A stretch of DNA of 64,000 bases from Bolinopsis microptera. Lineage: Eukaryota; Ctenophora; Tentaculata; Lobata; Bolinopsidae. Every line of letters begins with the position of its first letter. Within the stretch, counting starts at the first letter, position 1. Both the position numbers and the translations under genes were made by a program. Of this stretch, positions 1 to 64,000 are shown one piece after another. The stretch is taken from assembly GCF_026151205.1 (NCBI RefSeq), contig NC_087084.1:2822845-2886844 (forward strand), given 5' to 3'. The notes beneath the pieces were generated by a model. It saw nothing but the letters and a program-made list of their open reading frames with translations. It had not been told where the DNA came from and made no database searches.

Positions 1-1700
1 ATTTATTTGAGGAAAATTTTTTGTGGGAAGGTGAAAGTTGGGCCCGTAATGTTAATATGAACCACCAATGCTACATCTTAAGTTGTAGAACCACAAAAAC
101 TCGCCTCTTTACTGTGTATATAGCTTACAATTATAATGGACAGGTATCAGATTTACTGCCGGTGTGAACTGTGATTTGCTCCAAGTTTCATAGCGTTCAG
201 CAACTTTAAGTTTAACGGGGAAATAATTAACAATCGCGTTATCATAGTATTTGGTAACTTTTAGAATCCTTTGTGAGCTATGGTAGACCGTGGAAGCAAA
301 TAAGAATGCAGAAATATGTGCTCCCCAGCTGTAACTTTAAGGCACGAGTTGTTGACACGAACTTTGTATTAAATTTGTTAGACTAAAGTACACATATTCT
401 CAATCAGCAGACTTATTAATAGTTACTTAACTTAGTCCGTTATTTAGTTATTTGCTGCAGTTCCTTGTTCAAATTTATGTGATCGTATTAAAGATTCGAC
501 GACTAATTTGAAAGTAATTATGGGTAAATTAAGTTAGATAAATTGCCTCTTATACTTGAAAAATCACTTTCTTAGCCACTGAAATTATACCTTAGTTATC
601 ACCACAGATAAGTTGATTTCGCTGAAAGTTAAGTTCAATAAAAAATGTACGCCGGATACGTTAGCAGGGTGACGTTCCCCTTTCTACATCAACATAATCA
701 CCTACTGTTAATCAGTTCTTGTGACATCTAGATATTGTTCCACCTATTTTCAAGACTCGGACATGCTTTTAAATATTTATTCCCGTCTTACAGCGATGAG
801 GAATCTTGTGATGTTAGATGTTTCTCATTCTTCAGTCTGCAGTTTCACAGTTTAACACCGTCTCTATAACTAGTATATTCCGATTCTTCGGAATTTCGCT
901 GGATTGTACAACTTTCGTCTTGGTAGATTCCAAACACAAGGAAATTTTCCTTTTGGTTGGTAATATACTCAATGATGGGAGTATAGTGTATTGGCTATGC
1001 CCCGCTTACTAGTTTAGCTCTTTCTAGTCCCCTGCTACACGGCATGTAAACAGGGATTGGCTAGTTAGAGGCGGTCCGTGTAGGCCTTACACTGTGCTTT
1101 CAGCAATACTCATAAGTATAAGGACGCTCTTCAGCTCCAGTCACTCAGAAGTAGTGCGTTTATTAAGTTTTCAGGTGGAGGATTTGAGGTGTTAAGTGTT
1201 AACCTCTAATTTGTAAGAGTTCATTGTCTACGAGGTCATTGTCTAATTAAGAATAAGTTTGTCGGCAACGAGTTAAAATGTGCTACAATTGAAGAAATTC
1301 CTCTTTTTCATTGGCTTTTCCTGCTAAAACCCCAAAATTCAAGCTTAATTCTATAGTATTTAGAACAATTTAAAATTAATTTTGCTTTAAACAGCCAATA
1401 AACTGCATTTTATTCCTCTAAACAGACAATACACGGCAACTTTATTTCATCAAACGTTTATAAATTACACGTCTTTATCGAAACTCTTGCAAACTTTACT
1501 TTGCAAATTTCAATTTATGTTTGTAAATTCATGCTGAAATTCATTTTGATGACCTACACTTTTATATTCTTCCTATAAACATTTGATTAACTAGTGTATA
1601 GTCGAATTTTTTAAACAGTTGTTAAATTACACATGAACCTTATGATCAAGTGATAATATAACATTATAAACAGCTAACAGCACATACAATCTAGCTTCAG
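1..1700. other. No gene recognised; 5' flank of the receptor gene
   Basis: AT-rich sequence without a convincing exon. The short open frames have no recognisable motif. The last bases before the receptor ATG read CTTCAG, which could be a splice acceptor, so an upstream non-coding exon may lie here. Confidence 0.5.
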
Positions 1701-4700
1701 ATGTATTGGTTCCAGATAATATCAAACATTTTGATAGCTGCGGCGGCGATGCTGGGCAACTATTTTGTGTTCAAATACTACTCAACGTCCAGAACTAAGT
1801 TAGTGTCTATGCTGTACTCAAGTATTGCAATAGTCGACAGCATCGGATCACTCACCGCGCTTCTTCAAGTGGTGTCCTTCCTTCTTGTAGAGGTTTGTTT
1901 GGGGTTATTATTATTGAGTTTTTATTGAGTTTTCATTGAGTTTTCATTGAGTTTTTATTGAGTTTTTATTGAGTTTTTATTGAGTTTTTATTGAGTTTTT
2001 ATTGAGTTTTTATTGAGTTTTTATTGAGTTTTTATTGAGTTTTATTGAGTTTTTATTGAGTTTTTATTGAGTTTTTATTGAGTTTTTATTGAGTATTTAT
2101 TGAGTTTTTATTGAGTTTTTATTGAGTTTTTATTGAGTTTTTATTGAGTTTTTATTGAGTTTTTATTGAATTTTTATTGAGTTTTTATTGAGTTTTTATT
2201 GAGTTTTTATTGAGTTTTTATTGAGTTTTTATTGAGTTTTTAGTAACCTGATATGAACCTAACCCAACCTCTAAACCATAATTTAAAAAGAAGAAGGGTA
2301 GTTATTAAGTTATCGACTTGCCTGAAGGATTTCAAGTAGCTTTATATGTACTTTTATCACCTCGTTATGGAAATGTGGGCTTGGTATGCGTTGAATTAGA
2401 AATGTTCACAATGTGCGATGAAGTCATATATCCTGTGCAACTCTGGTTTAAGCATGTATAATTAATAGAACATGGATGCTAATTAATTGTATTGTATGGA
2501 CGGTAATTAATGTTAATATGGATGGAATATTTTAATTACTGATACCAGATGGGTACCATTCATGCTGACACGAGTCAGATTATAGAATTGCTGTGTACTC
2601 AACGTGGAACACGTGACTTTTACAATGTATACTATTACTATTAGTGACCACTCGCATAAAAGAGCAGAGCAAATATTCGTTATATCATGACAGGAGAGTA
2701 ATTGTAGATTAAGAGGGGGAACCGATATAAACAGCTTTAAATATATCCACCTTCGAATATTTCAGATTCAAATATTTCAGCTTCAAATATACTATTACTA
2801 TTAGTAATATAATACCGATAAATCTAGCTTCAAATATATTGAGCTTTTAATAATATATGTCTTTTAATAAGCTACCAGTTTGTGATAATATTCTTCTAAC
2901 ATCACTGTCCATTATATAATCCTGATTAATGGCTAAAATGCTAAAAGTAAATTGCACAATCTCAATTTTGTTCAATGTCTATTTTGTATAAAGATTAAAA
3001 AACCAATAATTGACAGACTCAAATATTTCGTATACAAAACCAGCTGATCGACTTAAAATTGACTAATGAAACTCTTTTTTCCAGTACAAAGTGGAGAGGA
3101 ACACTTTATATTATATTATATTACTTATTATATTAATAATTAACATTACTTCTCTTTTTTCCAGTACAAAGTGGAGAGGAACACTTCGCGTATAGACAAG
3201 GACATGTTTGGAGTTTACCTGTACCTCCTGGTGACTCTGTTCAGTGTAACTTCCAGGGTTTCCTGTTTCCTGAACGCTGTGCTGGCCGTCTCACGGGCTA
3301 TTGCTGTTTGGAAACCTTTTTACAGGTATTTTACAGGTATTTTACAGGTATTTTACCTTTTACAGGTATTTTACCTGTTTTTTAAACCTTTTACAGGTAT
3401 TTTAAACCTTTTTACAGGTATTTACCTGTTTTTTACTTTTTACAGGTATTCATGTCATTGACAATTACATGAGTGGTGCTGCCCACACGCAACTCTTTCA
3501 TAACTGATCACGTAATCCTTCTTAGAATTGCACAGAAATTTCAGAGATTATAGATATGGATCAAACTTAGATTTCCTGAAAGTTTCGTCAAATGTAATCA
3601 ATTACACTTACAGTGGTTGTGGCACGCCACCACTTCCTCTTTTTTGTACTTATAAAATACGTATAAAGTTATAAAATAGTATAATGCTAACAGATTATAT
3701 CACTATCCCAATGCAGGATTAAATACAAGCGAGTTTTAATATCGATTATTCTCTACTCCAGCTTCTGGATTGTTTTTATGATCTACGTAGGGATAGAGCT
3801 CTTCTTTCTTAGTAAGCACATACAATTAATTTATTGATTATTTAAGTTTAATGACATGATTTTATTAAATTGAAACTCTTCTATGAATCAATATTCTTTC
3901 CGATTGTATTACTCTCTATGTTATCTCTTTCTAAATTTGAGTACGTGCTTTATTACATTTATTTAATAAGCTTTTTAAAAGGAGTGTTCTGTCCGCGGTA
4001 ATTTCTTAGTATGAGCTCATTTTTGTCTTCAGCTGATATTCCGAAGTTCCCTGAGCCCATAAAACTTAGAAAAAACAACTTCTGACATATATGATGTGTT
4101 AAAACCAATAATAGCTCTTATTAACAACTCTTTAATAATCAACATTACTTCTCGGTCTCCACGTGCGGATAACCGGGAATGATGATAACTCTTTATATTA
4201 TGTTATATTACTTTATATTACTTTATAAAATATATTACTTATTATATTAATAATTAACATCACTTCTCCCCGTGCGGATAACTGGAAACAATGATAACTC
4301 TTTATATTATTTTATATTACTTTATAAAATATATTACTTATTATATTAATAATTAACATCACTTCTCCCCGTGCAGATAACCGGGAATGATGATAACTCT
4401 TTATATTATGTTATATTACTTTATATTACTTATTATATTAATAATTAACATCACTTCTCCCCGTGCAGATAACCGGGAATGATGATAACTCTTTATATTA
4501 TGTTATATCACTTTATATTACTTATTATATTAATGATTAACATTACTTCTCCCCGTGCGGATAACCGGGAATGATGATAACTCTTTATATTACTTTATAA
4601 AATATATTACTTATTATATTAATGATTAACATTACTTCTCCCCGTGCAGATAACCGGAAGGCTATAGAGTGTTCAACAGTAAACCAGTGTATCGTGGGCA

Positions 4701-6384
4701 TGGCTCCAGCGGATCTAGTGTACGGTATACCGTACGTGGTTCCAACGGTGGTGGTCATGATGGCCCTGGGCGTAACCATGTATTGTCTTAGGGTGAGTTA
4801 AATAACATTTATATTTTCTGGTTATTTATCAGATATGCCTTATCAGCCCTTAGTTTTTTGGCCTTATATGTGTTTCATATTTCAGCCCTTACTCTGTCAT
4901 CATCCAATGAATCTACCAAAATCTGCGAGGCCTTTGTCGCAACCATTAATCTTAAACCAATTTAGACCTGAACCAAATATGGAATACAACTCTCGATTTA
5001 AACTACGGACGCTGGTTTGATGTTCAGGTCTATCGGAGAACCCAGAAAATATTAATCAGTGCTTTTTATTGGGTGTGGGATACCAACAAACACACAGGCC
5101 ACACCTTTCCGTACCACCCACCCCACAGTTCTCATTTCTATGCAGCTTGACATGAGTGCTAGTGATTTGGGCTAACTAAATTTAACGTGCCATCATGAGA
5201 AGTGTACTTTTAAATTGTCCAGCCAGTGTCCTGTAATATCAGATGTGTACTTTAAAATAGTCTGCAGCTAATGTCTTGTAATATCAGATTCAATAACAGT
5301 TGCAGACAGACATTTTCATATATCTGCAGTGTACCAACAAAATTATTACACTATAACCATTCATTGCAAAGACTTGATTTAACATTAATTGAAGAGTCTT
5401 GTTAATACCATGGCCTACGAAAGAGCAAAAGTGTTCGGTAACGAATATGTTAAATAACGTTAAACTACCCAACATCACTGCGTTCTTGGTACTTGTAACA
5501 TATAGTTATGGTAGTTTTAAGTTTTAATGATACATTTTGTTCAGAGATCACGGGGGATGCTGCACGGTAAGACGGTTGAAGAACAGAGAGCACTGAGAGA
5601 AGCGGCCATGTCAAGGACCACCAGAACCATCATTATTCTCAGCGTGGTGTTTCTCGTCTGTAATGTTACCTTTGCAGGTTTCTCATTTCTCACATAATTT
5701 ATTGATTATTCAACCCCTGATACGTAATCAATTGACAAGCCATTGAGAAAGTTAATTAATAATTATCTAAATGTTTCGGTGAATAATTTAGAAATATTTT
5801 AATAAGTCATTGTCAACTAATTACACATCTCACAGTGTTTGATGAGTCACTGTCAACTAATTACACATCTCACAGTGTTTGGAGGTGTTATGTTCCTGTA
5901 CACTACAATACACGGTGAAGAGAACATCAACAAGGACGTCTACCTGATCCTCTTCTTCATCTCTCACTACACTGTAGTGTACTTTAACGCCGCCCTCAAC
6001 CCAGCTATCCTGATCATGAGGAGCACTGAGCTGACAAGCTTCACCAAGTTCCACTTCTACGAGGTCATGCACCGTGTTTCCTGTGGGTTTGTCAAGGAGA
6101 AACAGGCTAGAACGCGGCGTGAGAGTATGTCAGTAACTGCACGGTATAGCTGCTCCGCGGTCTTGGATAATAGCGCCGGGGGGTCCAGCAAGAAGTTTGC
6201 GTCGTGTGCTCCCAATTTCGGGAAGAAGTGCCCACGGCAGTATTCCAGGTCTCAATCCTACAACCCTTCAGCGGGGAGTCCCACTCGAGCTGGCAGTCCT
6301 GAACCCAACAACAATACCAAACGTCCTCAGAGCAGTGCTGATTTGTTGAAAAATTGCAGTTCGAGTAGTAATCCTACGCCGTAA
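1701..6384 (+). CDS. Orphan rhodopsin-like (class A) G protein-coupled receptor, six exons
   Basis: Seven-helix plasma membrane receptor of unknown ligand. The exons join in phase: 1701-1892, 3165-3325, 3717-3811, 4650-4792, 5545-5677 and 5876-6384, giving 410 residues. Exon 1 starts almost directly in TM1 (GNYFVF) and holds TM2 with its Asp (SIAIVDS). Exon 2 gives TM3 followed by SRAIAV where DRY is usual. Exon 3 gives TM4. Exon 4 gives an extracellular Cys pair and TM5 (PYVVP). Exon 5 gives the basic third loop and TM6 (FLVCNVTF, without CWxP). Exon 6 gives TM7 with NPAIL in place of NPxxY and a Ser/Pro-rich tail of about 110 residues. AATAAA signals follow at about 6504 and 6525. Four of the five introns carry tandem repeats beside or including a splice site. 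The family is secure; the subfamily is not. An upstream start exon is possible. Confidence 0.85.
1905..2243 (+). repeat. 12-bp minisatellite, unit TATTGAGTTTTT
   Basis: About 28 tandem copies of a 12-bp unit with few variants, starting about 15 bases inside intron 1 of the receptor gene, just after the GAG|GT donor. No coding value. Confidence 0.95.
3081..3200 (+). repeat. 80-bp duplication of the exon 2 splice acceptor
   Basis: The polypyrimidine tract, CCAG acceptor and first 19 or so bases of exon 2 occur twice, with acceptors ending at 3084 and 3164. They are separated by an AT-rich stretch of about 45 bases. Only the downstream acceptor keeps the frame with exon 1, since the offset of 80 is not a multiple of three. 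Confidence 0.9.
3322..3452 (+). repeat. Tandem copies of the exon 2 donor (ACAGGTATTTTA)
   Basis: The exon-intron junction ACAG|GTATTTT recurs about seven times immediately after exon 2, first as a strict 11-bp repeat and then in longer units with TTTAAACC or TTTTACC. Each copy is a credible 5' splice site, so the true donor (taken as 3325|3326) is followed by decoys. Confidence 0.88.
4115..4665 (+). repeat. About 90-105 bp tandem array containing the exon 4 acceptor
   Basis: Five to six copies of a unit made of TTCTCCCCGTGC(A/G)GATAACC(G)GG, GATGATAACTC and an AT-rich block with TTATATTA and TATTAATAATTAAC. Copies with GCAG at 4376, 4468 and 4649 are usable acceptors. Copies with GCGG near 4168, 4278 and 4560 are not. 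The last copy runs into exon 4 at 4650. The same AT-rich block also separates the duplicated acceptors at 3081-3164. Confidence 0.9.
5797..5884 (+). repeat. 40-bp duplication of the exon 6 acceptor
   Basis: A 40-bp unit (AGTCA(T/C)TGTCAACTAA through TCACAG and TGTTTG) occurs twice, with acceptors ending at 5835 and 5875. Use of the upstream site would shift the frame; the downstream one matches exon 5 phase. Confidence 0.92.
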
Positions 6385-7748
6385 AGGGTGTGATAATAAT
6401 TTTGAAAATCATGGAGCTAATTTACTGTTTAAGATGGGGTGCCCCTTAAACTACAGAAGATTGAAGGACTGGTGTTCTAAAATAGGAATACAGTGATTGT
6501 TCAATAAAATGATCAGAAGAAGAAAATAAAGTTGAAGATAACGATGTAAATGATTATGAAGATCAGATCAAGCAAATTAGGTGCTAAAAGAGATAATGCA
6601 AAGACTAGGATGTTTGCATTTTGAACTTTGATTCAACAATTCAGCCGTGATCGGTTACAATGAGTATGACCAAATTCTGAAAAGCCAGTTCTCAGAATCT
6701 GATACATTTTAAAAAGAGAGTATATCAGTTTAATTAAGAATCCTACGTATCAAACATTTTAAAGATCTACAAAATTATTACCTGAGGACCCCAGGCTATT
6801 ATGTTCATTAACATAATAAATAAAGATTTGGCGGAATGACAGGCTGAGCGCGGCCCAGTAACAAAATTAGAAAGCAAATTATTTATAATACATAGAATCA
6901 TTGCGATTTGATTAAAATAAAATATGTTACCAAAAATGATATTGATCATCCAGGACAAACTCAAAATAAGCAACAACACATTTTAATTTAATAGTAAAAT
7001 TCGTTATCAATTATTGGTTCAAAATATATTGATTATTAATTTTAAATAAGATGTGTTAAACATGTATTATCACTTTTCTCAATTAGAATAGCTTCATGAA
7101 CAATAATTGAAGCAAAAGTTTTTAGATTTAATAAAATCTATTATTTCAACCTGGAGTTTCAATTCTTTTAAATGACACGAACACTTCCAATAATAAGTGA
7201 CTCAGAATACGACTACCTACAGTTTGTTTGAAAATAAAAGCCATTTCCAAATTTTGATATAAACAGTCAATACTATCTAAATATAGAGCTAAAGTCTGCT
7301 AAACATTACGCATTACAAAAGCTAACTCATTGTTCATTGCTGCACCATTACCAACTTGTACCAATGCAAATGGACCATGATATTGCTAGGTACTCTCAAT
7401 ATAACACATCGCTCGAACAGCTCAGGTAAGAAATTTTGGAAAACAAAATGCTGACACGACTGGCCGACTATCGGCTGTTTTCTTAAAGTGCCGATTACAT
7501 AAAATTAAACGGGCCCGTCGCGGCCCCACACCATTACCATGCAACAAATTGTAGTATTTAAACACTTTTCTAACAATACATGGACATTAGTAAACTTGTG
7601 ACTATGAGGTGCAGTTATACACGCTTTTATTTCGTTGCTAATTTGTGCCTCTGTTATCAGCAGCGCTTATCATCTCAACAACTATCTCATACTCGCAGCT
7701 ACAGCTTGTTTTACGGATACTATACACTGTGTATAACTGATCAACGAT
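6385..7748. other. Receptor 3' UTR and non-coding spacer
   Basis: Starts with the receptor 3' UTR (AATAAA near 6504 and 6525). Bases 6775-6860 resemble 40647-40770 (GGACCCCAGGCT, ATGTTCATTAA, TGACAG(G/A)CTGA), a dispersed repeat pair. The part after about 7300 may be the 5' UTR of the LINE. No other gene seen. Confidence 0.5.
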
Positions 7749-8624
7749 ATGCCGACAGTAGCAGAACGTTTCAAATTTGACTTAGTAGAGACCGATGGAC
7801 AAAAGTTCCTACTTGATACCGTGAAACAGTGTAAAGTCGATTGTGTCCAAGAACTAAATCATGAGAGCGTGAACAAAATTGGTAACAAGGGGGATTTAGC
7901 GGCAAAGTTTTTGCAAGCCATGCAGCTCATTGAGAGACAGCATAACATGATCATAAATCAGAGGGTACACGTTAGTCAGTATCAGTCCGGTATGATACAG
8001 CTGCAGGACCAAGTTATAAAACTACAGGAGCAACTATTATCTGCAAAAGAAGGACTTTCTAAGGCGATAGAGTTTAACGAACATCTCAAGACTGAGTTTT
8101 TTGAGGGTGTTCAGAAAGAAGTCAGTTCAGTTAAACAAAGTTTTAGCGATGTGGTGAAATCCGGTAGTATCGAGAACTCAGCTGCGATTTCTACAGAATC
8201 CATTAAATCAGTTGCCAAGCAAATTGCTTTGGAGGAGGAGTTGGGTAGGAACATAATGGTCTTTGGGCTATGCGAGGAGGTCAATGAGGAGATCAATACA
8301 AAAGTCGCTGAAGTATTGGAATCATTGGGAGAGAAACCCCGAGTTGAGGCTTGTAGAATCGGCAAGAAATCACCGTCAGCTGCAAGACCGGTTAAAGTTT
8401 CCTTTTCCAGTTCTTCGATTGTGCAACAAATACTGAAGAAGTCGAGTAAACTGTGTGAAACAGAGAGATTTAAGAGGGTGTTCCTAGCTCCAGATCGTAC
8501 AGCAGAAGAGAGAGCTCAGCGTAAAGAACTTGTCCTAGAGCTAAAAAGAAGAGCTGGTATTGAGAAGGACAAAAAACTCTTCATTCGTGAAGGGAAGATT
8601 TGTAGCCTTGAGAGGCAAAAATGA
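7749..8624 (+). CDS. LINE (CR1/L2-type) ORF1-like protein
   Basis: A 291-residue protein from an ATG at 7749. It has an acidic N-terminal part, a coiled-coil stretch from about residue 55 to 135 rich in Gln, Leu and Glu (YQSGMIQLQDQVIKLQEQL), and an RRM-like domain from about residue 165. That domain opens with RNIMVFGL and contains EKPRVEACRIGKK, ARPVKVSFSSS, VFLAPDRTAEERAQR and FIREGKICS, the typical order in ORF1 proteins of invertebrate non-LTR retrotransposons, which bind the element RNA. No reverse transcriptase ORF follows. Only about 300 bases of AT-rich DNA and a possible 3' tail separate it from the next gene, so this is an ORF2-less copy or a domesticated ORF1. The frame is intact, which suggests recent insertion or constraint. 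Confidence 0.75.
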   Translation: MPTVAERFKFDLVETDGQKFLLDTVKQCKVDCVQELNHESVNKIGNKGDLAAKFLQAMQLIERQHNMIINQRVHVSQYQSGMIQLQDQVIKLQEQLLSAKEGLSKAIEFNEHLKTEFFEGVQKEVSSVKQSFSDVVKSGSIENSAAISTESIKSVAKQIALEEELGRNIMVFGLCEEVNEEINTKVAEVLESLGEKPRVEACRIGKKSPSAARPVKVSFSSSSIVQQILKKSSKLCETERFKRVFLAPDRTAEERAQRKELVLELKRRAGIEKDKKLFIREGKICSLERQK

Positions 8625-8942
8625 GTTTCTAAATATTTTTCGTGTTGTGAGCAAATCAAAAAGTTTAGCTCTATGAGTATTTGTCTTCTGTGTGCTTAGT
8701 TTTTGTCGAAGGATCTAACCATTTTATTTCACTTATACAAAACTGTATAGTTTTCAAGGGATTAATCTGGTTTTAGGCGAATCTTGTTCAGAGATCGCTG
8801 TTTCATTACTCTTAGTCAGCTGGTGCAGCCTTTATATACATACTTTTATATGTATATTTACAATTTTAAATTGCTGTTCAATATCTATTTTTAGTAAACA
8901 TTAACTGGGGTAGTAAAACCCAGTTCCCAATCAAATCAAAGG
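8625..8942 (+). mobile_element. Probable LINE 3' tail abutting the damaged VWD gene
   Basis: After the ORF1 stop there is AT-rich DNA. It ends in a small stem (CTGGGG ... CCCAG at 8905-8925) and AATCAAATCAAA, which looks like a LINE 3' end. It reaches the signal-peptide codons of the next gene without an in-frame ATG. No target duplication was found. Confidence 0.4.
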
Positions 8943-11011
8943 TTGATTCTGATTCTGAGTGCTTACCTGAGTGTGATCCTCGCTCAAACCTGTCCTAAGG
9001 GTGACATGTTCTACGCGTGCGATCACGTCTTCACGTGCTGGAAAGAATTAGACTTTACCAGTAAAGATGAGCTGCATTTTCTCTGCAGAATCGTTGTTGG
9101 AGGGTTGGATACTGCTGGGGTACCAGGATCTACCAAAGGGTTTCTTTTGTCGTCCGTATCAGCAGTGCAGAAGCCTATCATGATAACTCAAGCCCCGAAA
9201 GATCGGTTCATAAAATCTGGGGAGACCGCTGAGTTTACTTGTACCGCACAGAACGCTGCCAAGGTGGATATGTTTCAGAGCAGAATTGGCAATGGAGGAC
9301 GGGCAACGGGCAACGAAGATATGCAAACTTCATGGTTGAAGTGATTGATGATGTGAGACATGAAGACCAGGGCTGGGTCACGTGTTTTGCAGTGCAAGAA
9401 GGTGGGTCCTATGCTCTAGCACGGGCTTACCTAACTGTAACTGATGTGTGCGAAACATCCAACTGTGTTGCTCCGGAAGTTTGTAACCCAGACAAATATT
9501 CGGGTAGTTACACATGTGAAACTGAGGGAGAGTGTCCTAGTGAGTGCGCTGCAGAATACAAACCTGTTTGTGGTAGCGACTGCAACACTTACATCAACGA
9601 GTGTTTCATGCTGAAGATGGCGTGTCAGAAGGCACAAAAAGGGCTATACGTCGCATCTCAGGGTCATTGCTCCTTCCGTCCTAAATCAATATATTTCACT
9701 GAGAATCCTGAAGATGGGAGCTATACTGAAGGGTCATGGTTCACTTTCACAGCTGCTGTGTCAGCTGCAGATGGGCAGAGTGTACAGTACCTGTGGTACC
9801 GAGGAGAGGAACTGTTGGGGGAGGGACCAGAGTTGATAACAGACCTGCTCACTTCCCTTACTGGGGAGTGGGAGGTGAAAGCTACGAGCTGCAATGGCAG
9901 GTTTGAAGTTTCTCACACCTTCAATGTTCAGGTTGAAGGTAAAGATGATGGAGATGATGGAGGCGATGGAGAGACAAATGGTGGAGATGGTGGTGGTGAT
10001 GGTAGGGGTAACGGTGGGGACCCAATGAAAAAGTGCTGTAGAGTTCACGGAGACCCCCACATAGAAACTTTTGACGGCAAGAAATATGACTACATAGGAT
10101 CGTGCGACTACATCATAGCAGAGGACTTGGGGGGACAGTGGATGGTTTATGGGACCTACAAAGCGTGTGGAGACAAGACCAAGCAGTTGTCCTGTATTGT
10201 CAGCATCACTGTCTTCTACCAGAATGAGAAGGTTCAGTTCCTCAGGATGTACAGGATTAATTATAACGGTCAAGAGTTCTCTGTGCCTCTAGGAAGCACC
10301 AAGTACATAGGACAAATGCGAATAGAGAATACAGGAATGAAGTACTTCATCTACCTAGGGGACACTGGAGTGAGGATAATGTGGGATGGAATCACCACCA
10401 GTGAAATCTGTCTTCTCGATGACTACAAATCTGGGGTCCAGGGAATGTGTGGAAATGCTGACTGCAATCCTGATAATGATTTTGCAGGATACCTTGGTAG
10501 CTCTGCCTTTGGTAACAGGTGGGCTGTAGGTCAAAACTGTGATCTGGAACCTGAAGACGGAGCCCTGCCTGTTCAAAGAACTAGACCTTGTGACTTTATC
10601 CCATACGAGGAGAAACTAGCGCACGAAGCTAGATGTAACCTAATTTTGGGCATGGATGTCTTCTCTGACTGCATATACACAGCGAGACTGGACAGGGACG
10701 CTATGTTTGCTAACTGCATGTTTGACATGTGTTCTGGACTCACTATCGGGGGAGGGTGTGCTGACCGGGGGGATCAAAGATGTGACGCTGAAACTGAGGA
10801 CAGGATTACTAAAGCTATCCTCGACTATGGCATGACAAAAGCAAATGCGATAGCAAAGTACAAGCCAGTAGCACTTGATCCGGCCTGTGTGATGAGATAT
10901 AACATGGTTATTCAGTGTTCGAACTGGGGTATAACTATTGAAAACAACTGGACGATAAAAGCAGAATGTCCGACTAAGGAGGAGAGAAGGAACACTGTTA
11001 TTTGCCCTTAA
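8943..11011 (+). pseudogene. VWD-domain secreted protein, damaged paralogue (no start codon, one frameshift)
   Basis: Upstream paralogue of the gene at 11672. The frame at 8943 encodes a signal-peptide core (LILILSAYLSVILA), the small four-Cys N-terminal segment and the start of an Ig-like domain, ending at a stop at 9344. The homology continues in another frame from about 9320 to 11011: end of the Ig-like domain (QGWVTC), a follistatin/Kazal-like Cys region (CGSDCNTYINEC), a second Ig-like domain, a Gly/Asp-rich linker, then a VWD domain (CCRVHGDPHIETFDG) and a C-terminal Cys-rich C8-like region. There is no ATG in frame: the codon before TTG is AGG and the next stop upstream is at 8895. The VWD half is almost identical to the paralogue while the N-terminal half is not. 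Either lesion could be an unrecognised intron or an assembly error. Confidence 0.7.
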
Positions 11012-11671
11012 TTGGAAGATTCTACGAAGAACTTATAGGACTAGGTCGACTAAGGACTTTTAGCGGACTACGGACTCGTTTCATCAGTTAGCCAGTTAGG
11101 GTTCATTACCACCTGGAGTGTGTTCGTCACCAGGAATCAATTATTATATATTGTTAAACTGACATTAGTTTATAATTGTCTGGATGAACTGTCAATTATC
11201 CAATCTCTTGATTTAATTGATATTATCGGGTTTTTCTTTGTTAATACCGTTATAATTTTATAACCACATTCCCCACATCGCTACTCAAATCTTTAAACGG
11301 ACCAACCAAGTCAGTTCAAACCTCAATTCCGGAGGCATGAATTATTTCAGCCCGTTACTGCGATTGGCCAATAAAAATACTGCGGCTTCCAAAATAAACA
11401 GTCATATCCCAACATTTCTTTCGGCATAGCGGTTAGTAAATATTTACTATAACCGCTATGCCGAAAGAAATGTTTGGTCATTGGTAACATTACAAATCGT
11501 CTCACACCCTGTGGATTATTGTAACACGTGATTTTCCCACGTGCATATAATAATCACGTGGGGCATGCCGGTCCGAATAAGAACAGTTTGCCGGATGTTT
11601 ACTCAGGTATATAGTTATACAATAGTATTATTAGTACAATACTTTACTTCTCATTGTTTAATGCAAGCATC
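11012..11671 (+). promoter_or_regulatory. Intergenic promoter region of the intact VWD gene
   Basis: Contains a 60-bp near-perfect palindrome (11411-11474), three CACGTG boxes at 11525, 11538 and 11555, and a TATA-like TATATAG at 11608, 64 bases before the ATG. The arrangement fits a compact core promoter; function is inferred. Confidence 0.5.
11411..11474. repeat. Near-perfect palindrome
   Basis: Left arm with CATTTCTTTCGGCATAGCGG and its reverse complement meet at a short AT centre (GTAAATATTTAC). Either a tiny MITE or a cruciform-prone site, 200 bases upstream of the VWD gene. Confidence 0.92.
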
Positions 11672-13660
11672 ATGAAAGTGCTGCTATTTCTGTCTGTCCT
11701 AGGGGTGACCCTGGCCTCGGACTGTTCCAGCGGGGATACCAACTACATGTGTGCCAACCTCGATAGATGCTGGTTTGAACTCGGCTTTGCCTCACGAGAC
11801 GATCTCAAGTACTTGTGTGACGTGCAGGGGATCCCAACCGGAGATGGTGATGGTGATGGTGGTGGTGGTGGTGGAGGATTCAACCCAAGAGTGACTATCA
11901 CTATCCCTCCTCGCAACATAACTGTCGCACCCGGATCCAGTGCCCAGTTTGCATGTACAGCTGCCGACGCTATCAGAGTGGTTGTGATGCCCGAGTTGGA
12001 AGCTAAAGCAGAAGCACTGATAGAGGATATAGGTGGAGCATCTCCTTCAACTCAAAAGGTGATACAGGTGATTGACGAGGCGTATTACCAACACGAAGGT
12101 TGGTACGTGTGCGTGGCATTTGGAGCTGACGGTAACAGAGACGAGTACCGGGCTTACCTCAGAATCTACGATATCTGCGCTTACAGCAACTGTGCTGCTC
12201 CCAAGGTTTGCAGTCCAGACATGTACACAGGAGACTATGAGTGTGTTTGTCCTGGGGACTGTGATAACTCCTTCGACCCTGTATGTGCCAGTGATTGCAG
12301 CTCCTACTTTAACGAGTGCACGATGAGGAAGGAGACCTGTGAGAAGGGTCTAGAGGGAGTCGTGGTCGAATCAAGGGGTCTCTGTACATACACCCCTGCT
12401 GAACCCTACTTCACGTCTTACCCTCAGGGAGGTTCATTCCTAGTTGGGTCTAAGGTCTTCTCTGCATCAGCCACTGTTCCACAAGGACAAAGTTTGGTTT
12501 ACCACTGGTATCACAATGGACAAAGAGTTGGGGAAGGGATGGAATTCCAAACTAACCTTCAACCTTCTCACTCGGGTGACTGGAGCGTGGAGGCTAGAAG
12601 TTGTATGGGCTCGTACACTGTCTTTCACCGGTACAGTATCTCAGTAACGGGAGGGGTAGACCCTCAACAGGGAGAAGAGCAATGCTGCAAAGTTTGGGGT
12701 GATCCTCACATTATCACCTTTGATCAGAGAAGGTATGACTACATGGGCTCCTGCGACTACATCATAGCAGAGGACTTGGGGGGACAGTGGATGGTTTATG
12801 GGACCTACAAAGCGTGCGGGGACAAGACCAAGCAGTTGTCCTGTATTGTCAGCATCACTGTCTTCTACCAGAATGAGAAGGTTCAGTTCCTTAGGATGTA
12901 CAGGATTAACTATAACGGTCAAGAGTTCTCTGTGCCTCTAGGAAGCACCAAGTACATAGGGCAAATGCGAATAGAGAACAAAGCAATGAAGTACTTCATC
13001 TACTTAGGGGACACTGGAGTGAGGATCATGTGGGATGGAATCACCACTAGTGAGACCTGTCTTCCCACTCAGTGCCAGTCTGGAGTCCAGGGAATGTGTG
13101 GTAATGCCGACTGTAATCCTGATAATGATTTTGCAGGATACCTTGACAGCTCTGCTTTTGGTAACAGGTGGGCTGTAGGACAAAACTGTGATCTGGAACC
13201 TGAAGACGGATCCCTGCCTGTTCAAAGAACTAGACCTTGTGACTTTATCCCATACGAAGAGAAACTAGCGTACGAAGCTAGATGTAACCTAATTTTAGAT
13301 ATGGGTGACTTTACTAACTGCATCTACACAGGGAGAATGGACAGGGACTCTATGTTTGCTAACTGCATGTTCGACATGTGTTCTGGACTCACTATCGGGG
13401 GAGGGTGTGCTGACCGGGGGGATCAAAGATGTGACGCTGAAACTGAGGCCAGGATCGCTGAGGCTATTCTCAACGGGATGTCCAGAGCTGAAGCTGAGGC
13501 TATGTACAAGCCTAGGAACGTGGTAGATCCGGCCTGCATGATGGGATATGGACTTGTCAATGACTGTTCGGGGAGAGGAATTTTCATCGGTGACGGTTGG
13601 AGAGAAACAGCTCAGTGTCCTTCTGATGATGACCTTGCTAAGATTGTTGTTTGTCCTTAG
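11672..13660 (+). CDS. Secreted Ig/Kazal/Ig/VWD protein, intact
   Basis: Single-exon gene of 662 residues. The ATG at 11672 is the first in frame and opens a clear signal peptide (MKVLLFLSVLGVTLAS). Order seen: a small Cys segment (four Cys in about 30 residues); a Gly/Asp-rich linker; an Ig-like domain (QFACTA ... EGWYVC); a follistatin/Kazal-like region (CASDCSSYFNEC); a second Ig-like stretch; the VWD domain beginning CCKVWGDPHIITFD; and a C8-like Cys region ending in VVCP. VWD domains with C8 regions occur in mucins and other extracellular polymers, so an extracellular matrix, mucus or cuticle role is inferred. The absence of introns over 2 kb is unusual beside the multi-exon neighbours. 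The family has no name I recognise. Confidence 0.85.
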   Translation: MKVLLFLSVLGVTLASDCSSGDTNYMCANLDRCWFELGFASRDDLKYLCDVQGIPTGDGDGDGGGGGGGFNPRVTITIPPRNITVAPGSSAQFACTAADAIRVVVMPELEAKAEALIEDIGGASPSTQKVIQVIDEAYYQHEGWYVCVAFGADGNRDEYRAYLRIYDICAYSNCAAPKVCSPDMYTGDYECVCPGDCDNSFDPVCASDCSSYFNECTMRKETCEKGLEGVVVESRGLCTYTPAEPYFTSYPQGGSFLVGSKVFSASATVPQGQSLVYHWYHNGQRVGEGMEFQTNLQPSHSGDWSVEARSCMGSYTVFHRYSISVTGGVDPQQGEEQCCKVWGDPHIITFDQRRYDYMGSCDYIIAEDLGGQWMVYGTYKACGDKTKQLSCIVSITVFYQNEKVQFLRMYRINYNGQEFSVPLGSTKYIGQMRIENKAMKYFIYLGDTGVRIMWDGITTSETCLPTQCQSGVQGMCGNADCNPDNDFAGYLDSSAFGNRWAVGQNCDLEPEDGSLPVQRTRPCDFIPYEEKLAYEARCNLILDMGDFTNCIYTGRMDRDSMFANCMFDMCSGLTIGGGCADRGDQRCDAETEARIAEAILNGMSRAEAEAMYKPRNVVDPACMMGYGLVNDCSGRGIFIGDGWRETAQCPSDDDLAKIVVCP

Positions 13661-14272
13661 ATTTAGCTCAAACGGACCTTAAAGACTAGTGTAAATTTAT
13701 ATGTTCATGTAAAAAGTAAATCGACTTCGGATATGATCTGTTGATATTAATTGATCTTTATTGACTTTGTTAAGATATTGATATTTAACTGTTTATTGTA
13801 ATCGATCCGATATATTGTGTAGCCTTTAATCAGAATAGCTCTCAACCCTAATTTCTGATAGTTATAATAGTCTATGACAAGTGAGACAACGTTTGCAGAT
13901 GCAAGTTGACATAAATAATGAAAAGGTCCAGTAGAGGTTCATTTATCGAGTCTCAGGCATGCTACAGCCAACCGGTACCATCGGAATTAGTTGGTAGAAA
14001 AGTAAAAAATTCAGAAATGCCCTCGGTAGTTGAAATGAGGTCTAAAATAGTATTACATATTTTAGACCTCATGCATGGCTCAGGCTGTCTTATGTGTTTG
14101 ACGGCATGGAGCTGTCCATTAAAGGGTCATTCACACAATTAGATGCCCAAATTAGATGATTTAAGAAGATACGCCGGTAATATCTCTAAAAAAGTGTGTT
14201 TTTATATCAAAACGTGCAGTTTTGCTAGTAGTTAGGTTTATCCAAATTGTCCAACGTTCAAACGACGATTCA

Positions 14273-14376
14273 AGCCCCCCCCCCCCACCACCCGCACAGC
14301 GGGGTCGGCGGGGCCTTTCGTTACGCCACTGCCCCCCCCCCCCCCCTCAGCTGATTACGTAATATGTGGACGACCC
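14273..14376. mobile_element. Poly(C)-bordered MITE fragment ending in GGACGACCCCT
   Basis: Two long C runs flank a GC-rich insert. After the second run come CTCAGCTGATTACGTAATAT and GTGGACGACCCCT. The same arm occurs inverted at 43764-43810 next to a G run, so both are copies of one element family. Confidence 0.65.
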
Positions 14377-14736
14377 CTAAGCTCAGAATCACCCAAATAA
14401 AACGACATTAAAATGCTTCCCTGCCAAGGTTTTGAGTGATCTGTCAGAGTAATTTACGTGACAATGGATGGACCGTGAACGTATAATCATTCAACGTCAT
14501 CTGATCTACGATCGATTTGATCTAAAAAAAAGCTAGCCATTTATATTATATTATCATGCAGGACCCACTAAATAATCACGCGATCGATCGGAGTCGTGCG
14601 TGGAATCAATTTAATTTAATTTAAAAGCTCGCCGCCGCGCGCGGATATTATTTACCAATTAATGTTCGCGTGTTCCATTAATATAACAGGTAGACCTTAT
14701 TTAAGGTACAACCATGTGCTCCATAGCTACAACGAT

Positions 14737-15150
14737 TACACTCCGTTTATTTTATAAAGATACCCTTCAAATAATACAAAATTAAAGACGGCAAGGCTTC
14801 AAAATTTGAAAAATTATAGACACCGCAACAGATCTCAAAATAGATCGGATGTAATAAAGCACATTTCACACGCTCGTTTATGCCCAGGGTTGCAGTTTCG
14901 TGTTCTCATTATGAGAGTTGGTCAAATTGGTAAGAGAGTTGTCTAAACTGACTTTCTTACAATTATTTATGTTCATTTATATTGATTACTGGAGTTTGTA
15001 ATTTAAACGTGAATTCTTGCACTTTGAAAATTAAAGACGGGGTTGCGATGAATTAAAGATGGTGAAGCCTTCAAAATGGTAAAAATTGAAGATGCTGAAG
15101 CGGGAAGCCTTCACCAAAATTAACCGTCTTTATCAAGAAAACGGAGTGTA
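14737..15150. mobile_element. MITE with TACACTCCGTTT termini
   Basis: Inverted ends TACACTCCGTTT and AAACGGAGTGTA, and inner inverted segments (AAAGACGG with CCGTCTTT, GGCTTC with GAAGCC). A flanking TA is consistent with a Tc1/mariner-type non-autonomous element. No coding sequence. Confidence 0.65.
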
Positions 15151-17492
15151 ATTAACAAAATGCAAAATGAAATGAGTCCACACATTCAAACAACAGACTC
15201 CAGACCAAAATGTGAACCTTTCTATGATCAAGAATTCTTTGATTCGTGTTTGAAATTATACCTCACCGTCTCTGTAAATTTAAAATTTTATCCGAATGAT
15301 CTATGTTCATTTATTCCTTAACTTTTGGTCAAATGGGCATTGGCATCGATTGGGCAAAGCCTTAAACTAAAACTTCATCTGTGATGAAAATAAGCCTCGC
15401 CCATCCTGTTCGCTAGATCTATAAAACGTAGTACGAGTTTTCGGGGGCGCCACGACAGCCTCTTATCTCTCCGCATAGTTTCATTTCCGATCCGGCAGCG
15501 AAAACCCCAGACCAATATACCTGTTCACAGATCACGTAATACATTATTCAATGAATTTGATATAGTAAGATAAAGAGATAACATATAGATGACACTTATC
15601 AGTCATATCTGTATACTGTTAACCAGCCAAGTATTCACTAAATAAGATACTTCACCACGTTTTATATGATAAGAGGCATGTGTAATGAGCCCTGAGAAAA
15701 ATTTTTCTGTAAACTTTTTAAAAAGTTGGCAGAAGTGAAAGTGCTGCCCCTGACGCCTACAGTCTAATACACTACTACATCAACTTACTGGCGTGGTTTT
15801 CATTTTAACGTACTAAAACTAGACCGGCAGTAGAAGTTCCACTGTTACACAAATTAACATAGAGTAAGTATGTCCGTATCACAGGATGAAAGATTAGAAA
15901 GATTAGAAAACTTACTACAGTCGTTTTGATATATTGGCCGCGTGCCATAAAACTCTGATTTTTTAGATTTTCACTGTGAATGTAATCTAGGTAGGCAATT
16001 CAGAAATGACTGGGAAGTGCCCAGTTCCATGACAAGTTACTCTTCTGTTCGAGAGTGGGGAATTGCTACTTATTTATTGGCTAAAGAGATGCGCGATGGC
16101 TGTATTTTTCTCACGAGAAATCTTGTCACGTGACAGTACTCAGTAGTTTACGATTAAGAAATTAAAGACAAAGTGCAACAAGTGTTGGGAAAATTTGTAT
16201 CGGTACATATTACCAAATTAAGGTATTAACCTATTAATCTTTTTTTTTTTGTACAATCCTGTTCAGTAATAAAAAACTGTCTATTTGAATAAATTCTCTT
16301 GTGAATAAATGACCTTCCACACGGTAAAATAGCTTTAACTAGACAAGGATCAAAGAATTCTATAATATGTCCTCTACTTCTTGCTTGTGACAATTTACCC
16401 GATTTAATTTCAATCTATTATGCGAAATCTTTGTCGCATAATATGAGCGAGGTACTTAATACCTAATACTGTATTTTCTTTTCCTTGCCAAGATGTATAT
16501 AAATCTCATTGGTCGAAAAGTCTGAGGACCCGAATAATTTTTCGTTGTTTAAGCTATTTAACTTCATGTCAGTGTCCTGCATTTATTTCTTAAGGCACCG
16601 ATTTTAGACCGTCTAGACTTGGTTTGCAATATTCGATATTGAATGAATCTACCTTATATACCTTCAATATTATATTGAATGAATATACCTTATTAAATGA
16701 AATTTAAACCTCACTTATATTTGTGCTCACTTTATTTGCGCGATTTTCTTATAGAAGATGATTGATCGATTTAATGAGACCTATTAGTATTATCGCAATG
16801 TTTTATTTTCAACTTGAATTCAGTTTAAAAAGACATACTTATTCAATTTGTCATGTAATATGATTTGGAGAAGCTCTATTCTCAGGATATAACAGTTATG
16901 TTAATAAAATGCAACCTGCCAAAACCAATAGTGCCCGTCGGAATCGTTCATCTCGCATGAGTCCTCCTATGCTATGATTAAATTTAATATCATAATATTC
17001 AAATCATGGGAGCTTATGATTTATACAACCTCATACAAATTACTAGGCCATATAATAACCTCTTTTAGTAAATGTGTAACAAATTGTTTGCGAATATGAT
17101 GGGATGATTTTAAAGTGAGCCCCACCAGATTCCACATCCATAACTCTATAATTACTCTAGTAAGTAATAAATATACTACAACTTTCTTCTCAATAAGCAT
17201 ACTACAAGGCACCATATCTTAACATGTCCCCGTTATACTGTATACAGTACGTACTATTGCTGCATTGCTAAGTATTGTAAGAGAATGTATCTCTGTTTCT
17301 TTGCCAGTCATTCAACACGTCAGCTCCAGAGATCGAGTCCTCCCTCCACCCCTCCCTGACGTTACAAAATGAAAGTGTCGAATTGCTTGGTGTTGGTAAG
17401 GTTGATAAAAAGATATCTTTAAATAAGTATCGTCGTGGAAGTGCTAAAAATTGTACGTTCAGAAACAAAAGGGCAGAATAAGATGGCTTTTG

Positions 17493-17500
17493 TATAAAAG
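17493..17500 (+). promoter_or_regulatory. TATA box of the small secreted peptide gene
   Basis: TATAAAAG, 53 bases before the ATG at 17553, which leaves about 25 bases of 5' UTR after a normal start distance. Confidence 0.65.
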
Positions 17501-17552
17501 GGAAGAAGTGAACGGATACAAGTAGTTTGGTCGAGATACAGATTGAATAACC

Positions 17553-19527
17553 ATGACGTTCTCCTTGATGTGAGTAACAATAAAATATTTTTTATATCTC
17601 TTCGTTTAATTTTAAGTACATTTAAACTTTAGAAACTTTAGAAACTTTAGAAACTTAAGAAACTTTAGAAACTTCTCTGTATAAGAATCAAGCTTTTGCT
17701 TCATTTCAATCACGTTGCCAAGTAACTGGCAGTTTCACAGTAACTACTAACAACAGTTTTAAACCTTTTTAAAATTACTTTTTTTCAGATTACTGATCTC
17801 ATTTATGTTCCTGATCGAAGAAATGCAAACACAAGGTAATTCAACACAAACTTATTAGTTGTTAATCATTATACGGTTGTTAATTATTTATACAAAGTTC
17901 TGTTTGTCGCAATAATCTTGAGAAAAAATAAGGGCTTAAAGTCAACATACTGCTCCATAAATCGTTATGTTGATCACTGTATTGACTATTGTCTATTGCG
18001 GTCATTTGATTATTAGATATATTTCTTAAGTCTTCACGGCTTTCAGTCACAATCGCACCAGTTGCAGTCCTGATCTTATCTTGGTTTTTTCTTGACAAGT
18101 GGCAACAAGTCCACCCAAATATACCTGTAGGTAGATTCCTATAGTTAACTGGCACAGTCTATAGATAGATATTAGATATATCAGAGATATACTAGTCTTG
18201 ATAATATGTAGTTAGCAAGTACGGAGTGTTTGATAAACTAGTCTTGATCTATAGCCAACACTGATATCACACGCGTCACGATCTATACAGATTACATAGG
18301 GATCGTGGTCTGCTATAATTATACCACATAATATGCCAAAATCACAATATTTAGGGCAAATGGGACCAATGCCAACTAATATTACATAAAAACCATACTA
18401 TCACACATATTGCTATCAAGATATGACACAATAATATTAGCTATGTACCAGTCTATAAGTTAGCTTGCAGTAAATGAGAACTTGAATGAGAAGTAGATAT
18501 TATCTGATCATGGTACAGTGTATACTGACTAGAGATATTATCCTGTGTAAAGTGTAACTACTAACTAGATATTATCATGTGTACTAACTATATTACTTGT
18601 GGGTTTTCTCCGTCTCCCTGTCTCGTTTACGTCAATAACAACCCAGGATATTGGTTGCCAGGATCTAGTTACCAGATAATATTATACGCTTTTAAACACG
18701 TACAATTAATTATTTTTTCGGGATCTGACTATACTTTCTATTAAGCAAAACGGACTAGAGATGGACTTTAACTGTACTTTAACTGTACTTTAACTGTACA
18801 CAGATATTAACGGCGTGGTTTCACCACCATTATTATAATATATAAAAATCGCTATTTTTGACGTAATCCGAGAGAAAACAGCCACATCATTCAACTCAAA
18901 GTCAAAGTTTACTAATTAAACTATACTATATCTGGGGGTTGAACTGAAATATTGCCAATTGATGACCCTAATATTTATCATAATGGTTAAATTCATAACA
19001 GCACAAAAATGTGCTATAATGTGGAAACTTCTGTCATATTAACATTTAACAACGCTGGCCCCTCGCTTCACTCTTACAAGAGCCTTCCCAATATTTTATT
19101 TATATTAACTTTGATATTGATTGTAATTCACTGATTATCTAATTTGCCACTATACTGAAAATACAGACTTTGTAGAATTATTACAGCAACTAATTTAGAA
19201 AAAAGCGGGATTTCTATTAAAACAACACGTGTTACAGTGCTGTTACTAGACCTTAAAGAGCTTGCGGTGATAAAAATAATAATAATAAATTGAAATTTGA
19301 TAACACCACTTTTAAGCGGAAAGCCTTCTCGCCGTGCCCTCAGAGGGTAACTCCTGCTAGCTACAATAATATCTTACTGACCCCCTTCTCTAACAGGAGC
19401 CTACGAAATATGGCATAAGGCATACCAGGTATGGCAAGAAGATAACGGGGCCTCAGGAAACAGCGAGGAGGTTCTCAACACGGAACAGGGCTATTATAAC
19501 AACGTGGCGGAAAACGGAAACAGATAG
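17553..19527 (+). CDS. Small secreted peptide, three exons, 64 residues
   Basis: Assembled from exons 17553-17569, 17789-17835 and 19397-19527. All junctions are GT-AG and the phases agree. The first two exons encode a signal peptide (MTFSLILLISFMFLIEE, then MQTQ). The third encodes a 43-residue acidic, Cys-free mature part rich in Asn, Gln and aromatic residues (GAYEIWHKAYQVWQED at its start, QGYYNNVAENGNR at its end). A TATA box lies 53 bases upstream and AATAAA signals lie at about 19827. No family recognised and no obvious dibasic cleavage sites, so a secreted signal or effector peptide is inferred only from size and signal sequence. Exons this short are easily missed by gene finders. Confidence 0.65.
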
Positions 19528-20290
19528 CACTTCTAGTTCAGACATGTGATGAATGATTTAGAGAATATTCGTGACTATTCGTGACTATTCGTGATTACTC
19601 GTGAATATTTGTGAAGATTCAACTATTCGTGATTACTCGTGAATATTTATGAATATTCGACTATTCGTGATTACTTCTCGTGAATATCCGTGATGACATG
19701 GACGTTTATATACTGACTATTGAATGAAATTTTAGATTTGATTTTTGAAATGAGTTGAATATCTGACGATAAAGTTTGAAGTTTGTTCTCCTCGCATGCA
19801 ATGATGTTCCAACTTTTTCGTTTCAATAAATATAAAATAAAATAAGAAGCAGGATTGCATTGTTACAGCAAGCCTGTTGAACGATTGAAAATTAAAAACT
19901 TCCAGATTGTTATATTCGAACTTCTAATTTATAATTTAAACAAGTCCTTCATACTATGGAGCCAGGGTCTGGACTGGCTAAACCTGGTTAAAGCCTTTCC
20001 AATTTCCATCCCATTACCTAAGCCTCAATAAATGTAATAAACATTTGTAGTGTTGTAATTAGTTTTAAAATATAACATTTCTCTTCTTGTTGTTCGGTTA
20101 CCTTCTGAAATATAAAATCTCACGTGCAATACATGATTAAGTAGCTTGTGCAATTTTCATTCAACATTATACGCGGTGTGTATTATTGGGATGATGTAAA
20201 CGTAGCAAGAGAACAATACTGTAGACTAAAAACTACTGAGTAGTGAGTAATAAGATCATTGAAATTGTTTAGAAATAGATCATGACCAGA
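19528..20290 (+). other. 3' UTR of the peptide gene and spacer
   Basis: Bases 19567-19690 carry a degenerate tandem repeat of ATTCGTGA(C/T)T and CTCGTGAATA units. AATAAA is near 19827. The rest is featureless. A short stretch at 19276 (before the last exon) shares GATAACACC(A/G)CTTTT with 58570. Confidence 0.5.
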
Positions 20291-20296
20291 TGAATG

Positions 20297-21375
20297 AGGG
20301 TATTTTACCTCCTCTTTCCCCTCCCCTCATACTTTATCTCGAGACACGGTGTTTTACCCTCTCTTTCCCCTCCCCTCCCCCTCATACTTTATCTCGAGAC
20401 ACAGTGTTTTACCCCCTCTTTCCCCTCCCCTCCCCCTCATACTTTATCTCGAGACACGGTATTTTACCCTCTCTTTCCCCTCCCTCCCCCCTCATACTTT
20501 ATCTCGAGACACGGTGTTTTACCCCCTCTTTCCCCTCCCCTCCCCCTCATACTTTATCTCGAGACACAGTGTTTTATCCTCTCTTTCCCCTCCCCTCCCC
20601 CTCATACTTTATCTCGAGACACGGTACTTTATCTCGAGACACGGTGTTTTATCCTTTCTTTCCCCTCCCCCCTCCCCCTCATACTTTATCTCGAGACACG
20701 GTGTTTTACCCTCTCTTTCCCCTCCCTCCCCCCTCATACTTTATCTCGAGACACAGTGTTTACCCCCTCTTTCCCCTCCCCTCCCCTCCCCCTCATACTT
20801 TATCTCGAGACACGGTATTTTACCCTCTCTTTCCCCTCCCCTCCCCCTCATACTTTATCTCGAGACACGGTGTTTACCCCCTCTTTCCCCTCCCCTCCCC
20901 CTCATACTTTATCTCGAGACACGGTATTTTACCCTCTCTTCCCCCTCCCCTCCCCCTCATACTTTATCTCGAGACACGGTATTTTACCCTCTCTTTCCCC
21001 TCCCCTCCCCCTCATACTTTATCTCGAGACACGGTGTTTTACACTCTCTTTCCCCTCCCTCCCCCCTCATACTTCATCCCGAGACACAGTGTTTTACCCC
21101 CTCTTTCCCCTCCCCTCCCCCTCATACTTTATCTCGAGACACGGTATTTTACCCTCTCTTTCCCCTCCCCTCCCCCTCATACTTTATCTCGAGACACGGT
21201 GTTTTACCCTCTCTTTCCCCTCCCCTCCCCTCATACTTTATCTCGAGACACAGTGTTTTATCCTCTCTTTCCCCTCCCCTCCCCCTCATACTTTATCTCG
21301 AGACACGGTGTTTTACCCCCTCTTTCCCCTCCCCCCCACATACATTATCTTGAGACACAGTATTTTACCCTCCAT
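20297..21375 (+). repeat. 55-57 bp pyrimidine-rich minisatellite with a XhoI site per unit
   Basis: About 19 units built from CTCTTTCCCCTCCCCTCCCC, TCATACTTTATCTCGAGACAC and a (G/A)GT(G/A)TTTTACC link. It is open in three frames because unit length and composition lack stops, but it encodes only repeats. The minus strand has repeated GGGGAGGGGAGGGG, a G-quadruplex and triplex-prone pattern. Confidence 0.97.
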
Positions 21376-24300
21376 GTAACTGACTCCATACTAACCTGAG
21401 CCTAGTTTTATGGTCTAAGTTGTACAAAATTAAGACTTTACTTTACAAATTTTATTTTATAAGCTTTATTTTGTGAGTGGAGCTCAGAATAATTTATATA
21501 ATTATTGATACAAGTTAGCAATTGATGTTAAAACATGGATTTTTGTTCTAGGCTGTATAATTTGTTATGTTAGAAGATTAAGATAGGTAAGTAAACCTAA
21601 TATCAGTAAGTTTACATTAGCAATTAACACTCGTTAAGTTGTTAATAGTATTGTTATACAACCTCGCACAGGATGTAAAATGTAGACATTTACACATATC
21701 TAGGCAAATGGCAACTGTACAGTGTACACTATTCTAAATACTGTAAAAACTAACAACTTTGTATCAAGATTAATTTATTGTTGCATTTAAGATTGATTTA
21801 AGTTAACTGTTCCTTTTGTCGGACACTCAAAATGGAGATTTGAAGAAATATTGGTCTTACCATAATAATCTAATTTCTCACAGTCACCGACCTTCAATAA
21901 ATTTCAGTTAAGCTTAGAGTCTAGCAATAACCATTAACTGTAATATTTTCTTAACGCACCACATCAAAAGAAACAAATAAAATGTGATACAATAACTTAA
22001 TTAAGCTAATTATGATAATAAGTAAATACCTCTCATAACGATGGAGCTAAGCAAAGCGTGCTCTTACCGTAGTAGATCATATCGGTGAACACGCCGTTAA
22101 CTTTGCGTGATTATAAAAGAGTGTTATAGGAGTCAATGAGGTGACCACCACCATATAAACTGCAACATAGTTTTTAACTATTTAAACTATTTTCACAACT
22201 ACAATTAAATACATTTATTGAGCTAGCAGAATGGTTTTCAGAGGGCATTAATGAAATGTACTATGAGCTGGTCCCAAGTCCAGACGCCATTTTATTCTTT
22301 GTAATTTTCAATAACCCTGTCTAGTCATTGACTACTGATAGTCTAACTTCGTTACCACAATATTTCACCTGTACCTGGACAGTGATAAGAAAATATCATA
22401 AATTACAAAATAAAATCTACTTTAACACACTTGACATAGTTTTATTCTATTTATAAGGAAATCAAGAGCATTATAGATGAAAATAGCATGGTATTTCACG
22501 CGAGTTCCTGGTCATTAGAAAGGACCAGAAATAGCATTAGAAGGGACCAGACTTGGCTAGACTATGTTTCAAGGGATGTCTCCCTCAGTTTCCTGGAAAC
22601 TCCAGGATGTTAAATAAAAAAGGTGATTTTTGTCTTGAAACGATTTACCGCTTCGCAAGGGATGTACTGTGCTGCTTAGAAAACTGTGTTGAAAATTTCA
22701 GGCTTTCAGGGCAAAAATACATTAACATACAGTATGTAATATGTATGTTAGGGAATGTTACAAGTATGTTAGGGACTGTTACAAATCTATTCTTAGTACA
22801 GTGATTAAGAAAACTCGCCAATGATCCTGAGTTTCTTTAATTTTCAATAAAATATCGAGAATGTTTCTTATACTAGGCCTAGACCTTGGACAAAATCATA
22901 CTTGTTCTGCTAGTATTAATCTGATTAAGTCGTGTAGTGTTATTGAGATTTGAGTCTCGTTTGATGATTCTTTCAAGAAAATTTCTGATTTTTTCTGTAT
23001 AGACTTAGTGTTCTTATGAAGGTAAATAGATAAATCACGTATTTTTTATAAGTTCAAAGGGCGCCAGTTCCCCACACAGACACGATAATTTCAAGTATGG
23101 CATTAAGGAAATTGTAAGGGTTCGGGTCCCTGGGGAATTCCATCCAAAATTGAATTTTAGGGGCCGCTTACTCTATTTCTGACATGATGAAATTTTCTCT
23201 GCAGATAACCGCATTATAACCGCATTATGGTGTGATTGTAAGCGCGGATAATCCCATTCAGAGCTCTGAATTGAGGTGAAGTTGGCCAGAAATTATCTAT
23301 TATTAGGGCCTAGGCTATTAAATAGATAGTTTTGGTTCAGAAGAATCTAAACTCAAGGCTGAAGACGTGGAGGCGTGTTAAATTTATTGCTAGCGTTATC
23401 ATCGGATCATTTAAACTCGAAACCTGAGATCTTTGTCTGTGGTTACAACAGACAATGTCATCAGTCAACCTGGTTAGGTTAATAGGGACCCACTCAAATT
23501 AATATTGTCGGCCCTTACATCGTCCAACCTGGCATAGGAGTGGAGACAGATTTTGTTAGCACAGAACGGAAAATTATAGTATATTTATTTCGCTTTTTTA
23601 TTTATAGTTATTAATATTAACTTTGAGATTAATAATGATTGTAATTCACGGATTATCTAATTTGCAACACTAGGCTGAAAATACAGAATTTTGCATAATC
23701 ATTGCAGAATCATTGCAGAATCATTGCAGAATCATTGCAGAATCATTGCAGAATCATTGCAGAATCATTACAAGTTACAACAACTAATTTTGTTAAGGCG
23801 GGAATGTTATTACAATAAAAACTCTCTATGACCGTCAGGATTCGCGGTATGCGTAAAATATCATTTTGAAAATATCTAAGTACAAAATATGACAAGACTT
23901 TGAAAAACAAGTAGACATGATAACAAGGCGATATGTTGCCCATTACAATTTTTAACATATCCTGAGTAGCGAGGCCTGATCTTCTGGCAGCGTTTGATGT
24001 GAAGGTAAAATGGAGATATCCATAGTCTGTAGCTCTAGACACCTTGTTGCAAGTGTGACAGTAGGGTGTAAGTGGTATGTGACAATGGTACTGTTACATT
24101 CTATAAGTATATTAGTGACCCGTTATAGGGTGTTTGTGTTATCAGTATCTGAGTATCTGCAGTATGAGGTTAATGACAGACCGGAAAATAAAGTTTCCGT
24201 TTTAATAAAACAAACACAAACTGTGACTTAAGACTTGCAGAATGCAGATCTTTTGTGTTATCATTATCAAGACTAACGTCATGTTGTACGGACAAGTAAC

Positions 24301-26860
24301 AGGTATTTCCTGGCCATGGTATGATGATAACCGACATTGTTCGTTTAACGTACAACACAAGCTAGTGTAATATTAGGATTTGGTGTCTGTCTAGCTATCA
24401 AGTATCAGCTGATCAGCTTATAGCTACACTAATTTATCTCATACGAATATAAGAATAACTACAGGTATCTTGCACTAGTATCTCAAGAAATTATTTAAAT
24501 GTTCGCCAGAAAATCGAAATATCTCTTAAAGAGGCCTAAATAGAGATAATAAGCTTTTTAGAACTGCTTCCTTTCCCTTCAGTATCCCACAGTCTCTCGA
24601 GTTTCGTAACTGCCAGAGAACTCTCTTAAACAATTACTAGACTCGGTGATTATAAATCAAGAGGCTTGCATATAATGAACATATTGACACGGGTGCAGAG
24701 TTGAGTCTGTACGGAACCTAGTAGTTTCAGATCCTTGTTTAACTTGCCGTACAGCAAGGTCATCCACTACTTTAGCCCGGCGAGGCACATAACTCCCTCT
24801 ACAACTCCATGACAAATGTTTCATATATACTAGCCGAGTTCACAAGAATATATCCTTGTGTTTTAAGAAGAGCTCGTTAGAACTGCTTCCTTTCCCTTCA
24901 GTATCCCACAGTCTCTCGAGTTTCGTAACTGCCAGAGAACTCTCTTAAACAATTACTAGACTCGGTGATTATAAATCAAGAGGCTTGCATATAATGAACA
25001 TATTGACACGGGTGCAGAGTTGAGTCTGTACGGAACCTAGTAGTTTCAGATCCTTGTTTAACTTGCCGTACAGCAAGGTCATCCACTACAATGGCTATAG
25101 CATAATATATATCTACTATTGCCTTGGTTATGTAAGCTACAATGTTAAACTTACCTATACGAGTGGCTCACACTCTGTTGATATCTCTTTAGGTAGTTTT
25201 CAGGTTTCTCAACCTTTCCTAGTTGAGTGTGTCCCACAACCAAGCACACTGCCCTGAAGTCCGGCGTTACGTATTATAATGATCCTGGACCTAAGTGGCA
25301 AGCTGCTCTACATCAACAAACAAAAAAACAACCTATACGAACATTTCACATCTCACATTGTACTCCCCTCTACCTAACCTCTTTATTTTAACTATTCTAC
25401 TTATCCACCGACAGAAAATTATTTTATAAAGTAGTGTGCGGACTGCGGTTGTTACCCATCTATTAAATTATTTGTAATGTTTGAATGATTCCTGCGACAG
25501 AAACCAAAAGCCCTGTGATAACTGATATGCTAACTAATATTTTAATTATATATAAATGTCTTAAGCAGGTAAAAGCCAGTCCAAACCCTGGTTTCATAAC
25601 ATGAAGGCTCCGTTCATGAATAACATATCTCTACGAAGTTCGAGGCCTGGACATCAATTATACCATTCTAAGGAATGTCATATCTTCTAATATTTGTATC
25701 TGGATACGTCAGCCTTTGTAACACCTCTGTAACACCTTTGTAACACCTTTGTAACACCTCTGGGCATTCAATTATTTATGCAAACTAATTGAAACACTTG
25801 ATATTCAAAATTATATTGTGAACCTAATTATAATAATAATCATAATAATATGACAGTATTATAAACAGACTGTTTATAATACTATTTTATTATAATACGA
25901 ACATGCATAATGAAAATGTATATAACAACATGCTTTCACAAATCTGTCAATGAAATAGTAAGAAAATAAGCATTGTTGCATTGTTGCAATACTTAACATT
26001 CTAATCACTAATGGTTACTTTATCTCCAGTGAACATACTCTAGGGCCTAGGCGGATCTGTAAGTTGCAGAATTGAACTATCTAGATCATCCAATTGATTA
26101 AACATCGATTAGGCCTCGAGTCATATGCAGTAGATCTTAAACATAATGATAATAATCATATCTAAACAATCATTTCAAAAACATCGAAAACTGCCAAAGT
26201 TTTCATATCAAAATCTTTTTTTGTCTCAAAATTATTGTACCTAAAAAGTATCTGAAAATGACGTAACAACTGTTTATACCACACATGTGTCATAACATTT
26301 AAGTCATGGAAAAACGAAAACAAACGGATATATATTGACAAAATGCTATTTATAGCAAAGTATTGACCAAAAATCCTTAACAATCTGTTTAAATGTTTTC
26401 AAACAACATTCCATCACCCATGTATTCAACAAATCGGTTGTAAAAATAAAAAATCTATCTGAACTTTATGTGATAATTATACATATAATGGCAAAATTTA
26501 AAACAAGGTATTTATTTAGCAATGTTTCATTAATGTAAATTCATGTTTTAAGTCTGAATGTATATCCCTTCTACATAATAGCATACATAATATGTATGAT
26601 ATTATCATACTCATTACTCATACGATATTACCATACTCATACATTTACACAATGTAAAGCGAGTGAAGCCTCCTTATTGAGAGTAAAACGTTTTACGAAT
26701 ATGACTACTCTAGTAATTAATTTACCTTTGTTCAAACTCTTGTTTCGTGAAGAATTTTAAAATTTAGAGAAAATATTAATGTTTAATCTCTTCATATGGA
26801 ATTGATCTAATAAAAAGTACACAGAGTCTCTTCAATACTGAGGAGTACTTAACAGCCAGC
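21376..26860. other. Gene-poor interval
   Basis: No exon recognised. Contents: an 11-bp tandem repeat AATCATTGCAG (23700-23767), a 210-bp direct repeat (24561-24770 and 24880-25089) and a short GTAACACCT(T/C)T repeat (25720-25765). Bases 23600-23800 resemble 19090-19215 (dispersed repeat). Confidence 0.5.
24561..25089 (+). repeat. 210-bp direct repeat, period 319
   Basis: Bases 24561-24770 recur at 24880-25089 with no difference seen by eye, starting GAACTGCTTCCTTTCCC and ending CATCCACTAC. Confidence 0.93.
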
Positions 26861-29800
26861 TTAGGAGAGTGCAGGAGGCTGCTCACTGGCGCTCTGCTCT
26901 TTTTCTTCTTCTTCAAATCCTATCTTCAGGGGTGTTTCTTTTATCTTCTCTTCCTGTTCTCTCTGAAAATAATAGTAGTCAGATTTTTTTTCTCACTCTT
27001 TTAATATGCAGTCAGATAATTTGAAGGTCTTACTTTCTTACGTTTGCTAATTTCCAGAGTCACAATAGTGACTTTAACATCTACTCGTAGCAGTGGTACT
27101 AGTATATCAACAGATTGTCCTGCAAGTTTTTCGGACCATTTTCATTTGTAATCAGAGACTTCACTATTGTACCTGACTTTTTAGGAGACTATAACAACAT
27201 TCAAGATGTCTATTTTCTAAAAAGTAGACTGCTAAAATATGATTCCGATTAACATTATTTGTAATTCATTTTGGAATATTCACATAAGAGCGGCGTGTTA
27301 TATTCTCATCCGCCACAAAACCACACCGCACACGGTACAATGGATTCTTCTAGAACGACTTTTAAGTTTAATTTGATATAAGTCTTTATCATCATCCGGT
27401 AAATCCTGTCCTTTAGTCCTTCAGTCTGATCAGATAACATAAAAATGTTTCAATATTAGATCATTCGAGAGACAGAGACTTAACAAAAGTTTACTGTTCT
27501 TTTACAAAACAATTTTGTAAATTACAGCTTCAAAAAATGTTCAAATGTTTAATTAACACGTCATGTCCGCACACATTTGATAAACTCAAATAAAAAGAAG
27601 CTGAATTTTGACTATTGTTATTTGTTAAACAGTATAAAGGCTCTAGTTTATTGAGTATCCTGCTGTTGTGTTACTATACTTTCATTAAACAGCAACAATG
27701 TGGTTGAACTATTGAAGTATTGACGTAACGACAAGAACGAGACTCCTGCTAGAAAATTAATCTCTTAGCATAAGCATTATCATGATTATTGATTATACAG
27801 CATGTTAGGTTGCTTTGAAAGTCTAACATTTTGCGCCCATCACAGAGTTAAATCTCTGCAGCTTTTACTAGCTGAACTTCTATAGAACAAGAAAGAAGCA
27901 CGTGATGTCCAGGACTAACACCCCTACACTCTACAGGCTACAGGCTACAGCTAGTATTATAGTGCCTCGGCACAGAGTGGCTTAGGGTTACTGAAAAGGA
28001 GATATGCACCTCAGGCCATCCCAACTTGCGGGAGAGACATGCCCTTGTTGTGTGTGTCCCCCAGCTAGTGTCATCTCTTAACAGTATCCTGCCCTCTGAT
28101 TGGCTTGTTGTGTGTCCCCCAGCTAGTGTCATCTCTTAACAGTATCCTGCCCTCTGATTGGCTTGTTGTGTGTCCCCCAGCTAGTGTCATCTCTTAACAG
28201 TATCCTGCCCTCTGATTGGCTTGTTGTGTGTCCCCCAGCTAGTGTCATCTCTTAACAGTATCCCGCCCTCTGATTGGCTTGTTGTGTGTCCCCCAGCTAG
28301 TGTCATCTCTTAACAGTATCCTGCCCTCTGATTGGCTTGTTGTGTGTCCCCCAGCTAGTGTCATCTCTTAACAGTATCCCGCCCTCTGATTGGCTTGTTG
28401 TGTGTCCCCCAGCTAGTGTCATCTCTTAACAGTATCCTGCCCTCTGATTGGCTTGTTGTGTGTCCCCCAGCTAGTGTCATCTCTTAACAGTATCCTGCCC
28501 TCTGATTGTGTGTGTCCCCCAGCTAGTGTCATCTCTTAACAGTATCCTGCCCTCTGATTGGCTTAGAACTATAAAGTGACCAGCAGCAAGCCCTCTGATA
28601 CGTCGTAAGGTACAATTTACTTGTGTACATATTAGTGTATTGTGTACTAATGTATGCTAAATTATACCTGAATTTTAACTGGATCATATTCTGATTATCT
28701 GTGATATTATGATCATGCGTACTAAATTATCTCAATCGAGGAAACACTAGAACACTCATGTCCAAAATAACCTTCTTATTTTAACGAATATCATTAATTT
28801 AGCTACGTGTGTAGTACTGTGTAACCAATCCATTGCATTTTCAGTGTTTACTTAGTGCAGGTGCAGATTTGCTAATTTCTACTAAAGATAACACTATTAA
28901 TTGCACTGACTATATCGGTTGTCACAACAAAGATTACATTTTACTATGGAACTGTGCCAACAACTGAGGATCACATGCCACTTATCTATTACTCATCTGC
29001 AATGTAATGGTCACGTGACAATTGTTTCTACCCACGTGGTCTACCCACGTGGTCAACCCACGTGGTACACGTGTACCACACTTTCCGTTTACCATGTTTT
29101 ATGACGCAAATCTTTACGATGAAAGTGCTAATTAGCTTGTTTATTCAAAACTCATTAATTTGAAGGATTTGCAACAAAGATGTTTTAACACTGATTATGA
29201 TGATGTTGAAATTTACATAAAACAGCACTCATCTGTCTCCCTTATTCTTTCAATACTCGATGAAAATATCTAAGAAAAAGAAATTTTCAGTGTTGCTGAC
29301 AATTCAAGAGCCTGAATATGGAGGGAAGTAGATAAGAAGGGATGTAGAAGTAGTAGTACGAAAGGATGGCGTAGATTCTAGAATATAAGCTTACAAATCT
29401 GTTGATGAGTAGTCCACAGAACTACGTGACTATACACTTAATCCTCTTGGAGACTAGGGCGTACTGTAAGTCCGCAGAATTCTATTATAACTTAACAATT
29501 ACAAGATGATATCAGATAGCGTACGTAGTGGTGATGGTTACACCGTTATACAGTGCACTGTGTCTAAACTTTATTTATCGACCAAGTAACAAGCATACCG
29601 ATCAGTGGCTGATTGGTTTGACACGTATTAGCCGATTAACTAGAATTCCAGAAAATAAGGCCCCTTGATTATTATATCTGGTACATACTATCTGACTTAA
29701 CCCTTCATTGTGGGACCCCGAATATCAGGGGGCCTTGTGGTCGACCACTGGTTTGAAATGAAGGAAGATGGCAATTTTTAATTGGGTCAGAAGTTTAGAA

Positions 29801-32800
29801 ATAGCTTGCGCACAGAAATTCACTCATTTTCTCTATACCTACGTAAAAAAAGGTACTCTGTGTTTGCTTCAGACACCTCTAACTCAACGATGGAATCATT
29901 AAATTTGTCTGAAGAATTAAAACCTTCAAAAATTCAGAAATTACAGTGCCACTGCTGGAAAACAAGAATTTCCGGCTCACCAGAAAACAAGTTTTAAATT
30001 TGGGTGTTCAGAAAAAGTTCAGGTTAAAACTAAGTGGCCTGCTAAAGTGGCTCTAGTCTGTGGTTTACATTCAACGTGCATATATAATCCTACTATTTTA
30101 ATTAGTGTCTTAACGCCTGGTGACCAACCGGTTCAGATCACCTCTGTCTCTTTTTTTCTAGAACATACAGCTCGAAAAAAGCCTAGACATATCATAATGT
30201 GTATTGTGTACACTGTAATAGTCATACTATACAGTAGCTAAACTCTTTGATTAATTGGAAAACAATGTGCTGGTGCGGGAGTATATTTACAGGGACTAGG
30301 GTGAGTGCTGAGTACTGCTTCAATCTCATTCTTTAGTTCAGTTTTATAACATTTTAACACTTTTAAAACATTTCAAGATTTAGCCGCTTTAAATCTGAAT
30401 TTTCTAAGATTTTGATTTCATAAATTAATTTTTAACAAAGTTCAGCTATGATTATGTTAATAAATCCATGGTCAACCCATAAAATCTGTCGACTTTTCAT
30501 ATTAATTCCTTATTTTATTATTTTATTACGCATCCTGATTAATAAACAGCCGGAAAGACTAGTTTTAAAGTCTGAGGGGACACCAGCACACAACAGAGGA
30601 GCTCTTGCCTGCTTCTATATATCACCAGTGTTTAGTGTATTTAATATCATTATATTGTCTACTCATAACTTAATGTTTGGTGACGTCATCAAGCTGTAAT
30701 GTGTGTAAGGATCAAACACGGGCTGCACTTTTATAATTATTATAACATATGATATGGGTGATATAACATTATTATAACATATGATATGGCATGGGTGGAA
30801 CACGGCCCTTAAACGGTCCTCAACCGGCCCTCAACTCATGACAGTTGTAACAGTCATGAGTTGTGATTAGTGGAAATTGGTGGGTCTACTGGATTATTCT
30901 GGTGTTTTTTAGTGTTCCGTAAAGCTAGTTGTGAGTCTCTCAAACGACTGAGAATTTTACGGGAACATATTGGGGTAATCACTGAGGTAATCATTTAAAT
31001 ATTACGCTAGTGTAATTTAAAGACTAAAGCTATGTGTAAAACTGATTAGTATATTACCATGTTATAACTTATTACGTTAAAAATTGGCGCCAACAAAATA
31101 TTAGGTAATATGTGAACGACCCCTTGATAGAATTGTAAGGAATGTTAGTATTTGAGTTACCCTAATGTAATAGTCACGTGATAACTAACCATCAAGTTTG
31201 CGAGTATTCTGACAAGGCTTTCTAGTCCTCTCAGAAATCCATCGTCAGGACCATCGTACTTCACGCCATCACCAGAGCGTGTCTGGAACTCCGCAAAATC
31301 TATTATTCTGATGTCAGTCTGAAATTAGTTAATTTACCAATAATTGGTTATTATTTTTGAATTATTCGATAAGTAACTTAACTTCACTTCTGTTTTTTAA
31401 CACGTCACACTGAAACTCGCAATACACGGAATTATCGGACATCTTCATCAGAAATATCACATCATACTGAACTATAAACCACTCATGTACAGACACTACA
31501 TAATATGTACTTTCCAGCAGCCATTTTTCTAATTGCTTATAACCATTGCTGCCATTAAATAGAGTTAGGACCACATAATCTAATACAAGATAAATTAAAA
31601 TAACAGGTGGCCCTGGTCACGGCAATTCATTAGTAAAACGAACTGGCTCAAATTCCACGTACACTACAAAATATTGTAATGTAGCTACTACTGTTATACT
31701 GCGGATACGCAATATTAAAACATTTATTTTTACGTGTTTGTGAAAGTGTACCAGGTGACTGTGACAGGTAATTTAGCCAATTTGGATGGAAACTTTCTCG
31801 AGAGTAAGTGAACAGCAATAGCAGCAAATCTGGGGAAACTTGGTGGACATTGACTTTTTTCACACAATTTGAGTATGTTGATTTCAACATTATGTTGCAG
31901 CTCATTGTGGTTAATCTCAATGTTGGAGTGATGTTTTTCTGGTGCACAAAACACTGCAGTACGGTTATGTTGAATAATTGTGGTTAATGGGTCATCTATG
32001 TGGCCACTATGGTGGTTAAAATACCAGTTTTAGGGTTAACCACCATTTTGAGATATACTATTATGAACTGAGTAGTCATTATATTGAGATCATATCATGG
32101 TGCAACTATCACAAAAGTTTTCAAACCTCATGGGGGGCATTTTGTGGTCCTAATGGTGGTTAAATTGAAGATGAACGGTGAGCTATAAATATTGCTCTGA
32201 TTATAGATGTATAGTGGTGGTATAGTGGTGGTTGTTCATTTGTGCATGGATGATAATTTTTTATCACAAATGTGCAATTTAATAGTATGGTTGATTTGAG
32301 GTGGTTAATATTCGTAAAAAGTGCTAAAAAGATGGTTAAAATGTCAAAATTTGTTGTTAACCACCAATCAAAACATTATTAATGATTTTAGTCAACATTT
32401 CATGGTCAACAAAGGACATTTGAAGGGTCTTGATAAAAGTTATCAAGAAATGTTGTCATAAAAGTGGTTAAAAGGGCTATATTACTTGCTAGGCTGTTGA
32501 ACAAGGCATCTATTAAAGTGAAAATTAACCACAATATGAACTTCAGATAATGGTTTGCTATCCAAATGAGTGTATATTTGTTTGCAAATGCATAATTGAC
32601 CCCAATTTCATGCATTCCGATCAATGTGCAGCTAAGGTGGTTAAAATGTCTCGAAAATACCCTATATTTGCACTAATTAACCATTTTTAGAGCACATATT
32701 AGCTTTGTAAAGCTATAGCTGGCCATGCTACATTATCTAGATATAACTACCTGCTCATTTATATGACCAGAAACATTGCTGAGTCCTATGTTGCGTCCAT

Positions 32801-35266
32801 CATGGTTAATAAAGGTCTAAAATTGACCAAAATCAGTGTTTTTGGTCGTTTTAACCGCCATACGGCCACACATTTTGTTGCATTATCTTTAAAATCACTT
32901 ATTATCCTTCAGCTATCTCTCATAATCAAATATCAAAACAAAATAAGGCACCAAAAGGTCAGATTGTGCTGAATAATGGTTAATTTGTGATGGCTTCTGT
33001 TGACCGAAGGTCCCAAATCAACATGTTTTAACCACATTATGGCCACATCTAAGGTTTTATGGTATTGGGACCATAGCCAAAAGTTTTGGGCACCTGGATG
33101 GTGTACTCTGCTTTTGGAATTATGGTGATATCTCAATGCTGTGCCATTCCAGGTGGTTAAGTACGCGCGCGCGCACGCACGCATACACTTTTGGGTTTTT
33201 TTAATATACCACAGTTGGTGGTTAACCGTTTTACATTACACCTTCACTAAAAGTATTGGGCACTCTAGTGGTGACATAATATATAAAGAAATTAAGCATA
33301 AACTAAATATGTTGGCCTACAGATGGTTAAGTACGCGCGCGCGCGCGCACGCATACACTGTAACATAAACACATATAAACCACTCCACAGACCACATTTA
33401 TTAACCTTTTTAATTTCTTTCTTCAACTATGTGTCAATGAACCGTTTCTGTTCAATAATGACCATCAATTTTAACTGTAACACTCATATCTTCAGTGTAG
33501 TAAGGGTTTGAGTGTTAGAAGTACAAAAAAATGTCCACTAACAAATCAGTCATATTTCGACTACTTAACCACCTAACTCAGCACCAAAATGTTCTGGGAT
33601 TTATTTCGTTGCACTATCATGAAGCTATGACTTTTTTGGACCTATGTAAATATTCAGATTACTAGAATTCATAATTTGTGATTTTTAAGGGGTGGTCAAA
33701 TGCTTCAAAGTGGTGTATTTCAAAGTTTCCCCAGATTTGCTGCTATTGCTGTGAAGGTAGATCTTTTATTGAATTACCTTAACGTTAGTAAGGTTTCCAG
33801 TTTTGTCGGATTCGTATACCAGGAGCAAGGAGCAGCAATACAACCGCACACTGTCGCACAATCTGATCAGCTCTATGATGTTGGTTAGCTTATGAAGGAT
33901 CCTATCTATTGCGGCTGTGTGCATCTCCTTCCCGTCAAAGAAGAACATCCTGGAATTTGATTATGTTAAAATTGCGACAAAAATATAGGAAACAATGGAG
34001 ATTGTACATTTATTAGGAACACATCGGGATCGAAGCTAAGAAAGTTTTGAAAAGTAGAGAGACAACTATAGAATAGGGCATCTTGGGACTATATTGTTCG
34101 GAGTTGCTATCTTATAGATCTATATGTCACGTGTCGAAGTAAACTAACAAACCTACCCACTAATCAGTATCAACAAGTCTACCATTGAAACAATGTTTCG
34201 ACCTACCTAAACGCATCCAGGATGGAATCTGAGGTGAGTTCTCTTCCTTCCATCTTGTTCATGTGGTGGTGGCCACAGCTTTCAGAGGAGTTGAAACTCT
34301 GAATAAATAACATGATTGAGTTCCCGGGTATACACTAGACAGTATGGTGGGACTTGCTAAGATCTATTAGAAAGCGCCGACTGGTTTATACTATTTAAGA
34401 TTTGAGAGATTAAACAGTTGATCACGTGACAAAACACAATGAAACTATCAATCTAGAATATAAAACTCACCCGAATACCAGCCACCCTTACACCAAGTTC
34501 ATTACTGGTGGTAGCTAAACTGCGGTTCTTCTTGCGCGCTATCTTTTCCGGTGACATTGTGTCACTAAACTGACGTGTTCCCATCTTCAAATCCATTATA
34601 CTGGGCTTCTTGAATCGTGAGGTTACATCTTCCAATACTATGTAACACCCTGCAGATTATTGTTTAATTGTGTGACGCTCTTGAGAGCAGCCAATGTAGA
34701 CGGCTATGAAAAGCATTGGTGGGGAGGAGGTATATTTTGATATAGTGGGGAGGAGATATATTTTGATATGGTGGGGAGGAAGTATATTTTGATATCTAAA
34801 AGCCAGTGTGATAGAGTTGTAACCAATCGTGAAGTAAGCTGAAATTTACCTTTGCGTTTGAGTCTGAGTTTGTCCCCCAAGGTGGCTGGCTTCCCATTTT
34901 TAATCTCAACAACTCCTCTATAGCAGGGTATGTAGTCAAGCAAGTTGCACGGGAGTGATTTGACAGCAGTCTCATAGAAATGGTGCTCAGTCTTGTTCAG
35001 TGGTTTTCCTATTGATTTGTCCTGTGGAAATGATAATTACTTTATGATAGAATATCACTTTTATATCACATCAAAATGAATCAAGGTACTAAATTGACTA
35101 ATATAAACAAGTTGAAATTGTAGGAACTAACCTCTCCTAAATTTAATGACACTATTTCGGCTCTTCCTCCAACTTGATAAGAGAAGTTTGTAACAGCATG
35201 TTCCTCAAATCGGAATTGGGAGGAATATTGTACAGCGCTTGTCTCTACTAACGTTGCATTATCCAT
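26861..35266 (-). CDS. Inositol polyphosphate kinase, IP6K-like, seven exons
   Basis: Kinase of the IPK family (IP6K/IPMK), phosphorylating soluble inositol phosphates in cytosol or nucleus. Exons on the minus strand: 35266-35132, 35021-34850, 34649-34471, 34298-34207, 33949-33778, 31318-31190 and 26962-26861. All phases agree and give 326 residues. Seen: FSYQVGG near residue 30; HHFYETAVKSLP and YRGVVEIKNG in exon 2; the family signature PSIMDLKMGTRQ (PxxxDxKxG) in exon 3, with ELGVRVAGI; MFFFDG in exon 5; IRIIDFAEF and GPDDGFLRGLESLVRIL in exon 6. The C-terminus is short and acidic. Exon 5 has CCSLLLVYES where family members usually have SSSLL and YDG. Domain order and the Gln-Val-Gly-Gly segment favour IP6K over IPMK. 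Confidence 0.88.
28024..28567 (+). repeat. 58-bp minisatellite
   Basis: Nine or ten copies of a 58-bp unit containing TTGTTGTGTGTCCCCCAGCT, TCTCTTAACAGTATCC and CCTCTGATTGGC. One copy is shortened near 28507. Each unit carries ATTGGC, an inverted CCAAT-type motif. It lies in the last intron of the kinase gene. Confidence 0.96.
29012..29073. promoter_or_regulatory. Cluster of five CACGTG boxes
   Basis: CACGTG at 29012, 29033, 29046, 29059 and 29068; the middle three sit in a 13-bp tandem unit CTACCCACGTGGT. It lies in the last intron of the kinase gene. An enhancer role is inferred only. Confidence 0.4.
31025..31110. mobile_element. Fragment of the GGACGACCCCT MITE family
   Basis: Contains GCTATGTGTAAAACTGATTA and AATATGTGAACGACCCCTT, both shared with the element at 43764-43927. 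Confidence 0.5.
31812..33752. mobile_element. 1.9-kb element with 30-bp terminal inverted repeats
   Basis: The left end starts ACAGCAATAGCAGCAAATCT and continues GGGGAAACTT. Its exact reverse complement ends at 33752. The inside is AT-rich with many GTGGTTAA motifs and no ORF of note. Two segments (about 33150-33190 and 33320-33360) share GGTTAAGTACGCGCGCGCGC-type alternating CG. It fills most of intron 5 of the kinase gene. No target duplication was found. Confidence 0.65.
34715..34797 (+). repeat. About 28-bp tandem repeat, three copies
   Basis: Three units of GTGGGGAGGA followed by (A/G)(G/A)TATATTTTGATAT in kinase intron 2. Confidence 0.85.
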
Positions 35267-36389
35267 TCAGGAGCAATCCATTGCTGGAGCGATCCAGCCA
35301 GCCATCGGCTGCTTGAGTATCAAAGTGTTACTTTGAAATTTTATAAAATATAACACCTAATAAAAACGTAAAGACTGAAAATGAACAATATTACAATATA
35401 TACATACAATGTATACGTTATACACACAAAAATACATCGAACCATAGCAAACATAATCAACTGTTTCTGAATTTATGAAGTAATATTTCGAGATTTACTG
35501 GCTTTAAGAGATTTCTGTTGTACCTCTGTAAATCTCATGAGAGTATGATCGATAAAAATTTCTTTATTCACAATAGAAAAATTAGTTATTAGTGGCCCTC
35601 ATTAATGCTCTTGGGCAACTTAAAGTTTAGCTTCACAAAAGCAGTAATTTTTTGACAGTCCATTTCTGTTTGCTTTCTTAAAAGATATAATATTTGATGC
35701 AACCTAACGATCCAGTAATACTAATCCCAAGAAGCAAATTCACAAACAAGGTACTAATAATTTGATAACATAGTGCATTAACTGAGTAGTGAATATCAAT
35801 AATGAGGCGGATTATCTACAATCTAGTGCACTACGTGGTAACTCCTTGTGTAAAATCTGGTCAAGTTTTGTAGTAGCTGTAATTTTATATCCTTCTATCA
35901 GTTACGTCACAAGGACTGCTCCTTATTCTTTAGAAGGTCAATTTATGGTAACATGGTAAAATATTGCTCCCTGAAGCTGACCAGCCAATCAAATGTTGCC
36001 AGCTGAACCAGGAGATCATTCTCAGGAACTTAAAATTTTTAATATCCTAATAATTCTCATGAGATGGAACTACTCAACAAAAAATTTAGTCTATTTTGTA
36101 AGTTTTTTTTAATCAGGTCTTGATCATAATATGATACGTGTCGCTATTGTAATATAAAATGTACTAAGGAAAGTAAGGAATACCAGTCTGTGAGAAGCAG
36201 AACTGTTGTGATTTTTTGAGATCAGAGTAAAATAATTGGACTTCATTTGAAAACCTCTCATACCCCAATTGCTTATCAAGCAGGACAAAAACGTTTCAAG
36301 ATGTAAACGAAGAGAACGACAAGGAGAAGAAGAATGAGTACTTGGAGAGAGTGTTAAATGGGGAGAATCGTTAAATGTGGAGTTCACCC

Positions 36390-36735
36390 CCGCTGTATTT
36401 CTCACATCTGGAGGCATGTCCAAAGAATGTAAGCGGTTCGTAAACAGACTAGCGGACCTCATAGCAAGATGAGGTCCGATGAGAAAAAGAAAGAAAGATA
36501 TAATAATAATTTAAACTTATAGATTATAGTGGCACAACAACTTGAATTGCACAGGTGTGCCACGAAAACAAGTCAGGATACAAGAAAACCTGAAAAGCAA
36601 TCAACATTTAGGTTCCAAACCATAGAAAATATAGCGACATGGTAAGGCATGTGAGGACAACAATAAGATTTGGCATTCGCAATGTTAAGACCAATGCTTA
36701 TTGCTCTACGAGGTTACAGAGGCAAGGAAACTGAC
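36390..36735 (+). pseudogene. Decayed retroelement coding relic
   Basis: The plus strand reads [19 protein letters not shown] and VNRLADLIA, then after stops VRHVRTTIRFGI, and in another frame AMLRPMLIALRGYRGK. This order (TSGGM, RTxxRF, LRGYRG) matches, from memory, the C-terminal end of transposon polyproteins common in cnidarians and other invertebrates. Stops and frame changes show it is dead. Confidence 0.45.
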
Positions 36736-37042
36736 AACAAATATGAAACCCCTTTATGGCAAAAAACGATTTATAAATATTTATACCACTGGGAAGTATG
36801 AATAGGGTTATCTTTTGGGGATGCTTTTTAAATTTATTTGAAATTTTTAAAATAAAGTTGTAGTTAATAATTTATTAATTTTTGTGCATAGTGGTATGAT
36901 ATTTATATTTTTCCATATAGTGATTTGATACTTTGTAGACATGTGTGATGATGTTATGTCATAATTTTTACTTTACTTTACTTTATCAAAAAGGTCTCGA
37001 TCTTACAAGATCATCCTTGCCCCTATGATATAATGGAGTAGA

Positions 37043-38312
37043 CAGGGGAGCCGCGGCGGGTCATACAATGTATATGACAAGTAATGACAAGTAATATCCG
37101 TCGAGTCTTTAGTTAATTACATCAGGTAATTAACTTTTAACGTGTATATCAAATCACTTTTAACCCTGCCCAGCCTAGCCGTGTATATTATGTTGCAAAA
37201 GTCCAATCCATGAGTAAGTAAGTGAGAGTGTGCAGTGATTTGACATTTTTCCGCATATAGAAAGATTTAATTTGCGCATAATTGGTAATATTAGTGATAC
37301 ATACATACAAAATCAAGATCGTATAAATTTATTTAAATGTTGAAAGTAGTGCACGCCGCGCAAGGTTCAGGCCTTGATTCACGATGTCAATCCTACGCTC
37401 AGGCCCAGTTTAGTGGTGTGAGAAGATGTGTATTGCGTTAATGCGTGATACTCGTAAAATATTTGTTTCAAATACCGACGAGTCCAACTCGGCGCGCGTC
37501 CTGGTAGGTTATAAACTTACAAATCTTATGTCTAACTTGATACACGCTGCAACCCCTTTTGCGATCGCGCGTGGCGGCCAGCTAGCCGGCGTGCACGTGA
37601 TCAGAAAGGTATACAACTTGTAGCGCGATGCGTTACTGTGCCGCGCCGCGCACTCAATGAGGCTTCTCACAGCTGGCTAGATCGGCGAAATGCGCTATTG
37701 TGCCTTGACCATTGTTAATGGTCTGGCCCGGCGCGCGCTACTTCGTAGCACTTGCCGTCGGGCCATAACATTTCGAGAAGAAAGCGGCGCGCGCTACTTC
37801 GAAGAAATTCAGACGAGTAACATCCGTCAATATTGTGCCGCGCCGAGCTGCCATGAATTGACATCGTCAATTAAGTATACAACGTGTAGCAAGTTACGTC
37901 GCTGTAATTTATCCTCGCTTGTCTGCTTGCTTCGTAACAAAGTCGTAGCGGAGCTACGACATACGAACTAAAACAAATTGGTGTACTCGCATCGTCAATT
38001 AATTTTAACATATAATTTTATTCGACCATATCACATTTTGATTTGATTGATGATGTCAACCCCGTAGTTCATGACGGATGTTAGTATGTTACTCGTCTAA
38101 ATTTCTTCTCGAAATATTATATTATTCGCAAGTGCTACGGGCCAGATTACCATTACCAATGTGCAATGGTCAACCCCGTAGCTCTTCAAATAATGCGCAT
38201 CAAATGATATGTTAGTGGTTAGATAATAGATCAGCGCAATGCACCACTAGTGACTAGGCCAATTTTGGCATACGTTGTATGACCCGCCGCGCACGAATGC
38301 GCGGCTCCCCTG
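37043..38312. mobile_element. 1.27-kb foldback element
   Basis: Ends CAGGGGAGCCGC with GGCGGGTCATACAA, and the inverse TTGTATGACCCGCC with GCGGCTCCCCTG. Further inner inverted pairs are GACGAGTAACATCCGTCA (about 37812) with its complement near 38072, and ATTTCGAGAAGA with TCTTCTCGAAAT. It is richer in CG dinucleotides than its surroundings. No protein recognised. Confidence 0.7.
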
Positions 38313-38972
38313 TATCGTAAGAACAGGGAAACGTCCGTGGGGGTCACGACGTGATACAAGGCCAATTAAGCTGAACTGTGCTGTTAAGGATTGCGACTGC
38401 AGCGACATCGTCAATCCATATACTATCAGTCCTAGTCTAGTGTACTACTACTAGTCAATATATTATGCTATTGCATCAAGTGTCCTATGATTTGCCATTT
38501 TAATGTCGTTGTTACGTCGGGCCGGTAATTCGATCAGTTCAGGATCAATTTACAAGAAATCAGCGTTGACCGTGTGCATGCAGTGTATGGATTTAATTAT
38601 CAGGCGTGCCTGTCTAGGCTAGTCTATGCGCGGTGATTTTTCCGAGATTCTGCATTATTCACTTATTGTACGTGAGACTGAGATGAGAGGAGCGAGCAAT
38701 AAAATAAATAAGAGTAAGACTAGATCAGTAAAGATAGCAAGGTGGGTAATATATGAACAGATTGAAGCTATACAGCTAGAAAGTGTGCACTGTGCAGCGT
38801 GGGGCAAGGTTTTGGCAGATGCTTAGATTGTAAATTAATTAGGTTAAAGAACAAAAAATTGGTCCGCCGGGTCGCACTTCACTAAATATCAGATCAGGGT
38901 CTTGATTTAATAGTCCGTCCGTCAGAGGCCAGAGCCTCTTAGGACTTAGATACAGTTTTAAAGTTAGTCACG

Positions 38973-40216
38973 TGATGCATGGGGGGGGGGGGGCCAATGG
39001 CATAAAATGGCATAAAATGGAGACTTTTTCTATGGAGAAAATGGAAAAACCCATGAGTAATTCTCCATTTTCTCCATTTTATGCCATGAATTTTGTCTTC
39101 GAAATTTCATCTTTAACACCATTTAACACCTAAATTGGACATCCTAACATGTTTATTTACGCTTACTAGGGGCGTAACAAGCTTATGAAAGCTCATAGTA
39201 GGCTACTAGATGCTTATACTAGGTTAGTAGAGGCACACTTCAGGCAAACTCATAATTACTCAAGCCTAGTGTAAAGTTATTTCTACAGGCTACAGCAGGA
39301 GTGAGTAATAGGGGAGAGTAATAGGCACTGAGAAGTGAGACCTACATCCTCGACAGTCGAAACAAGCTCGCACTGCAAAGGGGAGGCCTGCCTTCCGAGA
39401 TCGCATTACCAGTGGAAAGCCTCGAGTCCAAATGTGTGTATCGAGGGGTAGGTGCAGACTTCGATAAACCGAAAAACCAAAAAAATATTTTCGGCTTATA
39501 ATGAAAAGGGTAGCATGAAACGTAGAGAAAAGTGGTTTTTAGAAAAACTTTGAAAAATTTTGACTTAGAAAATTTTCGGCCCGAGTCATTCTCGATGCGT
39601 ACCTCTCGTATCGAGAGCTCCCGATTCCGAGCTCGTGTTGCAAAGGGGAGGCCTGCCTTCCGAGATCGCATTACCAGGGGGAAGCCTCGAGTCCAAAATT
39701 GTGTACCGAGGGGTAATTTTCTAAGTCAAAATTTTTCAAATTTTTCTGAAAACCGCTTTTCTCCACGTTTCATGCTACTCTGTTCATTATTTGCCGAAAA
39801 TATTTTTTCGGTTTTTCGAAGTCCACACCTTCCACAATTTTGGACTCGAAGTAATGCGATCTCGGAAGGCAGGCCTCCCCTTTGCAATACGAGCTCGGAA
39901 TCGGGAGCTCTCGATACGGGAGGTACGTATCGAAAATGACTCGGACTGAACATTTTCTAAGTCAACATTTTTCAAAGTTTTTCTGAAAACCACTTTTCTC
40001 CATGTTTCATGATACTCTGTTCATTATTGGCCGAAAATATCTTTTTTTTTAATAATTTTTCTCGAAATTCTAAATTTTTCAGGTTTTCAATGGCATAAAA
40101 TGGCATAAAATGGCATAAAATGGAGACTATTTCTATGGAGAAAATGGAAAAACCTATGAGTAATTCTCCATTTTCTCCATTTATGCCATTGGCCCCCCCC
40201 CCCCCCCGATGCATGT
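38973..40216. mobile_element. Poly(G)/poly(C)-ended foldback element with 8-bp target duplication
   Basis: GATGCATG flanks both sides. The left end is a G run then CCAATGGCATAAAATGG; the right end is the inverse, CCATTTATGCCATTGG then a C run. Inside are inverted copies of TCTCCATTTTCTCCATTT and four copies, in both orientations, of GGGGAGGCCTGCCTTCCGAG (about 39378, 39643 and 39857 are clear). Open frames here are by-products of the palindromes. Confidence 0.75.
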
Positions 40217-43128
40217 TCAGTAATTTAATTTTATCATCAATCTGAATCATCATCCGATAAATGATTTAAGTTATAATACGAGATACCGTGATAATTATTT
40301 AATTAATATAATCTAACAGTTACAGCCCAGCTGCAGCTAGAGCACGCCATATTATATTGTTATTATATACACAGCTGGAATTGTGTATTGCTGCACGTTT
40401 AATTGTGTCCTGTATTTCTTCAAAATTACAGCTCAAAGCAGCCGTACGTCCAACTCCAATCCTAAAATACCTAACTTCAAACTTGTTGTGTGACCCTGCC
40501 TGGTGCTACGTCAAGTACTATATAATTTTGATTACGGCTTAACATATTATTTTAACTCTGTCGAAATGCGAAAGTATATTGGGCGGTGCCGGTTTAATTT
40601 ATTGCTTCCTGACCGCCTTTTGCTATAAATCTGAACGATGTTGTCTTACCTGGGGACCCCAGGCTTAATAATATTCATAAATATTCTATAATGTTCATTA
40701 AGTTTAAAACATATTGATACTGATAGAATTATAATGGCGCGGACTGACAGACTGAACGCTGTCCAGTAAATGCTGTTACATGTCTAACAAAAAAGACTGG
40801 TGTTCTCAAGATTTGAGATACTATTACTAACCGTAGTTGACTATAGCTAACTGACGATCCGCTAAAAAAATCGTACTGTACTAACTGTAGAGCTGCAATT
40901 ACATGAGCTGCACTGCTATGGTTTATGTTTTAAACTAATTGCAACAATTATGCATATGGTAATTATGCATTATGCGATTATGCATTATGGTAATGGGATG
41001 GAAACGTTTTAACCAGGTGTCCGACGTTCATGTAACCTGTAGGTAGCTAGTCTGCAGTCCATAAAATAGCTGAATAGTATAAAGAAAATGTTTCACTTCT
41101 ATATTAGAAGCTTTAATATAACTATTTAACGTCGAATTAATGGATATTAGCTGAGTCTATTCACAAATGAATATTCTAATATTATTCAGAGTCAGCATAG
41201 TGGGCCATACTATTGTTGTTAGTCTCTTAGTAGGCTGTTTTAGTCTAACAAGGAAAGATTATATTCCTGTGCTGTGCAGTTATAAATTGTCATTAATTAT
41301 ACTTTATGTACAATGTAGTCAGCCCACTGGCATTCTTTTATCGCTATATTCCATTCCTTCAATTATATAAATTTCACAGTCTGTCCATACAGATTACAGA
41401 CCACTACGATAAGTGGATTTGCCACTGATATCCAGGCCACTAAATCTCTTGCCCAAATTGTTATAAAATCTTGTGAAAAGGCCCCGAGGGTACGGCGGTA
41501 GAGCCACCGATATTCGGTATTAACAATTGTCGCTACTGCACACTAACTTTAAGATGCCACAATAATTGTTCCAAAGGCAGAAGGTATGACTATGGTATGT
41601 ACAGTTACATTTTCACACTCTAAAAATTCAGTAATACAGATCTCATCACCTACTGAAATTAGAAAATACATATCACATCCCCAAACTTTCAAGAAAACTC
41701 AGCGAGAGTGTGACATCCAATCTGGGAGCGAATTATCGTTTGCTTTACTTTGTACTTTAAGTTTAATAACATTTTGTCAAGTACTTTGTAGTTGTACGTT
41801 GTACGACGTACGTGTTCTGAGGAGTTTCTTAAAGTTAACTTTAATTGGATTGTTCTAGACTGTTTAAGCCTAGTTAGTAATTGGTCGTAATAGTTATAAC
41901 CGAATAACGACAAGCATGACTGCCTGACCAAAGAATCGTTGAATAGAATTAAGGACAATTTAAAATATTATCGAAGGTTTGGAATAATTTTAGTCACAAA
42001 TTGGCGTTGAGATGTATTACCTCACTCGTTAATATTATGGCGGTTGAAAATTGGCGGTTTTTGCAGGGCCATCCCGTCATATGTTCAACGTATTTTTGAC
42101 CTGTCATAATTATAAACAAGTCGTGATATCAACGAGTAGCTTTGTAACAGTGGTCCTTGAAGTGTGGTCCATTTTAAGTCTCAGCTGTAGGAACCGTCCC
42201 ACCACATAAACAAACAATGTGGTCCATTGTTCATTGATACACAACGGCGGAAATCTTTTAAACTTCCTGTCTAAATTTCTTTTGTTTGCATTGTTGAGTG
42301 TAATATTCTACAGAGTACACCGCTCGAACTGTTTCAAATTGTGATGTAAAAGTCGCAATAAGTGATGTATATTTTATAGCCACCACCTATGACCACCTTA
42401 GATGTTCATGTATCTTGCAAAATAAGATTTTATCACTAAAGTTGTTTGGTTTAGATCGAAGGTCAAAAAATATCCGTATAGTTGTGGGATAACAGCTTGT
42501 AGACCATAACCACGATCAAGCACAGTTTAAATCTCAGATACCTATTGCGAAGAAGAGTGTTGTTTCTCTGCTCAAAACATTAATAACAATTGAGTAAATT
42601 TTTAAATATAAGTTTTGCTAACGCACATTCCTTTTGATCTATAGCCGGTCTTTTATTAATTTATTTAATTATTAGATTGCTTATCATATTCACTTTATTG
42701 ATAGGATAACATACTGACATGTTACTCCTCATGGTTAAATCAATTGTAGTTTAAAAATGTAAGCAACAACTTTGTTGTTGTCGTTTAACTAAGCTAGTAT
42801 GTCTGTTAATTAGCTGGAATGTGTGATTATTTTAAAAATAAATGTCCAATAAGTCAAGCTGCTTCTCTCACCAAGTTTTGAACATGATTAAAAAGACAAA
42901 TTGAAGTGAGATATGCTCAAATAAATATGGAACAATTTAAATGTTCCAGAGGATTATGATAATCATTGAATTAATGTCAATTGATCTAGATAGTTAAAAC
43001 AGTTAAAATCATAGCCTGACCCCCTAACCCGCTCTTCCCTGATCAACCTAACCGGTCGCTCAAGTTGAGAGAAGCCTATTAGCACCACAGATACTACATA
43101 TTACATATAGCCATAGTACTAGATACCA

Positions 43129-43283
43129 GGGACAAAAGGAAATCGCGGCATGTACGGAATCGCGATTTTTCCCATTATTTGCGACAAATTTTATGTATAG
43201 TTTAATGTATAGTCTGTTAAAATTCGCGGTATCGCGATTTTTGGCCAAAATAATCGCGAAATCCTTTTGTCCCTGCTAGATAC
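43129..43283. mobile_element. hAT-type MITE with 8-bp target duplication
   Basis: The element 43137-43275 is 139 bases, with ends CAGGGACAAAAGGA and TCCTTTTGTCCCTG, flanked on both sides by CTAGATAC. An 8-bp duplication with CAGGG ends is diagnostic of hAT non-autonomous elements. Confidence 0.9.
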
Positions 43284-43599
43284 TACTACTCTACTAGCCA
43301 TATGCGATCTGTTCAATAAAGTTATGCATTATATTTTATTATACTGAGTCTCACAAATAACTATCGTAAAACGTTAAGGTGACAAAATGTATGGTATAAT
43401 CTACAATAGTATAGAAAGGTAAGGGCGTATATACTTAAGATTTATAACTAAAGATTTGCCGAAGACTAGGTTATTTTGTTAAGAGGCTTAACTTAGTACT
43501 TAGATAAATCATTGATAATCCATATTGCAAACGTACTGGAGCTTCGTCCAATTTTAAGTTCTAGCTTTTGTCAAGTTCGATAGAGTTTTTTAAAGTTTT

Positions 43600-43927
43600 C
43601 TAAGTTTTCATTTTTAACTAGACTACGTAATTGAGAGGATGACATAGAATATCGAAGCAATGTCAGTTAGTTTCTGAAAACAAATGAGAGCTGTGTTTAC
43701 CAAGACTTATCTACATTGCTTCGATATTCGTATACATAACCCACTCAATTACGTAGTAACTACAAGGGGGTCTTCACATATTACGTAATCAGCTGAGGGG
43801 GGGGGGGTTCGAATGATTGCGCTAGTGTCATTTTGACACAATAGCTATGTGTAAAACTGATTACGGAGGGGGGGGGGGGATAAAAATGTTCCAAAAAATG
43901 ATTACGTAATACGTGGACGACCCCTAG
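43600..43927. mobile_element. Nested foldback and poly(G) MITE
   Basis: An outer inverted pair (ACTACGTAATTGAG with CTCAATTACGTAGT, and ATATCGAAGCAATGT with ACATTGCTTCGATAT) spans 43620-43757. Next to it, 43764-43927 has AAGGGGGTC and ATATTACGTAATCAGCTGAG at its left end, with TGATTACGTAATACGTGGAC and GACCCCT at its right. It encloses two G runs and AGCTATGTGTAAAACTGATTA. Confidence 0.7.
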
Positions 43928-44487
43928 TTAAAAATAAAATGTGATAACATGCCTCGCACCGAATATTTACGTCAAAGTAATTTCAGCCTGTCAGACAACC
44001 CACAAAGAAGCGATATCGATTAGTCACAGTTTTGCAACAGGCTACCATTTTGAAATCTTGCAATGATTATGCCAATTTAGGGGCTCACTCGGTGGTTCCT
44101 TTATGTAGTTGTGTTTAATTTGTGGTTGCGTGCTGTTCATTTCGTCGCATTAATCTGTCTTATCTCTAAAAGGTTCCGTGTACATTTACCCCTGTACTTA
44201 AAGGTGTGGTTATGACATTGTATTACGAGACATACTTCTTACATGGATTTTATAACTTTAAGAATAGGACTTGCTTTGCTGTCAGGATAATAGCTACGAG
44301 TGCAGATACACTGAAAGTTGCTGGTGCAGTTTACATATAGTCTTAAATAGCTAATAATCAATCTGTGGTGCAAAAAGATAAAACTAACACAGCAGTTTAT
44401 AGACACATTGGCCTTGTTATTGCAATCAGCACAGACCCGTACAATCACTCAAGCACAACTCATTTACTTATCACAACAGCTCGAGCC

Positions 44488-45241
44488 ATGATACACATCA
44501 AAGACAAGGGTCACTTCCGGAAGATCCTACAATCGTTAGGGAATAACAAAGTCTTGATAGTAAAGTACTCTACAGACTGGTGTGGACCATGTCGGATCAT
44601 CGCTAAATCTTATACCAAACTTGAGAAGGAGCAACAGAAAAAGTTTGTCAACGTGATTTTCGCAGAGGTTTGTGTTTTACATTGGAGTCTTTAAGTTTTG
44701 ATGTGATATCTGTTATAGAAATAACGCGAATTTTTTTAAAACGTTCAGTTTGTCTAATATGAAAGTTATCATGATTTACAGAAAATAATAATGTCGCCTG
44801 CTGCCCTGCTAGGTTACCTGCCATAGTAACCATAGTAACGACCTTCTTTACAGTGTGATGTAGACATTGCTCCTGGCGTGGCAGAAGACGAAGGAATCAC
44901 GTGTTTGCCAACGATTGCGGGTAATACTACTTTTACAGTGTGCTATTATGGTAATAACATCTTCATGTTAAATTATCTGTATTGATATTCATACACTACA
45001 TATTTCCATTTTTATATTTTGTGTATCATGAAGCAAAATAATTCCAGGGTACATGAAAGGAGAAAAGATCGAGAGTTTTATGGGATCGAACAAAGAAAAG
45101 CTAACGGAATTTTGTGTTAAAATGGCCAAATTAGCCACAGTGCCCTCAGGCAAGGTATCTCGAGCTGAACAGCAAGAAAGTGGGCCCGCCGCTGGTGTTA
45201 CTTCAGATCCAGAGTTCACAGATATCGGAAGACAACCGTAG
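44488..45241 (+). CDS. Thioredoxin, three exons
   Basis: Cytosolic thiol-disulfide reductant of 146 residues from exons 44488-44667, 44854-44920 and 45048-45241, in phase. The start MIHIKDKGHF fits the beta1/alpha1 region. LIVKYSTDWCGPC carries the redox pair at about residues 32-35. Exon 2 gives CDVDIAPGVAEDEGI with CLPTIAGY, the cis-Pro loop preceded by the structural Cys seen in animal thioredoxins. The fold ends near MGSNKEKLTEF. A Ser/Gly-rich tail of about 40 residues extends past the usual 105-residue length. AATAAA is near 45434. The call is secure; the paralogue class is not. Confidence 0.92.
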
Positions 45242-46396
45242 GATTGCGAACAGAACCTAGTAAAACATGGTTTTTTACTCAACTGGTTTGGTCGACTTTT
45301 GAATCAGAGGCTCTGTGAAGGACAGAGTTGTGTTCAGAGGAACATCAATTTATTTGTCATGTATTTCCTATGTGCTGGCTCCGTGTTAGTTACTCGTGTG
45401 CACCGGTCGAATGATCGGTAGAACAGTCAGTCGAATAAATGAACTTGAATAGTACTGCACACTTAGCACTAATAATTTACTTTATCCTATTGAATTCGAA
45501 TGATCAAGTTTCAGAAATTACTTACAATGGTTATTTCGACCGATGCAATGTGGACACACTAGTTCTTCGTATGTTCTACAGGTGAATGAGAGACGATAGT
45601 GTTTCGAATAGTGAAAATTGCTCTCATATTTAAGGTATAATGGTATGTTGTGTCTTGTGACGAGATGATGATTTTATTACATATTTTTATTTTAAATTTT
45701 TGCTGACGGCAATTCAACTGCAATGTATGACTGGGCCAACGATCTGTAGCATACTTGCAACAAAAAGTTTGGACAAATTAAATTTATCCATCTAACGACC
45801 AAGGAACCCACCCTTCCTTAACTTAGTGACATTATAAACACGACATGTTAGACATTATGCAATCTTTGTGTACATGATAATTACATATTATTATAAATAT
45901 AATATTGTCAGGTTGCGTTGATCGCTTAGCAACGCAGGGATTGCAAAGCAATTCACCAGCGCTTTATCCTCACAGTCCTCTATCAAAAACAACTTCTATC
46001 TAAAATGTATTAATCTTATAAATCATTTTAAACATTAGACAATTTCAAATAGTACACCTTGTACTTTACATTGCACACGAAAATACACTAAAGTGTGTAA
46101 AACATCGAGATTCTTCTGTTTACGGTAAAATTCTACAAACGCGCACATGAGAAAAGTCGTGCGCGCGCGCAGACATTTTATCAAAAACATGACGATTTGC
46201 TAGTCGTAAAGTTAATGTATTAAATTGTCCCAAAGGGCGCGAAAGTGAGCACTTCTGGATTTTGAACGACATTACATGATCATGTTGCGTATGCTGCTAG
46301 TCGAGTGATGTATCCCTGTCAAAATGAGTTGGCAACATCGATGAGGCTCATACCATTCTATGTACACTGGACTTGAAGTTAAACAGTCTGAAATTT
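45242..46396. other. Convergent spacer between thioredoxin and PPIL2
   Basis: 3' UTRs of both genes. Nothing else recognised except a CG-alternating GTGCGCGCGCGC near 46160. Confidence 0.5.
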
Positions 46397-49300
46397 TCAC
46401 CAAGCGCTGAAATCTCGGAAACCAGTCACTGATGATTTCAGAACTTTTGTCCTTTTTGCCCCTTGTGGTTCCAAATTGTCCAGATGTTTTAGTTTCTTTT
46501 TACCGATGTACTTTCCGACTCCATCTGACACAACTTTTGTTTGAGTTTCTAAGGTGATACCTTCCAGTTCCTAAAAATAAAAACAAGTTAGTATCAGGAA
46601 TATTAGATCCTCGAGTCACTGTTATTTTAAGATGACGTAGGTTAAACGGAACAATGTACGGCACGTAAATAGTTAACTAAAAGAGAAATAATAATTTTAA
46701 ATGTTAAGACAAAATCTTAATCCAGCTCTGAAACACGTGACTAACCTTCGATTTCTCAGCCTCTTTAGCCGCTTTTTTCTTATCCTTTTCAGCATTGATA
46801 AGTTCTTCTTTGGTATCTTCAATAGAATCAACAAACAAATGAGCAGATATAAGTTTTATCTCGGTAGTTGGTTTATCTTTGTTATCTGTTGCTATTGCTT
46901 CCATTTCATCCAGTACCTGCAACAAAACGTTAAACTAAAACGTTCGACAATATAAGAAATTACTTTCTTGAAGAAAATCATCCTCTATCCAAAACACGTG
47001 AACTCCGCATATGATCGTGTAAAAAAACATCATTCCACAATCTACATTGCCTCAACATTATCACGTATCATTAGTAAACAATCAATTAAAAAACAATCGA
47101 CCAACTCCGTACCTTCAGCCCTCCAACAAGCCGCCCAAACACTGTATGTTTATTGTCCAGATGATTACAGCTCCGGTATGTAAAGAAGAATTGAGATGTG
47201 TTGGTATTGGGTCCTCTGTTGGCCATACTGAGAACACCTCGACCACTGTGGGTGAGGTTAGGTTTAAAGTGGTCGGGGAATGTAGAACCGAACGCTGACT
47301 CACCTCCTTTGCCCGTTCCTGAGATAATTAATTGGATTTAATTATCTAATTATCTAATTATCAGTTAGAGGATGAAACCTAGTTAATTTGTACTGTGAGA
47401 AACTAACTAAAACGGGAGATATGGAAAAAGTACATACTAGAACATTGTAAACTCATAGGAATGTTTCTCTAATCCGAGAAAATATCCAACAAAAGGAAAA
47501 TAATCAACACAAAGAAATATTCTCTGAGCACATTAAAAGAACTCCTACCAGTTGGGTCCCCTCCTTGACCATGAAGTTCCGGATACTGCGATGAAACACA
47601 GTATTATTGTAATACCCTTTCTTACAGAGCAACATAAAGTTGTGGCAGGGTTTGGGTACCATGTCCGTGTGGAGCTCCAGGTTCAGGTCTCCGAGCGAGG
47701 TGACTAAACGGACGTAGGACTTCTTTTTAACTTTCTCGTAGATAACCTAGGTAGTAGGTGTTTTATTATATTATATTAATTATTATTAATCAACTATATA
47801 TTATATAAGTTAGGAAATTCAATTAGTGTGTGTCACAGTTTTTTATGGAAACATTTACCGAAATGTTCATTTCGTTGGATGATATTTAACCGAGGATAAT
47901 ATGTATGTCAACAAAAACCACTATGATATCAGAAATATATATCTGATTCTGGGCCCATACTTCGTCCCATTTTACACAACTTAATTTTGTTGGCCAAACT
48001 TCCTACCTCGTCTAGATTTCTCTCCTGCATCTCGCTTTTGGTAGCCCGTGGAGCTGCTGTGGACGTGAAACCTCGTGAAACATCACCTGAGGAGTATGAT
48101 TGAGTTATTTAACCTAATTTAATTAGTAATTAATTAAATTTAATTTTAATATAATTTCATCTAATCGAGGAAAGCTCATTTAATAACTTCATCCAAACTA
48201 AACTGGAAATCTAAATAAGAATCAGAGCGAAACACAAGGAACATTTCAAAACAGCACTTCTGACTTCTAATAACCTGAGCTGTGGTAGTGTTGTGGTAAT
48301 ATAATATTATTGTGGTAATATTGTGGTAATAACCTGTGGTAGTGTTGTGGTAATATAATATTATTGTGGTAATAACCTGTGGTAGTGTTGTGGAAGTATT
48401 TAGGAAGCTCCTCCCCCTCCTCTTTACCAGTATCAGTTGCTTTTAGACTACTTGGAGCTACGTAACTCGTAGCCAGCTCTGCGAGGGTAGCTTTCGCTTC
48501 TGCACTGTATACAAACATACATGTTAATGTAGAAGAGGCTATGTTAATGTAAAAGAGGCTATGTTAATGTAGAAGAGGCTACTCAGGCTATGTTAGTATA
48601 CAGAATGGCCGCGGTGAATTGGGGCGCGGAAAATCGGGGTTTGACTGTAATTCAAGTTGATATTTTTTCCACTTTTTTTCCAATAGTTATTTGATTAATG
48701 TCCATTGATTAATAATTAATTACATAATCATTTGGTTAATTAACCTGGTAGAATTAAGAGTGTAGGTGGCTGACTTCTTAGCCTCTTCCTCCTCCTCATC
48801 CACCATCTTTATCTTCTCCTTTATGTGATAGAAAGAGGACATGTCTTGCTTTTCCAGCTTCTGTGGGTCCTGGAACAAATATTATTATATTAAATAAATA
48901 AAAACAACAAATAAAAAGTGTTAATAAGGGGCAATTTTTTGTGTTAAATTCGACTATTCGACTATTTAAGAACAGGTCATTGACAACTCCAACAAATTAG
49001 GTTACACACAAAGTTCAATACAAATATTCTAACCACTTAGTCTATAGGGACTAATTACAACACTACAAAATATATATTACATTTATTGAGGTTAAACTCC
49101 CTTGTGGGTAGAAACAAACGGATCGCTGAGATGCGTCGTTTTCACGTATTCCCTGTATTCATGATCGCCACCAAAGATCTTGGGGCGACTGCGGCTTAAT
49201 ACCATCATTACTGACTTGTCGATTTCATACTCTTACGAGATCGAATATCGATAAAAAAGTTGATTTTGTGGTCCTAACCAGATAATCAGGTAATAGGACC

Positions 49301-52300
49301 AGGTAATCAGGTGACCAGGTTTCCACGTGACCAGGTCTGATTATATTATAAATGATCGAAGTGCCACCTGCATCTCTCCCTATAATCTCACTATAAAGCT
49401 ATAATCCACCGTTACTGAGCTGTCCGGTTATTGGTTGAGCTGTTTGTGTTACACGTGCTACGTCACTGCTAACTAGTACTTAACTTTATCTTACTCAATA
49501 ATGTAGTAATCTGTCTATTTATTTGTAGTAGTGGGAGTGTTTAATTTTAATTTTGTATCCTGGCATTATTTTTAACTTTGACGTTGTTTTTTCACGTGTT
49601 CTAATATAATACTGCATGCAGTATAATAGAGTGCGATTATAATAACTTACAATTGATCAAAATAAATTAAATGAACTGACCAACTGAAAGTTTCATGTAT
49701 GAAGCAATCCTAGAGGATATAATAAACACATGAAACTTTTGGTCAATTCATTTACTTTGTTGGGAAGCACTTGTTCTTATTAACATTAGTTGAGGAGTGA
49801 GCACTTAGCAATGTAGGAAACACAAAAATTAGTAACTTATAATTGCTAGCACGTGGTAAACCTCTACTTGTATAGATCTAGATAACAGTTAACACCTGTA
49901 CTCTGTGAAGTATAGTTGAAGTAATATCTAGGGGAGGGGGGGGTGACATGTTCGCTAATGTCCTCTGATGTACTTTAGGACTCTATGAGATAATGGGACA
50001 TTAGCAGACGTGCCCCCCCCCCCCCACCCCCCGTCTAGCATAATATCCTCTCATACTCTCATACTCTGATACTCATATCACAACACTGCTTTGTTTACTC
50101 AACATAAAAACAATAGTACGCAGCGCACTGAACACGCACCTTCTCTCTGTTTGTGTTATAAGTTTGTAGTGCTCCTTCTCTCTGTTTGTGTTATAAGTTT
50201 GTAGTGCACCTTCTCTCTGTTTGTGTTATAAGTTTGTAGTGCACCTTCTCTCTGTTTGTGTTATAGTGCTGTAATGCACCTTCTCTCTGTTTGTGTTATA
50301 GTGCTGTAATGCACCTTCTCTCTGTTTGTGTTATAAGTTTGTAGTGCACCTTCTCTCTGTTTGTGTTATAAGTTTGTAGTGCACCTTCTCTCTGTTTGTG
50401 TTATAAGTTTGTAGTGCTCCTTCTCTCTGTTTGTGTTATAAGTTTGTAGTGCTCCTTCTCTCTGTTTGTGTTATAAGTTTGTAGTGCACCTTCTCTCTGT
50501 TTGTGTTATAAGTTTGTAGTGCACCTTCTCTCTGTTTGTGTTATAGTGCTGTAGTGCAACTTCTCTCTGTTTGTGTTATAAGTTTGTAGTGCACCTTCTC
50601 TCTGTTTGTGTTATAAGTTTGTAGTGCTCCTTCTCTCTGTTTGTGTTATAAGTTTGTAGTGCTCCTTCTCTCTGTTTGTGTTATAAGTTTGTAGTGCTCC
50701 TTCTCTCTGTTTGTGTTATAAGTTTGTAGTGCTCCTTCTCTCTGTTTGTGTTATAAGTTTGTAGTGCTCCTTCTCTCTGTTTGTGTTATAAGTTTGTAGT
50801 GCTCCTCGCAGATCAATACTTCCCCCTGAAATTTGCTTTAAATGCCCTACAAAATTAAAAATTTTCTCTCTGGCTCCAAAATCCAAAATTTATTAACAGA
50901 TTATCTGCCCATCTGCCGTATTTCTGGATGCGAGAGGTACTGATTTTAATAGAGATCATAAGCAATGCACACTTAACAACTGATAGCTACTTTTAGAGGC
51001 TCCTTACTAACACCACACTTAACAACTGATAGCTACTTTTTAGAGGCTCCTTACTAACACCACACTTAACAACTGATAGCTACTTTTTAGAGGCTCCTTA
51101 CTAACACCACACTTAACAACTGATAGCTACTTTTTAGAGGCTCCTTACTAACTTGGTTTCGAGATAGCAGTTGACCAACAAACTAGGACCGGTGACCGAA
51201 CTTTTGAGGGGGTCCTGGTGCCCGCGGGGCAGCCACGCCCATATTTGGTTCAAATTAGGCCCAATTTAGCCAATTAGCTAAAAAAATTTGGCGGCCAAAT
51301 TCTGAAAAATGCCAGGCAAATTTTGGAATTTGGCCGCCAAATTTTTTTAAAGGCCTAACTCAAAATTCCAATACAAAACTTAAGGTCGAAATGCGATTCT
51401 ACGTTGATTATGAAAATTTTATGTAAAAATATTGAAATCCTATTGAGTTCTATTGTTTTGAGCGAAATCAGTTTCGCAAATATCGCGAACTGAGATATGG
51501 AGGGCTACTTTTTAGAGGCTCCTTACTAACACCACACTTAAGGGGGCATACACCAAATCTGTCCAGACCAAATGACCTCATAGGCAGTTCAGTGACCTTC
51601 TAGCGCACCGTTTCCACACCAATTAAAATTATTTTGAGAATACCCATTTTTGTAATCGACCATTTCCTGGTTAAGAGTGCAATTTTTGGAAAAAATTATT
51701 TTGTGGTTGAGACGCTATAAGTTAATCATTTCTTGCGGTATCGGGTTGAAATTTTGCTCGCCGTTTATTCACATCTATTTCAAGGTGTGTGTAAAATCTT
51801 GATATCGTATTTAAAAAGGCTGGTGTGTTATGAATTTTTAAAGTCAAAAAGCTAAAATTGTCCTTTTCAGGCTTATTTTAACAAAAAGTCAGTCAGGGAC
51901 GATTGGATTACTTGATGCTTGACATCAAATTGTTCTCTCAATTCTGGCGCAGTTTTTGATGCCCTCAAAAATGTTTTTACTCATTCACCTTCTGATCTAT
52001 TGGACCTCAAAGCCAAACAACAAATTTAGGCACATTTTTTGTTTTTAATATTTACTGATTTTACCAAAATTTTGATAGGAATGTGCTAGTGACTTTTTGA
52101 AGGGTGCAAAATAACCGCAACTAGCACATTTATATATGAGTTATGAACAACAAAACACCCTAAAATGCTTCCCTTTGAAGTTTTATGGTTGGTGGGCTAG
52201 ACAGTGAAACACGCAAATGTAGTGTATACTTCGTTAAATTACATCATTAGCTACAAAGGGATTAAGTTGGTTAGATTTTAGTACTATATATACGAAGATC

Positions 52301-55300
52301 TAAAATGCCTCAAACAATCGAGAATCAAATAACCTAAATAAACTAAATAAAATACACAAGGTAAATGGAGATGAACTGCACAAAAATATAGCTTCAAAAA
52401 TGAATCTTCAAAAAAGAAGAAATAAAAACTAAGAACCTTATCTTTCAACTTTGCATCTATTTAAACCCAAGCAATTAGTTCTATACTTCTCAATATACCT
52501 AAATTCCTCCCTATTTAATCCCCTGGGGTTACATTCTTTCAAAATGGCAAATTTATAGTTGTCAATAGTAAAAATGTCTCTGTGATGTTCATAGGCATGA
52601 ATCGAAAGGGCTGATTTATTACGATCCTCTACTTTAAAACAGGCTCTGTGTCCATTGACACGTTTATGAAAGTTTTGCATTGTTTGCCCGAAATAAGTGT
52701 CTTCTACAACTATCTCATAACCTTCTTCCTTTATAAGATTACAAAGCTTACATTGGGCCACATAAATAACATTTTTAGATTTACAATTATATCTGATAGG
52801 AACTACTATCTTCTGTCCATTAACTACAAATTCTTCCCCTGCCCTACACATATGCCTGCATGTTCGGCATCTTGGTGCATTGCATTTCTGAGTCCACTCT
52901 GAATTATTTTCTGCCGGTGTTCTGCAGATAGCACTGTTTCTCAGTACTCTGTTACCAATCGAGCAGCCTTTCTTCGATGCCACCGTGATTTGTGTTGGGC
53001 CTAATAGTGCTTCAATGTCCGGTTCCAACTCCTTTAAGACTGATTTAAGCTGGGGCATCTCCGAGAGGTGTTGGACTGAAAACACCATGGAAGTTTTTTG
53101 GGGAACATGAACACTTCCTTCTGAGTTGGGTGGAGGATTGAACAGCTTCTCCAACACTTTTGGCTCTAAGGCGTTCAGTTTCGCTGAGTCGTGTCCACTA
53201 CGACGCAAATCCGATTTCAATTGCTGTAGGTCCGCCTGCCGTGTATCCTCTCTTGAGTTCCTGTTAGCAATCCGAAGCATTTGGGAGAAGGCTCCCTTTG
53301 AAGTTATGGAAGAAAATGTGATTTTTTGGCTTTGCAGATAAAAAATCACATTTTCTCCCATAACTTCAAAGGGAAGCATTTTAGGGTGTTTTGTTGTTCA
53401 TAACTCATATATAAATGTGCTAGTTGCCGTTATTTTGCACCCTTCAAAAAGTCACTAGCACATTCCTATCAAAATTTTGGAAAAATCAGTAAATATTAAA
53501 AACGAAAAATGTGCCTAAATTTGTTGTTTGGCTTTGAGGTCCAATAGATCAGAAGGTGAATGAGTAAAAACATTTTTGAGGGCATCAAAAACTGCGCCAG
53601 AATTCAGAGAACAATTTGATGTCAAGCATCAAATAATCAGATCTTCCCTGACTGAATTTTTGTTAAAATAAGCCTGAAAAGGACAATTTTAGCTTTTTGA
53701 CTTTAAAAATTCATAACACACCAGCCTTTTTAAATACGATATCAAGATTTTACACACACCTTGAAATAGATGTGAATAAACGGCGAGCAAAATTTCAACC
53801 CGATACCGCAAGAAATGATTAACTTATAGCGTCTCAACCACAAAATAATTTTTTCCGAAAATTGCACTCTTAACCAGGAAATGGTCGATTACAAAAATGG
53901 GTATTCTCAAAATAATTTTTTTTGGTGTGGAAACGGTGCGCTAGAAGGTCACTGAACTGCCTATGAGGTCATTTGGTCTGGACGGCACAAACCACTGTTT
54001 TGGTGTATGCCCCCTTAACAACTGATAGCTACTTTTAGAGGCTCCTTACTAACACCACACTTAACAACTGATAGCTACTTTTTAGAGGCTCCTTACTAAC
54101 ACCACACTTAACAACTGATAGCTACTTTTTAGAGGCTCCTTACTAACACCACACTTAACAACTGATAGCTACTTTTTAAGAGGCTCCTTACTAACACCAA
54201 ACTTAACAACTGATAGCCACTTTTAGAGGCTCCTTACTAACACCACACTTAACAACTGATAGCTACTTTTTAGAGGCTCCTTACTAACACCACACTTAAC
54301 AACTGATAGCTACTTTTAGAGGCTCCTTACTAACACCACACTTAACAACTGATAGCTACTTTTTAGAGGCTCCTTACTAACACCACACTTAACAACTGAT
54401 AGCTACTTTTTAGAGGCTCCTTACTAACACCACACTTAACAACTGATAGCTACTTTTTAGAGGCTCCTTACTAACTTGGTTTCGAGATAGCAGTTGACCA
54501 ACAAACTAGGACCGGTGACCGAACTTTTGAGGGGGTCCTGGTGCCCGCGGGGCAGCCACGCCCATATTTGGTTCAAATTAGGCCCAATTTAGCCAATTAG
54601 CTAAAAAAATTTGGCGGCCAAATTCTGAAAAATGCCAGGCAAATTTTGGAATTTGGCCGCCAAATTTTTTTAAAGGCCTAACTCAAAATTCCAATACAAA
54701 ACTTAAGGTCGAAATGCGATTCTACGTTGATTATGAAAATTTTATGTAAAAATATTGAAATCCTATTGAGTTCTATTGTTTTGAGCGAAATCAGTTTCGC
54801 AAATATCGCGAACTGAGATATGGAGGCTATTTGGCTAAATTGGGCCTAATTTGGACCAAATATGGGCGTGGCTGCCCTGCGGGCACCGTTTGGCGGTCGG
54901 GGTCCGGGACCCCCTCAAAAGTTCGGTCACCGGTCCTAGTTTGTTGGTCAACTGCTATCTCGAAACAAAGTTTCACAAAAAAATCAGGGTGAACCACCCC
55001 CCCCCCCCCCTAACAACTGATAGCTACTTTCTAACGACTGTCTGAGAATAGGTGGTCATTAGGACTACAGCTGTCATGTTGTACCCGCTCTATTGTCAAG
55101 TTATTCCTTCCAGTAACATCTGTGCAACGCTAGTTCTTCGAAATTTACTGATGGAGTTTTCTAGACTCAGTAATCATCATGATTAAATGTTGAAGTTAGA
55201 TGGGGCAGGTGTGTTCCGCTTGTTGAAGTTTCGAGCTTATTTTCATAAATGTCATTAGCAAATAGAGTAGCTCTATTTTATATTCATCTATTGCTGTACT

Positions 55301-58300
55301 CTGTAAAATTTGAAAAGTATTTTTTTTTTAATTCGTTATTTGTTCGATAACCGTTTCAAATAGGTCTATTTAATAAAAGTGACTAGGAAATTTGGTATTG
55401 CCACTTTATCAGTTTATTGTACAATTGTATAATTTTAGGAAAATCAATTTTAGGAAAATCAAGTATTAGCATCATATCGTTTCAAAGATAATATAGATGG
55501 TTCTTTTATTCAAATTTCTGATCGTTTCTCAGGAATAGACTCAGTGAAGACAGATTCTATTTATTTCCATTAAATCATGAGACTCTATAACACTACACGA
55601 ATCCACCAGATAATATAGATAGTAAAACCCCGATTTCCCACGCCCCGATTTACTGCAAACCCAATTTACTGCGGCCGTTTCCTTTCTCCAAAACTCTACA
55701 GTAAATAGGTGTTTTACTGTAATATATATTATAAATATTATACAGGTATCTAAATGGTATGTCTGAATCCGTGAGAACTCTCTCATTGCCTGCACTCCTG
55801 TTCATGCTCAACTTACTGGTGACTGGTAAGATTGGAACTATTTTTATCTTTTTACCACCTATAACATAATATATAACTACCTTTAGCTTTCTAACGTTGA
55901 AGTTTCAATTTTCCACCTCGCAATAGCTAACATGGTCAATTCCTTTTCCCACGGCCCAATTGTGCTTACTCAGCCCAGTCTCGGCCAGATTTAACCAATT
56001 CCGACCCGGTGTCAAGTTGCTCAGCTATATATAATATAAGGCAAGGAAGAGTTGCTAAACTCCTGATCAGTGATCAACAGCTGAAAAACCGAATCTCGTA
56101 ATTACTGTTTGTACCACTCTGAGTCTCTGAACAACATTAACATATTGTCAAGTTTTACTATTTGCCCCTCGGAAGCACAGCGCTTATTAGGTATGATCAC
56201 TATTGGTATCTTGGTAAAAACAGCACATTTTAAATCGTATCTTTGTGGTCTCGAAACTTTATACACTACCACATCAGTCCAGATTATAACCAGTAATACC
56301 AGACCAACATTCCTGTGTAGTTCGTAATATCCTGCACTTAGTAATTTTATAGCTCATATAGAACTCTCAGTAATTGTACTTATATTTAGATTTATTTATA
56401 AATTATATTACTTTCAAGTTATTGGTGAGCCGCTCTCTTTAATGAGCAGGTATACTCACATTTCTGAATTGCGCGCATTTTCGCGTGCGTAAAATGCGCG
56501 CAAATCAGAAATTTGACGAAAATATATAGTGGCACTGCTATGGACTGTATAATCGGTAGTAATCTTATCCATTTCAACTATTTGCAGGATACAGCAGATC
56601 GCTAGAGTTCCCTTCTCCCCCGGATATTGCTAACTATGTGGCAGTAAGTAGCGTTAAACCAGAGGTTACCGCTAATGAGGTATCTGTTACACACTGGATC
56701 TTTATACCGGAGAGATATGCCGGCAATAGGTAATATTTTGATTATTAATTATAATTAATAATATCTTACTTAATTTATATGCCTATACTATTATAATTAA
56801 AACATCTCCTTAATCCTTATTAATATCACTTACGACTCTATTCTATCAAGTCGAGGGGATTTGAATAGTAGGTAGGCTACTAGGACCACTATATCTTTTA
56901 ACTAAGCAACAATTTCAATATCCCGCATACTAATTATAGAACAGAGATATAGATCTGTTCTATAATTAGTATGAGGAATATTGAAATTGACCTGCAGATC
57001 CTATTCTTGATTTAATCCAACACACTTTTATCGTGTTATTTATTTAACTCTCTGTGCAAACAAGGTCATCCTAATTTCTTTTAGACAAGAAAGGAAATGT
57101 TATCTCACTGAATAACTCTGTAGGTATTGGTTGAGTTATGCTCAGCCCTCAGAAGACAATCACCTTATCTTAGGGATGGAAAATGACTCAAAAGCGCTGA
57201 TAGTTTACGTTAGATCAGGGAAATCTAAATCAGGTAACAATCATTGTGAACTTACAACAACACAACAGTAAAACCCATATTTACCGCGCCCCGATTTACC
57301 GCAAACCCTAATTTACCGGCATCCTCTACCAAATGTCAAATGTGAATTCCATGATTTTCATGAAAAAGGTACCTACATGACAGGCACGGAGTTACCATTA
57401 GGAGAGTGGCAACATGTGGTAGTCACATGGCAATCAAGTGACGGTCAAGTGCAGATCTACTTGAACAGTAAGAAAGTATGGGAAGAGGCTGTTTCTCAAA
57501 GTGTGGGGAAAACTTTTAACGGAGGTGGAACACTCGTACTGGGACAGGTTGGTAAAGGGACTTTTGTAACGGTATAAACTAATGATTCATTTATAAGCTC
57601 AGTTTCTGTATCTCTAAACTTGAAAAAAGGGAACCTTTGATAATAACCAATTTAAAGCACTTGACATCAGCTCACTTTCATTGTTTGACACTTTTTGTCA
57701 CTGTTATGTTGTTAGTCACTGTTTCAAATTCAGGAGCAAGACGCAGTTGGAGGACAGTTTGATGTAAAACAAGCGTTCGTTGGTTCACTGGATCAACTGA
57801 ACATATTGGACAGGAAACTGTCTGAAGAGGAGATAACACAAATATACTCAGCTGGGAGAACACAGCTTCCTGAAGATATATCATCAGGTATAAACATTAT
57901 GTAATTGTCATGGTTTCACTAAAGTATAATACAGTATATTAAAGAGTGACAACCATACTACACATTGAATTAGGATTCCTTTAAATATCAAATTGATTTA
58001 TTGTAAACTTGTTTACTCTGTAATAAATGGCATAAAATTGAATTTTTGTTTAACTGAATTTTTGTTTAACTGAGTCAAACAGAGCACAGGGGCACTACTT
58101 TCAGCCACTGTCTTCACATTGAAATACATTACTTTCAGAACAGTACACAGTAGACGATCTAGGGTGCTGGACAGACAACAGCAACAGAGCAATACCCTCA
58201 ATAGAAGGAACACACCTCGACTTAAAGGATGGTTACCGTCAGCGTTCAGAGGCTTATATGAAGTGTCTACAGGCTACATTGGAACTAGGTTAGTAGGTTA

Positions 58301-61300
58301 AGTTAATAATAATAATACTGGTAATCTTTTTTTGCTCTTATGAGTGGGTCAATTATTTATTTTGAATTGTAGTTGACGAAGTGAGAGTCTCCACTCAGTG
58401 TGTTAAAACATAATTGAACTTTGTCTATGTAAGTTATCAATACGTCCTGTCTATGACAAAGGCATGTAGCCGAAACGTCGACAAATAATTATGTTTTAAC
58501 ACACTGAGTGGAGACTCTCACTTCGTCAACTACAATTCAAAATAAATAATAATAATAAATTAAAATTTGATAACACCGCTTTTAGTGTTTGAACTTTTGA
58601 ACGAAAGGTATTATGATCTTGTAAGAAAGTGGATTTATCAGGGGTGGGAGTTATTATTGAAAATCTGTGATTGCCCTTACTCCAAATTGACGCAAACACG
58701 GTAGGGTACGAGGTGTTTGCGCTACAGGACAGCGGGTGGTGCGCAACATCAGCTACTGCAGGCGAGACATACAATAAATACGGAGCATCAACCAATTGTG
58801 GTGATGATGGGGAAGGAGGTGGCTGGGCTAACCATGTCTACAAAATTAGCATTTCTGGTGAGAAGTTTACTTTTAAACTAGTCCCTATGAGGCTAATAAG
58901 GATCAGTTTTTCCTCTATCTTCGGTTGAGGTTCAAAATACAGAATTTTGGAATCCGTGTCACCTTCCCTGATCCAACGAACATCGATTTAAAACTAGAAT
59001 TCAGGACGAATCTTAGTGAGTTGGGAGGAGATAATTTCACAGACTCTGCACGGGAAAGTTACCCTATCACAATACGGTTAGTATCTTGGTTCTGTTTATT
59101 CACTCCTATACAATTTCCACATGCTGCAATGTTTGATCATATATTCAGTAACACTTTTAAAATAACTGTTATCACCTGACTCAACACACTCATTATCTGA
59201 AAACTACAATGCATGTAATTTTGCTGCCATCAAAGCGTTTTTTAGAGAGGCTGGACCTATATGAAAGTATAGCATGAATAATGAATATACTCTGCCTCTC
59301 TGGGGTGTGGCAACCTGGCCATGCCATAAATGCGAGATTGTCCTTCTATCCAACAATTCTTATTAATATTCATAACTTTCAATTAACATAGATATCATGA
59401 ACAGGGCCAGGGGACGTTGGAATTTTTAGCAACATAATAATATGTTCGCACTTAAAAGGAAATCAAATTACCTGACTTATTTTCTGCTTATTGGGTCTAT
59501 GAAAGTGTTTACACAGCAAAAAGAGAAAAGGCATTGTGGCGAAATTGCAATGGTTAGCGCATTGGATTTCTAATTCTAAGGTTGTCGGTTCGATTCCCAA
59601 AAAGGTTGATCTAAATTCTATTCATATAGACAATTAAAGCTGCTAAAAACTAGAATGTACGTAATTACAGAACAATAATACACAAAGCTCCAGTAGGTAT
59701 TATAACTACTCTGATTAGATAGCCGGAGAATTCTTACGAACCAACATGACCTTTACAGTAATGAACCTTAAAAACTTAAAGACCGCGATCGTAGAGACGA
59801 AATCAAACAGCGAATGCACGCCGACATCAAAATCAAAACAAGTGATAGTGATGATAGAGATGAAATTGAATAAAGATAACGAGTGAATACAGTGAAGTTT
59901 GCCTCAGAATAGATCTAATCCACGTCAAGACGACTGCTTTGAGTTTCATCATCAATATATCATCGGTTATATTATTGTAGTAAGGGGATCACCGATTATT
60001 TTCGTATCCAAGATCTTAAAATTTAAATTAATGTAATATTTTAATAAATAAACATAATATTATAGTAAATAAATGTATTATGTAATATTGTATTAACCTG
60101 TATGGTGATGATATCTGACTTATTGAAAGGCTCACTGGAGATGAGGTCCATCATGTTCTTAGATTTGAGGTTAAGCTCAGTAACTGCCTCCAATGAGTAC
60201 ACGTTACCTGTAGTCTGAAGAGATTATTAACTTTAATGAGGTAATTAAATACTATTTAATTAAATAAGCAGGATTGTTAATGACTTGACTGGTTAATAAA
60301 TAATAGATGTGGATTTTGGTGGAGACACGTGACAGCAGCTTCCACTATTTACCAATCAAACCCCCGGGTCACGTGTCACGTGGCAAAATATTAGGTTCAC
60401 CTCCACACCAGATTCCACATTTATAAAAGTACTGTTTTATTTTAATATTTATTACTTTATTGATTGCTTGGAATTCGGATAATGACTCAATTACTTTCCT
60501 AATTACTTGGTTTCATTGATTTTAAGCGCAGATGAGTAGACAAATTTTTCGATTTTACCAATTTTACTCAAATCGAAAGTTCAAAATGATAGTTTTTGAG
60601 CACAGATACTCAAATAGCAGAACATTTTTGCGAAGTACTGGAAATTAGATAGCCAATGTAATACCGCCTACAGGATGATAACACCATGATTCCACGACAA
60701 TAGTGTATCTTTTTAGGAAATTCTAAGAGTTCTAAATCTCGTGTTCATTACATGAAATTCGTTAAATCATGACTCATGAGGAGCCATAATATTAATATAC
60801 TATGTGCAGCTCTGGAATGTGCAGCACTGGAATGTGCAGCACTGGAATGTGCAGCACTGGAATGTGCAGCACTGGAATGTGCAGCACTGGAATGTGCAGC
60901 ACTGGAATGTGCAGCACTGGAATGTGCAGCACTGGAATGTGCAGCACTGGAATGTGCAGCACTGGAATGTGCAGCACTGGAATGTGCAGCACTGGAATGT
61001 GCAGCACTGGAATGTGCAGCACTGGAATGTGCAGCACTGGAATGTGCAGCACTGGAATGTGCAGCACTGGAATGTGCAGCACTGGAATGTGCAGCACTGG
61101 AATGTGCAGCACTGGAATGTGCAGCACTGGAATGTGCAGCACTGGAATTTGACTTTCACTAGAAAGCAGATAACCAACCGGAAATTGAAAACAAACGACC
61201 CTTGAATTACCTTGATAGCAACGATAGCAGAAGTGTCAGTGAAGACTCTGTACATAACCGGACAGTGGTATTTATCATCAGCATTCTTGTGGAAGTTCAG

Positions 61301-62452
61301 TTTAAAGAGACCCTTACTGTCCATCTTCTCTCCAGTTATTGGGTTTATACCGTACTGAATGGAAAATAACAGGGATTATTTAAATATTTCCAACAGTGTA
61401 AAAATAAATGCAACCAGCCGGCAGCCACGAACTGTGTTATAATAAGGATGTGTAATTAGAAAATATTCATTATAGAGGACACGATCTTAACCAGATCTGT
61501 GTGGAGACAGACAGTTAAATCAAAAATAACGCTTGTGACATTACTGAAAACCACAATAGTCAATACATAATAGTATGACTACAAGTTTCTAATCGTTCTT
61601 CTCATGACTCATCCCCCCAACAAACCTTCCTTATGAAGGGCACAATAGCAGACAGGTCGAACACGTGACCATCTTTAGTGCAGTACGGGTGAGTGAAGTT
61701 CTGCAGGGACAGCGCGCAGCAGTAGAACGGGAGACGCTTGTACGTGCTTTCTGTCTTCTTACGTTTACCTCCGTACTGTCAGAGGATTAGAATTATGATT
61801 ATAATTATATAATCTAATTTATAGAGCAATATAATAAAATGAGGATGGTTGAAGTTACAAACAAACAAACAAAGAATTATGTAAATTTAAATTTATTAGA
61901 AATAAAGCACGTCAATGTTAGTCTTACACACGATTGGAACTAGTACTTGAGGATGGTTGGAGCTATTGTAAAGAACTTTAAATAAATTGAGGAATTTACT
62001 CAAATATGCAATTGTAAACGTAAATTTACTGGAAGATAATGAGGTATGTTGTACAGTGTACAGTATGTCTCATGACACGTTGGGTTATAGAGCCTGAGAC
62101 ACTACATTCACATTCACATTCCGAAGTATGAAGTCACAATGAAGGAATCTGGCACGAAAAGAACAACAAATAGCAACATTCCCTCGTGTTTGATGGGCGT
62201 GGTTTAAAACAATCAAATTTTTGATCCTCCTCTGTATCATAATATACAGATAATATTACATAATATATAATAATCTGACAGTATTTATACTACGTATCTG
62301 GTGAAGACTGAAGGAGAAGCGAATTAAATAGTTAATTAACTAATTAATTGATTAATTAATGAAATTATGGTTAATTTGTTAACACGTACCTGTTCACGCC
62401 ACTCGGTGGCAGTGATGTACATCTTATCTTTCTGGTGCTGTTTCTTCCCCAT
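46397..62452 (-). CDS. PPIL2: PPIL2: U-box / cyclophilin-type peptidyl-prolyl isomerase, eleven exons
   Basis: Nuclear spliceosome-associated protein with a U-box and a cyclophilin domain. Exons, 5' to 3' on the minus strand: 62452-62390, 61775-61626, 61354-61211, 60214-60098, 48869-48745, 48504-48377, 48086-48007, 47746-47549, 47318-47113, 46916-46746 and 46570-46397. Start [15 protein letters not shown]-box part [25 protein letters not shown] and [11 protein letters not shown]; linker GNVYSLEAV and [15 protein letters not shown]; cyclophilin from [17 protein letters not shown] through [23 protein letters not shown] and [10 protein letters not shown]; end GFRDFSAW, the family C-terminus. About 518 residues. 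The exons sum to one base short of a multiple of three: in exon 8 the frame slips between RNFMV and QGGDPTG near 47568. That is a missing base or a real lesion. Intron 4 is 11.2 kb and hosts another gene. Confidence 0.93.
48265..48400 (-). repeat. Tandem copies of the PPIL2 exon 6 donor
   Basis: The end of exon 6 with its donor (CACTACCACAG|GTTATT on the minus strand) recurs twice in the intron, joined by ATTACCACAATAATATTAT units. The copies sit at about 48377 and 48334, with a variant near 48275. Confidence 0.88.
48603..48647 (-). mobile_element. pogo/Tigger-like terminal fragment
   Basis: On the minus strand CAGTCAAACCCCGATTTTCC, then GCGCCCCAATTCACCGCGG. It belongs to the same family as 55621 and 57273. 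Confidence 0.55.
48870..50130. other. PPIL2 intron 4, proximal part
   Basis: No exon seen. A hairpin at 49676-49748 (TGACCAACTGAAAGTTTCAT with the inverse TGAAACTTTTGGTCA). At 49930-50036 a poly(G)/poly(C)-bordered palindrome, listed separately. Confidence 0.55.
49928..50037. mobile_element. Poly(G)/poly(C)-bordered short foldback
   Basis: CTAG then GGGAGGGGGGGG and TGACATGTTCGCTAATGTCC; the other side GGACATTAGCAGACGTG, a C run and CTAG. Ends and inner arms are inverted copies; CTAG may be the target duplication. Confidence 0.65.
50139..50806 (+). repeat. 35-bp minisatellite
   Basis: About 19 units of GTAGTGC(A/T)CCTTCTCTCTG and TTTGTGTTATAAGTTT; a shorter variant has GTGCTGTA(A/G)TGC. Confidence 0.97.
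50962..51151 (+). repeat. 46-47 bp minisatellite, left block
   Basis: About four units of ACTTAACAACTGATAGCTAC, TTTT(T)AGAGGCTCCTTACT and AACACCAC. The same array continues at 51504-51541, 54015-54474 and 55011-55032. Confidence 0.96.
51152..51503. mobile_element. Truncated copy of the TTGGTTTCGAG MITE
   Basis: Matches 54475-54826 almost base for base by eye, including the same left junction with the minisatellite. It stops at GATATGGAGG and runs directly into the array, so it lacks the right inverted repeat. Confidence 0.85.
51538..54018. mobile_element. TTAA-flanked long-TIR element carrying a GIY-YIG ORF
   Basis: The element 51542-54014 begins GGGGGCATACACCAAA and ends TTTGGTGTATGCCCCC, with TTAA on both sides. 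Removing it and one TTAA restores an uninterrupted minisatellite unit (CACACTTAACAACTG). The inverted arms run about 51542-52185 and 53358-54014, with small differences such as an indel of about 15 bases near the right tip. An extra palindrome (53287-53382) sits at the inner edge of the right arm. The only ORF is at 52438-53379. TTAA duplication is typical of piggyBac and Kolobok-type DNA transposons, but no DDE transposase is present. Confidence 0.88.
52438..53379 (-). CDS. Penelope-type GIY-YIG endonuclease, stand-alone
   Basis: A 313-residue protein. The first ATG lies in the inverted repeat; the first 30 residues come from a palindrome, so Met34 (53280) may be the real start. The middle has a Cys cluster ([13 protein letters not shown], then YNC and CKLC), followed by the nuclease domain. 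NVIYVAQC (about 203-210) stands for GIY, DTYFGQT (about 227-233) for YIG. Then [12 protein letters not shown] (Arg 240, His 244) and [19 protein letters not shown], with the metal-binding Glu at about 297. This Cys-linker plus GIY-YIG order is that of the endonuclease part of Penelope-like retroelements. The reverse transcriptase that should precede it is absent from the whole element. The frame is intact with all expected catalytic residues. Confidence 0.8.
   Translation of the reverse strand: MLPFEVMGENVIFYLQSQKITFSSITSKGAFSQMLRIANRNSREDTRQADLQQLKSDLRRSGHDSAKLNALEPKVLEKLFNPPPNSEGSVHVPQKTSMVFSVQHLSEMPQLKSVLKELEPDIEALLGPTQITVASKKGCSIGNRVLRNSAICRTPAENNSEWTQKCNAPRCRTCRHMCRAGEEFVVNGQKIVVPIRYNCKSKNVIYVAQCKLCNLIKEEGYEIVVEDTYFGQTMQNFHKRVNGHRACFKVEDRNKSALSIHAYEHHRDIFTIDNYKFAILKECNPRGLNREEFRYIEKYRTNCLGLNRCKVER
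54015..54474 (+). repeat. 46-47 bp minisatellite, right block
   Basis: About ten units, same as 50962. One has an extra A (TTTTTAAGAGG) and one has ACCAAACTT. Confidence 0.96.
54475..54970. mobile_element. About 500-bp MITE with 125-bp inverted repeats
   Basis: Left TTGGTTTCGAGATAGCAG, GACCGGTGACCGAACTTTTG and GGCAGCCACGCCCATA; the right end carries their reverse complements. The centre holds AATTTGGC/GCCAAATT inverted motifs. A poly(C) tract (54998-55010) separates it from a last piece of the minisatellite. No ORF. Confidence 0.85.
55033..55758. other. Upstream region of the nested pentraxin gene
   Basis: AT-rich, no TATA box noted. A pogo-like MITE at 55621-55721: AGTAAAACCCCGATTTCCC at the left and GGTGTTTTACTG followed by TA at the right. 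Confidence 0.5.
55759..59076 (+). CDS. Secreted pentraxin-domain protein, nested in PPIL2 intron 4
   Basis: Exons 55759-55825, 56588-56729, 57124-57233, 57369-57547, 57734-57887, 58139-58288 and 58705-58857 join in phase. A signal peptide ([14 protein letters not shown]) precedes a pentraxin fold: [25 protein letters not shown], then [17 protein letters not shown] and [14 protein letters not shown], the calcium-site region of pentraxins, ending near [11 protein letters not shown] second small domain follows: [19 protein letters not shown], then [19 protein letters not shown] and [15 protein letters not shown], a Cys/Trp module met in cnidarian secreted proteins. A likely further exon 58943-59076 ([13 protein letters not shown]) is open but does not match the exon 7 phase. 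The 3' end is therefore uncertain; a short last exon near 59390 is only a guess. Innate recognition or matrix binding is inferred from the domain. Confidence 0.8.
56461..56511. repeat. CG-rich hairpin in pentraxin intron 1
   Basis: TTTCTGAATTGCGCGCATTTT and its inverse around CGCGTGCGT, arms of about 21 bases. Confidence 0.9.
56907..56991. repeat. Hairpin in pentraxin intron 2
   Basis: AATTTCAATATCCCGCATAC and TAATTATAGAACAGA recur inverted (TCTGTTCTATAATTAGTATG, GAATATTGAAATTG), arms of about 38 bases with one or two mismatches and nearly no loop. Confidence 0.92.
57266..57345 (+). mobile_element. pogo-like terminal repeat forming most of pentraxin intron 3
   Basis: ACAGTAAAACCCATATTTAC, CGCGCCCCGATTTACCGC and AAACCCTAATTTACCGG match the family at 55621 and 48603. 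It sits in a 135-base intron with a weak AAAAAG acceptor. Confidence 0.6.
58352..58550. mobile_element. Foldback element with 62-bp arms and a hammerhead-like centre
   Basis: The arm TTGACGAAGTGAGAGTCTCC plus flanks recurs inverted with no mismatch seen (58352-58414 and 58488-58550). The centre (58446-58485) reads CTATGACAAAGGC, ATGTA, GCCGAAACGTC. This resembles the CUGANGA ... stem II ... GAAA core of hammerhead ribozymes found in Penelope-like elements, with changes in the first box. It lies in pentraxin intron 6. Confidence 0.6.
59529..59606 (+). tRNA. tRNA-Arg(TCT)-like pseudogene or SINE head
   Basis: Contains GCAATGGTTAGCGCATTGGA, TTTCTAA (anticodon TCT) and a perfect B box GGTTCGATTCC. 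Extra bases after GTGGCG disturb the D arm, the anticodon stem has a mismatch and the T stem pairs poorly, so it is unlikely to be a working tRNA. Confidence 0.5.
60801..61148 (+). repeat. 15-bp minisatellite GCAGCACTGGAATGT, about 23 copies
   Basis: Almost perfect array in PPIL2 intron 3. It is open in several frames because 15 is a multiple of three (AALEC, CSTGM, VQHWN repeats); none is a gene. Confidence 0.98.
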
Positions 62453-63345
62453 CTTTCAATCTGTTACACACAATCAGCACTTTCTGCAGATCTTCTGTGG
62501 GATCTTCTGGAATGTTCTAGATCATGCCTGGCTAAGGAGTAAGGATTATTATCCAGATGAGGTTTAAGTTGTATTTTTTTAATGCATGGTTCAAACACGA
62601 TACCAGTTAATGAGTTAAGATTTTCTGAACTTATCTTAATGAATCCCTTGAATGATTGATTAATTGATTGATGATTAATCAATGATCGGTTGGCAGAGAT
62701 TTACAAAAAGATAATTTCAACAGTCAAGAATAGTCAACAGATAGATTTAAATATCATGCAGCTAATATCAATCATATCAGTGCAATCAAATTCCTAGCAA
62801 ATTCCTAGCAAATTCCTAGCAATATGACTCGTTTAAATTCTTTCAGAGACAAAGAAACGAAGCCCGTAATAAATTACACGATTTAATTTTATAGCAACTT
62901 GTATAGCAACTTGTATAGTAATTAAATGAGTTGATAGTAGTTGACTCAAGATATTAAATTGTAAACTTAATACGTTTTAAAATTCTCAGATGACAAGTTT
63001 CCCTTTTGAAAAGCACGTGATAAAAACAAAGACTTATAGTTATCAGAAACAACGTAAAACGGCATCGCACGGCATCGCGCGGCATCGCATTTCCACACTT
63101 CCAACAACACCATAGTTCCTCGTCACCCAACCAATCACTTTAATCATATTTAAAGAAATATAAAACTAAAAATTGGGCCCACAATAAGTGCTCAAATTTT
63201 GTCAGAGTATCTTTCGAGCGATCATAGTCCCATTCAAGGTCACCGAAACAGCACGGACGGAAACCGACAGAGAGAAGAACCTCCATGAGAGGAAACCTCC
63301 ATGAGAGGAAACAGAATATTTAGACGAACCAAAGGAACTGACAAC
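62453..63345. other. PPIL2 promoter region and NTF2 3' flank
   Basis: About 890 bases between two minus-strand genes. AAATTCCTAGC repeats (62788-62822) and three GGCATCGC(A/G)C units (63060-63090). No clear core promoter motif. Confidence 0.5.
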
Positions 63346-63456
63346 TTATGCGTTATGTAGCACCAGTCTGAACATGTCGTTTACGATAAGGTGGTTTCCA
63401 TTTATGGGAAATATTGTAAACACTTGGACGAAGCCGTGCGGAGGATCGTTGTCGGT
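63346..63456 (-). CDS. NUTF2: NTF2 (nuclear transport factor 2), last exon only
   Basis: The terminal exon of 36 codons plus stop reads TDNDPPHGFVQVF, then TIFPINGNHLIVNDMFRLVLHNA. It is preceded on the minus strand by a TTTTCAG acceptor. NDMFRLxLHN is the C-terminus of NTF2, which imports RanGDP into the nucleus. The earlier exons lie beyond the right edge. It is upstream of PPIL2 in the same orientation. Confidence 0.8.
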   Translation of the reverse strand, partial: TDNDPPHGFVQVFTIFPINGNHLIVNDMFRLVLHNA

Positions 63457-63583
63457 CTGAAAATTGAAATATAATTCAGTAAAATATTTTGTTTTAGTTG
63501 GGAAAATGGCATTCTGTTTTATCCAATGTGAAAACCGACCGGATCCGCTTTTTCAGCCGAATCGGAAATTAATTTTCGAACCG

Positions 63584-63847
63584 ATTAAGTTGTCAGAGTA
63601 TTTGAACTATGATACCTTAAGTTGTCAGAGTATTTGAACTATGATACCTTAAGTTGTCCGAGTATTTGAACTATGATACCTTAAGTTGTCCGAGTATTTG
63701 AACTATGATACCTTAAGTTGTCCGAGTATTTGAACTATGATACCTTAAGTTGTCCGAGTATTTGAATTATGATACCTTAAGTTGTCCGAGTATTTGAACT
63801 ATGATACCTTAAGTTGTCCGAGTATTTGAACTATGATACCTTAAGTT
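63584..63847 (+). repeat. 32-bp minisatellite in the NTF2 intron
   Basis: Eight copies of GTTGTC(A/C)GAGTATTTGAA and CTATGATACCTTAA. The first two have CAGAG and the rest CCGAG. Confidence 0.96.
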
Positions 63848-64000
63848 AAGGTTTTTTTTTCTGGGTGCCACAGACCCACCCAATGGTGCTGACTTTTTTG
63901 GGTTAAAGACCCACTTTTCCATTGAATGTGGCTTGCTACTCTGAAATGGGTCTGTAGATTGACTTGTGGGTCTGTAAGATGAAATAGTGGGCCTGTTGAT
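63848..64000. other. End of window, NTF2 intron sequence
   Basis: Several GGGTCTGTA or AGACCCAC motifs in both orientations; no exon recognised. Confidence 0.4.

Follow-up and report, generated by a model that had tools for sequence, protein, structure and literature searches.

Nested organization of the element at 51538-54018

The segment at 51538-54018 of the window (the entire 64,000-nucleotide stretch of Bolinopsis microptera DNA analysed) consists, almost beyond doubt, of two nested mobile elements, a truncated Penelope-like copy within a TTAA-flanked palindromic MITE, since a perfect 13-bp direct repeat is found at both edges of the inner part (52183-53292). It is no new kind of transposon. 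Both partners are ordinary mobile elements, and the nesting of a retrotransposon piece in a MITE is an ordinary kind of event. The preliminary description had overlooked the direct repeat (52170-52182 and 53293-53305) and treated the borders and the open frame as one element, a view that is abandoned here as the inner and outer parts belong to separate families with the 13-bp duplication at their junctions. The parts are the following:

51538..52182, plus strand: 5' portion of the outer MITE, comprising TTAA and the left arm; query positions 1-645 match intact MITE copies and the last 13 bases are the first duplicate
52170..52182, plus strand: first copy of the 13-bp target-site duplication, TCCCTTTGAAGTT
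52183..53292, minus strand: 5'-truncated Penelope-like copy of 1110 bp, with the last 284 codons (linker, Cys motif and GIY-YIG) followed by a 3' untranslated part
53293..53305, plus strand: second copy of the 13-bp target-site duplication, TCCCTTTGAAGTT
53293..54018, plus strand: 3' part of the outer MITE, with hairpin apex, right arm and TTAA; query positions 1756-2481 match intact MITE copies and the first 13 bases are the second duplicate
52438..53397, minus strand: fused open frame of 319 residues from stop to stop, with 35 non-Penelope and 284 Penelope residues

When the genome was searched with the whole 2481-bp segment (40 of 540 candidates scored, so that counts are lower bounds), the window itself was the only match over the entire length; by the preliminary description, many full copies carrying both the TTAA duplications and the frame would have supported an autonomous family. 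Every other match was confined to the portion of one family: query 646-1756, in full or partly, for the inner element, and query 1-645 and 1756-2481, in full or partly and in direct or inverted orientation, for the outer one.

The outer element is a palindromic MITE

The borders carry TTAA (51538-51541 and 54015-54018), and the 47-bp minisatellite unit, copies of which were located computationally, continues across it as judged by eye. The MITE end TTAAGGGGGCATACACCAAA, also given as GGGGGCATACACCAAA, begins at 51538 and an inverted near-copy of it runs from 54018. The 25-bp terminal repeats are 92% complementary, and the arms (51561-52182 and 53362-53983) are 98% complementary across 622 nt. 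In these respects, namely the exact TTAA duplication, the minisatellite unit restored upon removal of the element and the long inverted repeats, the preliminary description proved accurate. The arms are separated by 1179 nt only because of the Penelope insertion: subtraction of the insert and one duplicate from the window copy leaves 51538-52182 and 53306-54018 and yields a 1358-bp near-palindrome, an empty-site sequence in which the arms almost meet at a short apex loop. This sequence aligns from base 1 to 1358 with 15 of the 17 other MITE loci cut out (L013-L017 and L019-L030; 96.5-98.2%), all 15 of which have TTAA at both ends, while L019 and L026 align at best over 713 and 737 columns. The Penelope segment with its frame is present in none of the 17. 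No long coding frame was seen in the 1358-bp form of the MITE, and an element that consists of about 1358 bp of near-palindrome leaves no space for a transposase gene beside its arms.

A 20-base MITE end has 573 matches in the genome at up to one mismatch, compared to none for the reversed control. From the first 100 listed exact matches to this end (573 in all), 29 convergent neighbouring pairs of 177-1863 bp can be formed, 15 of which measure 1355-1384 bp and none of which is near 2481 bp, the window copy being outside those 100. The outer element hence displays the attributes of a TTAA MITE, that is TTAA flanks, inverted ends, many copies and no transposase gene. The longest pair listed (L062, C3:2076100-2077962, 1863 bp) is a MITE copy with a different insert at 703-1427, its outer parts being about 88-94% identical to this MITE family. 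The insert has a 174-aa frame at 700-1224, which in our judgement resembles the C-terminal tail of a LINE RT; Pfam gave no match for this frame, and the insert edges have no word of at least 8 bases in common. On the two sides of the window MITE, a 300-bp repeat comprising the end of the minisatellite array and adjoining sequence (50968-51267 and 54291-54590) is 100% identical, and the surrounding array has therefore probably been duplicated recently.

We infer that the MITE is mobilised by a putative TTAA-specific transposase. PiggyBac elements likewise target TTAA, and the genome contains 26 matches to PF13843 (DDE_Tnp_1_7). Twenty of these loci were cut out with flanks of 1.5 kb only, and five of them (L038-L041 and L054) carry a one-sided match to the 16-base MITE end (at most 4 mismatches) that has neither TTAA nor a paired counterpart; no such end was found in the remaining 15. 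Neither paired ends common to the MITE and the piggyBac-type loci nor an autonomous partner of the MITE was found among these 20 loci with their 1.5-kb flanks. Separately, piggyBac-type transposase fragments with paired TTAACCCTTATCATACTGGGG ends, different from those of the window MITE, occur at approximately L055:379-2684 and L056:627-2930. The terminal GG and the TTAA of the MITE agree with Kolobok, for which the excerpted text of PMC6004289 gives an RR terminus. The same text assigns the TTAA-targeting T2-MITE of Xenopus to Kolobok. The outer element resembles such MITEs, as described there, in its TTAA flanks, inverted-repeat ends and hundreds of end matches, but differs in being almost entirely palindrome.

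The inner segment belongs to a Penelope-like retrotransposon family

Among the candidates scored, the inner sequence is present at 12 other places (nine copies over the full 1110 bp and three partial ones), with segments 96.2-99.4% identical, and MITE sequence was found within 1.5 kb of none of the 12. The window copy ends 3' with ...CCAACCATAA, and the 3' end ...CCACCAACCATAA, oriented with the gene, recurs in 11 of the 12 other copies, L018 being broken. The 12 copies measured (the window included and L018 omitted) measure between 779 and 3278 bp, and no start is common to any of them except the two longest, a pattern of 5' truncation with a constant 3' end. These two, L031 and L032, agree at 99.3% across 3283 bp, and both contain an intact 973-aa ORF, the C-terminal 284 residues of which correspond to the window segment. 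As both whole-ORF copies are intact and so similar, the family has probably been active recently. A third copy (L061) encodes residues 1-899 without the 3' part. The assignment of the window frame to a Penelope-type GIY-YIG protein with a Cys linker and without RT, made in the preliminary description, is upheld by this match to the 973-aa protein.

Upstream of the whole-ORF copy in L031, 106 bp of the Penelope 3' end recur at 3542-3647, followed by a short stretch that is seemingly part-inverted relative to them, a pLTR-like arrangement comparable to the pLTR of Penelope-like elements in the excerpted text of PMC3846280. The L031 protein has at least 47 matches in the genome, down to 33% identity (47 of 1186 candidates scored). 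Further Penelope-like elements are 33-49% identical to it, many with long open frames, which suggests that several Penelope-like families have recently been active in this genome.

Alignment of the 973-aa protein with three genome elements, 33-45% identical, identified the segments TLDV-ALYPSI, GIPTG, R-IDD and NFLD, which we take to be RT motifs. IY 47-48, YFG 71-73, R82, H86 and E134 (window numbering) are invariant in the four aligned sequences and presumably represent the GIY-YIG catalytic residues; C8, C13, C16 and C41, situated ahead of the GIY motif, are equally invariant in the four. A family profile matched the reverse transcriptase Drt3a in the PDB (E = 1.8e-4), while the endonuclease profile gave one irrelevant PDB match (E = 1.4), and a PDB query with the 973-aa protein by itself brought up YoeB twice, weakly (E 0.18-0.19). 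Neither an RT nor a GIY-YIG domain was recognised by Pfam in the family proteins. The putative RT and GIY-YIG names are accordingly based on motifs, the Drt3a match and the anatomy of the family, in which RT and C-terminal GIY-YIG are joined in one ORF, the window copy having no RT. Conserved Cys residues between RT and endonuclease are given as a mark of Neptune-like elements in the excerpted text of PMC3846280, and by this Cys-rich criterion alone the sequence suggests that the family may belong to the Neptune group. Rfam scans (E up to 0.5) gave no match in L031 and L032 and 21 matches in L001, all to microRNA families, below gathering scores and at palindromes.

Insertion site and target-site duplication

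Intact MITE copies, for example the one at C9:16996193, show a 13-base overlap between the two outer pieces; in the window these bases are present twice. Edge repeats of 9-13 bp, placed at the edges or a few bases from them, were found in five of the 12 measured Penelope copies (window 13, L034 13, L035 11, L033 10 and L010 9 bp), and the other seven, both whole-ORF copies among them, have an edge word of at most 8 bp or none. The excerpted text of PMC3846280 describes Penelope-like elements with one ORF that combines RT and a C-terminal GIY-YIG endonuclease, with target-site duplications of 8, 9 and 10 bp and 5'-truncated copies, with insertions into another Penelope and into a non-LTR element, and with one insertion lacking a duplication and joined via microhomology. 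As far as that text goes, the family studied here is alike in its single ORF, short duplications, 5' truncation and insertion into other elements, the window copy differing as a fragment without RT.

The location of the window copy near the apex of a palindrome raised the idea that Penelope insertion is directed to hairpins. Ten of the 12 measured copies (without L031 and L032) were made into empty sites and compared to 300 random 120-base stretches. The hairpin ranks out of 300 were 3 for L010, 23 for the window and 55 to 287 for the other eight; such scattered ranks reveal no consistent preference, and the idea was discarded.

The fused open frame

The frame at 52438-53397 (minus strand) begins in MITE sequence, and only its last 284 residues match the C-terminus of the 973-aa protein; 35 residues are derived from outside the Penelope segment, or 29 when counted from the first Met. 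This in-frame fusion of MITE sequence and 284 Penelope residues is taken as chance. Compared to each of seven other copies, the window shows 0 to 4 amino-acid changes across the 284 residues. Among its nearest relatives, L036 differs by one synonymous codon, L031 by two synonymous, L003 by one synonymous and one nonsynonymous and L032 by two nonsynonymous. Outside this nearest group, L033, L034 and L035 differ by 4, 4 and 6 of 284 codons. Judged by these differences the window copy appears to be young, so young that its open frame is no evidence of use, and the frame is probably without function. Comparison of eight copies over the 284 codons (L006, L010, L011, L012 and L018 being omitted) gave 1 to 8 differences per pair, too few to decide dN/dS, the comparison that the preliminary description had suggested, and in some pairs nonsynonymous changes outnumber synonymous ones. 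Between L031 and L032, 8 synonymous and 10 nonsynonymous codons were found among 964 (dN 0.0044, dS 0.0132). Any constraint is a property of the Penelope family and uninformative for the composite.

Origin of the composite

An autonomous cut-and-paste family with TTAA specificity that moves by means of its own GIY-YIG nuclease, one of the two possibilities raised in the preliminary description, is extraordinarily improbable and is contradicted by the sampled copies of both families. It would account for borders and ORF being combined in a single copy with the frame still open, but the ORF segment is absent from all 17 other MITE loci cut out, and all 12 other sampled copies of the segment lie free of MITE sequence to a distance of 1.5 kb. 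Moreover, the 13-bp duplication flanks the segment exactly, copies with the whole RT-bearing ORF exist, and none of the 29 pairs drawn from the first 100 listed exact matches to the MITE end has a spacing near 2481 bp. In substance, the ORF is missing from copies that carry the same terminal inverted repeats, and it forms the 3' part of Penelope elements, of which two have it whole; the preliminary description had itself set such observations against its proposal. The chance that the assembly has artificially joined a MITE and a Penelope copy is vanishingly small: both partners are repeats, a type of sequence prone to misjoins, but a misjoin is not expected to create a perfect 13-bp duplication at both junctions with the rest of the MITE kept.

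The other possibility raised earlier, that the MITE captured the end of a Penelope gene, is correct insofar as a Penelope end does reside inside the MITE; it most likely came there by its own retrotransposition, as the duplication, the 3' end and the truncation indicate. Uptake at the DNA level, with the gene end now carried as cargo, is very unlikely. It is compatible with the position of the segment in a MITE that is complete in other respects and retains its TTAA ends, but it predicts no 13-bp duplication, no family 3' end and no 5' truncation like that of the free copies, and the 40 candidates scored, out of 540, included a single composite. DNA-level capture is rejected on account of the 13-bp duplication together with a 3' end that is the family's own. 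Since the MITE is otherwise complete and its TTAA ends are intact, the composite would in principle be movable in trans; that it is still moved by the MITE transposase, spreading the GIY-YIG endonuclease with 29 MITE-coded residues as cargo, is given little more than a nominal probability.

Retrotransposition into the MITE implies a history in two steps. A palindromic non-autonomous MITE first entered a TTAA inside the 47-bp minisatellite. The 5'-truncated copy and the 13-bp duplication of MITE sequence were left afterwards by a Penelope-like retrotransposon whose coding copy lies elsewhere in the genome; its cDNA synthesis may have begun at a break close to the apex of the MITE and have halted early. 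Direct observation covers the two families and how they join, the duplication, MITE copies without interruption and a truncation series that includes whole-ORF copies. Nicking by the GIY-YIG enzyme and target-primed reverse transcription, both acting in trans, are steps that we infer from known Penelope-like elements.

As in other nested transposable-element insertions, the target duplication of the inner element lies within the sequence of the outer one; the present case differs in that the host is a palindromic MITE and in that the insertion happens to lengthen an open frame. No report of this pairing of MITE and Penelope was found in searches of an open-access literature library, and either family may already have been described. 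The case calls for caution, as a retrotransposon fragment nested in a palindromic MITE, when read from a single copy, mimics a new transposon class. The nesting also sets the sequence of events, the MITE being older at this site than the Penelope insertion that it carries.
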